Assembly: GCA_963169745.1 (NCBI GenBank)
Contig: CAUJCU010000013.1
Location: 62,001 to 126,000, forward strand
Length of the DNA: 64,000 bases
Direction: 5' to 3'
Source: Bacteroidota bacterium
GTDB taxonomy: Bacteria; Bacteroidota; Bacteroidia; UBA4408
Shown: positions 1 through 64,000 of the stretch, piece after piece
How the letters are laid out: each line of letters opens with the position of its first letter
How positions within the stretch are numbered: position 1 is the stretch's first letter
Made by a program: the position numbers and the translations under genes
The notes under the pieces: generated by a model
What the model was told of the DNA's origin: nothing
Seen by the model: only the letters and a program-made list of their open reading frames with translations
Databases searched by the model: none

Positions 1-72
1 CAATTAGCTTCGCTTTTACTGGGAGTTATTATAAAGTCTGTAGTTGCCCACAAGCAAAGGCTTGGCTTTTAA
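1..72 (+). CDS. C-terminal end of an unidentified, probably membrane protein (partial)
   Basis: An open frame enters from the left edge and ends at TAA 70-72, coding about 23 residues (QLASLLLGVIIKSVV, then a basic AHKQRLGF tail). The hydrophobic stretch followed by a short basic tail looks like the last membrane segment of an inner membrane protein. Its stop overlaps the stop of the convergent decarboxylase gene by two bases. Too little is visible to name a family, and a chance open frame is possible. Confidence 0.4.
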   Translation, partial: QLASLLLGVIIKSVVAHKQRLGF

Positions 73-1460
73 TAGCCTAATATTTTAAGCATTGATTTAT
101 AGCTTTGTTCTTTGGCAAATAATTTGGTATAATACTCTCCATCATCATCTACATTAATTATAACATGTTTTGGGGCCGGTATTAGGCAATGCTGAATGCC
201 ACCATATCCACCAAGTGATTCTTGATAAGCACCGGTATGAAAGAAGCCAATATACATAGGTTTTTTCTTATCCAGCTTAGGTAAAAATATTTGATTAATA
301 TGTGCTTCAGAGTTATAATAATCATCACTATCACATGTTAAACCACCTAAATTTACTTTTTCATATTCCTTATCCCAATTGTTAATAGCCAGCATAATAA
401 ATCGCTGTCTAATTCCCCAAGTGTCGGGTAAAGTTGTAATAAACGAAGAGTCAATCATATTCCAAAGCTCTTTATCGTTCTGGTATTTTTGATCAACAAT
501 GCTGTATAATGCAGCGCCACTTTCGCCTACCGTAAAACTACCAAATTCGCTAAAAATATTAGGCTCCTCAACCCCATTTTCATTACAAATTGTTTTTATA
601 TGTTGAACAATTTGTTCAGCCATATACTCATAATCATAATTAAATGCCAATGATGTTCTTATTGGGAAACCACCTCCAATATCAATACTGTCTAATTCAG
701 GGCAAACCTTTTTTAAATCACAGTAAACGTGAATACATTTAGTTAGCTCGTTCCAATAATAAGCCGTGTCTTTTATTCCTGTATTGATAAAAAAGTGCAA
801 CATTTTTAAAGAAAATTTACTGCTCCCCTTTATCTTCGTATGATAAAACTCAACAATATCATTTGATCTAATACCTAATCGCGAGGTGTAAAACTCAAAA
901 TCAGGTTCCTCTTCAGCGGCTATCCGAAGGCCAATTTTACACGGTTTTTTTATAAATTTTTCGTAATACCTTATTTCATCTTTGGTATCTAAAATAGGGG
1001 TAACATTCTCAAAACCATCATTAATTAAATCGGCAATGGCCTGTGCATAGGAAGGACGTTTATAACCATTGCATATCACATAAATTTGTTTTGTAATGAG
1101 CTTATTCTCATATAGCTTTTTTATTATAGGAATATCAAAGCCCGAACTTGTTTCGATATTAATATCATTTTTAAGAGCTTCTTCCAAAACAAAAGAAAAA
1201 TGTGAGCTTTTAGTGCAGTAACAATACGTATAGCTTCCTTTATAGTCGGCTTTAGCAATGGCAACATTAAACAAGCGTTTGGCTTTTTGGATTTGCGAGC
1301 TTATTTTGGGAAGATACGTAATTTTTAGAGGTGTTCCATATTGTTTAATAATATCCATTAATGGAATGTCATAAAAGTACAACTCGCCCTCATTAACTTT
1401 AAAGCCTTCTTGGGGAAAATCGAAGGTTTGATTAATTAAATCAATATACCTGTGGCTCAT
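69..1460 (-). CDS. speA: Arginine decarboxylase, PLP-dependent, short Bacteroidota form
   Basis: Probably converts arginine to agmatine, the first step to putrescine, in the cytosol. The 463-residue protein has the fold type III decarboxylase pattern: a candidate PLP lysine at about K84 in YCYCTKSSHF, a glycine-rich phosphate-binding stretch SIDIGGGFP near residue 262, and a C-terminal barrel with GAYQESLGGYGG near residue 410. It is shorter than the roughly 630-residue proteobacterial SpeA, as expected for Bacteroidota homologues. It is divergent from arginase across a 146 bp region, so the two arginine-consuming enzymes could share control. A different amino acid decarboxylase of the same fold cannot be fully excluded, but the neighbouring arginine genes support this call. 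Confidence 0.85.
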   Translation of the reverse strand: MSHRYIDLINQTFDFPQEGFKVNEGELYFYDIPLMDIIKQYGTPLKITYLPKISSQIQKAKRLFNVAIAKADYKGSYTYCYCTKSSHFSFVLEEALKNDINIETSSGFDIPIIKKLYENKLITKQIYVICNGYKRPSYAQAIADLINDGFENVTPILDTKDEIRYYEKFIKKPCKIGLRIAAEEEPDFEFYTSRLGIRSNDIVEFYHTKIKGSSKFSLKMLHFFINTGIKDTAYYWNELTKCIHVYCDLKKVCPELDSIDIGGGFPIRTSLAFNYDYEYMAEQIVQHIKTICNENGVEEPNIFSEFGSFTVGESGAALYSIVDQKYQNDKELWNMIDSSFITTLPDTWGIRQRFIMLAINNWDKEYEKVNLGGLTCDSDDYYNSEAHINQIFLPKLDKKKPMYIGFFHTGAYQESLGGYGGIQHCLIPAPKHVIINVDDDGEYYTKLFAKEQSYKSMLKILGY

Positions 1461-1525
1461 GTTTTAATAACAGTTAAATATTCTTTGTAAATTTGCGACT
1501 GCAATATACTAAGCTATACAAGATA

Positions 1526-1550
1526 ATTTTATTTTGTTAAAAAATAAAAT
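1526..1550. promoter_or_regulatory. AT-only inverted repeat between speA and arginase
   Basis: A perfect 10 bp inverted repeat, ATTTTATTTT (1526-1535) and AAAATAAAAT (1541-1550), with a 5-base centre, lies in the divergent intergenic region. It could be an operator serving both genes. A TAnnTTTG match (TAAATTTG, 1488-1495, plus strand) lies upstream of it, with no clear -33 partner. AT-rich sequence produces such repeats by chance, so this is weak. Confidence 0.3.
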
Positions 1551-1606
1551 CAAAAGCTTTCGAATTTATTATAGAGCGAGTAAAAATATAAATAAGGACA
1601 ATAATT

Positions 1607-2554
1607 ATGTTGAAAAAAGTAAAGTTCATTGAAGTAAAGTCAGAAATTGGTGCCGGAACCAGAGGAGCAAGTTTAGGGATAGATGCCATTAAAATAGCAT
1701 CACTCGATCATGGAAGCACTTTATTTAAACGTATCCCATCGGTTGAAATTCCCAATGAGAATCATCTTCTTTTTGAAACCGTTGGCAGCTCTTATGCGAA
1801 AAGAATTAAAGGAGTTTTGAATATGTATGAACGTATTTCTAAAGAAGTAGCAGCCACCCTTAAAAGTAATGAATTTCCGATAGTACTTGCCGGTGATCAT
1901 AGTACTGCTGGAGGAACTTTGTCAGGGATTAAAATAGCTTTTCCGAAACAACGATTAGGTGCTATTTGGATAGATGCTCATGCAGATATGCACTCGCCAT
2001 TTACCACACCTACCGGAAATATGCACGGGATGCCTTTAGCAACTGCATTAGCCGAGGACAATACAATAAACAAAATAAATAAAGTTGACAAAGAGACAGC
2101 CGAATTGTGGAACAAATTAAAAAAGGTTGGTAATATTTCTCCTAAAATTAATTATCGTGATTTGGTGTTTATAGCCCTACGCGATATGGAACCTGAGGAA
2201 AAATATTTACTCAAAAAACACAATGTTAAGGTATTTACTACGGCTGATGTACGCAGAAATGGAGTAGAGAAAATAGCTCGTGATACTTTAGCTCATTTGA
2301 ATGCCTGCAATCAAATTTACGTTTCGTTTGATGTGGACAGTATGGACTCTTCTATTAGTAAAGGCACTGGAACTCCTGTGCGCAATGGAATTACGGAAAG
2401 AGAAGCCGGCAGTTTATGTGTACGCCTAATTCAAAACGGAAAGGTATGCTGTTTTGAAATTTGTGAGGTAAACCCAACCTTAGACAAAGAGAATCTAATG
2501 GCCGAAAACACTTTTGAAATTCTACAAAAAGTAGTATCGCAACTTACCAACTAA
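1607..2554 (+). CDS. rocF: Arginase (arginine to ornithine and urea)
   Basis: A 315-residue member of the ureohydrolase family with all the dimanganese-binding motifs: GDHS at about 96-99, DAHAD at 123-127 and DVDSMD near 242-247. The motif GNMHGMP after the second metal site is typical of true arginases rather than agmatinases. The product would split cytosolic arginine into ornithine and urea. It is followed 16 bases later by argS on the same strand, so the two are probably cotranscribed. The start ATG follows an A/G-rich stretch (ataaggacaataatt). The divergent decarboxylase competes for the same substrate. Confidence 0.9.
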   Translation: MLKKVKFIEVKSEIGAGTRGASLGIDAIKIASLDHGSTLFKRIPSVEIPNENHLLFETVGSSYAKRIKGVLNMYERISKEVAATLKSNEFPIVLAGDHSTAGGTLSGIKIAFPKQRLGAIWIDAHADMHSPFTTPTGNMHGMPLATALAEDNTINKINKVDKETAELWNKLKKVGNISPKINYRDLVFIALRDMEPEEKYLLKKHNVKVFTTADVRRNGVEKIARDTLAHLNACNQIYVSFDVDSMDSSISKGTGTPVRNGITEREAGSLCVRLIQNGKVCCFEICEVNPTLDKENLMAENTFEILQKVVSQLTN

Positions 2555-2570
2555 ACCACTGCTTAAGATA

Positions 2571-4352
2571 ATGATTATTGAACAACAAATTAAAGCAGCT
2601 ATTACTGAGGCTTTAAAGCAATTATTTAGCCTATCGCTTGATCCTAATGATGTGTTGCTGCAAAAAACGAAGAAAGAATTTAAAGGAGATTTTACTTTAG
2701 TTGTTTTCTCATTTAGCAAAATAGATAAGCAAAGCCCTGAGCAAACTGCCCAAAAAATTGGATTACATTTAACGCAGCACAATAGCAATTTAATTAAATC
2801 TTTTAATGTTGTAAAAGGATTTTTAAACCTGGAATTGCATGATGCTGTTTGGTTACATTTTTTTTGTGAGTATGCTGTACAGCCACAATACGGCATAAGG
2901 CCTGTGATAATAAATTTACCACCGATATTGGTAGAATTCGCTTCGCCAAACACCAATAAACCCCTTCATTTAGGTCATATCAGAAATATACTTTTAGGCT
3001 ATAGTATTTCTAAGATAATTGAAGCAAATGGGACAAAAGTTTATAAAGTAAGTATTACCAACGACCGGGGTATTCATATTTGTAAGAGTATGCTGGCGTA
3101 TCAGCTCTTTGGGCATGGAGAGTCGCCTGAAAGCTGCTCTGTTAAAGGCGATCATTTAGTAGGAAAGTATTATGTTATATTTGACAAAAAGTATAAAGAA
3201 GAAATTGCTGAACTGATAGCCTCTGGTAATACCAAAGAAGAAGCTGAAAAAAATGCTCCTATAATGTTACAGGTACAGGAAATGCTTCGGCAATGGGAAG
3301 CCGGAAACGCTGAAGTAATAGCTCTTTGGAAAACTATGAACAGTTGGGTATATCAAGGATTTGATGAGACTTACAAATCATTGGGTGTTTCATTTGATAA
3401 AGTATATTACGAGTCGGAAACCTATTTATTAGGGAAGCAAAAAGTTGAAGATGGACTCCAAAAAGAAGTATTTTATAAAAAGGAAGATAATTCGGTTTGG
3501 GTTGATTTAACTGACCAGGGACTTGATGAAAAGGTTTTGATGCGTGGTGATGGAACTTCACTATACATAACCCAAGATATAGGAACATCTATAACCCGAC
3601 ATGAAGAATTTAACTTTGATAAAATGATATATGTGGTTGGGAATGAGCAGGACTATCATTTTAAAGTTTTGTTTAAAATATTAGAAAAGCTAAAATTTTC
3701 ATGGGCTTCAGGGCTTTATCATTGCAGTTACGGAATGGTAGAATTGCCCGAAGGGAAGATGAAATCTCGAGAAGGAACGGTGGTAGATGCTGATGATTTG
3801 ATCACCGAAATGATTCAAAATGCCCGTCAAACTACAGAAGAATTAGGCAAGACAGAAGGCTTAACAGAGGTTGAAAAAGAAACTTTGTACCATACGGTTG
3901 GATTAGGAGCATTAAAATACTTTTTGCTGAAAGTTGATCCGAAAAAGAAAATGCTTTTTAACCCCAAGGAGTCTATTGATTTTCAGGGCAACACAGGTCC
4001 TTTTATTCAATATACACATGCTCGAATTAAGTCCATATTACGCAAATCAGAAAATCTGGTTCGTGTCCAAAAAGAGCTTACTTTTTCATCAAAAGAGAAA
4101 GAATTAATTCGCTTAATTTATGATTTTCCTCAAATAATAAGTGATGCAGCAAATACATACAGCCCGGCCATAGTGGCTAATTATGTGTATGAGTTAGCTA
4201 AAGAGTTTAATCAATTTTATCATGAGTGCCCTATACTAAAAGAAACAGATGTAACTATTCGAAATTTCAGACTAAATTTAATACAGGTGGTTGCTCATGT
4301 TATTCAAACTTCAATGAATTTATTGGGCGCTCAAGTTCCTGAGCGAATGTAA
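2571..4352 (+). CDS. argS: Arginyl-tRNA synthetase
   Basis: Class I aminoacyl-tRNA synthetase of 593 residues that charges tRNA-Arg. The HIGH signature appears as HLGHIRN near residues 133-139, preceded by the family motif FASPNTNKPLH. The KMSK-like loop is KMKSREGTVVDAD near residue 396. The C-terminal anticodon-binding DALR domain ends in a typical short MxLLGAQVPERM tail. Length is normal for the family. It lies just downstream of arginase, which makes a three-gene cluster of arginine-using enzymes with speA. Confidence 0.97.
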   Translation: MIIEQQIKAAITEALKQLFSLSLDPNDVLLQKTKKEFKGDFTLVVFSFSKIDKQSPEQTAQKIGLHLTQHNSNLIKSFNVVKGFLNLELHDAVWLHFFCEYAVQPQYGIRPVIINLPPILVEFASPNTNKPLHLGHIRNILLGYSISKIIEANGTKVYKVSITNDRGIHICKSMLAYQLFGHGESPESCSVKGDHLVGKYYVIFDKKYKEEIAELIASGNTKEEAEKNAPIMLQVQEMLRQWEAGNAEVIALWKTMNSWVYQGFDETYKSLGVSFDKVYYESETYLLGKQKVEDGLQKEVFYKKEDNSVWVDLTDQGLDEKVLMRGDGTSLYITQDIGTSITRHEEFNFDKMIYVVGNEQDYHFKVLFKILEKLKFSWASGLYHCSYGMVELPEGKMKSREGTVVDADDLITEMIQNARQTTEELGKTEGLTEVEKETLYHTVGLGALKYFLLKVDPKKKMLFNPKESIDFQGNTGPFIQYTHARIKSILRKSENLVRVQKELTFSSKEKELIRLIYDFPQIISDAANTYSPAIVANYVYELAKEFNQFYHECPILKETDVTIRNFRLNLIQVVAHVIQTSMNLLGAQVPERM

Positions 4353-4367
4353 TCGTTCAAAGCTATA

Positions 4368-6683
4368 TTAGTTTATTTCTATTTCATCAACAAAAAGCCA
4401 AGGCCTATTACCAGCCCCATTTTTTTCGGCAGGAATAAGCGGTGCGCAATATACTTTTACCTTTACATAACGACCTGGTGTTGGCTTAAAAGTATAGCTG
4501 TAACTGTAACGATCCTTTGTTGATGTAATGTTTGGAGGTGTAGTTATTGGAGTAAATGTGTTATTATCTGCTGAAGTATATAATTCAATTTTATGTGGTA
4601 AATAAATCCAATCTGTTTCATTTTTTAAACATCCAATAGTAACTGCACTTAGTGTGTCTATTCGTTTTAAATCAATAGTGGCTTCCATATCTTTTCCAGT
4701 CCAGGCTAGCCATTCCTCGTTTATTCGTGGGGCATAACCACGCATGCCATCCAGTAAATTACCTTTATTATAGTATGTGCTTGGAGGTTCTGTAAAAGTT
4801 ATTTTTTTTCCTAAGCCTTTATGGTAATAGATATCAATTCCACAATACTTTCCGAATGGCTTACCAGCCGTAAAATACTGCGCCCCACCGTGAAATGACG
4901 ATGTAATCATAATCGGTTCTTTATATGTCTGAGTTGCCCTGCTGCCTGCTAAAAGCATGATTAAATCAGTCGAATCGTTAGCATTATTTTCAAACAATAC
5001 ATTATTAAGATATAGGTAAGTTTTATAGGTACTGGAATCGGTTTTAACTTTATATGTAATATTATAAAGAGATTCAGAATGAGGTATTTTATTAAAATTG
5101 AGGTATTTCAAATGTTTCTTTGTGCGCTTTAAAAAACCGGTTAAATCTTTATTTTGTTCGGGGCTCCATACTACTTCTGAAATTGCTGCCATTCGTGGAA
5201 GCGCATTGTAACACACCGCATCAAACGAGGTTAAATATTCCGTCCATAAATTTCCTTGGGCTCCTAAAATAAATGATCTTTCATTCTCATTTAGTGCTTC
5301 AGGCACCGGATTAAAGTGATAGACTTTCTCAAGTGGAGTAAACCCTCCAATAGCTAAAGGCTCAACAGCAGGATGCCCCTGATAGTGGTCAAAATAACAA
5401 TGCGAACCGGGTGTCATAACTACTTCGTGATGTTGTTTGGCAGCAGCTATACCCCCTTCGGTTCCGCGCCAGCTCATTACTGCAGCTTGTGGAGGCAAAC
5501 CACCTTCCAGAATCTCGTCCCAGCCTATTATTTTTTTTTGATGTTTTGTAAGAAATTTCTCTATTGTTTGTATAAAATAAGACTGTAATTCGTGTTCATC
5601 TTTAAGGCCTTTTTCTTTTATCAATTTTTGACAGTGAGAACATTTTTTCCAACGCGTTTTAGGGCACTCATCACCTCCAATATGTATAAATTGTCCAGGA
5701 AAAAGGGACATCACTTCAAGTAAGACATTTTCCAAAAACTCAAATGTTTCCGGTTTGGGACAAAACACATCATCAAACACACCCCATTTTTTTTCCACTT
5801 CAAATGGGCCGTCATTACAAGCAAGCTCAGGATAAGCAGCCAATGCAGCTAAGGCGTGTCCGGGCATTTCTATTTCAGGAATTATGGTAACGTGTTTAGA
5901 AGCAGCATAAGCTACAACCTCTTTAATATCTTGTTGGGTGTAAAAACCGCCATATCGAAGTGTATCAAATTTGTGATCGGTGTAATGACCAATCATACTC
6001 CCCTTTCGCCAAGCTCCCTTTTGGGTAAGCATTGGATATTTTTTTATTTCTATTCGCCAGCCTTGATCATCGGTTAAATGCCAATGAAAAACATTCATTT
6101 TATACATGCTTATGAGATCAATATATTTTTTTACCTCATCTTTTGAAAAAAAGTGACGGCAAACATCCAAATGCATTCCGCGCCATTCAAAGCGAGCACT
6201 ATCACTAATATAACATGCCGGAAGAATTGCTTCATGCTGTTGATACGTATCAAAAATAAGTTGCTTCAAACTCTCAAAAGCATTCTTTAAACCTTCGCCC
6301 TTAGCTTTAATAACTATTTGTTCGGGTTTTATTTGAAATTCATACTTCTCAGATTCATTTTTTACCGAATTTATATAAATAAGATTTTTTTGGTTTTTGG
6401 TGTAATTAATGAGTTCTAGTTTATACCCATAATAATTTTGAAGCCATTCGTTAAAGAACAAAACCTCAGCTTTGTTTTTCTCATCCACATCATCAACTAA
6501 AACTATTTTGGTATTGCTATTAAATTTAAAATTTCCAAACATCATATCGGTTGATACCGGTGCCGGAATGATATTAAGCTGTGCTTTGACAGAAAAGCAG
6601 GAACTCAAAATTAAAAATAGCATAATACTCCACTTACAATTAGAGATTATCTTATTTTGGAGTGTCGAAGAGGGTTTATTCAA
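4368..6683 (-). CDS. Secreted beta-N-acetylhexosaminidase, glycoside hydrolase family 20
   Basis: Removes terminal N-acetylhexosamines, probably from chitin-derived or glycan oligosaccharides outside the cytoplasm. An N-terminal GH20b-type domain (about residues 35-160) precedes the GH20 catalytic barrel, with FHWHLTDDQGWRIEIKKYP near residue 200 and the catalytic Asp-Glu pair in HIGGDE near residue 335. The last 150 residues look like an F5/8-type discoidin or carbohydrate-binding fold (IELYTSADNNTFTPI). The only start that gives the full open frame is TTG at 6683; an ATG at 6623 gives MLFLILSSCFSVKAQ, a very short signal peptide, so the true start is unsettled. It converges with argS. Confidence 0.92.
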   Translation of the reverse strand: MNKPSSTLQNKIISNCKWSIMLFLILSSCFSVKAQLNIIPAPVSTDMMFGNFKFNSNTKIVLVDDVDEKNKAEVLFFNEWLQNYYGYKLELINYTKNQKNLIYINSVKNESEKYEFQIKPEQIVIKAKGEGLKNAFESLKQLIFDTYQQHEAILPACYISDSARFEWRGMHLDVCRHFFSKDEVKKYIDLISMYKMNVFHWHLTDDQGWRIEIKKYPMLTQKGAWRKGSMIGHYTDHKFDTLRYGGFYTQQDIKEVVAYAASKHVTIIPEIEMPGHALAALAAYPELACNDGPFEVEKKWGVFDDVFCPKPETFEFLENVLLEVMSLFPGQFIHIGGDECPKTRWKKCSHCQKLIKEKGLKDEHELQSYFIQTIEKFLTKHQKKIIGWDEILEGGLPPQAAVMSWRGTEGGIAAAKQHHEVVMTPGSHCYFDHYQGHPAVEPLAIGGFTPLEKVYHFNPVPEALNENERSFILGAQGNLWTEYLTSFDAVCYNALPRMAAISEVVWSPEQNKDLTGFLKRTKKHLKYLNFNKIPHSESLYNITYKVKTDSSTYKTYLYLNNVLFENNANDSTDLIMLLAGSRATQTYKEPIMITSSFHGGAQYFTAGKPFGKYCGIDIYYHKGLGKKITFTEPPSTYYNKGNLLDGMRGYAPRINEEWLAWTGKDMEATIDLKRIDTLSAVTIGCLKNETDWIYLPHKIELYTSADNNTFTPITTPPNITSTKDRYSYSYTFKPTPGRYVKVKVYCAPLIPAEKNGAGNRPWLFVDEIEIN

Positions 6684-6771
6684 ACTATTATTTTCTTTTA
6701 ATGAAAATTATATGGGAGCTTGTTTACATTACGTTAAAGAAATTATATAGCGCTCAAGAAAAGTTTGTTTT

Positions 6772-7059
6772 TTACTTAGTAGTGTGCTGTGCATTAAAGT
6801 ATTGCTTTACCAAGATCCATTTCTTGTTTAATCGTTTTCTAAACACATAAACAGCTAAAGTAGAAAGTAATAAATAGGGAATAGCCATAAGATACATAAT
6901 AGCTCTATTAATTCCTCGGGCAGCATTGCCCCCACCCTCTAAGTTTGAGCTTGGCCCCAAACGACACTGCACACAACCTTGAGCATACACGTCATATTGT
7001 TGACCAACAACAAGAAGCAGCACAACAATAAGTAGCAATAAGTAGGATTTTCTTTTCAT
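6772..7059 (-). CDS. Small exported CxxC protein with one transmembrane helix, cytochrome oxidase cluster
   Basis: This 95-residue protein has an N-terminal signal peptide ending near VYAQ, then GCVQCRLGPSSN with a CxxC pair, a short glycine-rich segment (GGGNAARGIN), and a helix of about 20 hydrophobic residues (IMYLMAIPYLLLSTLAVYVF) before a basic cytosolic tail. The expected topology places the cysteines outside the cytoplasmic membrane. It is the last gene of a run with cytochrome oxidase subunits, a SCO homologue and DUF420, 21 bases after the latter. A role in copper or thiol handling for oxidase assembly is an inference from context; no named family is recognised. Confidence 0.75.
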   Translation of the reverse strand: MKRKSYLLLLIVVLLLVVGQQYDVYAQGCVQCRLGPSSNLEGGGNAARGINRAIMYLMAIPYLLLSTLAVYVFRKRLNKKWILVKQYFNAQHTTK

Positions 7060-7080
7060 TTAACAGACAAAGTTACAAAT

Positions 7081-7611
7081 TTACCTTTGATAAAACGGAG
7101 ATATCATAAAATAAACCGCCACACCGCTAATGGTCACATAAAGCCACAAAGGAAATGAAATACGGGTAATTTTTTTGTGTTTAATACGTTCGTTTGCTAA
7201 TCCGTAATAAAATGAGAGTAATATTAAAGGGAGCACCACAGCCGAAAAAACGATATGCGATACTAAAACAAAAACATACAATGGGCGTAAAGCATGGTCT
7301 TTGGGGAAAGTAGTTTCTTCAGCCATCCAATGATAGGTAAGGTATGAGAGTAAAAACATACAAGACAATACAAAAGCTGTAATATTTAGTTTTTTATGCA
7401 TTAAAAAATTCTTCTGTTTTATATAATAAAAAGATAAAACTAAGAGTAATGAACAAGTTGCATTAATTGTAGCATTTAAAGCCGGGAGTTTGTAAACCCA
7501 AGCAGGAACATGTTCGGGAGCAGGAAATACGTTACGATTTAACAACACAATGGCAGCTAAAACAAGCGCACTTAGAAGCAATACCAGTCTGAAAATTTTC
7601 TTATCATTCAT
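7081..7611 (-). CDS. DUF420 membrane protein, probable cytochrome oxidase assembly factor
   Basis: A 176-residue protein with about five hydrophobic helices and conserved-looking histidines (HKKLN, YHWMAEET, SHIVFSAVVLPL). This matches DUF420, the family that includes CtaM of Staphylococcus, a factor needed for aa3-type quinol oxidase function. It would act in the cytoplasmic membrane. It sits between the SCO homologue (86 bases upstream) and the CxxC membrane protein (21 bases downstream), the usual Bacteroidota arrangement next to oxidase subunits. The exact step it serves, heme or copper insertion, cannot be told from sequence. Confidence 0.8.
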   Translation of the reverse strand: MNDKKIFRLVLLLSALVLAAIVLLNRNVFPAPEHVPAWVYKLPALNATINATCSLLLVLSFYYIKQKNFLMHKKLNITAFVLSCMFLLSYLTYHWMAEETTFPKDHALRPLYVFVLVSHIVFSAVVLPLILLSFYYGLANERIKHKKITRISFPLWLYVTISGVAVYFMISPFYQR

Positions 7612-7697
7612 AGCGCAAATATAGAAAGAATTTATCGGTATAGCAGCTTTTCAAGCAATTGCTTTATGTTGCAAAACTTATAAAGTTATTGTGATAA

Positions 7698-8384
7698 TTA
7701 ATGTGTTTTTTTTATTCTTCCATACTCAGAAGCCAATACAGCAGCTTCGTTAATTAGGCGACTGGTTTCGGTTAGTGTATTAGAACGATATATGCCTCTG
7801 ATATTATTTTTTCTGTCAATAAGCAACATATATAAAGACCCGTTGAACTGTTGGGTATGCCTGCTTAACAGGTCATGGTTTTCAAAAACTTCAAAAGCTT
7901 TTTGAGCAGGACCAGCGGTAACATTCCATAAGGGTAAGTGTGCATGTACTTTATCGGCATATTGTTTTAGAGCAGCCAGGGTATCGTTTCCTGTATTTTT
8001 TAATATGGCTACAACATGAAATTGTTTTCGTAAATAATCTAGTTTACGTTGTACAGTAAACATTTGTGCCCCTAATTGATCAGCCTCAGGTGATGAAAAA
8101 TCAACCATGGCAAGCAAATAAATTTTATCACTCAGGGTTGTAGAATCAACAATATCATTGTTTTGATTTCTTAAGTTTAAGCCCGGAAGTGTATAATGTA
8201 TGGTGTCTGAGTTTATTGTGACACCTTTGTAAGGGCCAAAATAAGGTAGTTTAATAAATACTTTAGGATTACCACTAGTGAGTGGTTCGCGGATAACGAA
8301 AAAGTAAAAAGAAAAACATAAGATTATTGGGAAAAGAAAAGTTAAAAGAAGAGCAAACTTCCTATACGAATTTACTTTACCCAT
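7698..8384 (-). CDS. SCO1/SenC-family protein lacking the copper-binding cysteines
   Basis: The 228-residue protein has one N-terminal membrane anchor (about residues 8-30) and a thioredoxin-like domain. SCO proteins normally deliver copper to the CuA site of cytochrome oxidase through a CxxxC motif and a distant histidine. Here the segment that should hold CxxxC reads LLAMVDFSSPEADQLGAQM, and the entire extracytoplasmic domain contains no cysteine; the only one is in the membrane helix. A histidine in LLSRHTQQFNGSLYMLLIDR is in a plausible position for the SCO histidine. Position between oxidase subunit IV and DUF420 supports an oxidase role, but classical Cu(I) binding or thiol chemistry looks impossible. 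Confidence 0.8.
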   Translation of the reverse strand: MGKVNSYRKFALLLTFLFPIILCFSFYFFVIREPLTSGNPKVFIKLPYFGPYKGVTINSDTIHYTLPGLNLRNQNNDIVDSTTLSDKIYLLAMVDFSSPEADQLGAQMFTVQRKLDYLRKQFHVVAILKNTGNDTLAALKQYADKVHAHLPLWNVTAGPAQKAFEVFENHDLLSRHTQQFNGSLYMLLIDRKNNIRGIYRSNTLTETSRLINEAAVLASEYGRIKKTH

Positions 8385-8419
8385 TAGTTTCTCAACAAGC
8401 CCTTAGGATTGTCTTTATT

Positions 8420-8836
8420 TTAATGTTTAGCCTCAGGACTATGGTGTACAGCTCCGCTAACATTTTTATCTACCGGATAACGGTCAATTTTCGAGAAGTT
8501 ACCTTCACTTAAATCGAGCAGTAAAATCAAGTAAATGATCAAAACCAAAAATGGTCCCAAAACAACCCATTTAAGTGCTTTTACTTCATCGCCAAGGTGC
8601 ATAAAAGACAACACTATATATGCTGCTTTAACGATAGTTAAACTAATAAAAAATATTTGTAAAAAGATCTTACTTAAAGCCCAACTTTCGGCTTTAAAAC
8701 CAACAAGAAGTTCAACCAAAGTAACACCAAGCAGTATCCAAAATACTTTCCAAATTACTTTACGTACATTTTTACCATGGTCTTCGTCATGCTGAGCCAT
8801 TAATTCATAAGAAGGGTAACCATCATTAAATTCCAT
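8420..8836 (-). CDS. ctaF: Cytochrome c oxidase subunit IV (caa3 type)
   Basis: A 138-residue membrane protein with three predicted helices (residues about 30-47, 55-78 and 85-108), the pattern of the small prokaryotic COX4/CtaF subunit. Short charged ends flank the helices and the tail is His-containing (VHHSPEAKH). It starts 36 bases after subunit III and precedes the SCO homologue by 35 bases, so it is part of the same transcription unit. The subunit stabilises the haem-copper terminal oxidase. Subunits I and II are not in this window. Confidence 0.85.
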   Translation of the reverse strand: MEFNDGYPSYELMAQHDEDHGKNVRKVIWKVFWILLGVTLVELLVGFKAESWALSKIFLQIFFISLTIVKAAYIVLSFMHLGDEVKALKWVVLGPFLVLIIYLILLLDLSEGNFSKIDRYPVDKNVSGAVHHSPEAKH

Positions 8837-8872
8837 AATGTTTTGATTAATTAATTTGAAATATTTTTAAAC

Positions 8873-9598
8873 TTATAACAGATAAAAGAAGGTAAAAACA
8901 AACACCCAAACCAAATCTACGAAATGCCAATATAATCCAACTTTTTCAACCATTTCATAATGGCCTCGTTTTTCGTAGGTACCTTTAACCACATTAAGAT
9001 AAATGATAAAATTAATAACTACTCCACTAAAAACGTGAAAACCGTGAAAGCCAGTAATAAAAAAGAAAAAGTCGCCAAATACAGGCAATCCATACTCGTT
9101 ATATTTTAAATTAGCTCCGTGAACAACGGTATCTTTCCAAACTCCATCTACTAATATATTTCTTACTGCGCCTTCCGGGGTTCCAACAATAAAATTATAC
9201 CATTCCCAAGCTTGCGATCCAACGAACATTAAGCCTCCTAAAATGGTAAGCAACATCCATTTTTCCACTTCTTTTTTCTTATTCCGATGTCCGGCTTCAA
9301 CAGCAAGAACCATAGTTACAGAACTCATAATAAGTATAAAAGTCATTAACCCTACATAGGCCAAAGGAATACTACCTTCGTAAAACGGAAAGTGATGGAA
9401 AACGTGTCCGGGATTAGGCCAAATATCCGTATATTTATGACGCATAAAGCCGTAAGAGGCCAACAAACCAGAGAAAGTGAATGCATCGGAAACTAGGAAA
9501 AACCACATAAAAAGTTTTCCATAGCTTGCTCCCATAGGAGAAACTCCACCTCCTCCCCAATGGGGTTTTACTTGTGTTGCAGCAGCGTGACTTGACAT
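8873..9598 (-). CDS. ctaE: Cytochrome c oxidase subunit III
   Basis: A 241-residue haem-copper oxidase subunit III with five predicted transmembrane helices, the short form that lacks the first two mitochondrial helices. Recognisable family segments are MWFFLVSDAFTFSG near residue 31, GSQAWEWYN, GFHGFHVFSG and YWHFVDLVWVFVF at the C-terminus. It is the first gene of the minus-strand run ctaE, ctaF, SCO, DUF420, CxxC protein. The 146-base gap upstream is AT-rich and separates it from an unrelated lipoprotein gene. The genes for subunits I and II, and heme O synthase, must lie elsewhere. Confidence 0.93.
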   Translation of the reverse strand: MSSHAAATQVKPHWGGGGVSPMGASYGKLFMWFFLVSDAFTFSGLLASYGFMRHKYTDIWPNPGHVFHHFPFYEGSIPLAYVGLMTFILIMSSVTMVLAVEAGHRNKKKEVEKWMLLTILGGLMFVGSQAWEWYNFIVGTPEGAVRNILVDGVWKDTVVHGANLKYNEYGLPVFGDFFFFITGFHGFHVFSGVVINFIIYLNVVKGTYEKRGHYEMVEKVGLYWHFVDLVWVFVFTFFYLL

Positions 9599-9744
9599 AT
9601 AATATTTGTTAATTTAATTTACAGCGGGTAAAAGTAGAAAAATATTTTTAATCACATCAAGATTTTTTTTAACTCTTTTCAGCTTTTTATTCATGTTCTT
9701 TAATAACTATTGCAATAAGCTCAAAATCAATTAGTTTAATTTTA

Positions 9745-10254
9745 TTAATGGATAAGTTCGTAGTTTTTAATTTCGTAAAAAATATGTCCTTGTTCATCTT
9801 CATTAATCTTAATTTGCGCATCAAAAAGCTGATCGTTTTTTAAACCTGGTAAAAAAATATCGTTAGGGTCGGGCGATTTATATTCATTACTGGATACTAG
9901 TGTACGCGTAAAATGAACCAAAAGGGTATCTCCTTCAAGTAGGGTTTTAGGGATATTGTAGCCGCAACTGTATGATTTCATAATAATAATATAAGCTTGG
10001 CAATGATACGCATGGCAAGGTGATTTCTTTGTATCACTCTCGAAGTTCAAAATATTAAATACCGATGCCATAATTTTACACGTTCCGGGTTCAACAGGAT
10101 ACGTATTAGTTGTTTGTTCTAATTTTGATTGCTTATTGGGAGCATTCGTTGAAGTACTACCTTGTTGATTTTTTAGGGTTGTTTTACATGCTCCAAACAA
10201 ACAAAATGTAACAGCTATAAAAAAGTATTTATAAGTTTCAATAATTTTTATCAT
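9745..10254 (-). CDS. Putative lipoprotein of unknown function
   Basis: The 169-residue protein begins with a hydrophobic segment and a lipobox, CLFGAC, at about residues 18-23, so it should be a lipid-anchored exported protein. A Ser/Thr/Asn/Gln-rich linker follows, then a domain with paired cysteines (KSPCHAYHCQAYIIIMKSYSCGYN) and a C-terminal beta-rich part (GHIFYEIKNYEL). No family is recognised. Its ATG overlaps the stop of the upstream YkgJ-type gene by four bases (ATGA), so the two are translationally coupled. The cysteine pattern beside a metal-chelating domain protein is suggestive but proves nothing. Confidence 0.7.
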   Translation of the reverse strand: MIKIIETYKYFFIAVTFCLFGACKTTLKNQQGSTSTNAPNKQSKLEQTTNTYPVEPGTCKIMASVFNILNFESDTKKSPCHAYHCQAYIIIMKSYSCGYNIPKTLLEGDTLLVHFTRTLVSSNEYKSPDPNDIFLPGLKNDQLFDAQIKINEDEQGHIFYEIKNYELIH

Positions 10255-10733
10255 AGCTCCTGATTTAGGTGGTTAAAAATACGAGCAACTGCAGGACAAA
10301 CTGTACTGTTTTTTAAAGTTAAGTCAAGAATTTGGTTCATTCTTTTACGATTGGTATGTGGGTATTCGCGGCAAGCAGTAGGACGGCTGCTATAAATGGT
10401 ACAATAGTTTTCGTAATCTAAAAAAGGGCAAGGTGCCGATTTTAACACATAATCATTGTCTTTGTCAATTTTCAAATACTTTTCAATAAAAGCCATTGGC
10501 TTTATTTTGAGCGCCTTAGCTGCACGCTCTATATCCGTCATGTAAAAAATAGGGCTGGTTGTTTTACAGCAATTGGCACACTTCAAACAGTCTATTTGCT
10601 CAAACACCTTATGATGTAAATTTCCGAAAACAGCATCTAAATCTTTCGGCTTTTTACGTTTAAACTTTTCAATAAGTCGGGCATTGCTGTCCAACTTATT
10701 TTGAGCTTGAATTAATTCGTTATTGTAAATCAT
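10251..10733 (-). CDS. YkgJ-family cysteine-cluster (metal-chelating) protein
   Basis: A cytosolic protein of about 160 residues with the zinc/iron-chelating YkgJ pattern: CLKCANCC in the first half, then CPFLDYENYCTIYSSRPTACREYPHT in the middle, and a later single cysteine (NSTVCPAVARIF). The open frame extends upstream to a TTG at 10790, but ATG 10733 is preferred because it shares its A with the TAA of an upstream 33-residue ORF (TAATG junction), typical of coupled translation. Its own stop overlaps the next start by ATGA. Family members are implicated in binding metal, possibly an iron-sulfur centre, but the reaction is unknown. Confidence 0.85.
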   Translation of the reverse strand: MIYNNELIQAQNKLDSNARLIEKFKRKKPKDLDAVFGNLHHKVFEQIDCLKCANCCKTTSPIFYMTDIERAAKALKIKPMAFIEKYLKIDKDNDYVLKSAPCPFLDYENYCTIYSSRPTACREYPHTNRKRMNQILDLTLKNSTVCPAVARIFNHLNQEL

Positions 10734-10834
10734 TATAAAAAAAACAAAGCGGCAATTATCATAATTAAAATGATAACCAAATACTGCCAAATGTCAACAA
10801 AATATACCTTATACGTGTTCCAAAAGTCTTTCAT
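10733..10834 (-). CDS. Small single-helix membrane protein (33 residues), coupled to the YkgJ gene
   Basis: A short ORF starts at ATG 10834 and ends with TAA 10733-10735; the last A is the first base of the downstream ATG. The peptide begins MKDFWNTYKVYFVDIWQY and ends in a hydrophobic run (LVIILIMIIAALFFL), the form of a tail-anchored or single-pass micropeptide. A TAnnTTTG element lies 17 bases upstream of the start. Start, stop overlap, amphipathic head and helix argue that it is real. No family is recognised. Confidence 0.6.
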   Translation of the reverse strand: MKDFWNTYKVYFVDIWQYLVIILIMIIAALFFL

Positions 10835-10850
10835 ATCTAAAAATTACGTG

Positions 10851-10858
10851 CAAATATA
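10851..10858 (-). promoter_or_regulatory. Bacteroidota -7 element upstream of the small ORF/YkgJ operon
   Basis: The minus strand reads TATATTTG, an exact TAnnTTTG match, ending 16 bases before the ATG at 10834. No convincing -33 TTG partner was found. Its position supports transcription starting just ahead of the 33-residue ORF rather than at the later YkgJ start. The rest of the 278 bp gap to 11112 is AT-rich with nothing else recognised. Confidence 0.5.
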
Positions 10859-11112
10859 AAGCCAAATTGGGAATTTATTTATTTTTTCTATTGCAGCAGA
10901 AATTTCATTATTACGCTTTATTGCTCAAAAGCAAACCTATCAAACTCCTCTACTCTTGTAATAAAAACGATGTTAATTCTTTGAATTTTAATTAGCTTTT
11001 ATTAATAACATACGTGTGTTAATATCCAATTAAAATTATCTGAAATGCACCCAATGATATCTTTATTTTTAAGCTCCTAATAAATTTATATTCAACAGCT
11101 CTAAAAAGGTTT

Positions 11113-11829
11113 ATGAAATCGTTACTGTTATTGCTCTTTTTTACTCTTTTTGGAGCTCTGGAAGCAAGTAACAAGACCTTCGTTTTTCAAGGTCCTACAC
11201 GAAATACGGCACATGAGGCCACCTACAGTTTTGGTATTGATATAAGCCGCTACCAAACTATTTTTTGGGAAAAAATAGATACCAATATTAATTTTATTAT
11301 TTGTAAAGCCTCAGAGGGGATTACCATAATTGACCCTAAATTCAGCACTTTTTGGAATAAAATAAATCCACGTGTAAAAAAAGGAGCTTATCATTTTTTC
11401 AGGCCTCAAAACTCGGGAATTGAACAGGCACGCCTTTTTTTAAGTGTTGTTAATTTTCAAAAAGGGCATTTATTACCGGTAATTGATGTGGAACATGGCA
11501 GATCTTATAGACATATTAAGCCGGCTATAGCTGCAAAGCACTTGAAAGATATGATTCGGTATATTGAAAAAGAACTTAATGTGAAACCCATTATTTATAC
11601 TAATGCCAGCTTTTGGAATCGTCAGTTTGCACCACATTTTAAAGATATGGGACAAGAGTATCACTTGTGGATTGCGGACTATAGACTACGTGAAGATCCG
11701 GCTATTCCTAAGGGTTGGGACGATTGGACAATTTGGCAGCACAGTTGTAAAGGTATTGTTAGAGGTATTTTAAACGAAGTTGACTTAAATGTTTGCAAAG
11801 TTGATTTGAATCAACTAACCATTAAATAA
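11113..11829 (+). CDS. Exported glycoside hydrolase family 25 lysozyme-like protein
   Basis: A 238-residue muramidase-type protein with a signal peptide (MKSLLLLLFFTLFGALEAS). The GH25 fold is shown by FGIDISRYQ near residue 44 (catalytic-type Asp), FIICKASEG, KKGAYHFFRP, PVIDVEHG with the Asp-x-Glu pair near 128-130, and a closing WIADYRL and DWTIWQHS. It should cut the beta-1,4 bond in peptidoglycan in the periplasm or outside. It stands alone between unrelated genes. Whether it remodels the cell's own wall or attacks other bacteria is not shown. Confidence 0.9.
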   Translation: MKSLLLLLFFTLFGALEASNKTFVFQGPTRNTAHEATYSFGIDISRYQTIFWEKIDTNINFIICKASEGITIIDPKFSTFWNKINPRVKKGAYHFFRPQNSGIEQARLFLSVVNFQKGHLLPVIDVEHGRSYRHIKPAIAAKHLKDMIRYIEKELNVKPIIYTNASFWNRQFAPHFKDMGQEYHLWIADYRLREDPAIPKGWDDWTIWQHSCKGIVRGILNEVDLNVCKVDLNQLTIK

Positions 11830-11879
11830 TCTTTCTTATGAATGATAAAAAAGCTATCTTTAACTCTTAAACTTTAATC

Positions 11880-13355
11880 ATGGACAGATATGATTTATGT
11901 GTTATTGGAGGAGGGCCGTCAGGTTATGCGGCAGCTATGCGTGCAATTGATTTTGGGAAAAAAGTTTTGTTGATAGAGAAAGATAAAATAGGCGGAGCAG
12001 GTTTGTTTTACGGAGCTTTGTGGAGTAAAGCCATGTGGGAGTATTCACAAAAAGTGATACAAATTAGGCAAGAAATCGGTAAAAATACAGCTAGTTTTGA
12101 AGGGATGATAAAAATGGCCGATGAAGTACTTTTTGACCGCAAATTTCAGATGACTGTACACATGAAACTGCTTCAAGAAGAAACAGAAAGTAAGCTATTT
12201 CATTATGAAAAAGGCGAAGCATCTTTTATTGATGAACATCAAATACGTATTGTTAAGAAAGATAAGGGAGAACACATCATTTATGCTGATCATATTGTTA
12301 TAGCTACAGGAAGCAGACCACGGTTAGTAGAAAACATTCCGGTTGATGAAAAAATAATTATGACCAGCAACGGTATTGGAAACTTAGGGAAACTACCTGA
12401 AAGCCTTGTTGTAGTTGGAGCCGGTGTAGTTGGTTGCGAGTTTGCTACAATTTTTTCGAATTTAGGAAAAACAAAAGTATTTTTAATTGATAAAGGAGAA
12501 AGAATTTTACCCTTTGAAGATGAAGATGTAGCCTTAACTGTAATGGAAAATCTTGAGCAAAATGGCGTTGTAATTCATAAAAATTCCAGTTTACATAAAA
12601 TTGAGATTAGGAACAACCGTGTGCATTATGAGTTAAAATATAATGACGGAAAACTGGAAAGTTTTGAAGTAGAACATGCCTTAATATCTATTGGTCGTGT
12701 TCCTAATACTGAAGGATTAAATTTGGATAAAGCTGGTGTGGAGCTAACCGCAAGAGGCAATATAAAAGAAAATGATACCCAAACCACAGTACCGCATATT
12801 TATGCTGCCGGAGATGTGAGTGCCAGTATAGCCCTTGTAAATGTAGGCGAACGTGAAGGCCGCCATGCCGTTGCCCGTATGTTTGGCCATCATGTAAAAC
12901 CTTTGGTTTATAACAATATATCAACAATTATGTTTTTAAATCCCGAAGTGGCTTCTGTTGGTATGGGCGAACAAGAAGCTTGTGAAAAAGGGATAACAGT
13001 TAAGGTGGCCAAGATTGATTATTCGTGTATTGCGCGTGCTATTGCTATGCGTAAAACAAATGGTTTCTTTAAAATATTGGTTACAAACGATGAGGAAATG
13101 AAGATTTTAGGGATGCGTGCTGTTGGCGAACATGCCAGTAGTGCTATTCAAGCTGTTGCCTATTTAATCCATACCAATCAAGGTATTGAGGAACTTGCTG
13201 TTATGATGCATCCGCATCCTTCTATTATTGAAGGAATTCAGGAATGTGTGCGCATGTTATTAGGAAAATCAATTTATAAATCATCGGTATTCAAAGACAA
13301 GTTAAAATGTTACACTCGAAATAAAGAAGTTTGTACTCCTTTGGAAAGATTATAA
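11880..13355 (+). CDS. Lipoamide-dehydrogenase-like flavoprotein without the active-site disulfide
   Basis: A 491-residue group I pyridine nucleotide-disulfide oxidoreductase fold: FAD Rossmann motif GGGPSGYAAA at residue 9, ATGSRPR, NAD(P) motif VVGAGVVGCEFA near 180, IYAAGDVS near 308, and a C-terminal dimerisation domain with HPHPSIIE, equivalent to the catalytic His-Glu dyad. The usual CxxxxC after the FAD motif is missing: the segment reads GGAGLFYGALWSKAMW. Two cysteines instead occur in the tail (C477 and C485, CX7C). Lipoamide reduction by the classical mechanism is unlikely; a transhydrogenase or quinone/NAD(P)H oxidoreductase role is possible. It is followed 12 bases later by rsmI. 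Confidence 0.85.
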   Translation: MDRYDLCVIGGGPSGYAAAMRAIDFGKKVLLIEKDKIGGAGLFYGALWSKAMWEYSQKVIQIRQEIGKNTASFEGMIKMADEVLFDRKFQMTVHMKLLQEETESKLFHYEKGEASFIDEHQIRIVKKDKGEHIIYADHIVIATGSRPRLVENIPVDEKIIMTSNGIGNLGKLPESLVVVGAGVVGCEFATIFSNLGKTKVFLIDKGERILPFEDEDVALTVMENLEQNGVVIHKNSSLHKIEIRNNRVHYELKYNDGKLESFEVEHALISIGRVPNTEGLNLDKAGVELTARGNIKENDTQTTVPHIYAAGDVSASIALVNVGEREGRHAVARMFGHHVKPLVYNNISTIMFLNPEVASVGMGEQEACEKGITVKVAKIDYSCIARAIAMRKTNGFFKILVTNDEEMKILGMRAVGEHASSAIQAVAYLIHTNQGIEELAVMMHPHPSIIEGIQECVRMLLGKSIYKSSVFKDKLKCYTRNKEVCTPLERL

Positions 13356-13367
13356 ACCCCCATAGTT

Positions 13368-14039
13368 ATGCTTTATATAGTGCCCACTCCTATTGGAAAT
13401 TTAAAAGATATTACCCTCAGGGCATTAGAGATACTCCAATCGGTAGATGCAGTTATAGCTGAAGACACGCGAAAAAGCGGACAATTACTGAAACATTATA
13501 ATATTGAGAAACGCTTTATTTCTTTTCATCAGCATAACGAGCATAAGGTAGTAACTTCTATTTGTGACAAGCTGGAATCTGGTCAAAATATGGCATTAAT
13601 AACCGATGCCGGGACACCCGGAATTTCTGATCCCGGCTTTTTATTGGTAAGAGCTTGCATACTCGCCAAAATTGAAGTATGCAGTTTACCCGGAGCCACA
13701 GCATTTGTGCCGGCTTTAGTAAATTCAGGGTTACCCAGCGAACGCTTTTGTTTTGAGGGCTTCTTGCCTGTAAAAAAAGGGCGGCAAACACGTTTAGAAC
13801 AACTCGCTATTGAGTCGCGCACCATCATTCTATATGAATCGCCACACCGATTATTAAAAACCTTAGGCCAACTTAAAAATTACTTAGGAGCTGAACGAAG
13901 AGCCTCGGTAAGCAGAGAACTTACCAAACTCTTTGAAGAACATAAAAGAGGAACATTAGAAGAATTAGAGCATTATTTTACCACGCAAAATATACGTGGC
14001 GAAATTGTTGTAGTAGTAGAAGGTTGCCCTTCTAAATAA
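13368..14039 (+). CDS. rsmI: 16S rRNA (cytidine-1402-2'-O)-methyltransferase
   Basis: A 223-residue SAM-dependent methylase of the tetrapyrrole methylase fold that modifies C1402 in the 30S decoding centre. Family segments are clear: LYIVPTPIGNLKDITLRA at the start, AEDTRKSGQLLKHY, ALITDAGTPGISDPGFLLVR, and LPGATAFVPALVNSGLPSERFCFEGFLP. The usual C-terminal extension of E. coli RsmI is short here. It begins 12 bases after the flavoprotein gene, so cotranscription is likely though functions are unrelated. Confidence 0.96.
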   Translation: MLYIVPTPIGNLKDITLRALEILQSVDAVIAEDTRKSGQLLKHYNIEKRFISFHQHNEHKVVTSICDKLESGQNMALITDAGTPGISDPGFLLVRACILAKIEVCSLPGATAFVPALVNSGLPSERFCFEGFLPVKKGRQTRLEQLAIESRTIILYESPHRLLKTLGQLKNYLGAERRASVSRELTKLFEEHKRGTLEELEHYFTTQNIRGEIVVVVEGCPSK

Positions 14040-14160
14040 GAGTAAATAATTTTCTTTTTGGCTGTTGTTTCTCTTGTTTTTTAAAACTAATTATTTAACA
14101 TGGTATGCTTATTGTTAAAAGGGAATAGGTAACTTTGTAAAACTAATTTTGCTTGCACTT

Positions 14161-14712
14161 ATGAAAATTGTGTTTTGTTTATTTTCCTTTATTTTTTTAA
14201 CCCCTTTATACTTACAGGCTCAAATTTTTAAATCAAAACCTAAAGCTGTGAAGGTTAGTTTTTATTCTAAAACACCTTTAGAAGACATTACTGCTTTAAA
14301 CAGTAATTCGGTCTCATTTATTGTGGGCGATTCCATAAAATTTAGCTTAGCAAATACTGGTTTTATTTTTCCAAAGCCATTGATGCAAGAGCACTTCAAC
14401 GAAAACTATATGGAGAGTACCAAATATCCAAAATCAACATTTAGTGGGAAAATAAATGAAAAAACAGATTTGACCAAAGATGGTGTTTATCGGGTAAGCT
14501 GTAGCGGATTGCTATACATACATGGGGTTGAAAAACGAATTACCGTACCCGGAGTTTTTGAGGTAAAAAATGGACAGGTTAATTTAAAAGCATCCTTTCC
14601 TATTTTGTTAGATGATTATAATATTAAAAGACCGAACATAGTTATAGAAAAAATAGCCGAACAAATTGAAATTAAAATTGATGCTGATTACCTTCCATAT
14701 CAAAAGAAATAG
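14161..14712 (+). CDS. YceI-family exported protein
   Basis: About 183 residues with a signal peptide (MKIVFCLFSFIFLTPLYLQAQ) and a lipocalin-like YceI beta barrel. Supporting segments are FYSKTPLEDITALN, SFIVGDSIKFSLANTGFIFPKPLMQEHFNENYM, YPKSTFSGKI and GVEKRITVPG. YceI proteins bind isoprenoid-like or other apolar ligands in the periplasm; the ligand here is unknown. ATG 14161 was chosen over an upstream TTG because it begins the signal peptide. TAACTTTG at 14130-14137 matches the -7 consensus, with TTG at 14112 a possible but closely spaced -33 element. Confidence 0.85.
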   Translation: MKIVFCLFSFIFLTPLYLQAQIFKSKPKAVKVSFYSKTPLEDITALNSNSVSFIVGDSIKFSLANTGFIFPKPLMQEHFNENYMESTKYPKSTFSGKINEKTDLTKDGVYRVSCSGLLYIHGVEKRITVPGVFEVKNGQVNLKASFPILLDDYNIKRPNIVIEKIAEQIEIKIDADYLPYQKK

Positions 14713-14736
14713 AAGGTACACTCATTAATGGAAATA

Positions 14737-15813
14737 CTATCGCTCGCGTTCTCTTTTTTGATAGGTAATTTTTAAGGGATTACTCGAAATCTCGGCATAT
14801 ATTTCTCTTTGCTTAATGATATCTAAAGCAGTATATACTGCATTTCTAAAAGAAGATTCAGATGCCAGGTTCTTTCCAGCCAAGTCATAGGCCGTTCCAT
14901 GATCGGGAGAGGTTCTCACAATTGGCAATCCGGCAGTAAAGTTCACACCCTGTTCAAATGCTAAAGTTTTAAATGGGATTAAGCCCTGATCGTGGTACAT
15001 ACTTAATACGGCATCAAACTTGGTATAGAGTCCACTTCCAAAAAAACCATCAGCTCCATAAGGCCCAAAAGCTAATATACCTTCTTCTTTTAATTTTTCA
15101 ATTGATGGAAAAATTATAGTTTTCTCTTCATTACCCATAACTCCATTATCACCCGCATGTGGGTTAAGGCCCAGTATAGCAATTTTAGGCTTTTGAATTC
15201 CGAAATCTTGAATGAGAGAATTGGCCATAATTTTCGCTTTCTTAAAGATTTTTTCGATACTCAAGAGCGAGGCTACTTGTTGAATAGGAACATGACCGGT
15301 AACTGTACCAATTTTAAGATGTTCGGAAACTAAAAACATCAAATGTTCTGGAGCATTAAATTGTTGTGCCAAATACTCCGTGTGCCCGGCAAAGCGAAAT
15401 GACTCAGAACGGATATTATCTTTATTAATTGGAGCCGTTACCAGAGCATCAATGAAGCCTCTTTTCATATCATTTATAGCAGTATTTATTGACTCTAAAG
15501 CTAATGCTCCGGCTTCGGGAGTAGCGATTCCAGGCTGGTAATTAACCTCTTTGTCGTACACATTCAAAAGATTTACATGCTTATTAGAAACCTCCGAAAT
15601 TTGTTTAATTTGATGAAAACCAAATTCAGGAATATGAACGTTCTTTCGATACTGTGTTGCTGATTTGACATTACAATAAATAATAGGAATACAGCATTGC
15701 AACATTCGGTTATCTGAAAATGTTTTGATAATAACCTCTAAACCTACGCCATTGATATCGCCACAAGTAATCCCAATTTTTGGCAAAAAACTCTTTTCGT
15801 TTGTTTTGCTCAT
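14737..15813 (-). CDS. pdxA: 4-hydroxythreonine-4-phosphate dehydrogenase
   Basis: A 358-residue NAD-dependent enzyme of pyridoxal-5'-phosphate synthesis (DXP-dependent route). PdxA hallmarks are GITCGDINGVGLEVI at the N-terminus, DALVTAPINKDNI, FAGHTEYLA (metal-binding His), LGLNPHAGDNGVMG, YDAVLSMYHDQGL-like residues in KFDAVLSMYHDQGLIPFK, and GLPIVRTSPDHGTAYDLAGK. Length is slightly above the usual 330 residues owing to small insertions. It is convergent with the YceI gene and divergent from mqnC across 138 bases. Confidence 0.96.
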   Translation of the reverse strand: MSKTNEKSFLPKIGITCGDINGVGLEVIIKTFSDNRMLQCCIPIIYCNVKSATQYRKNVHIPEFGFHQIKQISEVSNKHVNLLNVYDKEVNYQPGIATPEAGALALESINTAINDMKRGFIDALVTAPINKDNIRSESFRFAGHTEYLAQQFNAPEHLMFLVSEHLKIGTVTGHVPIQQVASLLSIEKIFKKAKIMANSLIQDFGIQKPKIAILGLNPHAGDNGVMGNEEKTIIFPSIEKLKEEGILAFGPYGADGFFGSGLYTKFDAVLSMYHDQGLIPFKTLAFEQGVNFTAGLPIVRTSPDHGTAYDLAGKNLASESSFRNAVYTALDIIKQREIYAEISSNPLKITYQKRERER

Positions 15814-15951
15814 ATTTAATTTATGTATTTTTACGAAAAATATTGAGTGCGAAATTAGTGAATAAAACCATAATTTCTGCAGTTAATTCTTCAAACTGAT
15901 TTTGAAGTTCTATATTTAAACACAAAGATACCTTACTAAGAGTACTATACT

Positions 15952-17079
15952 ATGAATACCGATGATTTGCTAGCTCGAGCATTGCATTTTGATTTTTTAA
16001 ATAAGGAAGAAGGGATGTATTTATATCACCATGCTCCTTTAACTGACTTGATGTACACAGCCGATGAAATGCGTAAAATACACAAAGAAAATTCACCCTA
16101 CGTAACTTGGATTATTGATCGTAATGCGAACACTACCAACGTTTGCTTAGCCAATTGTAAGTTTTGTAATTTTTACCGAATTCCGGGTCATAAAGATGCT
16201 TACGTCACAACTATTGAACAATACAAACAAAAGATTGATGAGACGTATCGCTACGGAGGAAGGCAACTCCTTTTGCAGGGCGGGCATCACCCTGAACTAG
16301 GCTTACGCTTTTACGTGGATTTATTTCAGCAACTTAAAAAGCTGTATCCTGATTTAAAACTTCATGCGCTTGGTCCTCCAGAAGTAGCTCATATAACAAA
16401 ACTAGAGAAAAGCACGCATACCGAAGTCTTGAAAGCTTTAATAGATGCAGGGTTAGACAGTTTGCCTGGGGCCGGAGCCGAAATTTTGAACGACCGAGTA
16501 AGGCGTTTGATTTCTAAAGGTAAATGCAACGGAAAAGAATGGCTTGATATTATGCGTGCTGCACATCAGTTAAACTTGACCACCTCGGCAACGATGATGT
16601 TTGGTCATGTTGAAACCATAGAAGAACGCTTTGAGCATTTAATTTGGCTGCGTGAAGTACAAAGTGAAAAGCCCCAAATAGCCAAAGGTTTTTTAAATTT
16701 TATACCCTGGCCATTTCAGGATGATGGCACTTTGCTTAGACGATTAAAAGGCATACGAAACAGTGTAACCGGAATAGAGTATATTCGGATGATGGCTCTA
16801 TGCCGTATCATGTTACCCAATATAATTAATTTTCAAGCATCGTGGCTCACCGTTGGAAAAGAAATTGCTCAAATATGTCTTCATGCCGGAGCTAATGATT
16901 TTGGTTCTATAATGATAGAAGAAAATGTTGTTTCGGCAGCCGGTGCTCCACATCGCTTTACCTCCAAAGGGATTCAAAGTGCTATAACCGAAGCCGGCTT
17001 TATACCTCATCTCCGCAATCAGCAATATGAGTTAATTGCAATGCCTGAAAAAATAGATGAGCAGGTGATTAATTATTAA
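15952..17079 (+). CDS. mqnC: Radical SAM cyclic dehypoxanthinylfutalosine synthase, menaquinone pathway
   Basis: A 375-residue radical SAM enzyme with the CX3CX2C cluster motif at C65, C69 and C72 (CLANCKFC), preceded by IIDRNANTTNV. Further family segments are LLLQGGHHPELGL, AGLDSLPGAGAEIL, ATMMFGHVET and SAAGAPHR. It cyclises dehypoxanthine futalosine in the futalosine route to menaquinone. MqnE and CofH are related, but the IIDRN..NYTN-like lead and the length fit MqnC best. It is a single gene; the next element downstream is the riboswitch promoter, seven bases after its stop. Confidence 0.88.
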   Translation: MNTDDLLARALHFDFLNKEEGMYLYHHAPLTDLMYTADEMRKIHKENSPYVTWIIDRNANTTNVCLANCKFCNFYRIPGHKDAYVTTIEQYKQKIDETYRYGGRQLLLQGGHHPELGLRFYVDLFQQLKKLYPDLKLHALGPPEVAHITKLEKSTHTEVLKALIDAGLDSLPGAGAEILNDRVRRLISKGKCNGKEWLDIMRAAHQLNLTTSATMMFGHVETIEERFEHLIWLREVQSEKPQIAKGFLNFIPWPFQDDGTLLRRLKGIRNSVTGIEYIRMMALCRIMLPNIINFQASWLTVGKEIAQICLHAGANDFGSIMIEENVVSAAGAPHRFTSKGIQSAITEAGFIPHLRNQQYELIAMPEKIDEQVINY

Positions 17080-17086
17080 ATATTAT

Positions 17087-17094
17087 TACTTTTG
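17087..17094 (+). promoter_or_regulatory. Bacteroidota -7 element before the cobalamin riboswitch
   Basis: TACTTTTG is an exact TAnnTTTG match, placed so that transcription would begin at about 17099, immediately before the conserved riboswitch core. This makes a self-contained promoter-riboswitch-gene unit starting just after mqnC. Confidence 0.6.
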
Positions 17095-17103
17095 CTACAT
17101 CAA

Positions 17104-17257
17104 TAGGTTTTGCATTGTACAAATTAAAAGGGAATCTTGTGTAAATCAAGAACAGTTCCCGCTGCTGTAAGTCTATATCTGGTGTAAGCCAGAAGCTATG
17201 CCATATTGCCACTGTTTTGTTCGGGAAGGCAGCATAGTTAGACAAGTCAGAAGACCT
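17104..17257 (+). ncRNA. Cobalamin (B12) riboswitch aptamer
   Basis: The conserved adenosylcobalamin riboswitch landmarks occur in order: AGGT (17104-17107) able to pair with ACCT (17254-17257) as P1; AAAGGGAA; GTTCCCGCTGCTGTAA; GCCAGAAG; the B12 box GCCACTG (17208-17214); GGGAAGGC; and CAGAAGACCTGCC. The remaining 100 bases to the btuB ATG would be the expression platform, containing an imperfect hairpin (ATGCTTT with AAAGGCAT). Binding of B12 should lower expression of the three genes downstream. This is a strong call on family motifs; gene context agrees. Confidence 0.95.
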
Positions 17258-17360
17258 GCCTTTTGATGCTTTAGAAATGCTTTCGGTGAAAAAGGCATGA
17301 AGTTTATCTGCATTGATTGTAAACTCCTTGTTTGTTTTGCCTTTAATGTTATCACGATAA

Positions 17361-19277
17361 ATGAAATATTGGTTCTTAATGTTTTTTCTTATTCATATCG
17401 ACATAGTCTCTCAGGCTCAAAACGATAGTGTTCATACACTTAAAGAGGTAGAAATTCAGGCTGAGTCGCGTTTAAATTTAAAAAAACAAGGTTTGAAAAC
17501 AGAAGTACTCGATTCGGTTTATCTTTCACAAAGTATTTCTAACTCATTGGCTGATCAACTGAGTCGTTTAAGTTCCATTTATATAAAAAGTTATGGAGGA
17601 GGAAGTTTAGCTAGTTCCTCGTTTAGAGGTGGAAGTGCTGCTCAAACTGCAATAGTGTGGAACGGGTTTAATTTGCAAAGTCCGGTAAACGGAATGATTG
17701 ACTTATCATTAATTCCTTCTGGATTATTTAATCAAATTCGAGTTCAATATGGGGCGCAGAGTGCTGCGTGGGGAAGCGGTGCTGTTGGTGGCACTATTTA
17801 TTTGCAAAATAAGGCTCGTTTTAATCAAGGCAATAGTTTTACAATATATACAGGAATAGGCAGTTTTGGTGAAAGAAATGTACTTCTGTCCTTTACTCAA
17901 AGTAAAGCAAATTACGTAGGCATTACAAAAGTAATGGCGGGGTCATCTCGAAATAATTATACCTTTAAAAAGGAAGAAAATGACAGCACTTATCTGGTTA
18001 AACAAAGTCATGCTGCTGTAAAAGGAATAAGTGTAACACAAGATAACTTTGTTCGATTAAAACATCGTCAATTTCTTGAAAGTCACTTGTGGATACAAGG
18101 TAATAAACGCCAAATACCTCCTACCCTTTTCCAAACCAGTAACAGTTCAGAGCAAGATGATAATGCACTTAGAGCCGGAGTACAGTATAAAAAGTATTTT
18201 AACCTGTTAAATTTTAATCTTAAGTCAGGTTTTTTTAAGGAAAACCTTTCCTATCAGGACTGGGAATTAAAACAACCTGAAAAGAGTTCTTTTTACAGCT
18301 TGGTTAATGAATTATTACTTAGCAAAGCATGGAATCGGGTGCATGTTGATGTAGGAGTAAATTCTACTTTATCCTATGCACATAGTCAACAATTTATTGG
18401 AGTTCCTAAACAGAATAAAAAGTCATTATTTACTTTACTCAGTCATCAAAACGATAAAAAAAATTTAAGTTCTATCGTTACAATTCGGCAAGAATGGGTA
18501 GATGGGACACAAAATCCCTTGGTTTGGTCTGCCGGTGTTCACTATACCCCATTTATGTGGTTTGCTATAAAAGCTAATGCCGCAAGGGTTTACCGCAACC
18601 CAACTCTTAACGATTTATACTGGAAAGAGGGAGGAAACCCCAATTTAAAACCTGAAGACGGCTATGCTTATGAAGCAGGAATGGTTATTAAGTGGTCATC
18701 ACAAAAAAAGCAAATAGAATTAAGTACGGAGCTTAATGTTTTCAGCCGAAAAGTAAATAACTGGATATTGTGGCTCCCTAATGGTGCTTTATGGAGTCCG
18801 GTTAATCTCATGAAAGTATGGAGTAGAGGGACTGAGAGTAGTACAAATTTTATGATTAGCCTACACAAAATAAAATTAACAGGAAATATTAAAACAAGCT
18901 ATGTTTTATCTGAAAACACTATAACATTATACAATAATGATGCTTCACTAAACAAACAACTTATATATGTACCTTTATATAGCGGACAGTTTAATTGGGG
19001 GCTTAATATTAAAGATGTAAGCTTATGGTTCAACCATACCTACGTTGGCTACCGCTATACGAGCAGTGATCATAGCACCTACTTAACTCCTTATTTCCTA
19101 CACAACTTCCATGTCTCATATACTATAAAATCTAAACGTTTTGATGTGGCTATTCAGGCAGGGGCTAACAATTTACTTCAAACAAATTATCAGGCTGTAG
19201 CAGGAAGACCCATGCCTGGTATAAATTTTAATACCGGATTACTCTTTAAATTCAAAAACCAAAATGAAAAGAAATAA
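17361..19277 (+). CDS. btuB: TonB-dependent outer membrane cobalamin receptor
   Basis: A 638-residue outer membrane receptor: signal peptide ending in SQAQ, a TonB-box-like LKEVEIQAES near residue 28, a plug domain (residues about 50-155, with SSFRGGSAAQTAIVWNGFNLQSP), then a long beta barrel with the family segment NPTLNDLYWKEGGNPNLKPEDGYAYEAG and a terminal strand INFNTGLLFKFKN. It imports cobalamin-type ligands with TonB energy. The B12 riboswitch directly upstream supports the substrate. Its last 14 bases overlap the next gene, indicating a tight operon with the thiamine-binding-family protein and the BtuG-like lipoprotein. Confidence 0.9.
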   Translation: MKYWFLMFFLIHIDIVSQAQNDSVHTLKEVEIQAESRLNLKKQGLKTEVLDSVYLSQSISNSLADQLSRLSSIYIKSYGGGSLASSSFRGGSAAQTAIVWNGFNLQSPVNGMIDLSLIPSGLFNQIRVQYGAQSAAWGSGAVGGTIYLQNKARFNQGNSFTIYTGIGSFGERNVLLSFTQSKANYVGITKVMAGSSRNNYTFKKEENDSTYLVKQSHAAVKGISVTQDNFVRLKHRQFLESHLWIQGNKRQIPPTLFQTSNSSEQDDNALRAGVQYKKYFNLLNFNLKSGFFKENLSYQDWELKQPEKSSFYSLVNELLLSKAWNRVHVDVGVNSTLSYAHSQQFIGVPKQNKKSLFTLLSHQNDKKNLSSIVTIRQEWVDGTQNPLVWSAGVHYTPFMWFAIKANAARVYRNPTLNDLYWKEGGNPNLKPEDGYAYEAGMVIKWSSQKKQIELSTELNVFSRKVNNWILWLPNGALWSPVNLMKVWSRGTESSTNFMISLHKIKLTGNIKTSYVLSENTITLYNNDASLNKQLIYVPLYSGQFNWGLNIKDVSLWFNHTYVGYRYTSSDHSTYLTPYFLHNFHVSYTIKSKRFDVAIQAGANNLLQTNYQAVAGRPMPGINFNTGLLFKFKNQNEKK

Positions 19278-19563
19278 ACTAAATGCTGCCATTCAACTAT
19301 TACCACTCGGAGCCACTCAAAATAAATATGCCGAAGTGGACAAGGCCATATCTGTAATTCAAGATTCGGGACTTAGATATATGGTGTGTCCTTTTGAAAC
19401 CGTTGTAGAAGGAACTTTTGAAGAAATTTTTAAGTTACTGGAGGCTATAAAATCAAAAACCTTAAATCAAGACAATGAAGAAATCATTATTAATGTGAAA
19501 CTACACTGTCATTTACACAAAGATTTATTTATTGACGATAAATTAAGTAACTATCAGCCATGA
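19264..19563 (+). CDS. Thiamine-binding (YkoF/MTH1187) family protein in the B12 operon
   Basis: A 99-residue ferredoxin-like protein of the thiamine-binding domain family: AAIQLLPLGA, KYAEVDKAISVIQDSGLRYMV, then ETVVEGTFEEIFKLLEAI, which is the usual strand-helix pattern with a conserved Thr/Glu pair. It has no signal peptide and should be cytosolic. It overlaps btuB by 14 bases and the lipoprotein gene by the ATGA tetranucleotide, so all three are translated together. Why a thiamine-type binder accompanies B12 uptake is not known; it may bind a corrinoid or a lower-ligand precursor, which is inference. Confidence 0.8.
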   Translation: MKRNKLNAAIQLLPLGATQNKYAEVDKAISVIQDSGLRYMVCPFETVVEGTFEEIFKLLEAIKSKTLNQDNEEIIINVKLHCHLHKDLFIDDKLSNYQP

Positions 19564-20621
19564 AAAATCTATTTTCAAATAGTATGATAAAAATCCATCA
19601 GCTAGTTCTAATAGGAACATTGTTTTGCTTATGCTCATGCCGCTCAGACAAGCCTGAAGATGCTATAAAACCCAATATATCTCTTAACAATGCCCATGGC
19701 CTATATGTGTTAAATGAAGGGAATTTTCAGTTTGGAAATGCCTCGGTTACTTATTATAATTTAGACAATGGTAGTTTGGTTGAAGATATCTATAAAATGG
19801 CAAACGGAAATAATTTAGGAGATGTAGCCCAAAGTATGACTTTGATTAACGGGTGGTACTATTTAGTTGTCAATAATTCACAGAAGATAGAGGTTATAAA
19901 TCCTGAAAATTTTTTGCAAATAAATCGAATTAGCTCCTTACTTTCTCCCCGATATATACTTCAGGTAAGTAAATCAAAAGCTTATATCAGTGATTTTAAG
20001 AGCAACCGAATAAGCATAATCAATTTAAACAGCAACAGTAAACAAGGAGAAATTATTATACATGGATGGACCGAGGAAATGCACTTGATGTATGGAAAAG
20101 CATATATAACAAACATGTCGAATGATAAATTATATATTGTAAATACTGCCAATGATATGTTGGAAGATAGTTTAACTCTAGCTCAAAGCCCCGGTAGTTT
20201 AACCGAAGATAAGAATGGAAAACTATGGGTGCTTTGTCAGGGCGATGCACCAACGAGCAAAACAGGTGCTTTATTTTGTATAAATCCTGAAAATAAAGTA
20301 ATAGAAAAAAGAATGGATTTTAGCTCTTCAGATGCTCCAATGCGGCTTTGTATCAATGAGAGTTTGGATACTTTATATTTTATCAATAAGCATTTATTTC
20401 AAGTACCTATTGAAGCTACTTCACTACCTCAAAACCCATTGATAGACGGCAATTCAAAAAATTTTTATGGCCTTGCTATACAGCCTAAAACGGGAAATAT
20501 TTTTATAAGTGATGCATTGGATTACATTCAAAAGGGGACGATTTTTGTATATAATTCAAAAGGAGCCTTGTTAAAAGAGTTTAAAAGTGGTTTAATTCCA
20601 TCAAAAATTTATTTTAAATAA
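19560..20621 (+). CDS. BtuG-like surface lipoprotein, beta-propeller
   Basis: A 353-residue exported lipoprotein with lipobox LCSC at about residues 24-27, followed by a YncE/DUF5074-like beta-propeller. The segment GLYVLNEGNFQFGNASVTYYNLDNG and repeated blades (KIEVINPENFLQINRI, NRISIINLNSNSKQGEI, KLYIVNTANDMLEDSL) show this. In Bacteroides, BtuG is a propeller lipoprotein that captures B12 at the surface and docks on BtuB; the same role is inferred from fold and from being third in a B12-riboswitch operon behind btuB. Its ATG overlaps the preceding stop by four bases. Confidence 0.82.
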   Translation: MKNLFSNSMIKIHQLVLIGTLFCLCSCRSDKPEDAIKPNISLNNAHGLYVLNEGNFQFGNASVTYYNLDNGSLVEDIYKMANGNNLGDVAQSMTLINGWYYLVVNNSQKIEVINPENFLQINRISSLLSPRYILQVSKSKAYISDFKSNRISIINLNSNSKQGEIIIHGWTEEMHLMYGKAYITNMSNDKLYIVNTANDMLEDSLTLAQSPGSLTEDKNGKLWVLCQGDAPTSKTGALFCINPENKVIEKRMDFSSSDAPMRLCINESLDTLYFINKHLFQVPIEATSLPQNPLIDGNSKNFYGLAIQPKTGNIFISDALDYIQKGTIFVYNSKGALLKEFKSGLIPSKIYFK

Positions 20622-20627
20622 ATTATT

Positions 20628-20635
20628 TACCTTTG
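20628..20635 (+). promoter_or_regulatory. -7 element placed for a leaderless transcript
   Basis: TACCTTTG matches TAnnTTTG exactly, and only four bases separate it from the ATG at 20640. With the usual Bacteroidota spacing the transcript would begin at or next to the start codon. No -33 TTG is evident. Confidence 0.5.
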
Positions 20636-20639
20636 TAGT

Positions 20640-21020
20640 ATGAGATTCTTGCTGTCTTTCTTTTTGTCTATTCAAATTATCAGCAACAGTACATTTTTGG
20701 AAGATGTGTTACGTATTCCATTATTAGTTGAACATTACAAGCATCATACCCAAACTGAAAACCCCAATTTATCATTTTTAGGTTTTATTAAAATGCATTA
20801 TCTTAATGGTTCAGACCATCAAGACATTAATCATTCTTCATTACCACTACATCACTCCCATGATGTAGGTCATATTCATGTAAGCTCTATATATACTTTA
20901 CCTGAAGAAATAAATATTTTTTTAAAAATTTCACTAATCTCAGAGCAGCATAGTACTTATACTAGCTTTATCCCAGATCGAAATACAGAACGTATTTTTC
21001 AACCCCCAAAAATCTGTTGA
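20640..21020 (+). CDS. Small His-rich exported protein preceding the CzcA efflux genes
   Basis: A 126-residue protein with a hydrophobic N-terminus (MRFLLSFFLSIQIISNS) and a histidine-rich middle: EHYKHHTQ, MHYLNGSDHQDINHSSLPLHHSHDVGHIHV. Such His clusters commonly bind divalent metal ions. Proteins of this look frequently precede heavy-metal RND operons in Bacteroidota, which fits the CzcA gene 168 bases downstream. It has no named domain that I recognise. It also directly follows the B12 operon but appears to have its own promoter. Confidence 0.7.
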   Translation: MRFLLSFFLSIQIISNSTFLEDVLRIPLLVEHYKHHTQTENPNLSFLGFIKMHYLNGSDHQDINHSSLPLHHSHDVGHIHVSSIYTLPEEINIFLKISLISEQHSTYTSFIPDRNTERIFQPPKIC

Positions 21021-21106
21021 TTGTAGTGTTGTTTATATACAACATTATCTGATTTATTCTTTTACTCATTCTGCATCAGGCACATTATTGATTAAATCGT
21101 GATATA

Positions 21107-21122
21107 GAATGATTAATCATTC
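21107..21122. promoter_or_regulatory. Perfect 16 bp palindrome upstream of czcA, candidate operator
   Basis: GAATGATTAATCATTC is a perfect palindrome about 65 bases before the czcA ATG, within the 167 bp gap after the His-rich gene. Its size and symmetry suit a dimeric repressor such as a metal sensor. GTTGT/ACAAC, a smaller hairpin, lies near 21029. No known operator consensus was matched. Confidence 0.4.
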
Positions 21123-21187
21123 CTTCTCGTATCATCTTATTTTACAAGGAACTGTTTGTTCGTAACATATAAAAAAGAAACACTTTT

Positions 21188-24100
21188 ATGCTGAATAATA
21201 TTATCCATTTTTCCATTAAAAATAAATTTATAGTGGGTTTATTTGTACTCACATTAATTTTTTATGGCTCATATCAAGCAACAAAACTTCCCATTGATGC
21301 TGTTCCTGACATTACCAACAACCAGGTTCAGGTAATTGCCATTGCTCCATCATTAGGAGCCTTAGACATTGAACGTTTGGTTACATTTCCAATTGAATTA
21401 GCTAATAGTAATATTCCTGGCTTGCATGAAATACGTAGCTTTTCAAGATTTGGGCTTTCTGTTGTAACAATAGTATTTGACGATGATAAAGATATTTATT
21501 GGGCACGACAACAAGTAAATGAACGAATACAGAAAATAACCGAAACAGTTCCAAAAAGTATGGCTGACATTTCTTTAGGTCCAATAACTACCGGGCTTGG
21601 GGAAATTTACCAATATACTTTACGTGCCGCTCCGGGTTATGAAAAAAAGTATGATATTACGCAATTAAGAACCATACAAGACTGGATCGTTAGGCGACAA
21701 CTGTTAGGTGTTAAAGGAGTAGCAGAAGTAAATAGCTTTGGAGGAAAACTTAAACAATTTGAAATTGCAATTGAACCCAATAAATTAAAATCATATAATA
21801 TTACGATAGAAGATGTATTTAAGGCTCTTGAAAATAACAATCAGAACACCGGTGGGGCTTATATTGAAAAGGGACCTACCGCACTCTATATTCGAAGCGA
21901 AGGATTAATTGGCAATTTAGATGATATTCGCTCTATATTTATTAAAAGTAATAGCAATGGCACCCCTTTATTATTAGGTGATGTAGCCACAGTTGCCATT
22001 GGATATGCCACACGATATGGTGCATTATGTTATAATGATGAAGGTGAAGTTACAGGTGGTGTGGTAATGATGCTCAAGGGCGAAAACGGGAACACCGTAG
22101 TTCAAAATATTAAAGAAAGGATTGAGCACATTAAAAAAACCTTACCCCAAGGCCTTATTTTAGAGCCTTTCTTGGATAGATCAAAACTAGTTTCAAATTC
22201 AATCCATACTGTTACAAAAAACTTGATGGAGGGAGCCTTGATAGTTTTGTTTGTGTTAATAGTTTTCTTAGGAAACTTTCGAGCGGGTTTCTTAGTAGCT
22301 TCTGTTATTCCACTTTCAATGCTGGTGGCCATTATATTGATGAACTTATTTGGAGTAAGTGGTAATTTAATGAGTTTGGGAGCTCTTGATTTTGGGCTGA
22401 TTATAGATGGGGCCGTAATTATAGTAGAAGCAGTGCTACATAGCCTTCATGCCCAAAAGTTTAAAATCAATACCGGTATTTTCAAAAAAACTGAAATTGA
22501 AGATCAAGTATATTCATCAGCAAGTAAAATGTTGAATAGTGCTGTATTTGGTCAGTTAATTATTCTAGTTGTTTACCTCCCAATTTTCTTTCTTGAAGGT
22601 ATTGAAGGTAAAATGTTTAGACCAATGGTTCAAACTATAGTTTTTGCACTTATAGGAGCATTTATACTTTCACTTACCTATATTCCAATGATGAGTGCCT
22701 TAATCATGAGTAAGAAAATGACTTTCAAAAAGAGTTTTTCCGATACGCTCATGTCTTTCTTAGAAAAATATTATCAACTAATTTTACTCAATGTATTGAA
22801 AATTCCCAAGTTAATACTGGGGATCGTACTATTGCTCTTTCTTATTTCAATAACCCTACTTTCTAAAATGGGAGGTGAATTTATTCCTACCTTAGAGGAA
22901 GGTGATTTTGCTTTGGAAATAAGAGTACTTCCCGGGAGCAACCTAAACACTACAATAGAACGTACTCAAAAAATTGCACATATTTTATTGACACGCTTTC
23001 CGGAGGTTACCCAAGTAGTAACCAAAATTGGAAGTGGTGAAGTACCCAATGATCCCATGCCTATGGAACTGGCCGATATGATGGTTATTTTGAAAGATAA
23101 AAAAGACTGGAGTTCTGCTCATTCATTTACTGAACTATCTGATAAAATGGGTAAAGAATTAGAAGAAGTACCCGGTATTTCCATAAGCTTTCAGTATCCC
23201 ATCCAAATGCGGTTTAATGAACTAATGACCGGAGCCAAACAAGAAATTGTGTGTAAAATTTTTGGCGATAATTTAGATACGCTTTCAAAATATGCACAAC
23301 AACTAGGCCATATTTCGCGTGGTATTGAAGGAGCGCAAAGTGTTTTTGTTGAAACTGTTAATGGATTGCCAGAGGTTTTGATACATTATAACAGAGGTGC
23401 TATAGCTCAATATGGGTTAAATATTCATGATATAAATAAAATTGTAAACACTGCTTTAGCTGGCCAAAGTGCCGGACTTGTTTATCAAAGCGAGCAACAT
23501 TTTGATTTAGTAGTACGTTTAAAAAGTAGCTTAAGAACGGGTTTAGAAAGTGTAAGTCAGCTCTTAATTAACACCCCAAGTGGCGATCAAATACCCTTAA
23601 ATCAATTAGCACGTGTTGAAATAAAAGCCGGCCCCTATCAAATTCAGCGTGAAAATGCCCAAAGGCGTATTATAGTTGGCTTTAATTCTAAAGGACGTGA
23701 TATCGAAAGTATTGTAAATGAGTTACAGAAAAAAACAGAATCGCAAATTAAACTACCTAGTGGTTACTACATTACTTATGGCGGAACTTTTGAAAATCTT
23801 AATAAAGCCAAAAAGCGCTTAGGCATTACAGTTCCGGTTTCATTATTCTTAATTTTTTTACTTTTATATTTTGCATTTGGCAGCGTCAAACAAAGTTTAC
23901 TTATATATACAGCCATTCCACTCTCTATTATTGGGGGTATTATAGGTCTTTCGCTCCGAGGATTTTCATTCAGTATATCGGCCGGAATAGGATTTATTGC
24001 TTTATTTGGTGTAGCAGTGCTTAACGGGATTGTACTGATTGCAGAATTTAACCGTTTAAAGCAAAATGGTATAAACCAACCCGAGGATATTGTTATTAAA

Positions 24101-25540
24101 GGAGGTATCATGCGCCTACGCCCAATTTTAATGACTGCTACGGTAGCATCGTTAGGTTTTTTACCTATGGCCTTAAGCACAGGTATTGGATCAGAGTTAC
24201 AGCGGCCATTAGCAACAGTTGTTATTAGCGGATTATTGATAGCTACCTTGCTTACTCTTTTTGTTTTACCTATATTATATATCATTTTTGAAAAATGGAA
24301 ATTCAATAAGACAATAAGGAACACACTAGTAATTGGGGTTCCACTATTTATTCATTTTATGCCAATGCCTGCTAAGGCTCAAGACGTTTTAAATTTAAAA
24401 GCTTCGCTTGATACAGCCATTCAAAATAATCTTTTTCTAAAAAAAGAAAAATTAAATAGTGATTATTATAAAAAGCTAAAAGGCAGCGCCTGGCAGCTCG
24501 ATGAAACAACTGTTTCTGCCGAGTATGGGCAGTTTAACAGTATCTATAATGATACAAAGTTATCGGTGAGTCAAAGCTTAAAATTTCCTAATGTTTATAT
24601 CAAGCAAAAAGATGTGTTGAAAGGCGAATGGGAAAAGTCAAACTATGATTATGAACTTAAAAAAAGACTTTTAATAAAAGAAGTATCATTAACATATTAC
24701 CACTTAGAGTATTTAAAATCATTAAAAAGAATGTTGTTGAATACCGATAGCTTATTTGCTTTTTATGAACAGAAAGCCGTATTGAAGTATGAGAAGGGTG
24801 AAAGCAATGTTTTAGAAAAAAATACTGCCATGTGGCAGCGAACACAAATAAACATACAGCTCAGGGCAATTGAAAATGATTATGAAAAAGAACTTCTTGA
24901 TTTTAATTTACTCCTGAACTCTAAAAAGTGGTACGAGCCCGACAGTCTTAGTTTTAAAGCAGTTTCTTCTATAGAGATTAAACCCAACATGAACGAAAAT
25001 CACCCATTACTCTCGGCACTAAAACAAGAGCAAATAAACAGTAAAAAACGGCTTGAGTTAGAGAAATCACTGTTATTACCTTCTCTTTTTGCAGGGTACA
25101 ACACCATGAGTATTATGGGAAATGGACCTGATAATGTATTTTACAACAAGAGCCATCGGTTTCAAAGTATTCAAGCCGGAATTGGAGTTCCCTTGTTCTT
25201 CAATGCTCAAAAAAGTAGAATAAGTGCTCAAAGAGTTCAAGTTCTAATAGCCGATAATATATACCAGTCTGCCTTTTCTTCCCTTCAAAATGAATATAAA
25301 AAAGCCTTAAAGAATTACGACCATAGTTTAATACAAGTACAACGCTTTGAAGAAGAATCAAATCCTATGGCAGAAGAGATGCTACAAGCCGCACAACTTC
25401 AGTTTGAAGCAGGAAGTATAAATTACTTAGAGTGGATGATGCTTCACAATCAAATAATTGACATTAAAACAGATTACCTTAAAGCAGTAAACAATTTAAA
25501 CAACAGCATTATTGAAATTAACTATTTTAACAGTAAATAA
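21188..25540 (+). CDS. czcA: CzcA-type heavy-metal RND pump fused to a CzcC/TolC-like outer membrane domain
   Basis: A 1450-residue fusion. Residues 1 to about 1045 are a heavy-metal RND pump, with IEFNRL and IPLSIIGGIIGLSL segments and the TM4 relay motif DFGLIIDGAVIIVE near residue 401, typical of the CzcA (Co/Zn/Cd/Ni) class rather than CusA. About residue 1047-1065 is a second signal-peptide-like segment (VIGVPLFIHFMPMPAKAQ). The rest is a TolC-type alpha-barrel with long coiled-coil helices and FEAGSINYLEWMMLHNQI near the end. Fusions of this kind are common in Bacteroidota. The adaptor gene starts one base after its stop. It expels divalent metals across both membranes. Confidence 0.93.
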   Translation: MLNNIIHFSIKNKFIVGLFVLTLIFYGSYQATKLPIDAVPDITNNQVQVIAIAPSLGALDIERLVTFPIELANSNIPGLHEIRSFSRFGLSVVTIVFDDDKDIYWARQQVNERIQKITETVPKSMADISLGPITTGLGEIYQYTLRAAPGYEKKYDITQLRTIQDWIVRRQLLGVKGVAEVNSFGGKLKQFEIAIEPNKLKSYNITIEDVFKALENNNQNTGGAYIEKGPTALYIRSEGLIGNLDDIRSIFIKSNSNGTPLLLGDVATVAIGYATRYGALCYNDEGEVTGGVVMMLKGENGNTVVQNIKERIEHIKKTLPQGLILEPFLDRSKLVSNSIHTVTKNLMEGALIVLFVLIVFLGNFRAGFLVASVIPLSMLVAIILMNLFGVSGNLMSLGALDFGLIIDGAVIIVEAVLHSLHAQKFKINTGIFKKTEIEDQVYSSASKMLNSAVFGQLIILVVYLPIFFLEGIEGKMFRPMVQTIVFALIGAFILSLTYIPMMSALIMSKKMTFKKSFSDTLMSFLEKYYQLILLNVLKIPKLILGIVLLLFLISITLLSKMGGEFIPTLEEGDFALEIRVLPGSNLNTTIERTQKIAHILLTRFPEVTQVVTKIGSGEVPNDPMPMELADMMVILKDKKDWSSAHSFTELSDKMGKELEEVPGISISFQYPIQMRFNELMTGAKQEIVCKIFGDNLDTLSKYAQQLGHISRGIEGAQSVFVETVNGLPEVLIHYNRGAIAQYGLNIHDINKIVNTALAGQSAGLVYQSEQHFDLVVRLKSSLRTGLESVSQLLINTPSGDQIPLNQLARVEIKAGPYQIQRENAQRRIIVGFNSKGRDIESIVNELQKKTESQIKLPSGYYITYGGTFENLNKAKKRLGITVPVSLFLIFLLLYFAFGSVKQSLLIYTAIPLSIIGGIIGLSLRGFSFSISAGIGFIALFGVAVLNGIVLIAEFNRLKQNGINQPEDIVIKGGIMRLRPILMTATVASLGFLPMALSTGIGSELQRPLATVVISGLLIATLLTLFVLPILYIIFEKWKFNKTIRNTLVIGVPLFIHFMPMPAKAQDVLNLKASLDTAIQNNLFLKKEKLNSDYYKKLKGSAWQLDETTVSAEYGQFNSIYNDTKLSVSQSLKFPNVYIKQKDVLKGEWEKSNYDYELKKRLLIKEVSLTYYHLEYLKSLKRMLLNTDSLFAFYEQKAVLKYEKGESNVLEKNTAMWQRTQINIQLRAIENDYEKELLDFNLLLNSKKWYEPDSLSFKAVSSIEIKPNMNENHPLLSALKQEQINSKKRLELEKSLLLPSLFAGYNTMSIMGNGPDNVFYNKSHRFQSIQAGIGVPLFFNAQKSRISAQRVQVLIADNIYQSAFSSLQNEYKKALKNYDHSLIQVQRFEEESNPMAEEMLQAAQLQFEAGSINYLEWMMLHNQIIDIKTDYLKAVNNLNNSIIEINYFNSK

Positions 25541-25541
25541 T

Positions 25542-26702
25542 ATGAAATCGCTAAACCCCTCCATATTTCTATTTTTAGGCTTTGTGTTCATCCTTATTTC
25601 TTGTAATGAAAATCCACAAGAGCACCATGATCATGACAGCCACATCATCAAAAACGAGAATGTTGTAACTTTAAGTGAAGCGCAATTAAAAAATATTAAT
25701 ATAAAAACAGGTGTATTTTCACAAAAAAATATTTTTTCAAAACTAAAAGTCCATGGCCGTATTGATGTTCCTCCTCAGAACATGATTTCAGTAAGTGTAC
25801 CATTAGGTGGCTTTTTAAAATATACAAAGCTTTTGCCCGGTATGCATATTGATAAAGGCGAAGTAATTGCTACCATGGAAGACCAACAGTATATTCAATT
25901 CCAGCAAGAATATTTGAATGCCGTTTCTAATTTGAAATTTGCAGAAATTGAATATCAACGTCAAAAAGATTTAAATCAAAGTAAAGCGAGCAGTAACAAA
26001 GCATTAGAGCTGGCAGAGGCAAGTTACAAAAGCCTGCAAATAAATGTTCGAGCTTTATCAGAAAAGTTAAAACTCATCGGTATTAATCCGGAAACCTTAT
26101 CTGAAAAAAACATATCGCGTACTATTGAAATACACTCCCCTATTGATGGCTATGTATCGACTGTTAATGTGAATGTTGGTAAATATGTGAATCCAACTGA
26201 AGTTCTTTTTGAGCTGGTAAATCCTGAGGACATTCACCTTGAGCTGACTGTATATGAAAAAGATTTAGACCATATTTATATTGACCAAAAACTGGTAGCA
26301 TATACCAACGCCAACCCCGATATCAAATACCCTTGCGAAATAATATTAATAGGGAAAGACATTTCGCACGATCGAAGTGTTGAAGTTCACTGTCATTTTG
26401 AGAAATATGATAAAAAACTGATACCCGGTATGTTTATGAATGCTGAGCTGGAAGTAACGGGAAAGAATGCTATGGTTGTTCCTGACGATGCCCTTGTAAG
26501 GTTCGAAAATCAGTATTATTTGTTTGTTCCGAAATCAAAAAACAGCTTTGAAATGATAGAAGTTAAAACCGGCATCAGCGAAGCTGGTCATACAGAGATT
26601 ATTTCGCCCGAAAATTTATCGGGTAAAACAATCGTGACTCAAGGCGCTTATTACCTGTTAATGCAAATTAAAAATGATGTGAATCAAGGCCATCAACATT
26701 AA
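25542..26702 (+). CDS. czcB: Heavy-metal efflux adaptor lipoprotein (CzcB-type membrane fusion protein)
   Basis: About 386 residues from ATG 25542, chosen over an upstream TTG because it gives a lipoprotein signal (IFLFLGFVFILISC). Directly after the lipid cysteine is a His/Asp-rich stretch, NENPQEHHDHDSH, likely metal-binding. The body has the adaptor order: barrel-sandwich halves (GRIDVPPQNMISVSVPLGG and SPIDGYVSTVNVNVGKYV), a helical hairpin between them, then beta-barrel and proximal domains (PDDALVRFENQYYLFV). It links the inner membrane CzcA part with the fused outer membrane domain. It starts one base after czcA's stop, so they are cotranslated. Confidence 0.92.
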   Translation: MKSLNPSIFLFLGFVFILISCNENPQEHHDHDSHIIKNENVVTLSEAQLKNINIKTGVFSQKNIFSKLKVHGRIDVPPQNMISVSVPLGGFLKYTKLLPGMHIDKGEVIATMEDQQYIQFQQEYLNAVSNLKFAEIEYQRQKDLNQSKASSNKALELAEASYKSLQINVRALSEKLKLIGINPETLSEKNISRTIEIHSPIDGYVSTVNVNVGKYVNPTEVLFELVNPEDIHLELTVYEKDLDHIYIDQKLVAYTNANPDIKYPCEIILIGKDISHDRSVEVHCHFEKYDKKLIPGMFMNAELEVTGKNAMVVPDDALVRFENQYYLFVPKSKNSFEMIEVKTGISEAGHTEIISPENLSGKTIVTQGAYYLLMQIKNDVNQGHQH

Positions 26703-26758
26703 TAAACAAAGCGTACGACAATTTTTTAGTTGCATTTTATTCTTTGGTAATTAAGTTT

Positions 26759-26766
26759 TAGCTTTG
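26759..26766 (+). promoter_or_regulatory. -7 element four bases before the glyS start codon
   Basis: TAGCTTTG is an exact TAnnTTTG match ending four bases upstream of ATG 26771, so a transcript would start at or within a base of the ATG. TTG at 26730-26732 is a distant -33 candidate. The layout is the same as at 20628. Confidence 0.5.
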
Positions 26767-26770
26767 CGGC

Positions 26771-28336
26771 ATGAGCAAGACATTAACAAAAAATATAACA
26801 GGCGAAGATTTATTTAAAAATGTAATAAGTCATGCCAAAGAATATGGATTTATTTTTCCATCGAGTGAGATTTATGATGGTTTAAGTGCTGTTTACGATT
26901 ATGGGCAACTTGGTATTGAGCTCAAAAAAAACATTCGGGAATATTGGTGGAAAGCCATGGTTCAAATGAACCAAAATATTGTTGGTATTGATGCGGCTAT
27001 CTTTATGCACCCAACTACCTGGAAGGCAAGTGGCCATATTGATGCCTTTAACGACCCACTCATTGATAACAAAGACAGTAAGAAGCGCTACCGAGCTGAT
27101 GTATTAATCGAAGACTACGTTAATAAAGTACTCTCTAAAGCTGATAAGGAAATTGCTAAAGCACGGGAACGATTTGGCGAAGCCTTTGATGAAAGTCAGT
27201 TTAAAAGCACTAATGCACGGGTAATAGAGTATTTGGCTAAAGCCGATGAAATTAATAACCGATTTAAAGAAGCAATGGACAACAATAATCTGGCAGAGGT
27301 AAAAAAGATTATTGAAGATTTAGAGATTGTTTGCCCTTTAAGTGGCTCGAAAAACTGGACTGAAGTGCGGCAGTTTAACCTTATGTTCTGCACCGAAATG
27401 GGAAGTACTGCCGAGGGTGCCAGCACTATTTATTTAAGGCCTGAAACAGCTCAAGGAATTTTTGTTAACTTTTTGAATGTGCAAAAATCAGGACGTATGA
27501 AAATTCCTTTCGGAATTGCTCAAACCGGAAAAGCTTTTAGAAATGAAATTGTAGCACGTCAATTCATTTTCAGAATGCGAGAATTTGAACAAATGGAAAT
27601 GCAATTTTTTGTACGTCCGGGTGAAGAATTAAAATGGTATGAACATTGGAAAGAAGCCCGAATGAAATGGCATCTCTCTTTAGGATTTGGAGCATCTAAA
27701 TACCGTTACCACGATCATTTAAAATTAGCACACTATGCCAATGCAGCTTGTGATATTGAATTTGATTTTCCGTTTGGATTCAAAGAACTTGAAGGAATTC
27801 ACAGCCGTACTGATTTTGATTTAAGATCTCACGAACAATATTCGGGTAAAAAACTACAATATTTTGATCCAGAAATAAATCAAAGTTATGTTCCTTATGT
27901 GGTTGAAACCTCAGTAGGCTTGGACAGGCTCTTTTTGGCCATTTTAAGTAGTGCTTATCAAGAGCAGGAACTGGAAGACGGAAGTACAAGAGTGGTTTTG
28001 AATATTCCTCCTATCTTGGCTCCATACAAAGTAGCTATTTTACCTCTTACCAAAAAAGATGGCCTACCCGAAAAGGCTGAAATGATACGAAATGACTTAA
28101 AGTTTGATTTTAATTGTCAATATGATGAAAAAGATGCCATTGGAAAACGCTATAGGAGGCAAGATGCTATTGGAACACCATTTTGCATAACTGTTGACCA
28201 TCAAAGCCTTGAAGATGACACAGTAACCATAAGATATCGAGAAACTATGATACAAGAAAGGGTTTCGATTTCAAAGCTTACAGCAATTTTACAATCAGAA
28301 TTAAGTATTAAAAAACTATTAGGAGAAGGAGTATAA
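26771..28336 (+). CDS. glyS: Glycyl-tRNA synthetase, dimeric class II type
   Basis: A 521-residue class II synthetase of the eukaryote/archaeal-like single-chain type that charges tRNA-Gly. Motif 2 region is MKIPFGIAQTGKAFRNEIVARQFIFRMREFEQMEMQ, split here as family segments near residues 243-275; motif 3 is VETSVGLDRLFLAIL near 376. The insertion GSKNWTEVRQFNLMF near residue 193 is typical. The C-terminal anticodon-binding domain starts near LAPYKVAILPL. It converges with yeiH with a single base between the two stop codons, so the genes probably share termination sequences inside each other's ends. Confidence 0.97.
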   Translation: MSKTLTKNITGEDLFKNVISHAKEYGFIFPSSEIYDGLSAVYDYGQLGIELKKNIREYWWKAMVQMNQNIVGIDAAIFMHPTTWKASGHIDAFNDPLIDNKDSKKRYRADVLIEDYVNKVLSKADKEIAKARERFGEAFDESQFKSTNARVIEYLAKADEINNRFKEAMDNNNLAEVKKIIEDLEIVCPLSGSKNWTEVRQFNLMFCTEMGSTAEGASTIYLRPETAQGIFVNFLNVQKSGRMKIPFGIAQTGKAFRNEIVARQFIFRMREFEQMEMQFFVRPGEELKWYEHWKEARMKWHLSLGFGASKYRYHDHLKLAHYANAACDIEFDFPFGFKELEGIHSRTDFDLRSHEQYSGKKLQYFDPEINQSYVPYVVETSVGLDRLFLAILSSAYQEQELEDGSTRVVLNIPPILAPYKVAILPLTKKDGLPEKAEMIRNDLKFDFNCQYDEKDAIGKRYRRQDAIGTPFCITVDHQSLEDDTVTIRYRETMIQERVSISKLTAILQSELSIKKLLGEGV

Positions 28337-28337
28337 T

Positions 28338-29300
28338 TTAAGTTTTAGTTAATTCCATAATTATTATCAAAGTAATTAAGGAAACCACTATCCATAATAT
28401 TAATCCTTGTAAAATAGGTTTCATTCCAACAGACTTTAGCAGCTTTGCCGACATACTTGAACCAATAAGAAATAATGTAAGGGTTAATGTAGTTTTTGAA
28501 CCTTTTACGATGTAAGGACTTATTTCAGCAACAGCAGGTAAGAAAGTATATAAAACAATAGCTATAATAAAAAGTCCTATAAAGTATGGGAATTTAATTT
28601 TTGTAATACGTTGATTAATGAAAATTGAACTCCCTAAAGCCAAAGGAATAATCCATAACGCTCTTGCTAACTTTACGGTAGTTGCTACTTGCAGGGCTTG
28701 GTCGCCATAGCGTGTTGCCGCCCCAACTACAGAGCTAGTATCGTGTATGGCAATGGCACACCATAAGCCAAATTGATTTTGTGTTAAGTGCAAAAAGTTA
28801 GCTATTACCGGGAATAGGAATAATGCTATGGCATTTAAAATAAAAATAGTTCCTAAAGCTACACTGGTTTGTTTCTCATTAGCTTTAACAATAGGTGTTA
28901 AGGCCGCAACAGCACTGCCACCGCAAATTGCTGTGCCTCCTGAAATAAGAAAAGAAGTAATTTTATCAGTTTGTAAAAACTTACCCAAAAGCAATCCTAA
29001 CGAAAGAGTGCCTATGATGGTAGCCAATGTAAAAACAAAGCCATCTTTTCCGGTATTCAAGGCGGTAGTTAAATTTATTCCAAAACCTAAGCCAACAATG
29101 GAAGCCTGCAACAAAATTCGGTTCATTTTTTGATTCATATCGGGATAGGGATGTGAAAAAAATTGTGCAAAAACAATTCCAATAAATAGTGCAAAAGGGG
29201 GAGAAATAAAGGAAGAAATAGACAATAATCCTAAAAATACAAAAACAAGCTTAGCAAGATTTGATTTCTTCTTATCATTAAAATAATGCTCTTCTTTCAT
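28338..29300 (-). CDS. yeiH: YeiH/UPF0324 family inner membrane protein, putative exporter
   Basis: A 320-residue protein with about ten hydrophobic helices. Family segments are GLLLGKFLQTD, SGGTAICGGSAVAALTPIVKANEKQTSVALGTIFILNAIALFLFP (read as two helices), GLWCAIAIHDTSSVVGAA, and LARALWIIPLAL. UPF0324/YeiH proteins are annotated as putative sulfate exporters, though the substrate is not firmly known. No signal peptide beyond the first helix. It is followed on the same strand by an 84-base gap and lptB upstream of it, so it may be the last gene of that group. Confidence 0.88.
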   Translation of the reverse strand: MKEEHYFNDKKKSNLAKLVFVFLGLLSISSFISPPFALFIGIVFAQFFSHPYPDMNQKMNRILLQASIVGLGFGINLTTALNTGKDGFVFTLATIIGTLSLGLLLGKFLQTDKITSFLISGGTAICGGSAVAALTPIVKANEKQTSVALGTIFILNAIALFLFPVIANFLHLTQNQFGLWCAIAIHDTSSVVGAATRYGDQALQVATTVKLARALWIIPLALGSSIFINQRITKIKFPYFIGLFIIAIVLYTFLPAVAEISPYIVKGSKTTLTLTLFLIGSSMSAKLLKSVGMKPILQGLILWIVVSLITLIIIMELTKT

Positions 29301-29384
29301 TAGTACAATGCGGATATTTTCAATATAATACTAAATATATCCTTATAATTTAAATAGGAATTAATCATAGGCTTAACTTTTGGC

Positions 29385-30110
29385 TCAACGTCTGAGTTCA
29401 AAATTTTGTCCTAAATACACCCTTCTTACTTGTTCATCCGAAGCCAATTCTTCTGCTGTTCCGGCTTTAAGTATTTTCCCTTCAAACAATAAATAAGCTC
29501 GGTTTGTAATATTTAATGTTTCGTGCACGTTATGATCGGTAATTAGAATACCAATATTTTTTTCGATTAGTTTTGAGACAATAGCTTGTATATCCTCAAC
29601 TGCAATAGGATCAACTCCTGCAAAAGGTTCATCTAATAAAATAAATTTAGGATTTACTGCCAAAGCACGGGCTATTTCTGTTCTTCGCCTTTCACCTCCT
29701 GATAAAACATCACCCCTGTTCTTTCTTACTTTTTGCAAACTAAACTCATTCAAAAGGCTTTCTTTTTTTTCAAGTTGTTCCGCTTTGCTCATATCTGTAA
29801 TTTCTAAAATAGCTGCAATATTATCTTCAACACTGAGTTTGCGAAAAACAGATGCTTCTTGTGGCAAATATCCAATACCCAACTGAGCCCTTTTGTACAT
29901 GGGTTCATTTGTTATTTCTAAATCATCAAGAAATATTCTACCAGAGTTAGGCTTTATCATGCCAACAGTCATATAAAATGTTGTTGTTTTGCCGGCTCCA
30001 TTAGGCCCCAGTAAACCGACTATTTCACCTTGATGTACTTCAACCGAAACGTCATTAACTACAATACGATTCTTATATTTTTTAAACAAATGTTCTGCTC
30101 TTAAAATCAT
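29385..30110 (-). CDS. lptB: Lipopolysaccharide export ABC transporter ATPase
   Basis: A 241-residue ABC ATPase: Walker [10 protein letters not shown] at 36-44, Q-loop LPQEASVF, signature [15 protein letters not shown] near 136, Walker [21 protein letters not shown] near 156-175, and the switch His in [10 protein letters not shown]. The [10 protein letters not shown] segment and TEIARAL are characteristic of LptB rather than other ABC ATPases. It powers LPS extraction by LptFG at the inner membrane. It lies 34 bases downstream of a DUF5686 outer-membrane-type gene; both concern the cell envelope. Confidence 0.95.
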
Positions 30111-30133
30111 GTTTTCTTATGCGTATAATACAG

Positions 30134-30141
30134 CAAAAATA
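30134..30141 (-). promoter_or_regulatory. Possible -7 element for lptB
   Basis: The minus strand reads TATTTTTG, an exact TAnnTTTG match ending 23 bases before ATG 30110, in the short gap after the DUF5686 gene. It would allow lptB to be transcribed separately from its upstream neighbour. Confidence 0.4.
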
Positions 30142-30144
30142 AGT

Positions 30145-32622
30145 TTAAAAAATTACTTGTAACGTACCCCTAAAACCAACTTTAGAAATATTTGGGTTAT
30201 TTAAATGGGATAAGCGCCACAAAACATCAAAGCGAAGCACTCTAAATATATTTTCAACACCAAGACCAGCCTCATAATAGGGCTTTCCGTTTAGGGTATT
30301 TAAAGTATTCGGAAAAATTAAAACTTGACTGTTTTTATTATTAATAGAACCAACAAGAGCTTTACCCGAAACCACCTCACGCCATTTTAGTTTTCGCAAT
30401 AAGGGGATTTTATTTAGAAAGTACCCTTCAAAATGGTGACTCATGCTTAATGAGGCATACTCATCGCTCACAAATTCATAAAAACGCATCATATTGTAGG
30501 CATAGGGGTCGTAAAAATAAGTCTCGTTACCGCCATGAATTTCCATAAGTGGAAATGGTATATGTCCAAACACCTTACCGGCATCAACAATGTAATCGGT
30601 GTATCCTAGTGGGTTTATGCGGAAACGATCAGAAACATTAAAATTTATTTTATGGTAATGGTAATCACTTTTAAATACCCCTTTTACACCTCCGGTATAT
30701 TGAACTGAAAAAACAGGCCATTTAGTTCCCATACTAATTCGTTCAAACTCTCCTGATAAATATTTTTCATCAATAGCCAAACGTGCAGAGAGCCGCACTT
30801 CGGAAGTGATTAAGTTGGGTAAGTTTTGTACGTTATTCTGATTATCATAATACTGATATTTAAAGCCTGCTACAGGTGTATAAATACGATGCACAAAAGC
30901 AATTTTATTCTCAAATCCCGAAAACCATTCATAGCTATAATAAGCTTTATATTCTTGAATGTTGGTAAGGTTTGACAGAGGCTTAATTCGCGAAATAGTA
31001 GCAATAAAGTTGTCATACGAAAAACCATTTTGGCTTTGCCCTAAAATTTCATAATCATTTTTATAATCAAGGCCAATCATTTGTCGCGGATCTTTTGTAA
31101 TAAAAGCCCGGTAGCCCGCTCCACATTTGTAGGTATAATCGTAAAGTCCATAGGCCGCATAGGCACTTAACTCATGCCATTTACTAAATTTATTACTCGT
31201 GCGACCACCTATCCTGAAACGATGCCCCTCAATGTTATTGTAGCTATACATCTTATAAATGGGGCCCAACTCAAAAAGCCCTTTTACAATATAGCCGGTA
31301 GTAGCGCTTTTTATGATCTCTTGATAGGTTTTAAATGCTCTAATGGTTCTAATCGTATCCACCATTTTATAAATCCCTTGTTCTGTTTTAGAAAGGCTAT
31401 CATGCCGGTTATTTAACCAATAGCTATCATCTTTTGATGTTGCGTTCTCTTCAACCACAAGGTTATCAGTCTTACTATAAAGTTTTTCATCAACAGGCTT
31501 ATTTATTAAAATGTTGGTATAAGATGTTGTTTTTCTTCCGTAAAATCCGGGTTTATCTTTCTGCAAAATAAAATCAACTACCAACTTATCTTTATTTAAG
31601 AACCAAGACCCCTCTACGTTTCGATAATCCTGAACTACGTTAAAAGTATTAATATAATTGATATTTGCATCACCGGCCATATTCATTTCCAGACGCTTTA
31701 TTGCAAAAGTGGTATCGTTAATCCACATATTTCCGGTAAAACAAAGAGATTGTTTTCTTTTCGGTTTAAACTGTATTTGATAACAATACCTTCCATCAAC
31801 CATCATACTGTCAATTAAATAATAGCGATAAAAAAATAATCCCATATCCGAAACAGGGCTGGTAAAGTTTTTCCCAAATACTAAAATAGCATTATCATAA
31901 ATATTTACATTTTGATATAAATCACCTGTAAACTGCGACACACTGGCATTTTCAACTCCAGCAACTTTGGTAGCCTTAATTACCTCTTTTGTAACTTTTG
32001 GTTGTTTACGGTAATATACCTCCGAAATTGACTCACTTAAAAACAGAGGCAACGATGGCTTTTCAGCAACATTGGTGCTATCAATATTATCAAAAACGAA
32101 TTTAAAGGGTTTTAATGTTTTGCTTTTTTTAAGTTTATCGGTAATATTATTGATATCAAACTCAATTTTGTTATACACTTCGTATTGATAATAGTCTAAT
32201 TTTTCGCGATTGTTCAATGGTTTTTTCTCAATAATTTTTCGAAATATTCGATGGGCAGGATTTTCACCGGGCTTAATAATTATTTCTTTTAATGCTATGG
32301 TGCTGGCACTTAATCCTACGTTTAATTGCTTTACGGTACCTTTATTAACTTTTAAGGCCAGCCTATCGTAGCCAATGTATGTAAACACTAAACTGTCTAT
32401 TTCTTTATCAGTGCTTATGCTGTATTTTCCGTCAAAATCAGTAGTTGTTCCAATATTCGTTCCTTTAAACGCCACATTAATAAAAGGTAAAGGTTCGTGC
32501 GTAGTTATGTCCGCAACAGTTCCGAAAACTTTTGTTATCTGTGCCCAAGCATAGGTATTACTAAGTAAAGTTAGAAGTAGTGTATAAAAAAAGAAATATC
32601 GTTGTTTTTTATCTTTTATCAT
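30145..32622 (-). CDS. DUF5686 outer-membrane protein with carboxypeptidase-like regulatory domain
   Basis: An 825-residue exported protein. After a signal peptide ending in AWAQ, residues about 30-110 form a carboxypeptidase D regulatory-like (CarboxypepD_reg) domain (VFGTVADITTHEPLPFINVAFKG, then TDFDGKYSIST). The rest is the long DUF5686 region with many alternating beta strands, ending in a typical terminal strand (GFRGTLQVIF), which suggests an outer membrane barrel. The molecular function of the family is unknown. A TAnnTTTG element sits six bases before the likely transcript start, nearly at the ATG. LptB follows 34 bases downstream. Confidence 0.88.
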   Translation of the reverse strand: MIKDKKQRYFFFYTLLLTLLSNTYAWAQITKVFGTVADITTHEPLPFINVAFKGTNIGTTTDFDGKYSISTDKEIDSLVFTYIGYDRLALKVNKGTVKQLNVGLSASTIALKEIIIKPGENPAHRIFRKIIEKKPLNNREKLDYYQYEVYNKIEFDINNITDKLKKSKTLKPFKFVFDNIDSTNVAEKPSLPLFLSESISEVYYRKQPKVTKEVIKATKVAGVENASVSQFTGDLYQNVNIYDNAILVFGKNFTSPVSDMGLFFYRYYLIDSMMVDGRYCYQIQFKPKRKQSLCFTGNMWINDTTFAIKRLEMNMAGDANINYINTFNVVQDYRNVEGSWFLNKDKLVVDFILQKDKPGFYGRKTTSYTNILINKPVDEKLYSKTDNLVVEENATSKDDSYWLNNRHDSLSKTEQGIYKMVDTIRTIRAFKTYQEIIKSATTGYIVKGLFELGPIYKMYSYNNIEGHRFRIGGRTSNKFSKWHELSAYAAYGLYDYTYKCGAGYRAFITKDPRQMIGLDYKNDYEILGQSQNGFSYDNFIATISRIKPLSNLTNIQEYKAYYSYEWFSGFENKIAFVHRIYTPVAGFKYQYYDNQNNVQNLPNLITSEVRLSARLAIDEKYLSGEFERISMGTKWPVFSVQYTGGVKGVFKSDYHYHKINFNVSDRFRINPLGYTDYIVDAGKVFGHIPFPLMEIHGGNETYFYDPYAYNMMRFYEFVSDEYASLSMSHHFEGYFLNKIPLLRKLKWREVVSGKALVGSINNKNSQVLIFPNTLNTLNGKPYYEAGLGVENIFRVLRFDVLWRLSHLNNPNISKVGFRGTLQVIF

Positions 32623-32632
32623 TTCAAGTGAA

Positions 32633-32640
32633 CAAACCTA
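32633..32640 (-). promoter_or_regulatory. -7 element for the DUF5686 gene
   Basis: The minus strand reads TAGGTTTG, an exact TAnnTTTG match ending 10 bases before ATG 32622, giving a leader of only a few bases. An inverted repeat at 32645-32664 lies immediately upstream, over the region where a -33 element would sit. Confidence 0.5.
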
Positions 32641-32886
32641 ATTTTTTTGAGTTAATACTCAAAATTTTTTACTCAAAAAGCATCATCTTATTCTGTTAAG
32701 GAATACTTAGCATTGAGTATTTGTGCATGCAAAAAATGGCTACGAAACATTAAATTTAGATTGCTAATTGTAAAAAAGGTTTATCGGATTCGATCTATTT
32801 TGAAATAATTATTAAAAAAGGTGGCTTGAGTAGTATTCTTTATGAATACTATGACTTAAATGATAATTGAAATATTTGAGTTAATA
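32641..32886. repeat. Cluster of short direct and inverted repeats in an intergenic gap
   Basis: The 280 bp gap has no gene but several repeats: TTTGAGTTAATA occurs at 32646-32657 and again at 32875-32886; TTTTGAGT/ACTCAAAA form a hairpin at 32645-32664, with a further ACTCAAAA at 32671-32678; AATACTCAA (32654-32662) is inverted as TTGAGTATT (32713-32721); TAGTATTC (32831-32838) and GAATACTA (32844-32851) form an 8 bp stem with a 5-base loop. Possibly operators or a decayed small mobile repeat; AT-rich chance is also possible. Confidence 0.4.
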
Positions 32887-32902
32887 AATTTTGTTTCTCG
32901 GA

Positions 32903-34612
32903 TTAAGGCACATTAAGTTCAACACGCGCTAAGGCATACTGCGGAGTAAAACTTTTTATCAATAAATACAGGCCATAAGGAGGTACAATAATTCCAAGCA
33001 ACCATTGACCCGTTTTCATACGTTTTACACTTTGCAAATACAGTTCGTTTCCGGAACTGGTCCATTCAGCATGACGCACAAAAAGCAAATCTTTTTTTGT
33101 TCGAGCCAGTAATTTTTGCTGCACATTTCCACTTCCGTCAATTCGGGCCAATGCAATTGATTTAGCAGTTTCTGAAACAGCCATTCTATTTATATTTTGT
33201 GTATTCTCGGGCTTTATTTCGTTGGTTTTGCTATCGTAATTACGTTCATTATCCGAAAAAACAAAGCGTAATTCATTATGAATTTTGCAATAAGTAAAAG
33301 AATTAAACACGCCATTATCATTTGTTGAATGTTGAAATTTAGGAATATGTTTAATCCAAATTATTTCGCCATTGGGTGAAATATTGGCAACCAGAATAGC
33401 TTTAGAGATGTAGTGATTGGTAGAGGATACTCCCCCTCTCCCGTTTGAGTATGTAACGGTGTAAAAGTAGTCTTCTTCTAAAATAAGATTGGTCGTTCCA
33501 TTTTCCATCGTTTCCAAACCTCTTAACTTAAACTCACTTGGAATACCATTATTTCGAGAAGCTATTTTTTTGCTTGTCATAAACTCAATAGTACTACGGT
33601 CAATTTTTTTATTGCTCTCGGAAAGCAGTGTTCCATTTTCAGGATTTAATCTTATGTAGAAGATGCCATCAAAATCTGATGTACTTCCACTTCTGTTTAT
33701 TTCTGAATACGTTCCAGCGCAAACAAGTTCTCCGAGGCTGTTGATTGTTAAAGCAGCATTCAAAATTCCTTTCCCTTTCAAGAGTAAATTATTCACAAAG
33801 GGCTTCGTATCAGGGTGATTTAAGTCAACTCCGGTAATTTTATAAAACCATGGAGCTTCACCCGACTTAATTATATCACGTCTTTCTGCTCGAGATTGTT
33901 GGGAAGCAGAAGTTAATGTGTAAGCAAAATTATTTTCGCTTAACACAGCTTGATCGCCAAACTCGGGAACACCTACATCCATTGTAGTGTTTAATAGAGG
34001 TTGCATTGTTTTTACATCATAAAGCGAAAAGGTAACTGGCCCCGAAATAATTTCTGAGTCAGCTTTAGTTGCCGGTGCCTGATTTATTACTAAAATTTTT
34101 TCAGATGTTTGATTGGTTTTTAAATAAAAACCTCCTCCATCCATTTTGTTTAATCCTAAAAAGCCGGTACGAAGTTTTATGTTGCTCCTTGAAGCTAATT
34201 TTTGTACTCCATTCAAAGGTTTAAATGACAAATCAAGTTCCTGAAAATAGAGTCCTTCAACACTCTCTTTATTTTCATTATGTTTATAAAACAAAAGCTC
34301 TTTATCTGATAATGAAACTTTTTTAAATAATTCATACTGCTGTGTATTCAGAGCGTATTCAGGTAAATTTTTTCCATAAAAATTAATGGCTTTAGGTTTT
34401 CCGTTAGGGATAAGACTAACAGGAGAGAGCTTCCAATAATTTAATTCTTTTTTGTTTTTGGTTAATACGGATAATTCATTATCATGCAAATTAATATCAA
34501 CTATAGAACGGACACCATTTAGAGTAGGGCCAATTTTAAGTACCCCTTCCTGCGCAAAACCCCATGATAGATTTAGAAGCCAGATTAATATGCTTTTCAG
34601 AAATACTTTCAT
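32903..34612 (-). CDS. Exported protein of unknown function, probable beta-propeller-like repeats
   Basis: A 569-residue protein with a signal peptide (VFLKSILIWLLNLSWGFAQ). The mature part is strand-rich, with repeated phrases of a propeller-like kind (VLVANISPNGEIIWIKHIPKFQ, FYIRLNPENGTLLSESNKK, LARIDGSGNVQQKLLARTKK). A short hydrophobic segment, WLLGIIVPPYGLYLLIKSF, occurs near residue 545. No catalytic motif or named family is recognised. It lies 29 bases downstream of the ABC-F gene on the same strand. It could be a surface or periplasmic sensor-like or structural protein, but this is inference only. Confidence 0.65.
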   Translation of the reverse strand: MKVFLKSILIWLLNLSWGFAQEGVLKIGPTLNGVRSIVDINLHDNELSVLTKNKKELNYWKLSPVSLIPNGKPKAINFYGKNLPEYALNTQQYELFKKVSLSDKELLFYKHNENKESVEGLYFQELDLSFKPLNGVQKLASRSNIKLRTGFLGLNKMDGGGFYLKTNQTSEKILVINQAPATKADSEIISGPVTFSLYDVKTMQPLLNTTMDVGVPEFGDQAVLSENNFAYTLTSASQQSRAERRDIIKSGEAPWFYKITGVDLNHPDTKPFVNNLLLKGKGILNAALTINSLGELVCAGTYSEINRSGSTSDFDGIFYIRLNPENGTLLSESNKKIDRSTIEFMTSKKIASRNNGIPSEFKLRGLETMENGTTNLILEEDYFYTVTYSNGRGGVSSTNHYISKAILVANISPNGEIIWIKHIPKFQHSTNDNGVFNSFTYCKIHNELRFVFSDNERNYDSKTNEIKPENTQNINRMAVSETAKSIALARIDGSGNVQQKLLARTKKDLLFVRHAEWTSSGNELYLQSVKRMKTGQWLLGIIVPPYGLYLLIKSFTPQYALARVELNVP

Positions 34613-34641
34613 GTAAAGCGTTTTAAATTATTTTAAAAAGA

Positions 34642-36612
34642 TTACTCTTCAGCGATTTTTAAATCAATTTGTTTTTTATCAATCATTACATTAAGATTTT
34701 CCCATTGATTGAGTAATGCATCCAGTTCTTCTTGCACCTTTTTCTGTTGCTTATAAATATCAATTACTTGTGCATTATCAGTCAAAATTTCTGGAGTAGA
34801 TAATTTTTGATTAAGTATATTGAGTTGCTTCTCAAACTCCTCAATGCTGCTTTCCGTAAGATTTAATTGTTTGTTCAGCTTCTTAATATCTTTTTCCAGC
34901 TCTTTCTTTAAAGTATTATTTTGGGTTTTATTCTTGGGCGTTATTTTATGTTCTTGGATGTTGTTTTTATTCTCAACCTTTTTTTGCTCCAGCTCGCTAA
35001 GTGTATTTATTTTATTATATTTAAGAAACTCATAAATACTCCCAATAAAGGGTTTTACGGTTTTGTTACCAAAGTAGTAAATCTTATCGGTTAAGCCTTC
35101 TAAAAAATCTCGATCATGTGACACTAAAATAACTGCTCCATCATAGCTTTGTAAGGCTCTTTTCAATACTTCTTTAGAGCGCATATCTAAGTGATTGGTG
35201 GGCTCATCAAGCAATAATAAGTTGTATGGATGCAGTAATAATTTGCACAATGCCAACCGGTTTTTTTCACCTCCACTAAGCACCTTCACTTTTTTTTCAA
35301 TTGTGTCTCCACTAAATAAGAAAGAGCCTAAAAGGGTGCGTACATTTTTTCGCACTTCTCCTACCGCTTCATCATCAATAGTTTCAAAAAGGGTTTTTTC
35401 GGGGTTAAGGCTTTCGGCTTGATTTTGGGCAAAGTACCCCCAATCGGTTAGTTGGCCAATTTGCAGTTCTCCTTCGTAGTTTGTTTGGGTTGCAAGTATT
35501 TTTAAAAATGTTGATTTCCCTTCACCATTTTTTCCAACCAAGGCAACCTTTTGTCCACGCTCAACTTCAATGTTAACATCTTTAAAAATAAGTTTATCGC
35601 CATAGCTTTTTGTAAGACCTTGTGCTGAAACGACTACCTTTCCTGATCGTGGTGCGGGTGGGAAACGGAAATGTATAGCCGTATTTTCTTCATCATCTAC
35701 TTCAATAACATCAAGCTTATCTAGTTTTTTTATTAAACTTTGAGCAAATGCAGCTTTAGAAGCTTTTGCCCTGAACTTGTTAATAAGATCTTCGGTATGT
35801 TCAATAAATTTTTGTTGGTTTTTTTGGGCAGCCAGCTGCTGCTCTCTACGCTCTTTACTCTGAATAATGTAGTTGCTGTAATTAGTTTTGTAATCGTATA
35901 TTTTCCCTAAACTAATTTCAATAGTACGATTAGTTACCTGATCTAGAAAAGCTTTATCGTGTGAAACTAAAATTAGAGCGCCAAAGTAGTCTTTTAAAAA
36001 ATCTTCGAGCCATTGAATACTTTCAATATCCAAATGGTTGGTAGGCTCATCGAGCAATATTATATCAGGTTGTTGAAGTAAAATTTTTGCCAACTCAATA
36101 CGCATACGCCATCCTCCACTAAAATTACTGCAAGGCTGTTTAAAATCATTGCGAGTAAAGCCCAATCCAATAAGTACTTTTTCAGCATTTCCTTCTGTAT
36201 CATAGCCTCCCATCATGTTAAAACGCTCCGTAGCGTCATGTAATTTAATTAACAGTTGGTGGTATGCCTCTGAATCATAATCCGTACGCGTTGCTACTTC
36301 AGTATTCATTTTATCAATCTGATCTTGCAAATGATTTAATTCTACAAAGGCTTTACAAGTTTCGTCCATTACCGAGCTAGTACTTGTACTCGAAATTTCT
36401 TGAGCTAAATAACCTACTGTTAAACCATTTTGAAGCGCTACTGAACCGGAGTCGGCTTGAACTTTTCCGGAAAGGATTTTAAGTAAAGTAGATTTTCCGG
36501 CACCGTTTTTTCCTGTTAAACCAATACGATCTTTTTTGTTTATCAAAAATGAAACTTCCTCAAACAAATAGGTGCCGTTAAAACTAACAGAAAGCTTGTT
36601 AATAGATAACAT
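34642..36612 (-). CDS. ABC-F family ATPase (translation factor type)
   Basis: A 656-residue protein with two ABC domains and no membrane segments. Domain 1 has Walker A GKNGAGKST near 36 and signature FSGGWRMRIELAKILLQ near 166; domain 2 has GKNGEGKST near 361 and LSGGEKNRLALCKLLL near 450; both have LDEPTNHLD. The linker between them (about 240-310) and a C-terminal charged coiled coil (about 540-656, KKELEKDIKKLNKQLNLTESS) are typical of Uup/YdiF-like members. ABC-F proteins act on ribosomes. Which subgroup, and whether it gives antibiotic protection, is not decidable here. Confidence 0.92.
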   Translation of the reverse strand: MLSINKLSVSFNGTYLFEEVSFLINKKDRIGLTGKNGAGKSTLLKILSGKVQADSGSVALQNGLTVGYLAQEISSTSTSSVMDETCKAFVELNHLQDQIDKMNTEVATRTDYDSEAYHQLLIKLHDATERFNMMGGYDTEGNAEKVLIGLGFTRNDFKQPCSNFSGGWRMRIELAKILLQQPDIILLDEPTNHLDIESIQWLEDFLKDYFGALILVSHDKAFLDQVTNRTIEISLGKIYDYKTNYSNYIIQSKERREQQLAAQKNQQKFIEHTEDLINKFRAKASKAAFAQSLIKKLDKLDVIEVDDEENTAIHFRFPPAPRSGKVVVSAQGLTKSYGDKLIFKDVNIEVERGQKVALVGKNGEGKSTFLKILATQTNYEGELQIGQLTDWGYFAQNQAESLNPEKTLFETIDDEAVGEVRKNVRTLLGSFLFSGDTIEKKVKVLSGGEKNRLALCKLLLHPYNLLLLDEPTNHLDMRSKEVLKRALQSYDGAVILVSHDRDFLEGLTDKIYYFGNKTVKPFIGSIYEFLKYNKINTLSELEQKKVENKNNIQEHKITPKNKTQNNTLKKELEKDIKKLNKQLNLTESSIEEFEKQLNILNQKLSTPEILTDNAQVIDIYKQQKKVQEELDALLNQWENLNVMIDKKQIDLKIAEE

Positions 36613-36652
36613 AATAATTTGAAATATAAATTTTAGAGCAACTCCTTTTGAG

Positions 36653-37609
36653 TTAAATACTGCCTTTTAAATGTTTAATCATGTCTGAAGTCATTTTCTG
36701 CAAGTCAAAACGTGCTTTCCATCCCCAATCCCTTTGTGCTACACTATCATCAATGCTTTGAGGCCAGCTTTCAGCTATTGTTTGGCGATTATCCGTTTTA
36801 TATGTTATTTTAAAATCGGGATAATGCTTTGTAATCTCCTGTGCAATTTCTTTTGGTGAAAAGCTCATTCCCGAAAGATTATAAGATGACCTGATTTTAA
36901 TTTTATCGGAATCGGCATGCATTAAATCGAGTGTTGCTTTAATAGCATCAGGCATATACATCATAGGCAAACTCGTATTCTCGCTTAAAAAACATTCGTA
37001 TTTTCCATGCTTTATGGCTTCATGGTAAATGTGTACCGCATAATCAGTAGTGCCTCCCCCAGGAGCACTCTTATAACCTATCAGTCCCGGATAACGTAAA
37101 CTTCTAACATCTACATGATATTTGTTATAGTAATATTCGCACCAACGTTCACCTGTTTGCTTACTGATACCATAAACTGTATTGGGTTCCATTATGGTGA
37201 ACTGAGGGGTGTTTTGCCTTGGTGTTGTAGGGCCAAAAACTGCAATAGAGCTAGGCCAATAAAGCTTCTTTATATGCCCCTCTTTGGCCAATTCCAAAAT
37301 GTTGAAAAGTCCATTCATATTCAAATCCCAGGCAAACATTGGGTTTTTTTCTGCAGTAGCCGAGAGCAAAGCGGCTAATAAATATACCTGTGTTATTTCA
37401 TACTTCTTAACGATCTCAAAAACCCTTTTCGAATTAAGTACATTAAGCGTTTCATAAGGGGCTATTTTTTTAATTTCATCTTTACTTAAATCTTTAATGT
37501 CACTCGCTATTACATGGTCATTCCCATATATGCTTCTTAAGCCCTCAACCAGCTCTCCTCCAATTTGTCCTGAAGAACCAATGACTAATACTTTTTCTTT
37601 AAATTTCAT
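36653..37609 (-). CDS. NAD-dependent epimerase/dehydratase family protein, probable L-threonine 3-dehydrogenase
   Basis: An extended short-chain dehydrogenase of about 318 residues: NAD motif VLVIGSSGQIGGEL at the N-terminus, IASDIKD acid residue for the ribose, YWPSSIAVFGPTTPR, and the catalytic Tyr-Lys in VYGISKQTGERW. The segment SLRYPGLIGYKSAPGGGTTDYAVHIY is typical of the SDR-type threonine dehydrogenases found in Bacteroidota, which make 2-amino-3-ketobutyrate from threonine. ATG 37609 is preferred to a TTG at 37618. A TAnnTTTG element lies at 37629-37636 on the minus strand. Confidence 0.85.
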   Translation of the reverse strand: MKFKEKVLVIGSSGQIGGELVEGLRSIYGNDHVIASDIKDLSKDEIKKIAPYETLNVLNSKRVFEIVKKYEITQVYLLAALLSATAEKNPMFAWDLNMNGLFNILELAKEGHIKKLYWPSSIAVFGPTTPRQNTPQFTIMEPNTVYGISKQTGERWCEYYYNKYHVDVRSLRYPGLIGYKSAPGGGTTDYAVHIYHEAIKHGKYECFLSENTSLPMMYMPDAIKATLDLMHADSDKIKIRSSYNLSGMSFSPKEIAQEITKHYPDFKITYKTDNRQTIAESWPQSIDDSVAQRDWGWKARFDLQKMTSDMIKHLKGSI

Positions 37610-37628
37610 CAGTATCAATTTTAAGCCC

Positions 37629-37636
37629 CAAACCTA
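37629..37636 (-). promoter_or_regulatory. -7 element for the dehydrogenase gene
   Basis: The minus strand reads TAGGTTTG, an exact TAnnTTTG match. The predicted transcript start (about 37624) is 15 bases upstream of ATG 37609. Confidence 0.45.
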
Positions 37637-37790
37637 CATTTTTTTAGTCAATTTATTTTCTAATAATTATTAAAGTCGCTATTATGTATAAAAATTTCGG
37701 TTTGATGATGGTGGCTCTATCTTTGGGGAGACTTCGTTTTAAAAACAGAATACCTATAAGGTTTCGATAAACGATTTGCATTTATCTTTA

Positions 37791-37798
37791 TATATTTG
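37791..37798 (+). promoter_or_regulatory. -7 element for the lipoprotein-folK region
   Basis: TATATTTG is an exact TAnnTTTG match ending 20 bases before ATG 37819. It probably drives the lipoprotein, folK and deoxynucleoside kinase genes, which are closely spaced. Confidence 0.45.
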
Positions 37799-37818
37799 TT
37801 ACCTCTTACCCAAGCAAT

Positions 37819-38469
37819 ATGAAATTTTATTCCTTATTAGCAAGCCTACTTATAATGCTGCTTTCATCTTGTGCAGGTATTTATAAAAAGCAACATAGTT
37901 CGGGGTTCACGGTTATGAGTCGGAACCATTCAAAAACAGAAATTAATAAAAAACAAAATAAAGCTGAGTTGCCGCAATTAAGTTCAGTAAAGGCCATCAA
38001 AAAGCCAATAACTGTTCCTGAAAACACCGATGTTGCTGTTACAAATTATCACCTAAAGTATGAAAAATTAAAACCTGAAGTACCCTCTGTGTTGTATAGT
38101 AACTCAGCAAAAATATCCTATTCGGACAAGCATTTTTCAGGAACAGACACCTTGTATCGAAAAGCGCCTTCAAATTCAGATCAAATGAGGAAAGCTATTG
38201 ACAAGAAAGCATCATTAGCATTAACAATTTCCATTATCTCTATAGTTTCGTTTTGGATTTTAAGTATTTTCAGTTTAATTCCGGCTTTTATTGCACTTTC
38301 ATTGATCAAGAAATCAGTCGCCATGTCAAAAATCAATAATCAGGAACCACCATCAATGGTTAAAAGTGCCAAAATTTTAGTTTGGATTACTTTTAGTCTC
38401 AACATTTTGCTGGTGTTACTATTTCTGTTTTTATTGTTAGTTATGTTACTCATAGTAGGACTGATTTAA
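37819..38469 (+). CDS. Lipoprotein with two C-terminal transmembrane helices, unknown function
   Basis: A 216-residue protein with a signal peptide and lipobox LLSSC near residue 18, a polar linker of about 110 residues rich in Ser, Lys and Pro, then two hydrophobic helices (about 133-160 and 185-214) separated by a short polar loop containing KSVAMSKINNQEPP. The paired helices resemble the DUF4190-type membrane module, which occurs at the end of various Bacteroidota surface proteins. A lipid anchor plus two inner membrane helices is an odd combination, so the cysteine may not be lipidated. It is followed by folK after 16 bases. Confidence 0.7.
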   Translation: MKFYSLLASLLIMLLSSCAGIYKKQHSSGFTVMSRNHSKTEINKKQNKAELPQLSSVKAIKKPITVPENTDVAVTNYHLKYEKLKPEVPSVLYSNSAKISYSDKHFSGTDTLYRKAPSNSDQMRKAIDKKASLALTISIISIVSFWILSIFSLIPAFIALSLIKKSVAMSKINNQEPPSMVKSAKILVWITFSLNILLVLLFLFLLLVMLLIVGLI

Positions 38470-38485
38470 TTTTTGTACTTAAACA

Positions 38486-39007
38486 ATGAACACTGCATTT
38501 TTATCACTTGGTTCCAACTTAAATTTTCCTTTAAAAAACTTAACTCAAGCTATTAAATTAATTCAAAAACAACCCATTAAAATTACAGCCTATTCGGCTG
38601 TATATCAAACCAAAGCCTGGGGAAACACGCAACAAGATGATTTTTTAAATGCTGTAATTGAAGTTAAAACAGATTATAATGCCCCATGCTTGTTACATGA
38701 ACTTCTGCGAATAGAAGAGCAAATGGGACGTGTTAGAAACGGGCAAACCTGGATGCCACGCATTATTGATATTGATATTCTGTATTTTAATGATAGCATA
38801 CTGCATACTGTTGACTTAGTAATTCCGCATCCTTATATTGCTCAACGAAAATTTACACTAGTACCTTTAAATGATGTTGCACCCGATTACCTGCACCCTA
38901 TATTACAAGTTCAAAATAAACAATTGCTGGAACTGTGCAGTGATCAAGGAAAAGTAATTAAAACTACCTATCATATTAACTCTGTAATAGCTGATTTGGA
39001 CGAATAA
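38486..39007 (+). CDS. folK: 2-amino-4-hydroxy-6-hydroxymethyldihydropteridine diphosphokinase
   Basis: A 173-residue HPPK of folate synthesis; it transfers pyrophosphate from ATP to the dihydropterin. Family segments are FLSLGSNLNFPLKNL at the start, YSAVYQTKAWGNTQQDDFLNAVIEV, LHELLRIEEQMGRVR, and the metal-binding signature PRIIDIDILYF with the two aspartates, then IPHPYIAQRKFTLVPL. Length and motif order are normal. Its TAA is followed at once by the ATG of the deoxynucleoside kinase, so the two genes abut with no gap. Confidence 0.96.
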   Translation: MNTAFLSLGSNLNFPLKNLTQAIKLIQKQPIKITAYSAVYQTKAWGNTQQDDFLNAVIEVKTDYNAPCLLHELLRIEEQMGRVRNGQTWMPRIIDIDILYFNDSILHTVDLVIPHPYIAQRKFTLVPLNDVAPDYLHPILQVQNKQLLELCSDQGKVIKTTYHINSVIADLDE

Positions 39008-39640
39008 ATGATACATAATTTTATTGTAATAGAAGGTAATATTGGTGCCGGAAAAACTACATTAAGTACTCTATTAGCAAAACGATTTAATGCTAAATTA
39101 GTGTTAGAGCAATTTGCTAATAACCCATTTCTTCCAGAATTTTATAAAAACCCCGAAAAAGTTGCCTTCCCTCTTGAATTAAGCTTTTTAGCCGATCGGT
39201 ATAATCAATTAAAAACTGACTTACTGAATTTTGATTTGTTTAATGATTTGTCAATAGCTGACTATTTTATATACAAAAGCCTCATTTTCTCCAGAAATAA
39301 TTTAAAAGAAGATGAACTAATTCTGTATCATCGTATTTTTGATATTATAGCAGCTTCGTTACCCAAACCCGATTTGCTTATTTATCTTTATCGCAATACC
39401 GAGCAGCTACAACAAAATATATTAAATCGAGGGCGCTCGTACGAGCTTCAAATTCAAGCCGAATATCTCGATCAAATCCAAAACAGCTATTTATCTTTTT
39501 TAAAAGGGCTGCCCAATCAAAAAACGGTTATTCTTGATGTTCAAAATGTAGATTTTGTTGCTAATACTTCCAAACAAGATCAAATTTTTAACATAGTGCA
39601 ACAAGATTATCCTAAAGGGTTAAATTATATTACCTTATAG
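39008..39640 (+). CDS. Deoxynucleoside kinase family protein
   Basis: A 210-residue P-loop kinase with IVIEGNIGAGKTTLSTLLAKRF at the N-terminus, LEQFANNPFLPEFY, the ADYFIYKSLIFSRNNL segment (the D-R/E region) near residue 78-92 and an arginine-rich LID (ILNRGRSYE) near 139. These identify the dNK/dGK/dCK-type family that salvages deoxynucleosides to monophosphates. Substrate specificity cannot be told by eye. It abuts folK directly and is followed by a 208-base gap with possible RNA structure. Confidence 0.9.
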   Translation: MIHNFIVIEGNIGAGKTTLSTLLAKRFNAKLVLEQFANNPFLPEFYKNPEKVAFPLELSFLADRYNQLKTDLLNFDLFNDLSIADYFIYKSLIFSRNNLKEDELILYHRIFDIIAASLPKPDLLIYLYRNTEQLQQNILNRGRSYELQIQAEYLDQIQNSYLSFLKGLPNQKTVILDVQNVDFVANTSKQDQIFNIVQQDYPKGLNYITL

Positions 39641-39643
39641 TGA

Positions 39644-39768
39644 TAACACCAACATAGCAAAGTGATTCAGGTTTACTTTTCACAAACTATTTGTAAAACA
39701 GATCAACGTACATGATTATTTGTACTAAAGAATTATGGTGTTAGCTCAATTATTAGGCTAAATAGCCT
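39644..39768. other. Intergenic region with several nested inverted repeats, possible structured RNA
   Basis: The gap before kdsB holds TAACACCA (39644-39651), complementary to TGGTGTTA (39736-39743), enclosing two hairpins: ACAAA/TTTGT (39682-39694) and GTACA/TGTAC (39708-39725). A third follows, AGGCT/AGCCT (39755-39768). An outer stem with internal hairpins resembles a multibranched RNA, but no riboswitch family is recognised. It could also be a combined terminator and operator region. Confidence 0.35.
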
Positions 39769-39812
39769 CTTAGTAGAGTCTTTATTTATTATAACACATC
39801 TTATAATTTAAT

Positions 39813-39820
39813 TATTTTTG
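39813..39820 (+). promoter_or_regulatory. -7 element for kdsB
   Basis: TATTTTTG is an exact TAnnTTTG match ending 28 bases before the kdsB ATG at 39849, which suggests kdsB is transcribed separately from the folK unit. Confidence 0.4.
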
Positions 39821-39848
39821 TCAATCATAAACAATAAAACACTGTTTA

Positions 39849-40604
39849 ATGACTCCAAAAATTATTGGAATGATTCCGGCCCGGTACGCTTCAACAAGGT
39901 TCCCAGGAAAACCTTTAACCGATATTGGTGGCAAGAGTATGATACAAAGGGTGTATGAGCAAGCTTCACAAGCTAATTTAGATGACTTATACGTAGCCAC
40001 TGATAGTACAAAAATTTACAACCATGTTATCCGGTTTGGCGGGCAGTGTTTAATGACTTCTGATAAACACCAAAGCGGAACAGAGCGCTGCGAAGAAGGG
40101 GCAAAAAAATTACAACTTCAGGAGCAAGATGTGTTAATTAACATACAGGGAGATGAACCTTTTATTAAACCAGAGCAGATCAGTTTACTTAAAAACTGCT
40201 TTAATGAAAAAAATACAGAGCTGGCAACTTTAATAAAAAAGGCCGAATCGCTTGCTGAATTACAGAATCCAAATATTCCTAAGGTTATTATAAACAAGTT
40301 ACATGAGGCTATATACTTTAGTCGCAGCATAATACCATATATGGTAAAAACACCGCACGAAGAAGCACTCAAGTCGGGGGCTTATTTTAAACATATTGGA
40401 ATTTATGCTTACCGAATAAAAACACTGTATCAAATTTCGGAACTCCCTCCTTCCTTTTTGGAACAGTCTGAATCGTTGGAGCAACTTAGATGGATTGAAA
40501 ACGGATTTAAGATAAAAACAGCACAAACAACGATGGAAACTATTGCTATTGATACACCTGATGATTTGGAGAAAGCATTAGCATACTTAAAAAAAATATC
40601 CTAA
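39849..40604 (+). CDS. kdsB: 3-deoxy-manno-octulosonate cytidylyltransferase (CMP-KDO synthetase)
   Basis: A 251-residue nucleotidyltransferase that activates KDO for LPS inner core synthesis. Signature segments: GMIPARYASTRFPGKPLTDIGGKSMIQRV at the N-terminus (given as the family's start region), VATDSTKIYN, MTSDKHQSGTERCEE, LINIQGDEPFIKPEQI, and YFKHIGIYAYR, SESLEQLRWIENGFKI. Length is normal. The stop codon lies within a 16 bp palindrome (40601-40616) shared with the end of the convergent subtilase gene. Confidence 0.97.
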   Translation: MTPKIIGMIPARYASTRFPGKPLTDIGGKSMIQRVYEQASQANLDDLYVATDSTKIYNHVIRFGGQCLMTSDKHQSGTERCEEGAKKLQLQEQDVLINIQGDEPFIKPEQISLLKNCFNEKNTELATLIKKAESLAELQNPNIPKVIINKLHEAIYFSRSIIPYMVKTPHEEALKSGAYFKHIGIYAYRIKTLYQISELPPSFLEQSESLEQLRWIENGFKIKTAQTTMETIAIDTPDDLEKALAYLKKIS

Positions 40605-40618
40605 AATATATTTTAGCT

Positions 40619-43426
40619 TTAATTTTGAATAATTACTTTTTGACTGTAAACATATTTATCAGTAACTAACCGCAGTATATAAATACCATTACAAAAAGGA
40701 GTGGTATTAATGGCTACATAAACAGTTTTAAAATCGGGCTCAAATTCTTTAACTATTCGCCCATTAATGTCAGATAAGATTACTTTGCAAAAACCAATGT
40801 TTGTGCTTGGTAGCATAATATTAAGTTGTGATTGGGTTGGATTAGGAAAAACCGTAACATTATCGTAATAATTTCTTTTTTGTGTTGTTACAATATCGTT
40901 ATCATATTTAATTTGAGCTGCTGCTGCACTATTTTGTATATCTGCTAAGCTATCACCTGCAATAAGAGCAAATGCAACCACAGCAGTATCTGTAGGCGAA
41001 AGCACATAAGGACCACTACTCATAAAGTTAATGATGTCATTCCCATTTCCGGAACCACCGGCATTTAGACGGGTTGTAGAAATAGCTGTAAACTTTTTAT
41101 TGGTAGTAAGCCCGCCTACGGGGTCAATACCCCCTGCCCCACCTGATATATTATCCATAGCATAAAATAGTGGTGGCGCTGTGCTCGAAAGCAGTTTAAT
41201 GCCGGCATACAGGCCACCTGCTTGAGTGCTGTATGAATACCCCGTTTTAGAAGGAGCGTCATATGCTGATTTATTCAAATTACTGTTTAAAATATCCCAA
41301 TCAGCAAAAATTCCGGCAAATAAGTTATCCAGCACCACAGCTCCGGTATTGATAATTTCATATTTAAAAATAACATAGCGTGAATCTGCTGGTGTACTCC
41401 AGGCATGTGCATGTTGCATTATTTTAACGGGAATGGCATCAGTTAAAGCACCATCATCGTTAAATATTCCATTTACATCAAACTCCGAATACACCCCTGG
41501 TGTCACTCTGTACACGTTGCTTAATGCCACAAAATCAATATCATTTCCTGATGTTTCCCGAATACGGTCAGATACCCGATTAGGTCCCGATCCCACCAAA
41601 AGACCTGCCTCATAAAGTAGATTACTGTTGTTATATACAAAGCCCAAGCCTTGAGAGGAATTGTTATTATACCCTATATTGCCTTTGCTGGTTATTGTAG
41701 TTGCTACATCATTAATAGTAATATTTAAAAAATCTACATTTACTACGGTGCTTATGTAATACACAAATGAGTGACCTGAAGCGTCTGTTATCAATAGTTT
41801 AAAGTGAACAGGAGCATTGGAAGGGGCACCTATATTTATTTTAGCTCTAAATGGATTGGCAGTGTTGTTTATGGTTTGCATGGTGCTCAAATTGCCTAAA
41901 GCAATAGCACTATCAAGGAGTGTCACAAAAGGTGCATCGCACGACATGAGGACATTTACATTGGTGGCTTCATGCAGGTAATTGGTAAATACGCCTGACA
42001 TAACCAAAGTATCTCCTACAACAAATGCATTGTCATTGTTATCGTTTACAACACTTTCTGTTAATACAACAGATACAGCCGAAGTATCAGTTAAAGCCCG
42101 AAAAAGATTAATACGCCCTGATCCAAGTTTCCCATTCCAGACACTGTTAAAAGGAATCGTATCTATAACATCGGCTGTTGCTCGAAGTTGCTCGCCAACC
42201 TGAATACCGGAGTAATTAGGGAAATAACTTTTAACCACAGCCGCAGCTCCCGAAACTACAGGAGCAGCAGTGGAAGTTCCTCCTGAACTGATGTAGGAAT
42301 TATTGATCCAGGTAGATAAAATATCTTCACCAGGAGCACACACATCAATACTCGTTCCAAAAGAAGAGTTGGCCTTTTTATGATCATTTTGGTCGGTTGC
42401 TGCCACATTGAACACATTTTGATAAGAGGCCGGATAAAACAACGCATCATCTCCATTATTTCCGGCAGAAGCCACAACAAGTGCCTGGTTATTAATAGCT
42501 GCATAGTTAATCACGTCTTGGCCAAACTGCGAAGCTCCCAAACCTCCCCATGAGCAATTTATTATTTGGGCTCCATGGTCGGCAGCGTAAACTATACCTT
42601 CATAAGAGGTATTCAATGTGCCACCGGCATCAGAAATTTTGATGGGTAAGTACTTTGCTTTAAATCCAACCCCCGCAATTCCCTTATTATTATCGGCCAC
42701 AGCACTTGATATACCGGCACTATGCAAACCATGATAATTAGCGTTACACTGGGGTATATTATCGTTTTCTCCTAAATCCCACCCATAAAAATTATCAATA
42801 TATCCATCGGTATCATTATCAATACCGTCAATGGTATCCAAATAGTTAAATTTAATATTGTTATACAAATCTTCGTGAAAAATTTCGGTTCCCGTGTCAG
42901 TAATGCCAATAACTACATTTGTGTCGCTCTGGCTCAAATTCCAAGCCTGAAAAGCATTTATTTTATTGAGATAGTACTGAACAGAAACAGAAGGATCGTT
43001 AGGGGTATAGAAAAGCTCTTGAATATATTGTGGTTCGGCATACTCCAAAATACCAGTGTGCATTAAAATGGTTATGGCCTTTTCAATTGGTTGTTGCGGA
43101 TTAAGCCTGATGCTGTAAATTAGAGTTAAGTCGGTTAATTTTTGTTGATATTGATTAAATTCGGTTACGGGTGCTTTATGATGAGGAAATTTTTTTAAAA
43201 TACTGAGTGCTTGAATGCTTTTTAAACAATCATCAAACCCCGGATAATCAATACGGTTTACATAGCATATATTGCTAAAAGCCACTTTTACTTTAATATT
43301 GATTAACCCCTCCTGGTATTTTGCAGCATGAATTGCCGGCCTGTTTTGTGCATTAAGAAAATGGGTGCCAATGACTACAAAAAACGACACTACACCTATT
43401 ATCTTATTGAGATTTGTGGCTCGCAT
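40619..43426 (-). CDS. Secreted S8 family serine peptidase with type A T9SS sorting domain
   Basis: A 935-residue subtilase. A signal peptide (FFVVIGTHFLNAQ) and a propeptide-like part precede the catalytic domain, with Asp in VIGITDTGTEIFHEDL near residue 175, His in NYHGLHSAGIS near 235, Asn in VASAGNNGDD and Ser in SGGTSTAAPVVSGAA near 392. A middle region of Ig-like and beta-rich domains follows. The last 80 residues match a T9SS type A C-terminal domain (VFPNPTQSQLNI, SDINGRIVKEF, CNGIYILRL, QKVIIQN). It is probably exported through T9SS and digests proteins outside the cell. Confidence 0.93.
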   Translation of the reverse strand: MRATNLNKIIGVVSFFVVIGTHFLNAQNRPAIHAAKYQEGLINIKVKVAFSNICYVNRIDYPGFDDCLKSIQALSILKKFPHHKAPVTEFNQYQQKLTDLTLIYSIRLNPQQPIEKAITILMHTGILEYAEPQYIQELFYTPNDPSVSVQYYLNKINAFQAWNLSQSDTNVVIGITDTGTEIFHEDLYNNIKFNYLDTIDGIDNDTDGYIDNFYGWDLGENDNIPQCNANYHGLHSAGISSAVADNNKGIAGVGFKAKYLPIKISDAGGTLNTSYEGIVYAADHGAQIINCSWGGLGASQFGQDVINYAAINNQALVVASAGNNGDDALFYPASYQNVFNVAATDQNDHKKANSSFGTSIDVCAPGEDILSTWINNSYISSGGTSTAAPVVSGAAAVVKSYFPNYSGIQVGEQLRATADVIDTIPFNSVWNGKLGSGRINLFRALTDTSAVSVVLTESVVNDNNDNAFVVGDTLVMSGVFTNYLHEATNVNVLMSCDAPFVTLLDSAIALGNLSTMQTINNTANPFRAKINIGAPSNAPVHFKLLITDASGHSFVYYISTVVNVDFLNITINDVATTITSKGNIGYNNNSSQGLGFVYNNSNLLYEAGLLVGSGPNRVSDRIRETSGNDIDFVALSNVYRVTPGVYSEFDVNGIFNDDGALTDAIPVKIMQHAHAWSTPADSRYVIFKYEIINTGAVVLDNLFAGIFADWDILNSNLNKSAYDAPSKTGYSYSTQAGGLYAGIKLLSSTAPPLFYAMDNISGGAGGIDPVGGLTTNKKFTAISTTRLNAGGSGNGNDIINFMSSGPYVLSPTDTAVVAFALIAGDSLADIQNSAAAAQIKYDNDIVTTQKRNYYDNVTVFPNPTQSQLNIMLPSTNIGFCKVILSDINGRIVKEFEPDFKTVYVAINTTPFCNGIYILRLVTDKYVYSQKVIIQN

Positions 43427-43458
43427 GGATTTTAGTTAAAAAAGCAATTCAAAAATAA

Positions 43459-43941
43459 TTATTCAATCGTGTTCAGGATTTCTACCCACTGTTTAGCCGC
43501 AGTAGGCCAATCCTTCGTATATGCTTCTGGTTTTAAATTACCCGAAAAAGTTTTTAATAACCCCGCAAGTGCAAGGGTACTGCGCGCTTCTTTAACTTGC
43601 TTTATCCATCTGGTTTTGTTCTTTTCCCAAGCGGGTTTAAAATATTTAGGTTTAATTTGCTCTGAGAGGGTAACCATACTGGCACTAAGGGCATTCACAT
43701 CGGTAGCACTATTTGTTTTTTCAAGCCAAATACTTTTTTCAGTCTTCCAAGTTTTATTAAATGATTTAGGGTTAATACCTTCTGCTAAAACAGTTAAGGC
43801 AGTATTCAAATTGGCATGTTCTTCGTGTTTTAATACAACACTATTTTCTTGAAAGTTTCTTACAAGCTGGTTGGGAATAGATAGGTTATTTCCAAAAAAA
43901 GAGCAAATTCCGGTAACCGTTAATAAATAAACGAATTTCAT
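43459..43941 (-). CDS. Secreted three-repeat protein of unknown function
   Basis: A 160-residue exported protein (from ATG 43941) with signal peptide MKFVYLLTVTGICSFFG. The mature part is built of three tandem repeats of about 38-40 residues, each with the pattern hydrophobic helix, LSE.I.PK.F..., W...K..W. Examples are LTVLAEGINPKSFNKTWKTE, MVTLSEQIKPKYFKPAWEKN and LLKTFSGNLKPEAYTKDWPT. No family is recognised. The start is set by a TAnnTTTG element at 43962-43969 that overlaps the alternative GTG start at 43962. It precedes the subtilase on the same strand. Confidence 0.7.
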   Translation of the reverse strand: MKFVYLLTVTGICSFFGNNLSIPNQLVRNFQENSVVLKHEEHANLNTALTVLAEGINPKSFNKTWKTEKSIWLEKTNSATDVNALSASMVTLSEQIKPKYFKPAWEKNKTRWIKQVKEARSTLALAGLLKTFSGNLKPEAYTKDWPTAAKQWVEILNTIE

Positions 43942-43961
43942 ATATAATTTATTGTTTTTCA

Positions 43962-43969
43962 CAAATTTA
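43962..43969 (-). promoter_or_regulatory. -7 element fixing the start of the three-repeat protein
   Basis: The minus strand reads TAAATTTG, an exact TAnnTTTG match. It places the transcript start at about 43957, downstream of the possible GTG start at 43962 but upstream of ATG 43941, so the latter is the likely start. Confidence 0.5.
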
Positions 43970-44119
43970 CTGAATTATTATGGGTCTGTGAATTAAGTTT
44001 AAGCTTTTTTCGTTTTTTTATTAACATCAATTCAAAAAGGGACATGGTTAAACAGACTAATATTTGTTAATTTAATAGAGATTAACCCTATTCAAATAAT
44101 TGAGTTGTTCAATATTCAC

Positions 44120-44127
44120 TACTTTTG
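44120..44127 (+). promoter_or_regulatory. Promoter of the FKBP gene pair
   Basis: TACTTTTG matches TAnnTTTG exactly, and a TTG at 44100-44102 stands 17 bases upstream, giving both parts of the Bacteroidota promoter. The ATG at 44151 lies 23 bases after the -7 element. Confidence 0.6.
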
Positions 44128-44150
44128 TGCCTTATTAAAAAAAATCCTTC

Positions 44151-45089
44151 ATGAAATTAAATTACACTACTGTAGCTTTTTCGGCCTTAATACTTAGTTC
44201 TATTTTATTTTTTTCTTGCAATAACTCTAAATATCCAGGGTATGATAAAACCAAAGATGGTTTGTATTATAAATTATTCTCGCATGATGAAAAAGGGAAA
44301 AAAGCTGTTGAGGGAGATGTATTAATGTTGGATATGATTTATAAGAATGATAAAGATAGTATATTATTTAATTCACACACTCAAGGTCGTAAAGTTCCTG
44401 TTCCATTAACAAAGCCTACTTTCAAAGGTGGGTTGGAGGAAGGATTTGCTATGTTGGTTAAAGGAGATAGTGCAAGTTTTATTGTTAGTGCCGATTCTCT
44501 TTTCGAAAAAACATTTGGAATGCAGGAATTACCTAAAGGTATTGCTAAAGGGAGTATGCTTACGTTTTTTGTAAAGGTTGATGAAATTAAAACTAAAGAA
44601 GAAATTGAGAAAATGCGTCAAGAAAAAATGGAGCAGCAAGAGCGTGAATCTGCTCTTCGTCAGAGCGAAGAAAAAGAAAATATTTCCAAATATTTAACCG
44701 AAAAAAAGATTACAACCGCCCCTACTGCCAGTGGCCTTATTTATATTGAAAAAACTAAAGGAAAAGGAGTAAAGGCTGAAAAAGGGAAAAAAGTAAAAAT
44801 GAATTATGTTGGGCGTTTACTTGACGGAACATTATTTGATACTAATAACGAGAAAGTTGCACAAGAAAACAATGTTCATAACTCGGGACGAAAATACGAA
44901 CCTTTTGAATTTACCGTTGGGAACGGAGAGGTTATACCCGGTTGGGACGAGGCTCTTTTGCTTATGAACGAAGGAGGAAAAGCAACCTTTATTATTCCCT
45001 CTAATTTAGCTTATGGCGATATGGAACAAGGGCCTATTAAACCTTATAGTACACTTGTTTTTGATGTTGAATTACTTGAGGTAAAGTAA
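44151..45089 (+). CDS. FKBP-type peptidyl-prolyl isomerase lipoprotein, two domains
   Basis: A 312-residue lipoprotein (lipobox LFFSC near residue 21). The C-terminal domain (about 200-312) is a proper FKBP with the expected aromatic and acidic pocket residues in KMNYVGRLLDGTLFD, VIPGWDEALLLM and LAYGD. The N-terminal half (about 30-135) looks like a second FKBP fold but lacks the pocket tryptophan (FKGGLEEGF instead of GWDEG). A charged linker of about 45 residues (KEEIEKMRQEKMEQQERES) joins them. It probably folds or chaperones exported proteins. The next gene, a paralogue, starts one base after its stop. Confidence 0.92.
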   Translation: MKLNYTTVAFSALILSSILFFSCNNSKYPGYDKTKDGLYYKLFSHDEKGKKAVEGDVLMLDMIYKNDKDSILFNSHTQGRKVPVPLTKPTFKGGLEEGFAMLVKGDSASFIVSADSLFEKTFGMQELPKGIAKGSMLTFFVKVDEIKTKEEIEKMRQEKMEQQERESALRQSEEKENISKYLTEKKITTAPTASGLIYIEKTKGKGVKAEKGKKVKMNYVGRLLDGTLFDTNNEKVAQENNVHNSGRKYEPFEFTVGNGEVIPGWDEALLLMNEGGKATFIIPSNLAYGDMEQGPIKPYSTLVFDVELLEVK

Positions 45090-45090
45090 A

Positions 45091-45954
45091 ATGACCTGTA
45101 AGAAACTTCTCACGCTGCTATTTATAGTGATGTCCGGAGGAGTAATTCTGGGACAGAAAAGTGCCCCTTTTCAAAAAACATCTTCTGGGCTTGAATATAA
45201 AATTTATCGCCATGGCGGCACTGTAAAGCCACGTCCTGGTGATATCATAAAAACAATTCTTGTATATACCAATCACAAAGATTCAGTAATTTTTGACTCA
45301 CGCATCAGCAGACCCGAAAATATTTTTGAGCTGCTTGAACCCACCTTTAAAGGAGGGCTTGAAGAGGGTATGACACTTATGGCCATTGGCGATTCAGCCG
45401 TATTTCGTGTAAATGCTGATTCTGTCTATTCCAAAACATTCAAAGTATCACGTCCTAACTTTGTTAAAAAAGGGAGCAAAATGAACTTTAGAATTAAACT
45501 ATTGGCAGTAAAAACAAAAGAATCCATTGATACGCGTAGTTCCGAAGAAATAGAGCATGATAATGAACTTCGGAAAACCGAAGAACCTAAGCGTATTGAA
45601 GAATTTGTTAAACTCAATAATATTACGGTATCCCCTTCCGAAACCGGACTCTATTACATTGTGCGCACAGCAGGAACAGAGCCTAACATTACGCCAACAA
45701 GCAAAGTAAAAATTACGTACACATGCACGACTCTCGAAGGCCAAAATATTGATACTCAAACAAACCCAATTGAAATAGATATGGCAGCCCACAAAATAAC
45801 CAAAGGAATGGAAGAAGGATTGCTGTTGATGAAGAAAGGAACAAAAGCCACCTTAATATTACCCAGCAAATTAGCCTTTGGAAAGCGGCATATTAGCTCA
45901 GTACAACCCTATACTACACTAATTTATGATTTAGAAGTTTTAGAGGTAAATTGA
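45091..45954 (+). CDS. Degenerate FKBP-type protein, exported paralogue of its neighbour
   Basis: A 287-residue protein with a signal peptide ending near LGQ. It has the same layout as the upstream gene: an FKBP-like half (about 25-130), a charged linker (SSEEIEHDNELRKTEEPKR) and a second FKBP half. Both halves have lost pocket residues: the second reads KITYTCTTLEGQNID, KGMEEGLLLM and LAFGK where an active FKBP has Tyr, Phe-Asp, Trp and Tyr. It is therefore probably a non-catalytic binding or chaperone partner that arose by tandem duplication. The genes form a two-gene operon. Confidence 0.85.
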   Translation: MTCKKLLTLLFIVMSGGVILGQKSAPFQKTSSGLEYKIYRHGGTVKPRPGDIIKTILVYTNHKDSVIFDSRISRPENIFELLEPTFKGGLEEGMTLMAIGDSAVFRVNADSVYSKTFKVSRPNFVKKGSKMNFRIKLLAVKTKESIDTRSSEEIEHDNELRKTEEPKRIEEFVKLNNITVSPSETGLYYIVRTAGTEPNITPTSKVKITYTCTTLEGQNIDTQTNPIEIDMAAHKITKGMEEGLLLMKKGTKATLILPSKLAFGKRHISSVQPYTTLIYDLEVLEVN

Positions 45955-46030
45955 TTTATTCGGTTTTTTTCATTTAAACAAGTATCATAATTTATTTTTT
46001 TGAATTAGACTTATCAATTAAGGATATTTC

Positions 46031-46038
46031 TAAATTTG
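46031..46038 (+). promoter_or_regulatory. -7 element close to the ABC adaptor start
   Basis: TAAATTTG matches TAnnTTTG exactly and ends seven bases before ATG 46046, giving a transcript leader of two or three bases at most. Confidence 0.5.
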
Positions 46039-46045
46039 TTCCTCA

Positions 46046-47125
46046 ATGAAGTGCCTTTCTTTTTTATTTTTAGCCGTTTTTCTGTTTTCGTGTCAATCAA
46101 AACAAGAGAAAATACGCCCCTATGAATCACCAGTTACAGAATCGGTATATGCATCTGGAACCATTAAAAGTAAAAACCAATATCAAGTTTTTTCAGCTGT
46201 AAGCGGTGTTATAAAAGACATTCTGGTTAAAGAAGGTGATACAGTTGTAAAAGATCAAATAATTGTAGTTTTAGATCATAAAGCTCAGAAATTAAATACG
46301 GAGAACGCTGCACTTAATGCCCAATTTTCAAGCTTAAATGCAAACAAAGAAAAATTGAATGAAGCTCAGCTTCAAAAAGACCTCTTAAAGAACAAACTTC
46401 AAAATGACTCTTTACTATACGAGCGGCAAAAAGATTTGTGGAATCAAAGAGTAGGTAGTAAAGTAGAACTGGAGCAACGTCAACTTGCCTTTCAAAATGC
46501 CAAAGTAAATTACTTTGCTGCAAAAGTCAAATATGATGACTTAAAGAAACAGCTTGAATTAAATGCAGCAATTACTGAAAGAATTTTAGCTTTATCTGAT
46601 AAAACAGAGAGTGATTACTCTATAAAAAGCGAGTTAAACGGTATTATGTACGCCTTATTTAAAAAGAAAGGTGAAATTGTAGGCCCTCAAACACCCATAG
46701 GAATTATAGGCGAGGCAAATCATTTTATTTTAGAAATGCAAATAGATGAGTATGATATTTTGAAAATTGCCAAAGGGCAGCAGGTATTTGTTACCCTTGA
46801 TAGTTATAAAAATAAAGTATTTAAGGCTCAAGTAACAAAAATTAATCCTTTAATGAATGACAGAAATAAAACATTTTTAGTAGAAGCTGAGTTTACCGAA
46901 CCGCCCCAAGTGCTTTATCCTAATATTTCTTTTGAAGCCAGTATATTGTTAAAAACCAAATCAAAAGCTTTGCTTATTCCCCGAAAATGTGTATTAAACG
47001 ATTCGTTAGTTATAAAAACAAATGGTGACACGGTAAAAATAGAAACAGGTTTAAAAGACTATCAAAACATTGAAGTAATAAGCGGTATAAGCAAAACCGA
47101 TGAACTACGAATACCTAATAAATGA
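46046..47125 (+). CDS. MacA/HlyD-type periplasmic adaptor lipoprotein of an ABC exporter
   Basis: A 359-residue adaptor with lipobox LFSC near residue 16. The first lipoyl half (VFSAVSGVIKDILVKEGDTVVKDQIIVVLDHKAQ) precedes a long helical hairpin rich in Leu, Lys and Gln (about 80-185), then the second half (SELNGIMYALFKKKGEIVGPQTPIGIIG) and a beta-barrel domain. It should link the MacB-like permease encoded next to an outer membrane factor, which is not in this cluster. Its stop overlaps the permease ATG by four bases. Substrate unknown. Confidence 0.88.
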   Translation: MKCLSFLFLAVFLFSCQSKQEKIRPYESPVTESVYASGTIKSKNQYQVFSAVSGVIKDILVKEGDTVVKDQIIVVLDHKAQKLNTENAALNAQFSSLNANKEKLNEAQLQKDLLKNKLQNDSLLYERQKDLWNQRVGSKVELEQRQLAFQNAKVNYFAAKVKYDDLKKQLELNAAITERILALSDKTESDYSIKSELNGIMYALFKKKGEIVGPQTPIGIIGEANHFILEMQIDEYDILKIAKGQQVFVTLDSYKNKVFKAQVTKINPLMNDRNKTFLVEAEFTEPPQVLYPNISFEASILLKTKSKALLIPRKCVLNDSLVIKTNGDTVKIETGLKDYQNIEVISGISKTDELRIPNK

Positions 47126-48381
47126 GATTAAAGCTCTTAGCAAATATTTCTCGTTCCTTATTATTAGCCCGCTGGAAACAAACATTAGTAGCTGCTATTG
47201 GAGTAACATTTAGTATTACTATGTTCATAACCTTACTTAGTTTTATGTCGGGCTTAAATGATTTGCTCGATGGGCTAATTATAAACCGCACCCCTCATAT
47301 ACGTTTGTATAATGAAATTTTACCCGCTCAAAAGCAAGCTGTTGACCTAGTGCCATCGTTTCATCATTATTACAATTTTGTACGTTCCGTTAAACCCAAA
47401 AATGACTTACTTCAAATAAGAAACAGCGAGGCTATTGTGAATAGTTTAGCTAAAGACTCACGGGTATTAGGAGTAGCCCCAAAAGTAACAGTTCCTGTAT
47501 TTTATAATATTGGGAATATTGACTTAACCGGTATTATTAATGGTATAGATGTAGAAGCAGAGGCGCGTTTATTTTTATTTAAAGATTATGTAACCGAAGG
47601 AAATTACATTGACTTGAAAAATATTCCCAACAGTATCATATTAGGTAAATCTGCAGCCGAAAAAATGCTGGCCAATATTGGCGATATGATCCAAGTTACT
47701 ACTGCAAAGGGAAACCCCATTCAGTTAAAAGTAGTGGGGTATTTCCAATCAGGCTTACAAGAAATTGATAAGGTTCAGAGCTATTGTAGTATAAATACTG
47801 CACAAAAAATGCTTGGCGAATCAAATACTTATATTACCGATATTCAAGTAAAGCTAAAAAATATTTTACAGGCACCGCAATTATCTAATGAGTATGCCCA
47901 TTTGTATGACACTGAGGCCGTAGATATTCAAACAGCCAACTCTCAATTTGAAACTGGAAGCAAAGTTCGAAGTTTAATATCCTATGCTGTTGGCATTACG
48001 CTTTTGGTTGTAGCGGGTTTTGGGATATACAATATTTTGAATATGATGATTTATGAAAAAATGGATTCTATTGCCATTTTAAAGGCTACTGGGTTTTCAG
48101 GATTAGATGTACAACGAATTTTTATAGGAATTGCCTTGTTTATCGGTATTTTTGGTGGTCTTCTTGGACTTCTTTTTGGCTTTGGCCTTTCAGCATTTAT
48201 TGACCAAATTCCTTTTAACACAGCCGCATTGCCTACTATAAAAACCTATCCAATAAACTACAACCCCAGTTATTATATTATTGGAACAGTATTTTCTATA
48301 CTTACCACATACTTAGCCGGCTATTTTCCTGCTCGAAAAGCCAGCAAAGTAGATCCAGTTGTTATTATAAGAGGCAAATAA
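47122..48381 (+). CDS. MacB/FtsX-type ABC transporter permease
   Basis: A 419-residue permease with one N-terminal helix, a large extracytoplasmic domain (about residues 45-280) and three C-terminal helices. The FtsX-type signature appears in the C-terminal half: YAVGITLLVVAGFGIYNILNMMIYEKMDSIAILKATGFSGLDVQRIF, read here as the family's helix and coupling segment, then the final YPARKASKVDPV-like FPARKASKVDPVVIIRGK. Together with the adaptor and ATPase genes it forms a mechanotransducing exporter. It overlaps the adaptor by four bases and the ATPase follows one base later. Confidence 0.9.
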   Translation: MRLKLLANISRSLLLARWKQTLVAAIGVTFSITMFITLLSFMSGLNDLLDGLIINRTPHIRLYNEILPAQKQAVDLVPSFHHYYNFVRSVKPKNDLLQIRNSEAIVNSLAKDSRVLGVAPKVTVPVFYNIGNIDLTGIINGIDVEAEARLFLFKDYVTEGNYIDLKNIPNSIILGKSAAEKMLANIGDMIQVTTAKGNPIQLKVVGYFQSGLQEIDKVQSYCSINTAQKMLGESNTYITDIQVKLKNILQAPQLSNEYAHLYDTEAVDIQTANSQFETGSKVRSLISYAVGITLLVVAGFGIYNILNMMIYEKMDSIAILKATGFSGLDVQRIFIGIALFIGIFGGLLGLLFGFGLSAFIDQIPFNTAALPTIKTYPINYNPSYYIIGTVFSILTTYLAGYFPARKASKVDPVVIIRGK

Positions 48382-48382
48382 A

Positions 48383-49063
48383 ATGGGTAAGACAATTTTA
48401 GAAACACAAAATATTTCGAAGTATTTTCATGACCCCTTAACTATTCAGGTTTTAAAAGAAGTTAGCTTTAGCATCAAACAAGGTGAATTTATTTCTGTTA
48501 TTGGAAAATCGGGGTGTGGAAAATCAACCTTACTTTATATCCTATCTACAATGGATACCGATTATCAAGGAAAACTATGGATTGACGGGGAGTTAATGAT
48601 GCAAAAAAAAGAAGTTGATTTAGCCCGAATTAGAAATAAAAAAATTGGGTTTGTTTTTCAGTTTCATTATTTATTAAACGAGTTTACAGTGCTTCAAAAC
48701 GTAATGCTCCCCGGATTAAAATTATCTGAACACGCAGCAAAAGAAGTAGAACACAGAGCTTATGAAAAGCTTAAAATTTTAGGGATAGAAAATGAAGCTC
48801 TTAAACTACCCAATCAGCTTTCGGGAGGGCAAAAGCAACGGGTTGCTATAGCACGTGCATTAATTAATGATCCCTTAATTATAATGGGCGATGAGCCTAC
48901 AGGAAATCTGGATAAGAAAAATGGAGATATTGTGTTTCAAATTTTTAAAGAACTTGCTAGCTCTTTTAATCAAACATTACTGATTGTAACTCATGATAAT
49001 GAATTTGCCGAACGTACAGACAGAATCATAGAAATGGAAGATGGCAAGATTATAAAGCATTAG
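48383..49063 (+). CDS. ABC transporter ATPase, LolD/MacB type
   Basis: A 226-residue ATPase with Walker [15 protein letters not shown] near residue 40, Q-loop [21 protein letters not shown], signature [15 protein letters not shown] near 140, Walker [15 protein letters not shown] near 160 and switch His in [20 protein letters not shown]. The [13 protein letters not shown] and GDEPTGNLD segments are typical of the LolD/MacB group. It drives the MacB-like permease encoded just before it. It ends 12 bases before the convergent orphan gene. Confidence 0.93.
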
Positions 49064-49074
49064 CATAGTTTGAA

Positions 49075-51102
49075 TTACTCCATCACCAATTCGAGCTTAT
49101 CAATCCAAACCCCATCTTGTTGTGTCTTTACGGTAAGTATTTGTTTCAATTTTTCAATACTGCTTTCAGTAGGTAATTCAATAGTATATTTTACAATTTT
49201 GTCCTCATGCTTGATGGGTAGTTGCCCCACTTTTATATAATTAAAGTATAAATCTAAGCTATTTTTCACAGCGTTATTTTTGAGCCAAATGTGTATCTTT
49301 TTTACTTTTGATGCTGTGGAACTACATTCAAATGGAATATGTAAACTGTCATGCAGTGCTGTTAAAGTTGTAAAAGTTGTGTAATCTGTTGGCGACTTAG
49401 ATAAGGTTATTTTTTCTTTGCCATACAACTCAGCCTCTAATACTATGTTTTTTGACCAAAAATAGGGGTGCTTGTATTCATGCCATCCATCAAACTGATA
49501 AAATAAAGGCTGTTTTCCGGTTTCGCTGTAATAATAAACGCTGCCCTGCCTACGTGCTTGTACTTTTAATGTTTTATGCCCTAAATTTACCGACACTGTT
49601 TTTTCAAGAGGAGTACCTTTATTATATGATGTTCCGGTTTGCCAGCTACAGGCAATTATCCAAATTTTAGCCTGGTTGCTTTTTCGCACCACAACAGGCA
49701 CGTCTGGATCTGGATAATCAATAAAATCTTCCTGATTAATCATTTTGCTATCGCGAAGTATATCTTCAAAAAAGCTTGTAATTGCTTGTGCATAAACAGG
49801 AGTGGTAGCTTGCCATACGTAGTTAGCCGGAATGGCAACTTGCTTACCGGTGTTAAAAAATCCCGAATAGAAAAACTCAGCTCCCATATTGGAAACCACC
49901 TTAAGCAATCCAAGCCATTGAGCTGGTCGTATGTTCTTTACCTCAACACTGTCCCATCCTGCGGCTACAAAAGGAGAAAAAAGATTATCGCCTAAAGCAA
50001 GCTCTGTTTTACGGCATACTTGCAGCCACTTTAATCCGTGCCAAGGCCCTTTCCATGTTTTCCAGTTATCCGGATGACGAGGATAGAAATCGGGTGTGCT
50101 GTAATACTGATTATTGATTTTTGAATTAACTACCCGCATGGTCGCATAATCATGTCTAAAATTATTGTTACCATCAATAGAATACTCGGTGTATAAACAA
50201 TTCTCTAGTTGTTTTTTCTGCATAAAAGAGTTTCTAAAGGCCCATTCTTTTTCTAATCTTTTTAATGCTTGATATTGATTCCAATTAATGTTCGGGTACT
50301 TCTCTTTATCGGCTTTAATTCGCAAATCTCCCTCCATTAATTTTTCATTATATAGGGTAAATACTTCCCCATTTTCATTTATTAATTGCAGTGGCCTTTT
50401 TAAAGCACTCAATAAGGAGTCAATATAAATTGTTTGTGTTTCAAAATCGCATTTTAAAGCAGAAACGGGTGTTAAAGGGCTTGGTCTCTTTCTATTATTA
50501 GCCAGCACAAGTTCGTTATTGTTATGTATGTAGCAACTGTCTGGTAATTGTTGATTGTTTACAAAGGGCCATTTCCCTGTACAATTATTTCTGGCTACAA
50601 AAGGTTGCACTTGTGCCCAAAAACTTATAGCAGCACAAGGAATTTCAGGGTGTGAATTAGCGTAAGCAACCCAATTTCCAGTAAAAGTATTGGTATTACG
50701 ATAAGACTTGTATGATTTTAAGTTATTACTTACCAAGAAATAATAATGCCAGCGTTGCGCTAGTTGAGCTTGTATTTGAGTAGATAATGCAACACAATCA
50801 TTCATTTTATAGTTGGGTTGTAATAGTCCGCTTAAATACGCTGGGTCCATCCATAAAAAGTTGCGGAGCAGCTTATGATTACTTTTAAATTGAGGAGCAG
50901 GAAAATGCTCTAATTGGGCTAAGGCTGAAATTTGTGGTTGCGGATATCCGGGTGCAAACTCCAAAGTATCAATTTCACCTGTTTGTACAATATCTGAAAT
51001 AAGTTGCAAAGGGTTACTTTTATTAAAGAAAATTAATGAGACTGATACTACAAGCAACGCAAATACACCTATAAGAAATAATCGGGCTGTATATTTATTC
51101 AT
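49075..51102 (-). CDS. Large membrane-anchored exported protein of unknown function
   Basis: About 675 residues from ATG 51102 (an ATG at 51171 would add 23). A single N-terminal helix, LFLIGVFALLVVSVSLIFF, precedes a large external part. It contains WHGLKWLQVCRKTELALGD, GWDSVEVKNIRPAQWLGLLKVVSNMGAEFFYSGFF-like segments and KKIHIWLKNNAVKNSLDLYF, a mixture of helix-rich and beta-rich regions that could be a TIM-barrel hydrolase followed by a jelly-roll domain. No catalytic motif is certain and no family is recognised. It follows the PorP gene by 136 bases on the same strand. Confidence 0.6.
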   Translation of the reverse strand: MNKYTARLFLIGVFALLVVSVSLIFFNKSNPLQLISDIVQTGEIDTLEFAPGYPQPQISALAQLEHFPAPQFKSNHKLLRNFLWMDPAYLSGLLQPNYKMNDCVALSTQIQAQLAQRWHYYFLVSNNLKSYKSYRNTNTFTGNWVAYANSHPEIPCAAISFWAQVQPFVARNNCTGKWPFVNNQQLPDSCYIHNNNELVLANNRKRPSPLTPVSALKCDFETQTIYIDSLLSALKRPLQLINENGEVFTLYNEKLMEGDLRIKADKEKYPNINWNQYQALKRLEKEWAFRNSFMQKKQLENCLYTEYSIDGNNNFRHDYATMRVVNSKINNQYYSTPDFYPRHPDNWKTWKGPWHGLKWLQVCRKTELALGDNLFSPFVAAGWDSVEVKNIRPAQWLGLLKVVSNMGAEFFYSGFFNTGKQVAIPANYVWQATTPVYAQAITSFFEDILRDSKMINQEDFIDYPDPDVPVVVRKSNQAKIWIIACSWQTGTSYNKGTPLEKTVSVNLGHKTLKVQARRQGSVYYYSETGKQPLFYQFDGWHEYKHPYFWSKNIVLEAELYGKEKITLSKSPTDYTTFTTLTALHDSLHIPFECSSTASKVKKIHIWLKNNAVKNSLDLYFNYIKVGQLPIKHEDKIVKYTIELPTESSIEKLKQILTVKTQQDGVWIDKLELVME

Positions 51103-51238
51103 GCTTTTTATTCTGCATGTTCCAATTGCTTTTTTGAAAAAGCTTTCGCTAGGGGAATCAGAAATAATCATTTTTTCTGATGTAATTTTTTACTTCTGTT
51201 TCTTGAAAAAATATCCGTAAAATGCTGCTATTTTAGTA

Positions 51239-52213
51239 TTAGTCATAAGCATAACACCTTTCTTTCTCTTCAAGCCCATCGCCCCCATTTTTACAAAACC
51301 GGTAACCAATCATTAATTCGTGCGAGTTGGCAGCACCAAATCTTACTTTTGAAGTAACATAATCAAACGAATAGCCAAACGTAAATTTTTTAACCTTAAA
51401 TTGTACAATTGCACAAGCTGCATCAGTTTTACGATACACAACTCCCCATCTGAAAACATCTTTAAAATCAATTAAAAACCCCACATCAAGTCCAACAGGA
51501 GCGCCACCACTTGCCAGCTTCACATTTATAGAGGGTAAAAAAGAATATTCTTTTCTGCGCCCCGGAATGCTGGCTCCGGTTGTTATATAGTGTGTGCGGT
51601 GTAACGAACTTCCAAAGCCATAAATAGCATCCAACTTTTTTTGAATAGCATACTTCATACTGTATCCAATAAAAAAAAGTGGATTATAAATCATCACACC
51701 GGGATTAATATCCGGATACAAAATCACTCTTCTTGAAGCCCCCACAGCATTGTCATCAGCTACGGTTAGTTTTACATTATCACGAATAAAGTTATATTGA
51801 ATAATTCCTGCAAAAAGACCGGCTGAGGCATAAAAATTACTGGAAAGTGGAACATGGTAAGAGTAATTAAGACTGAATGCGTTTCTAGCAGTTGGCCCTA
51901 AACCTCCGGTTTTATCTTGTTCCTGATAAAAGCCTATCACATTTTTTGATTTGGTATAAGGCTTTTTGTTTTTAAGTGCTCCATTTACACTAAAGAACTG
52001 CTCAACCGGAGCTGATTCAAAACCCCACCATTGTTTTCTATAGCCGGTTTTAATTTGAAGACATTTAGTTGAGCCTCCGGCAGCCGGATTAATTCCAAAA
52101 TAATTAAAAATGTATTGGGTATATTGTGATGTTTGCTGAGCTGTAGCTGTTTCAATACCCGCAACAAAAAAAACAAATAAGTAAAGAAATATTATTTTAT
52201 AAAAAAGCCTCAT
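51239..52213 (-). CDS. PorP/SprF family outer membrane protein of type IX secretion
   Basis: About 324 residues from ATG 52213 (the longer frame begins at a TTG). A signal peptide ends near ATAQ, followed by the PorP/SprF signature QTSQYTQYIFNYFGINPAAGG and RKQWWGFESAPVEQFFSVNGAL, then alternating beta strands to a barrel. This family holds T9SS cargo proteins with type B C-terminal domains at the surface, each usually paired with its cargo. The cargo-like gene lies 25 bases upstream on the same strand, so these two are a likely pair. Confidence 0.92.
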   Translation of the reverse strand: MRLFYKIIFLYLFVFFVAGIETATAQQTSQYTQYIFNYFGINPAAGGSTKCLQIKTGYRKQWWGFESAPVEQFFSVNGALKNKKPYTKSKNVIGFYQEQDKTGGLGPTARNAFSLNYSYHVPLSSNFYASAGLFAGIIQYNFIRDNVKLTVADDNAVGASRRVILYPDINPGVMIYNPLFFIGYSMKYAIQKKLDAIYGFGSSLHRTHYITTGASIPGRRKEYSFLPSINVKLASGGAPVGLDVGFLIDFKDVFRWGVVYRKTDAACAIVQFKVKKFTFGYSFDYVTSKVRFGAANSHELMIGYRFCKNGGDGLEEKERCYAYD

Positions 52214-52238
52214 AAAGTTCTTTTCGCCAATTAATATA

Positions 52239-53555
52239 TTATCTAATAATTGTAATTCCACCGGTATATTCAAAGTATCTTGAGTCTCCCGGGTTTTTAA
52301 ATCTCAAAACATAATAATACGTTGCCTCGGGCAATGATCCTCCATCCCATTCATTACCCGCAACATAGTTTTTAACATAATACACTTTATCACCCCAACG
52401 GTTAAAAACATTTAACTCCACATCAGTATATTTGTCAGTATTTTCGATAATCCAAATATCATTTTTCCCGTCTCCGTTAGGTGTAAATGTATTCGGAATT
52501 TTTATTAAGGGAATTACTCTTACAGTTACCCTATCTGTGCAGGTACAACCTTCTGCGGTACGCGATGTAAAAGTATACGTAGTAGTATAGTTTGGAAACG
52601 CTATGGGGCTTAGTAAACTGCTGTCACTTAAAAAGTTTCCCGGAGACCAATAAAATTTGTTTCCTGTACCTTTAATCGCATTCAAAGTAACATTATCCCC
52701 AAAAAATATAGTCGTATCTTTTCCTGCATCACAATCCTTAAGTTCTGTAAGGCTTCCCTGAATTTGAACACTTTTGCTAAAAGTACATCCATTGTTATCA
52801 GTTACTACTACTGTATATACTCCTTGAAACAAATCATTAAACGCATTATTCGTGGTTGGTGTTGAGCCATTAAGTGAATATTTATAAGGAGTAGCCCCTC
52901 CGGTAACAGATTTAACAAGAATAGACCCTAGCGCACCTTTACATTGTATTTGCGTTACCTCTAATTCGGCATTCGTTATAGGTGGAGGGGTTCCTACTGT
53001 AATTCCATTTAAAGTAAATGGACACCCGTTAACATCTTCCAAAATAACACTATAATTTCCGGGGGGCAAGTTATTAAATACACCTGTTGCATTATTTACT
53101 GAGCCCGGACTTAGAATATAATTAGCCATACTGACCGAAGCTGGCTGATGGTTTACTACAATTGTACCTGTACTACCATTACATGAAGAAGGAGTTGTTA
53201 TTGCTGTAGCACCTGCAATAGCACCTGTAACACCTATGGTAACCATAACAGTAGTATCGCAATTTCCATCAGAAATAGTTACTGAGTACAGCCCTGCAGT
53301 AAGGCCATTAAATGTGTGCGAATTAGGGGGTGCTGATGGAGGAACAAATGCACCGCCTAGTAATGAAAAAGTATAATTTCCTGAGCCTCCGGTAATATTA
53401 CTAATGGAAATGGTTCCATCTGCAGTTAAACAAGTAGCCTGAGTTGCACCAGTGGCAAACTGAAATACATTATTACACTGGGCAATAGATTGTTGTTGAT
53501 GAATAAAAATTATACCAATTAATACAGTAAGTGTGAGTATGAGTTTATTACGCAT
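52239..53555 (-). CDS. Surface protein with SprB-like repeats and type B (CHU) C-terminal T9SS domain
   Basis: About 438 residues from ATG 53555 (an upstream TTG at 53591 gives a longer frame). After a signal peptide come several SprB-like repeats, e.g. CLTADGTISISNITGGSGNYTFSLLGG-type units with repeated YTVSI/YSVIL phrases and Cys residues. The final 80 residues are a gliding-motility-associated type B C-terminal domain (IPNTFTPNGDGKNDIW, LNVFNRWGDKVY, EWDGG, GTYYYVLRF-like ATYYYVLRF). It should be secreted by T9SS and held at the surface by the PorP/SprF protein encoded next. Confidence 0.9.
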   Translation of the reverse strand: MRNKLILTLTVLIGIIFIHQQQSIAQCNNVFQFATGATQATCLTADGTISISNITGGSGNYTFSLLGGAFVPPSAPPNSHTFNGLTAGLYSVTISDGNCDTTVMVTIGVTGAIAGATAITTPSSCNGSTGTIVVNHQPASVSMANYILSPGSVNNATGVFNNLPPGNYSVILEDVNGCPFTLNGITVGTPPPITNAELEVTQIQCKGALGSILVKSVTGGATPYKYSLNGSTPTTNNAFNDLFQGVYTVVVTDNNGCTFSKSVQIQGSLTELKDCDAGKDTTIFFGDNVTLNAIKGTGNKFYWSPGNFLSDSSLLSPIAFPNYTTTYTFTSRTAEGCTCTDRVTVRVIPLIKIPNTFTPNGDGKNDIWIIENTDKYTDVELNVFNRWGDKVYYVKNYVAGNEWDGGSLPEATYYYVLRFKNPGDSRYFEYTGGITIIR

Positions 53556-53680
53556 ATCGTTTATCAATCGAGTGGCATTAGTTTTGAACAAATTTTGTAT
53601 AATGCAGCAACAAACTTAATTGTTTTTTGTGAATAGCATTATGTTTTAAGTAATTTCTTTTGTTCATATATTAAAACGTA

Positions 53681-55579
53681 TTATTTCTTTTGAACAGAAT
53701 TAGAGTCAAGAGATTCAAAAACCGAATTATTGCTTACATATTCTGGCACTATTTTCTTTAGTTGCAATACGAGCTTCATATTGTCTTGAGTGTCAAAAAG
53801 ATCAATTAGAACATTAACCTCAAGGCTTACTTCGTTAAATTCTCTTGGATTAACTTTTGCAATCATTATTTGTTTATTGTGAGTGGGCAAAGTGTTTTCC
53901 GAATTATTTAGCAATTCTTCATAAAGTTTTTCACCTGGGCGCAGTCCGGTATAAACTATCTCAATATCCTTATCTAAAGTTAAGCCACTTAAACGAATCA
54001 TTTTATGAGCCAAATCTACAATTTTAACAGATTTTCCCATATCAAAAATAAATATTTCACCTCCATTTCCCATACATCCGGCCTCGAGTACTAGTTGACA
54101 GGCCTCGGGTATTGTCATAAAATACCTTGTTATATCGGGGTGCGTTATTGTTAGGGGGCCTCCTTTTTCAATTTGCTTTTTAAATAATGGGATAACCGAA
54201 CCATTAGAACCTAAAACATTTCCAAAGCGCGTAGTAATATACTTTGTTTCACTTTTACTATTTAAAGCTTGCACATACATTTCGGCCGCTCGTTTAGTAG
54301 CTCCCATAACGCTTGTAGGGTTAACTGCTTTATCTGTTGAGACCAAAACAAAGGTATCTGTTTGAAAGAAATGAGCCCAATCGGCAACAATTTTGGTGCC
54401 TCTTACATTTACAGCCACAGCCTCAGAGGGATTCATTTCCATAAGAGGAACATGCTTATAAGCCGCAGCATGATATACTATTTGTGGCTTAAAATGCTCA
54501 AATACATTTTTTATGCGTTCAGAACTGGTTACATCCGCTATTACCTCTTCAAATTCTGTTTGATTATTTTCTTTTAGCTCATTTACCAAGTCATAAATAG
54601 GGCTTTCGGCTTGATCAAGAAGGACAATTTTTTTGGGGTTAAACCGAATTATTTGTCGTACTATTTCACTCCCAATAGAACCGGCTGCCCCGGTTACTAA
54701 TATTGTTTTACCGCTTATCTGATTCCATATTTTTTCTTTATCCAAAATAATTTCATCACGTTCCAATAACTCCTCAATTCTAATTTTTTTAATTTGTTTA
54801 AAGCTCAATTGACCATTGATCCAATTCGAAATTGGGGGCACATTAAGAACACGGGTATTGTAATTCAAACATTTTTCTACCAGTGCTTGTTTTTTTGAAG
54901 CCGGAATATGCGTTGTGGAAATAATAATAAAGGTAATTTCAGTAGCTGAAAGTAGCTTATCGAGCTCGCTCGTATGATAAATTTTTACGCCTTCAATTTT
55001 TTTACCGCGCTTTTTCTTGTCGTCATCAATAAAAGCAATTACGTTGTATTTGGTACCGGCATCCTTATCCAGAGTCCTGAGTGTGATTACACCGGCCTCT
55101 CCGGCACCATATACAATAACTTTTGTTTTATCTCTTTTTGGATTTTTCAATTCGTAATACAACACTTTTACAAGAGTTCGAGAAGCAATCAATAAGAAAA
55201 CAGTAATGATTAAGTCAAGAACTACTATGGAAGTAGGCACAATAATTTTACCCTGATACCGATAAAATATAACATCAATAAGAGCTAACACCATAGTACC
55301 CAGCAACACTACCCAAAAAATTCGTTGTGCATCTTTAGTACTGGTGTATCTAATAATGCCTGCGTAAGTTTTTCCTATCAAAAAGCTCATTGCCCGAATG
55401 CTAAGAATAAGAGCCGATACAATAGGGATATCCTGCTTATCAACCTCGGGGATGTGAAAGTTAAAACGAAGTAAATAAGCTAATAGCACCCCAAATGCAC
55501 AAATCAAAATATCAATCAGAAAAATGACAAAGCGCGGAGTGTTTCTTTTGGGAATAGTTATGGCCGGATTGTTTCTCAA
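53681..55579 (-). CDS. Nucleotide-sugar 4,6-dehydratase/epimerase, CapD/WbpM family
   Basis: A 632-residue membrane enzyme of polysaccharide synthesis. Four predicted helices (about 17-150) are followed by a CoA-binding-like domain (VIVYGAGEAGVITLRTL near 158) and a SDR dehydratase domain with GAAGSIGSEIVRQI near 295, DVTSSERI, YHAAAYKHVPLME (the modified Tyr region) and VSTDKAVNPTSVMGATKRAAEMY near 405. It converts UDP-GlcNAc or a similar sugar to a 4-keto-6-deoxy intermediate. The only in-frame start is TTG 55579, three bases after the upstream gene's TAA, since a stop codon lies just before it. Confidence 0.92.
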   Translation of the reverse strand: MRNNPAITIPKRNTPRFVIFLIDILICAFGVLLAYLLRFNFHIPEVDKQDIPIVSALILSIRAMSFLIGKTYAGIIRYTSTKDAQRIFWVVLLGTMVLALIDVIFYRYQGKIIVPTSIVVLDLIITVFLLIASRTLVKVLYYELKNPKRDKTKVIVYGAGEAGVITLRTLDKDAGTKYNVIAFIDDDKKKRGKKIEGVKIYHTSELDKLLSATEITFIIISTTHIPASKKQALVEKCLNYNTRVLNVPPISNWINGQLSFKQIKKIRIEELLERDEIILDKEKIWNQISGKTILVTGAAGSIGSEIVRQIIRFNPKKIVLLDQAESPIYDLVNELKENNQTEFEEVIADVTSSERIKNVFEHFKPQIVYHAAAYKHVPLMEMNPSEAVAVNVRGTKIVADWAHFFQTDTFVLVSTDKAVNPTSVMGATKRAAEMYVQALNSKSETKYITTRFGNVLGSNGSVIPLFKKQIEKGGPLTITHPDITRYFMTIPEACQLVLEAGCMGNGGEIFIFDMGKSVKIVDLAHKMIRLSGLTLDKDIEIVYTGLRPGEKLYEELLNNSENTLPTHNKQIMIAKVNPREFNEVSLEVNVLIDLFDTQDNMKLVLQLKKIVPEYVSNNSVFESLDSNSVQKK

Positions 55580-55582
55580 TTT

Positions 55583-56455
55583 TTATGATTTAAAACATTT
55601 CAGTAGCAATTTCATATCTTCTGTTTTGCGTGTGCTTTCATTCTTTTCAAAAGCAAATACCAAATTATTTACCATTCGCTTAATAATCTCAATATTGCTG
55701 CACGGGTATAGGTATGCGTCTTGAGGTGTAATTTTTAACTGCATTAAATACGCATCAACTTCATGGCGGTTAAATATTGTTCCTTTACTAAAAGGATTGA
55801 TATAAAACAGCACATCTTTATTTTTATCTAAATCATATATACCATAAGTAGTTTCACCGCCCATATAGGCTAAAACAAAATGTTGAGGCAAGTTAACTCC
55901 GTAAATTGGAAGATTTAATTTTTGTGCTAATAAAATGTAAACTACAGATAAGGAAAGCGGATTTCCTCTTTTAGATTCAAGCACCATATTGATAAATGAA
56001 TTATGAGGGTGATGAAAATTAATATTGTTGCCGCTAAATTGGTGCACTTCAAATAAAATATGATTTATTACGTGTGTTTGTTCTATGGCTGTAAGATTCG
56101 GGTTGAGTTCTAACCAAATATCTTGCTTAAGTTGTTCTAAAAAGCTTATTATTTTTTTTTCGTTTAATTCCGGAAATTGATACCGCGCAATAATCAAAGC
56201 TCCTTCCAATAAATTTTGCCCTTGAGTCGAAATCCAGTTTACCAAATTTCGTTGGGTTTCCGAGAATTGAATTTTCTGAATTAGATTTTCTATCCTTTGC
56301 TGTTGTAAGGCACTTTTACTGTCTTCCCATGATTTTTCAAGTTCAGAAATTATGGCAGACCCCTGTGACAGGATTTGTGAATTTATTTGCTCAAAAATGC
56401 CTTCGTCCGGGTCATCCAACAGGCTAATTAACGCATGTAGTTCATTCGTATTCAT
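55583..56455 (-). CDS. SirB1/transglutaminase-like domain protein
   Basis: A 290-residue protein of the SirB1 type (Transglut_core2 region). Recognisable segments are INHILFEVHQFSGNNINFHHPHNSFINMVLESKRGNPLSLSVVYILLAQKL and GVNLPQHFVLAYM, read as consecutive family motifs. The position of the transglutaminase cysteine is serine (NPLSLS), as in other members, so it is probably not catalytic. Its role is unknown. Its stop is three bases from the TTG start of the CapD-type gene, and a 65-base gap separates it from the nucleoside phosphorylase upstream. Confidence 0.85.
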   Translation of the reverse strand: MNTNELHALISLLDDPDEGIFEQINSQILSQGSAIISELEKSWEDSKSALQQQRIENLIQKIQFSETQRNLVNWISTQGQNLLEGALIIARYQFPELNEKKIISFLEQLKQDIWLELNPNLTAIEQTHVINHILFEVHQFSGNNINFHHPHNSFINMVLESKRGNPLSLSVVYILLAQKLNLPIYGVNLPQHFVLAYMGGETTYGIYDLDKNKDVLFYINPFSKGTIFNRHEVDAYLMQLKITPQDAYLYPCSNIEIIKRMVNNLVFAFEKNESTRKTEDMKLLLKCFKS

Positions 56456-56520
56456 TTCAAATATTTACCGGGTGCTATATGTTTACTTAAATGCCTTGTA
56501 AATATCTTACGAAAAACAGG

Positions 56521-57390
56521 CTATTCGGTAAGTCGCTGTAATATTATTTTAACTAACTTATTAACAGTAATTTTATAGTCTTTACTGTATTCTTTTATGA
56601 TGCGATTGGCAATTATAGCACAAGCTGTTACGGCATGATGCCCTAAAAGCTTACTGAGCCCAAAAAGTGCTGATGTTTCCATTTCAAAATTAGTAATTCT
56701 GTGGCCTTCGTATGAAAATGAAGTTAGTTTTTCATTTAGCCCTTCAATAGCTGTATTTAATCTTAAAACTCGTCCCTGTGGCCCATAAAACCCACATGCT
56801 GTGGCTGTAATTCCGGTATGCATTCCTTCTTTAAGTTTATTAAAAAGTGGGGCACTGCTTTGCACCAAATAGGGCATATTAAGGGGCATGCCCCACCCTG
56901 TTTGTTTAACAAAAGCATCTAGTATAGCTTTTTCTTCCGGGAATTGATGTTGGTAAAAGTGCAATAAACCATCCATTCCTAAACCATATTCAGAAAGCAC
57001 AAAACTATCCACAGCAATATCAGGCTGCAAAGCACCGGAGGTGCCAATACGAATCAAGTTTAAAGGGGTGTGATTATTTTTTACGGTTCTTTCTTTCAAA
57101 TCAATATTAACTAAAGCATCCAGCTCGTTAATGACAATGTCTATATTGTCGGTTCCTATTCCCGTGCTTACAACCGAAATTCTTTTTTTGTTAAAATACC
57201 CCGTATGTGTAGCAAACTCTCTGTTTTGCACTTTATATTCAATACGATCAAAGTTTTCTGAAACCATATTCACGCGTCCCGGATCTCCAACTAAAATTAT
57301 ATTTTCGGCTATTTGATGCGGAAGTAAGTGTAAATGAAAGATGCTGCCATCGGGATTTAGTATTAATTCGGAATCAGGAATTTTATTCAT
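56521..57390 (-). CDS. Nucleoside phosphorylase, uridine-phosphorylase-like
   Basis: A 289-residue PNP/UDP-family enzyme that cleaves a nucleoside with phosphate. Signatures are ENIILVGDPGRVNMVSENF near residue 27, REFATHTGYFNKKRISVVSTGIGTDNIDIVINEL, IRIGTSGALQPDIAVDSFVLSEYGLGMDG, ATACGFYGPQGR, and NFEMETSALFGLSKLLGHHAVT. The spacing resembles uridine phosphorylase more than PNP; the second nucleoside phosphorylase of this window lies at 62979. Substrate specificity is not certain from sequence. Confidence 0.9.
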   Translation of the reverse strand: MNKIPDSELILNPDGSIFHLHLLPHQIAENIILVGDPGRVNMVSENFDRIEYKVQNREFATHTGYFNKKRISVVSTGIGTDNIDIVINELDALVNIDLKERTVKNNHTPLNLIRIGTSGALQPDIAVDSFVLSEYGLGMDGLLHFYQHQFPEEKAILDAFVKQTGWGMPLNMPYLVQSSAPLFNKLKEGMHTGITATACGFYGPQGRVLRLNTAIEGLNEKLTSFSYEGHRITNFEMETSALFGLSKLLGHHAVTACAIIANRIIKEYSKDYKITVNKLVKIILQRLTE

Positions 57391-57407
57391 ATCGTAAATT
57401 GTTTATT

Positions 57408-57415
57408 TATATTTG
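57408..57415 (+). promoter_or_regulatory. Possible -7 element for the UspA gene
   Basis: TATATTTG is an exact TAnnTTTG match on the plus strand, 56 bases before ATG 57472, in the divergent gap between the nucleoside phosphorylase and the universal stress protein. Confidence 0.4.
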
Positions 57416-57471
57416 CCCTTCAAAAATTATTTAAATAATCTATCATACTGCCAAAATTACCTATTTTTTTT

Positions 57472-58326
57472 ATGTCTGCATCAATTTATAATATTTTAAT
57501 TCCGATAGATTTCTCCGATCAATCTATACAGGCATTGAAATATGCAAAAGCAATTATAGGTAAGCAACAAACAACTGTTTATTTTATTTTTGTTATAGAT
57601 CAGAACGAAATAGAAATAAAAAATAATGATTTTTCAGACAAAGATGATTTAAAGAAAAGCTTTGAACAAAAGTTAATTCGCATCATAGAGCAAGAATGGT
57701 CTAACTGTACCAATTATACATGGGTGTTATTTGTAGAACAAGGAAAAGTATATGATCGGGTTTTAGAAAAAGCTGCTTCGGTTAATGCCGGCTTAATTAT
57801 TATGGGATGCAATAGCGCTGGTGATTATAAGAATAGGTTTTTAGGTTCTAATTCGTTACGTATTATGCGTACATGTCCTATTCCCATTATGCTGGCTAAT
57901 CAATACAGTCAGCTTTCTAAATTTATAAACATTACACTACCCATTGATTTAAGTAAAGAGGCACGCCAAAAACTTGAAAAAGCAATTGCTATGGCAAAGT
58001 TAGATAGCGATATTGTTATTCATGTTGTGTGTGTTGTTTTTGATGCTGACGAATACTTAATTAATCGTATGGGGCAAAAATTAACTCAGGTAAAATCGGT
58101 ATTAGATAAACACAAAATAAAATACAGTGCTGAAATTGTTAAAACCTCATTAGAATTTGAATCGTTGGGTGAAATTATTGCTGACTATGCTCGTAAAATT
58201 GAATCGGATGTAATTATGTTAATGACCCAGCAGGAATTAAGCTATACCCCCTATTTTGTAAGCTCATTAGCTCAAGAAATTATTAATATTTCTGAAGTTC
58301 CGGTAATGACTATTGCCCCAAATTAA
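57472..58326 (+). CDS. Universal stress protein with two UspA domains
   Basis: A 284-residue cytosolic protein with two tandem UspA folds. The first starts NILIPIDFSDQSIQALKYA and ends LIIMGCNSAGDYKNRFLGSNSLRIMRTCPIPIML, with the ATP-binding G-2X-G-9X-G-like pattern weakly kept; the second starts NITLPIDLSKEARQKLEKA and ends VIMLMTQQELSYTPYFVSSLAQEIINISEVPVMTI. Such proteins respond to growth arrest or stress and often bind nucleotide. It stands alone with an upstream promoter-like element; the next gene starts 88 bases later. Confidence 0.92.
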   Translation: MSASIYNILIPIDFSDQSIQALKYAKAIIGKQQTTVYFIFVIDQNEIEIKNNDFSDKDDLKKSFEQKLIRIIEQEWSNCTNYTWVLFVEQGKVYDRVLEKAASVNAGLIIMGCNSAGDYKNRFLGSNSLRIMRTCPIPIMLANQYSQLSKFINITLPIDLSKEARQKLEKAIAMAKLDSDIVIHVVCVVFDADEYLINRMGQKLTQVKSVLDKHKIKYSAEIVKTSLEFESLGEIIADYARKIESDVIMLMTQQELSYTPYFVSSLAQEIINISEVPVMTIAPN

Positions 58327-58414
58327 CAAAACATAGTTAACAACTCTTTATATATAAAGTGTCTATAAACTAATGCTCTTTGTATTTTTATATACAAATT
58401 AAAACACGAGTAAT

Positions 58415-58981
58415 ATGAAAATATTCCTAAAAGTATTCTTTCTTTTCGTTATTTTATTCGGAATTAATCCCTTATATGCACAAAAAGATAAAGAGTCTGA
58501 ACCTCAACAATCAGCCAGTGAGGATTTTCTATTAATTCAAGGGATTGTAGTTGATGGCGAGTCACGCTTAGAAGGTGTTACCATTCGATTATATAAAGGG
58601 AATACTAAAATAGATTCGGTTTACACCGGTAAAAACGGTACATTTAAATTTACTTTGGGTGGTGATTATTACTATGCTATGGAGTATAGTCGGGTGGGAT
58701 ATGAAAATACTTGTGTATTAATAAACACAAACCGTTGGGATGTTGCTCCACAAGATGAAGATAACGGCTATCAGGTTGATTTTGAAGTGGAGTTGATTCC
58801 CGAAATTTCGAATAAAAACGCTTTGAGTTTGTCGGCTGTTGACTTGGATGTACTCGATTTTCCTAAAGTATTAATTGGTTATAAAGCTGGTGAAGAAGAA
58901 GGTTTCTTTAGCGATAAAAAATATACTAAAGAAGTTAAAGAGTCGCTTAAAAAAGTAAAGCTGTCGGCTAAGAAAAAATAA
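58415..58981 (+). CDS. Exported protein with carboxypeptidase-like regulatory (Ig-like) domain
   Basis: A 188-residue protein with signal peptide (FFLFVILFGINPLYAQ) and a single carboxypeptidase regulatory-like fold (about 45-130): IQGIVVDGESRLEGVTIRLYKGNTKIDSVYTGKNGTFKF, then YYYAMEYSRVGYENTCV. The C-terminal part is acidic then strongly basic (KKVKLSAKKK). No enzyme motif is seen; it is probably a periplasmic or surface protein. A strong bidirectional terminator follows at 59041-59066. Confidence 0.75.
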   Translation: MKIFLKVFFLFVILFGINPLYAQKDKESEPQQSASEDFLLIQGIVVDGESRLEGVTIRLYKGNTKIDSVYTGKNGTFKFTLGGDYYYAMEYSRVGYENTCVLINTNRWDVAPQDEDNGYQVDFEVELIPEISNKNALSLSAVDLDVLDFPKVLIGYKAGEEEGFFSDKKYTKEVKESLKKVKLSAKKK

Positions 58982-59040
58982 ATAATCTCTGCAAAACAGA
59001 CGCAAGTATCTTCATTTTTTTAATAAAAATTTCAAAATAA

Positions 59041-59066
59041 AAAAGTCCGCATTGGCGGACTTTTTT
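59041..59066. terminator. Bidirectional intrinsic terminator
   Basis: AAAAGTCCGC (59041-59050), loop ATTG, and GCGGACTTTT (59055-59064) form a 10 bp perfect stem followed by further Ts. On the minus strand it is also a stem followed by a T run. It lies between the convergent secreted-protein gene and the ribosomal protein THX gene, so it serves both. Confidence 0.9.
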
Positions 59067-59089
59067 ATAGATATTAAATCAGTAATACT

Positions 59090-59314
59090 CTATTTTTCTT
59101 CCTTCTTTTTAGCTACTTTTTTTGGGGCAGCCTCTTTTTTAGGAGCTGATTTCTTAGCAGCAACCTTTTTAGGCTCTGCTTCTTTTTTTGGAGCAGCTGC
59201 TTTTTTACTTCCCACTTTTACTGTTGGGCTGGCCGCTTTTCTTTTTGGTCTACTAACACCATAAGAACCCATAATGATTTTTCCTCTTTTTGATTTTTTA
59301 TCTCCTTTTCCCAT
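59090..59314 (-). CDS. 30S ribosomal protein THX with a histone-H1-like Lys/Ala/Pro tail
   Basis: A 74-residue very basic protein. The first 24 residues, MGKGDKKSKRGKIIMGSYGV and SRPK, match the THX (bTHX) family that binds the top of the 30S head. The remaining 50 residues are a lysine/alanine/proline tail with repeats of the AAPKK and EAEPKK type, like eukaryote histone H1 tails or bacterial H1-like proteins. Bacteroidota THX proteins often carry some tail. It should fit in the ribosome with the N-terminus, while the tail may reach rRNA or nucleic acid outside. It ends at a shared terminator. Confidence 0.85.
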   Translation of the reverse strand: MGKGDKKSKRGKIIMGSYGVSRPKRKAASPTVKVGSKKAAAPKKEAEPKKVAAKKSAPKKEAAPKKVAKKKEEK

Positions 59315-59412
59315 AGTTAAATTTATTAGTGTAATTTAAAAAATAATTCCCTTTTACAAACCTATACATTTGCATTAACTATACAAAAATTATTTTTGAG
59401 TTATTTTTCATT

Positions 59413-60462
59413 TTAACCCAAAGCATTACTTTTTGACACCATATTACAAATGCGGTATAAGAGTCTGCTGCTAACATTTGCATCCCACTCATTTTTACCT
59501 GTTTCATTTAAATCAAACGCTATTATTTTCTTTCCTTTAGAAACTATTTTCTCTAAAAGGAATAAAACTTCATCGACTTCAAAGCCGCCAGCAACAGGAG
59601 TTCCCGTATGTGGGCAAAGCTTTTGGTCTAAGGCATCAACATCAAAACTTAAATAAATATTATCGGGCAATTCTTGCACTATTTCTTCAAACAACTCTTC
59701 GCGGGTTTTCCCTTTATACAGGGCTTGCTTTATATCGCGATCAAAAAATGTTTGCACACGTCCATCAGAATTCTTTATATAATTCATTTCCTCATCACAA
59801 TAGTCCCTAATACCCACTTGTACTAGCCGGCTAACCTGCTTATACTTTAAAGCATTATACATAATACTGGCATGCGAATATTCAAAACCTTCATAAGACT
59901 TACGTAAATCACAATGCGCATCTAATTGCAAAATTCCGAATGAGGAATACTGTTCGGTCAAAGCTTCAATAATGCCTAAAGGAGTGCTGTGGTCTCCGCC
60001 TACACCACCAATAATTTTACCTTCTTCAATAACCTTAAGCGAATACTGTTTAACGGCTTCTTTAAATTCTCTTCCTCCTTCATTTACTTCCTGGTAATAG
60101 GCATTAAGCATAACGTTGTTTAGATGGTTCTCAGAAGCCGTAATTTGTGAAATAATTTGGATAGCACGGTTTCTTAAGTGCATGCTTTTTTCAAGCCAGC
60201 TTTCATTTATGTTGTCCATAAAAATCCCTATTTTCCAAGCATCTTTTATAAAGGGGTCATACAAATCAACCTGATGTGAGGCTTCATAAATAAGTTCCGG
60301 GGCATGTGCTGTTCCAGCCCGATACGAAACGGTAACTTCCCATGGCAAGGGTAATAAAACAATGGTAGCATCTTCTCTGTTAAAGGGCAAGCCAAAAATA
60401 TTACTCCCTTCCTGAGCGGGATTATTGGGGTTGAAATTTAAAATTTTTTCCTGTTTAGACAT
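59413..60462 (-). CDS. speB: Ureohydrolase family protein, probable agmatinase
   Basis: About 349 residues from ATG 60462 (the frame extends to a TTG at 60480, but a -7 element overlaps that position). The dimanganese-binding motifs are present: GVGGDHSTPLG near 170, QLDAHCDLR near 196 and SFDVDALDQKLCPHTGTP near 275, with NETGKNEWD at the C-terminus. Agmatinase is the best guess because an arginine decarboxylase gene is in the same window; formimidoylglutamase or guanidinobutyrase cannot be ruled out. It would turn agmatine to putrescine and urea. Confidence 0.8.
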   Translation of the reverse strand: MSKQEKILNFNPNNPAQEGSNIFGLPFNREDATIVLLPLPWEVTVSYRAGTAHAPELIYEASHQVDLYDPFIKDAWKIGIFMDNINESWLEKSMHLRNRAIQIISQITASENHLNNVMLNAYYQEVNEGGREFKEAVKQYSLKVIEEGKIIGGVGGDHSTPLGIIEALTEQYSSFGILQLDAHCDLRKSYEGFEYSHASIMYNALKYKQVSRLVQVGIRDYCDEEMNYIKNSDGRVQTFFDRDIKQALYKGKTREELFEEIVQELPDNIYLSFDVDALDQKLCPHTGTPVAGGFEVDEVLFLLEKIVSKGKKIIAFDLNETGKNEWDANVSSRLLYRICNMVSKSNALG

Positions 60463-60477
60463 GGTAAAACATTTGTG

Positions 60478-60485
60478 CAAAAATA
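60478..60485 (-). promoter_or_regulatory. -7 element of the agmatinase gene
   Basis: The minus strand reads TATTTTTG, an exact TAnnTTTG match. A transcript start near 60473 supports ATG 60462 as the start and excludes the TTG at 60480. Confidence 0.5.
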
Positions 60486-60595
60486 CAATTGCTTATTAAT
60501 TATTTAAAATATTGACAAAGGTAACGTGTGATGTATTAAAATATTTTAGAACCCCTGTTTTTCAGTCCATATAACAAAATGGGTTTCTAGGTTTC

Positions 60596-60641
60596 CAGTA
60601 ACAAAAAAGGCCTTCTGAATAGAAGGCCTTTTTTGTTACTG
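60596..60641 (-). terminator. Intrinsic terminator of the HU gene
   Basis: A perfect 21 bp inverted repeat (arms 60596-60616 and 60621-60641, loop GAAT) with GGCCTTCT/AGAAGGCC at the core and flanking A6/T6 tracts. It begins 11 bases after the HU stop codon. Because the arms include both the A and T tracts it should terminate transcription in both directions. Confidence 0.92.
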
Positions 60642-60651
60642 ATAAGAAAAA

Positions 60652-60936
60652 TTACTTTTTCTTTTTGTTTACTGTTCCAGCTAACTCAGCTCCAGCTTTA
60701 AAACGTACTACTTTTTTAGCAGCAATTTTAATTTCTTTACCGGTTTGTGGGTTACGACCTGTACGTGCAGAGCGATCAGCTACTGAGAAAGATCCAAAAC
60801 CTACAAGAGCTAATCTGTCACCTTTTTTTAGGGCAGCAGTTGTAGCACCAATAAATGCATCTAAAGCTCTTTTTGCATCAGCTTTTGTTAACTCAGCTTC
60901 TGAAGCCATTGCTTCAATTAATTCTTGTTTGTTCAT
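60652..60936 (-). CDS. hup: HU family nucleoid-associated DNA-binding protein
   Basis: A 94-residue HU/IHF fold protein: [29 protein letters not shown] forms the helical dimer part, [10 protein letters not shown] the turn, and [25 protein letters not shown] the DNA-minor-groove arm with its conserved RNPQTG. A short Lys-rich tail follows. Its leader is about 39 bases after a TATTTTTG element at 60981-60988, and it ends at a strong terminator, as expected for an abundantly expressed gene. Confidence 0.97.
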
Positions 60937-60980
60937 GTTTTTAATTTTTTAAATTGGATTAATAAAACGTTTAACAGCAG

Positions 60981-60988
60981 CAAAAATA
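60981..60988 (-). promoter_or_regulatory. -7 element of the HU gene
   Basis: The minus strand reads TATTTTTG, an exact TAnnTTTG match placing the transcript start near 60976, about 40 bases before the ATG. The remainder of the 259 bp gap to 61195 shows nothing further. Confidence 0.5.
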
Positions 60989-61195
60989 ATTCAATTCAAA
61001 TACGCGCCAATAGCGAGATACAGAAATTTTTAGTTTTGTTGATAAAATATCCGTTTTGTTAATAACTGTTCGCTAAACCCCCCTTTTTATGCGCTTTTCC
61101 ATATTCAATATCCTGTTTTTTGCCCATCTTACTACTCTTTTCAATCATGCGATTTCTAAAAAGCCCTATTTATGACCTAAAAAACACCTTTCCTT

Positions 61196-62329
61196 TTATT
61201 TTTTTTCTGTCAATTCTTTGATTTTCTCTTCTAATGCTTCGCCACGCAACCCTTTGGCCACAATTTTACCTTCTTTATCTATAAGGCATGTAAACGGAAT
61301 ACCAGAGATATTGTATTGCTTTACCACAGCAGATTCCCAATAGCCTAAGTCACTTACATGTGAAGGCCATATTAATTTATCCTGTTGAATAGCTTCTTGC
61401 CATGCTGCTTTATCTTTATCTAATGAAACACTATAAATATCAAAACCTTTATCTTTATACGTATTATAAATGCGAACAACATTAGGGTTTTCTGCACGAC
61501 AAGGGCGACACCAACTGGCCCAAAAATCAATCAATACAATTTTTCCCCGAAGCGAACTTAAGGCTATGCTCCCTCCGGATGGGGTATTCAAATTAATTTC
61601 AGGAGCCAAATTGCCTACAGCTAAACGCCCCATTTCTTCAACACGACCATGAAACATTTTGGTAAAAGCATGATTGGGCAGTCTTTTCATAAGGCCGGCA
61701 TCGAGTTTTTTATAGTATTCAAAATAAGTGTCCGATTCTAATTTATCAATTACAGCAATACCTGCCAATGATGAGCTGTGCTTATCAATAAAATTTTTAA
61801 TGTAACTGGTTTGTTCGTCAAGTAGTTTTTGATAGTGACCTTGTAATACCTGTATAATAGAATCTAGCGCAGTATTGGCTTGCTCTTTCTGATAAACTTG
61901 ATTTAAAGAGTCGAGTTGATTCGCTGTATTTTGTAAAACATGAGTAGCTTCTTGTAGCAAAAGAGCATCTTCAGAGCCTGTAATTTTTACTGTTTTACCC
62001 AGATTATCAGCATCGGCACTAAATTCAATTTTTTCGTTATCAGCCGCAATTATTAAAATATACTTTTCGGGGGTTAAGCGAATGCGATAAAAATTAGGGT
62101 CTTTGCTATTGTATTTTAAAGTAAAATTTCCCTTACTATCTACTTTGCAACTGTCTCTAACCTCAGCCGATGCCGGAGTTAATTCGTCAAGGTAAACGTA
62201 CCCTTCTTTAAAATTCTTTAAATTTCCGTTAATTGTGCCTTTTCCGGCCGAATTGCTGCAACTCAAAAAAGTAATACTTAGAACAACTGACATAACAGTG
62301 CCTAAGGAAAGTTTGATTTTTTTATTCAT
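61196..62329 (-). CDS. TlpA-type thiol-disulfide oxidoreductase lipoprotein with DUF4369 domain
   Basis: A 377-residue lipoprotein (lipobox FLSC near residue 24). Residues about 30-125 are DUF4369-like (GTINGNLKNFKEGYVYLDELT), followed by a helical linker and a C-terminal thioredoxin domain with WASWCRPC near residue 273-280, and the cis-proline loop SGIPFTCLID near 350. It should reduce disulfides outside the cytoplasm, for instance on apocytochromes or envelope proteins. It is a separate transcription unit within a minus-strand run with the beta-barrel protein gene upstream. Confidence 0.92.
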   Translation of the reverse strand: MNKKIKLSLGTVMSVVLSITFLSCSNSAGKGTINGNLKNFKEGYVYLDELTPASAEVRDSCKVDSKGNFTLKYNSKDPNFYRIRLTPEKYILIIAADNEKIEFSADADNLGKTVKITGSEDALLLQEATHVLQNTANQLDSLNQVYQKEQANTALDSIIQVLQGHYQKLLDEQTSYIKNFIDKHSSSLAGIAVIDKLESDTYFEYYKKLDAGLMKRLPNHAFTKMFHGRVEEMGRLAVGNLAPEINLNTPSGGSIALSSLRGKIVLIDFWASWCRPCRAENPNVVRIYNTYKDKGFDIYSVSLDKDKAAWQEAIQQDKLIWPSHVSDLGYWESAVVKQYNISGIPFTCLIDKEGKIVAKGLRGEALEEKIKELTEKK

Positions 62330-62360
62330 GATTATTGTTTAATATGTTTTGATTGAGGTG

Positions 62361-62966
62361 TTAAAATAGAAATCCGACTCTGATAATAAGTGGCATGGCA
62401 GGGTTATAATATGGCGAGTGTGGATTATTAATAAGGTCATATAATAAAGAAAGGTAAACGCCTCCCTGCTGCCCTCCCGAATAATAACCTATGCCCACTG
62501 GTGCACTTCCAATCCAAATACGGCTGGCATTATAAGGTGGGTAATTATTATAAACACTCAGGTTATAAGCATTAAATTCAGCATGAGCAAATAAGCCCGA
62601 GTAGAGTGCAAATTGTCCAAACACATTGGGCCCGTATATGTTTGTGGAATATCGTTGTCCGTAATCGTTTACACTAAAATAAATATAATTAAAGCCCAAA
62701 CCTACCAGTAAGCGTTGGTTAAATTTATATCCCACTTTAGGAGCAACTTCTATATATGTTTGCCTTCCAAAATAAGCCCCAAAACTACCCCCATAACGCA
62801 GCTTACTGGCAAACTCAGCTCTGTTCTTTTGCTGCTTGTTTTTTTGTTGTTCATTTTTGGGCTGAACATACGAATCAGAAGGGTCATCTTGTGCATTTGC
62901 AGCACTTGCAAACAAGCTTAAGATTAAAAATAAACCTTTTACGTTTGGCAGGCCTTTAAAAAACAT
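62361..62966 (-). CDS. Probable outer membrane beta-barrel protein
   Basis: A 201-residue exported protein with a signal peptide (LFLILSLFASAANAQ), a Gln/Lys/Asn-rich linker (PKNEQQKNKQQKN), and an eight-stranded-barrel pattern: YGGSFGAYFGRQTYIEVAPKVGYKFN and LLVGLGFNYIYFSV, ending MPLIIRVGFLF with the terminal aromatic typical of barrels. It is rich in Tyr and Asn. Function unknown; similar small barrels are common in Bacteroidota. It lies 12 bases downstream of purine nucleoside phosphorylase on the same strand and probably shares its transcript. Confidence 0.75.
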   Translation of the reverse strand: MFFKGLPNVKGLFLILSLFASAANAQDDPSDSYVQPKNEQQKNKQQKNRAEFASKLRYGGSFGAYFGRQTYIEVAPKVGYKFNQRLLVGLGFNYIYFSVNDYGQRYSTNIYGPNVFGQFALYSGLFAHAEFNAYNLSVYNNYPPYNASRIWIGSAPVGIGYYSGGQQGGVYLSLLYDLINNPHSPYYNPAMPLIIRVGFLF

Positions 62967-62978
62967 GATAGTGTGTTA

Positions 62979-63791
62979 TTAAATGGTGCTTATCAGCTCT
63001 TTCATTATTAAAGTCATATTCGGTTCTGCTTTTTCTGCTACACGCTGTACGTCATCATGTGTTACTTTCACAATGCGTCCATCTACTCCCATATCTGTAA
63101 TAATAGATATCGCAAAGCACGGCAAACCCATGTGGCGCCCCACAATAACTTCAGGCACGGTACTCATACCAACGGCATCAGCTCCAATATTTCGTATATA
63201 ACGATACTCGGCAGGGGTTTCTAAACAAGGACCGCTTACACCTGCATAAGAACCAACTTGTACCTTTATCTTGTTTTGAGCCGCAATTTGCTTTGCTCTT
63301 TCAATTAATTTATGATTATAGGGTTCGCTCATATCTGGGAAACGAGGTCCTAATTCAGGATAATTTTTCCCGATGAGCGGGTTAGTAGGGAACAAATTTA
63401 CATGGTCGTTCAAAATCATAAGATCTCCAATATCAAAACTTGGGTTTACACCACCGCTTGCATTGCTTACAAACAACTGTTCAATTCCTAAAAACTTCAT
63501 TACCCTTACAGGAAAAGTAACTTCTTTCATATTATATCCTTCATAGTAATGAAAGCGCCCCTGCATGGCTATCACATTTTTACCCCCTAGTTTTCCGAAA
63601 ATTAGTTTTCCGGAGTGTCCTTCAACCGTACTTAAAGGGAAGTTGGGAATTTCCTCATAGGGCAATATGGCATGCGTTTCAATTTCTTTTACTAAACCTC
63701 CTAGTCCGGTTCCTAAAATAATACCAACCTGAGGCTTAAAGTTTACTTTCTTAGTAATAAAATCAGTTGTTTGCTTTATTTGTTCTAACAT
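62979..63791 (-). CDS. punA: Purine nucleoside phosphorylase
   Basis: A 270-residue PNP of the trimeric (low-molecular-mass) type that splits inosine or guanosine into base and ribose-1-phosphate. Signatures: GIILGTGLGGLVKEI near 22, TVEGHSGKLIFGKL, MQGRFHYYEGY, VSNASGGVNPSFDIGDLMILNDHVN and ADAVGMSTVPEVIVGRHMGL. Its start overlaps the C-terminal end of the lpxK gene by 29 bases, an arrangement seen in many Bacteroidota. Confidence 0.95.
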   Translation of the reverse strand: MLEQIKQTTDFITKKVNFKPQVGIILGTGLGGLVKEIETHAILPYEEIPNFPLSTVEGHSGKLIFGKLGGKNVIAMQGRFHYYEGYNMKEVTFPVRVMKFLGIEQLFVSNASGGVNPSFDIGDLMILNDHVNLFPTNPLIGKNYPELGPRFPDMSEPYNHKLIERAKQIAAQNKIKVQVGSYAGVSGPCLETPAEYRYIRNIGADAVGMSTVPEVIVGRHMGLPCFAISIITDMGVDGRIVKVTHDDVQRVAEKAEPNMTLIMKELISTI

Positions 63792-64000
63792 AATTTAAAA
63801 TATGGTTATTAAATTTTTCTTCATCTTGTTGGTGCAATTGAACAGCAATACTCACATAATACACCGGTAAACTGCGCCAATTATCGGGCAAAGTTAAATG
63901 TATTAGGCGCATAGCATCTTTTTCGGTTGTTAAAATAATCTTTTTCGGGCTTCTCATAGCCTCATATTCTAATTTAATTTGATTTAACTCGGACAGCGAA
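63763..64000 (-). CDS. lpxK: Tetraacyldisaccharide 4'-kinase, C-terminal fragment at the window edge
   Basis: The minus-strand frame is open from the right edge to its stop at 63763, with no start visible, so the true gene begins outside the window. Visible residues include ELNQIKLEYEAMRSPKKIIL, TTEKDAMRL and SLPVYYVSIAV, then F...ILNYVR, which match the LpxK C-terminal region; the kinase phosphorylates the lipid A precursor at the inner membrane. An internal ATG at 63957 is not the real start. Overlap with punA supports the call. Confidence 0.8.
   Translation of the reverse strand, partial: SLSELNQIKLEYEAMRSPKKIILTTEKDAMRLIHLTLPDNWRSLPVYYVSIAVQLHQQDEEKFNNHILNYVRTNKANN

Follow-up and report, generated by a model that had tools for sequence, protein, structure and literature searches.

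Why would an operon for the uptake of vitamin B12 at the cell surface also encode a small, probably cytosolic protein from a family named after thiamin binding? This question is raised by a locus in the genome of an uncultured Bacteroidia genus. We analyzed the locus within a stretch of 64 kb, hereafter called the window, and compared it with the other members of the window's order, which comprises eight sampled genomes, and with the Bacteroidota at large.

Organization of the operon and its surface proteins

Judged by its sequence, the operon is an ordinary cobalamin-riboswitch B12 uptake unit of an uncultured Bacteroidota lineage, with the exception of the small gene. The initial annotation had described three overlapping genes, and both overlaps were found to be exact, with 14 bases shared by btuB and the small gene and 4 bases (ATGA) shared by the small gene and btuG (Table 1). 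The operon is preceded by mqnC and followed by a gene for a small His-rich protein and a fused RND-OEP efflux gene. It had also been called self-contained, which goes somewhat too far, since no gene for an inner-membrane B12 transporter was found within the operon and the same genome harbors a second cobalamin riboswitch elsewhere, preceding a DUF4465 (BtuJ-type) gene whose product carries a Por secretion tail.

Table 1. Positions of the operon's elements in the window
Feature	Position	Strand	Remarks
Bacteroidota-type -7 promoter box TACTTTTG (TAnnTTTG)	17087-17094	+	Box kept in relatives
Cobalamin riboswitch aptamer RF00174	17088-17277	+	93.8 bits, E 4.8e-22; full length, model positions 1-189
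TTCGG-containing block 3' of the aptamer	17276-17299	+	Kept in five leaders; short stem-loop possible
btuB, TonB-dependent outer-membrane cobamide transporter, 638 aa	17361-19277	+	TonB barrel and plug domains (PF00593, PF07715); PDB BtuB chains
Small gene, PF01910 (MTH1187/YkoF-type, 'thiamine-binding'), 99 aa	19264-19563	+	PF01910, 62.3 bits
His81-Cys82 codons of the small gene	19504-19509	+	Cys82 only in five B12-operon copies
btuG, beta-propeller lipoprotein, 353 aa	19560-20621	+	PF16819 (DUF5074); PDB BtuG chains; lipobox region CSC-RSDKPED

The riboswitch proposed from its landmarks was recovered with the Rfam covariance models as the sole Rfam match in the 64-kb window, scoring 93.8 bits against a gathering threshold of 31.5, and RF00174 was also detected upstream of btuB in L010, L011, L012, and G006. 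With regard to the proposed promoter, the -7 box stood up, as four relatives carry TACCTTTG or TACCTTCG at its position, but the -33 element did not, since a search for the -33/-7 pattern found no TTTG partner at the usual spacing. A sigma-70 promoter scan resulted in no more matches than expected by chance. Downstream of the aptamer, the TTCGG-containing block may be considered a weak candidate for a part of the expression platform; thermodynamic folding of the leader gave nothing better than shuffled sequences.

The two genes flanking the small gene were assigned with the help of solved structures. BtuB revealed only four PDB matches at E<=1e-10, all of them Bacteroides BtuB chains (8bmx_C, 8p97_A, 8p98_A, and 8blw_A). 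Since its best NCBIfam match, TIGR01779, reached 76.4 bits and thus stayed under the equivalog cut-off of 599.7, we call it a Bacteroidota-type BtuB rather than a TIGR01779 equivalog. BtuG matched solved BtuG chains (8bmx_D, 3dsm, and others) over residues 39-350 at about 1e-59, and its lipobox and acidic stretch were recognized by eye. The B12 pocket of BtuG2 includes Trp194, Trp272, Tyr316, and Tyr335 (PMC10404256); in our alignment, both tyrosines of these four named residues are kept, while Trp194 is exchanged for Met and Trp272 for Ala. Altogether, these matches bear out the view that BtuB and the propeller lipoprotein are the Bacteroides-type surface B12 capture pair. BtuG lies in the operon of btuB, but the small gene stands between both, and surface B12 uptake accounts for btuB and btuG, not for the small gene. 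The initial annotation had made this very point, and it was upheld.

The small protein and its distribution

The assignment of the small protein to the MTH1187/YkoF family was confirmed both by its PF01910 score (62.3 bits, cut-off 24.9) and by structure prediction; its match to TIGR00106 (MTH1187 family thiamine-binding protein) reached 39.6 bits, under the cut-off of 54.7. The AlphaFold model (pLDDT 91.8) displays the ferredoxin-like fold of the MTH1187 type, and its Foldseek matches are 1yqh, 2ibo, 2eky, 1vk8, and 1lxn, with TM0486, MJ1052, and MTH1187 among them. No N-terminal signal sequence was seen, and the protein is probably cytosolic. All residues that are invariant throughout the family are retained, namely Q11, P14, D26, P43-F44-E45-T46-V47, E49, and K93. 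A further residue sets the operon copies apart: Cys82 occurs in all five of them, including the only 32%-identical copy of G006, and in none of the 114 other family members compared, the preceding His81 being common. In the model, Cys82 is located just past strand 74-81, and by strand alternation it would probably lie on the V78/L80 side, towards the helices, so that ligand contact by this residue is not required.

A DNA scan of 84,980 species genomes revealed 80 relatives of the small gene with 39-61% identity. Only three of them are placed at btuB/btuG, all in the same genus as the window; the other 77 were found away from these genes, though some of their contigs are short and a distant btuB could have escaped detection. 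Other relatives follow unrelated genes, which comprise a pyrE-like phosphoribosyltransferase gene together with a small gene without Pfam family, an unassigned gene for 246 aa, and a DUF3276 gene. Among 396 Bacteroidia genomes, PF01910 was present in 60 and BtuG-like proteins in 268, and an operon common to PF01910 and btuB/btuG turned up in no family but the window's. In those class-survey genomes with both positions listed, PF01910 lay away from btuG. Of 26 btuG loci from other families, none had an adjoining PF01910 gene, 21 of them carrying a gene that matches secreted DUF4465-type proteins of B12 loci instead, and of 20 PF01910 loci inspected, none was part of a btuB-btuG operon. The small gene is thus not a generally conserved member of B12 loci in Bacteroidota. 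An independent association in f12 (G447 and G572) was rejected as well, since the partner of PF01910 there is a DUF218 gene and the pair lies outside the riboswitch unit.

Within the window's order, five of the eight genomes carry the small gene in the B12 operon, as does no other sampled Bacteroidota. Thus, a tie of the small gene to B12 loci holds within the order and fails for the Bacteroidota at large, where the gene is found mainly elsewhere. That the arrangement is confined to the window's family and absent from the 26 outside btuG loci argues for a lineage-specific recruitment. The unit of riboswitch, btuB, small gene, and btuG was identified in three more genomes of the window's genus. 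In L011, it is intact despite unrelated flanks, with a glycyl-tRNA-synthetase-like gene on the 3' side (by inspection of the translation), which shows that these four elements form the unit. G006, from another genus of the same family, has a DUF4465 gene inserted between btuB and the small gene (order: riboswitch, btuB, DUF4465, small gene, btuG). In G005, btuB and btuG occur without the small gene, and the survey of the 396 Bacteroidia genomes found PF01910 in neither G004 nor G005; G007, a genome only 71% complete, gave no match to the small-protein query.

In one tree, the five operon copies form one clade with a support of 84, and in a larger tree that included distant rows they are split. 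When columns 80-83 were omitted, a free search separated G006, and the joint tree had the higher likelihood (p-AU 0.82). The copy of G006 is a long branch in all trees. Taken together, the trees are compatible with a single origin of the five copies. In regard to selection, dN/dS of the small gene ranges from about 0.08 to 0.29 between members of the genus, with 0.075 for G001 versus G003, values that are rough because dS is high; they indicate purifying selection on the small gene, at a strength similar to that on btuB. Since it is also the sole PF01910 gene of the window's genome, is kept in two operon layouts, and bears the Cys82 signature, the signs are that it is functional in the operon.

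Possible ligands and roles of the small protein

ThiC was absent from all eight genomes of the order in a search that was positive in 13 of 14 controls; thus, the standard enzyme for the thiamin pyrimidine is missing from these genomes. As each of them also harbors a match to the TPP riboswitch (below the gathering score in two of eight), the order probably depends on an outside supply of thiamin or of its pyrimidine. In G000, the TPP riboswitch precedes a gene for a TonB receptor. B12-binding enzyme domains are present in all eight genomes. Neither CobT nor CobS was found in any of them (the same searches were positive in 7/14 and 10/14 controls, respectively), so that attachment of a lower ligand by the known route is impossible there; these genomes appear to take up complete cobamides.

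Our preferred reading, to which we give an even chance, is that the small protein is a cytosolic binder of the thiamin or pyrimidine type that was moved under B12 control in a cobamide-import operon. At low cellular B12, the operon would be expressed via its riboswitch; BtuG would capture cobamides at the surface and BtuB would import them, driven by TonB, as in the established roles of these families, which are assigned here by homology. An ancestor within the window's order would have relocated its sole PF01910 gene into this operon, and the protein would still bind a thiamin- or pyrimidine-type metabolite, which it might buffer or signal. Its synthesis would thereby be coupled to B12 scarcity in a lineage that relies on outside B12 and probably on outside thiamin or pyrimidine. 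We infer both this ligand class and the link between B12 and thiamin; in favor of a thiamin-type binder are the fold shared with TM0486 and YkoF, the family-invariant residues, the absence of ThiC, and the TPP riboswitch match in each genome. On the other hand, a thiamin binder would more naturally be placed under the TPP riboswitch, which here precedes a TonB receptor, and there is no evident reason why B12 scarcity should govern thiamin binding. Furthermore, pattern search and Rfam revealed no TPP riboswitch beside the small gene or its examined relatives, so the neighborhood lends thiamin no independent support in Bacteroidota.

The gene might instead have kept an ancestral housekeeping role and simply have ended up in an operon that suited it, in which case its control by B12 would have no meaning for B12. 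We regard this as rather unlikely, though it would fit with the unrelated genes preceding the same family elsewhere in Bacteroidota, with the dispensability of PF01910 in most genomes, and with its single copy, which speaks for relocation rather than duplication for a new task. However, a housekeeping gene would be switched off whenever B12 is plentiful, the unit outlasted both the change of flanks in L011 and the change of operon content in G006, and there is a residue that only the operon copies have in common. That residue is also the starting point for a reading in which the small protein switched to corrinoid handling and would act in the cytosol as a chaperone, a processing protein, or a B12-status protein, possibly via His81/Cys82. 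Its fixed position between the two import genes of a B12-riboswitch operon in two genera and the strict occurrence of Cys82 in the operon copies, even in the divergent one, would be explained in this way, and the order's genomes have B12-dependent enzymes yet cannot remodel cobamides. Such a role would resemble that of animal CblC/CblD, though not by ancestry. Nevertheless, we judge it improbable: the family pocket residues are unchanged, Cys82 probably faces the helices, and, with four of the five operon copies being closely related, the signature amounts to at most two independent observations. To our knowledge, no member of the PF01910 family binds corrinoids. Slightly less probable still is the full form of this reading, in which an MTH1187/YkoF-family protein of a single uncultured order of Bacteroidia would have taken on corrinoid handling or a B12-status function in the cytosol, with His81-Cys82 as its signature, and would work directly behind the BtuB-BtuG import pair.

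The initial annotation had named a lower-ligand base, thiamin, and a corrinoid as ligands, and the latter two stay candidates. In favor of a free base (dimethylbenzimidazole or alpha-ribazole, for example), which would be bound to repair or remodel cobamides, are the size of these compounds, which is similar to that of the thiamin ring systems, and the co-regulation with cobamide uptake. Since CobT and CobS are absent from all eight genomes, leaving no known machinery there that uses a free base, this reading is disfavored and appears highly improbable.

Comparison with known systems

Among characterized proteins, TM0486 of Thermotoga maritima (1vk8) is a sequence homolog with the same fold (TM-score 0.84-0.89; 25% identity in the fold alignment), the cobalamin-riboswitch operon being a feature of the window's gene. 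YkoF of Bacillus subtilis (1s99; 1sbr with thiamin) is alike in its ferredoxin-like half (TM-score 0.68 by query length; 17% identity), but is a tandem duplication and acts in HMP/thiamin salvage. Both TM0486 and YkoF are described as thiamin binders (Dermoun 2010, Devedjiev 2004). The closest solved relatives, with about 30-33% identity in the fold alignment, are SP2199 of S. pneumoniae (2ibo), which shares the PFETV motif with the small protein, and the DUF77 protein of B. cereus (1yqh), both of which carry no annotation beyond hypothetical protein or domain of unknown function. The small protein offers a defined and testable case for the ligands of the poorly characterized PF01910 proteins of Bacteroidota.

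The operon resembles the BtuB-BtuG loci of Bacteroides thetaiotaomicron (PMC10404256, PMC6143338, PMC12751083) in its cobalamin riboswitch, in btuB standing next to or near btuG, and in the propeller lipoprotein. B12 binding is known for DUF4465 proteins (BtuJ; PMC13398666); a DUF4465 gene is under the second cobalamin riboswitch in the window's genome and inside the operon in G006, the former encoding a Por secretion tail, whereas BtuJ of B. thetaiotaomicron has been reported to be a lipoprotein. The papers searched on the B. thetaiotaomicron B12 loci do not mention any thiamin-binding protein, and our literature search found no paper combining 'cobalamin riboswitch' with 'thiamine-binding'. 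The novelty is narrow and concerns the small gene only, a conserved lineage-specific passenger in an ordinary B12 operon. While the accessory proteins BtuH, BtuJ, BtuK, and BtuFCD of B. thetaiotaomicron belong to the surface or envelope, and known Bacteroidota B12 loci gain surface binders such as BtuH, BtuJ, and BtuK, a conserved and probably cytosolic accessory would differ from them and would suggest either that import is followed by a step that has escaped study, or that B12 scarcity is coupled to the thiamin economy of organisms which apparently rely on external supplies of both.

Genes downstream of btuG

The 126-aa His-rich protein encoded 3' of btuG matched no Pfam or NCBIfam family. 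A -7-like box, TACCTTTG, lies immediately 5' of its gene. The protein is kept in the same-genus loci L010 and L012, there preceding a heavy-metal-type RND gene. As the His-rich small protein is absent 3' of btuG in L011, a third same-genus locus carrying the B12 unit, its gene probably belongs to the efflux operon and not to the B12 unit. The frame that follows in the window fuses an AcrB-type RND pump with an outer-membrane efflux domain, and L010 carries the same fusion.

Features in the window, its genome (G000) and a second genome of the order (G004)
Feature	Position	Remark
His-rich small protein, 126 aa	window 20640-21020	start 18 bases 3' of btuG
Fused efflux gene, single 1450-aa frame	window 21188-25540	PF00873 + PF02321
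Second cobalamin riboswitch of G000, DUF4465 gene	L145:5090-6456 = G000:C3:30089-31455	
Cobalamin riboswitch and 432-aa protein gene of G004	G004:C3:95314-96894 = L144:7314-8895	
TPP riboswitch, TonB-dependent receptor	L180:4926-7458 (G000:C10)	

Other riboswitches

Behind the second cobalamin riboswitch of G000, a lone DUF4465 (BtuJ-type) protein is encoded, which bears a C-terminal Por secretion tail; in the related loci L146 and L150, DUF4465 of this type is also close to a cobalamin riboswitch. G004 revealed a strong cobalamin riboswitch (118.5 bits) directly 5' of the gene for a 432-aa protein. This protein ends in a Por tail, resembles BtuG only weakly (33% across some 50 aa) and may be a secreted substitute for the BtuG lipoprotein. 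The only TPP riboswitch of G000 is followed by a TonB-dependent receptor gene, with no thiamin biosynthesis gene adjoining it at this locus.

PF01910 genes in relatives

The DNA 5' of the PF01910 gene was compared in L013, L018-L020, L023 and related loci. At 27 loci the PF01910 gene is preceded by a 132-aa-type small gene without a Pfam family, in many cases with a gene for a pyrE-like phosphoribosyltransferase 5' of it; at 36 loci it lies downstream of an uncharacterised 246-aa-type gene. The key to what the PF01910 family does in Bacteroidota may lie in these upstream contexts.
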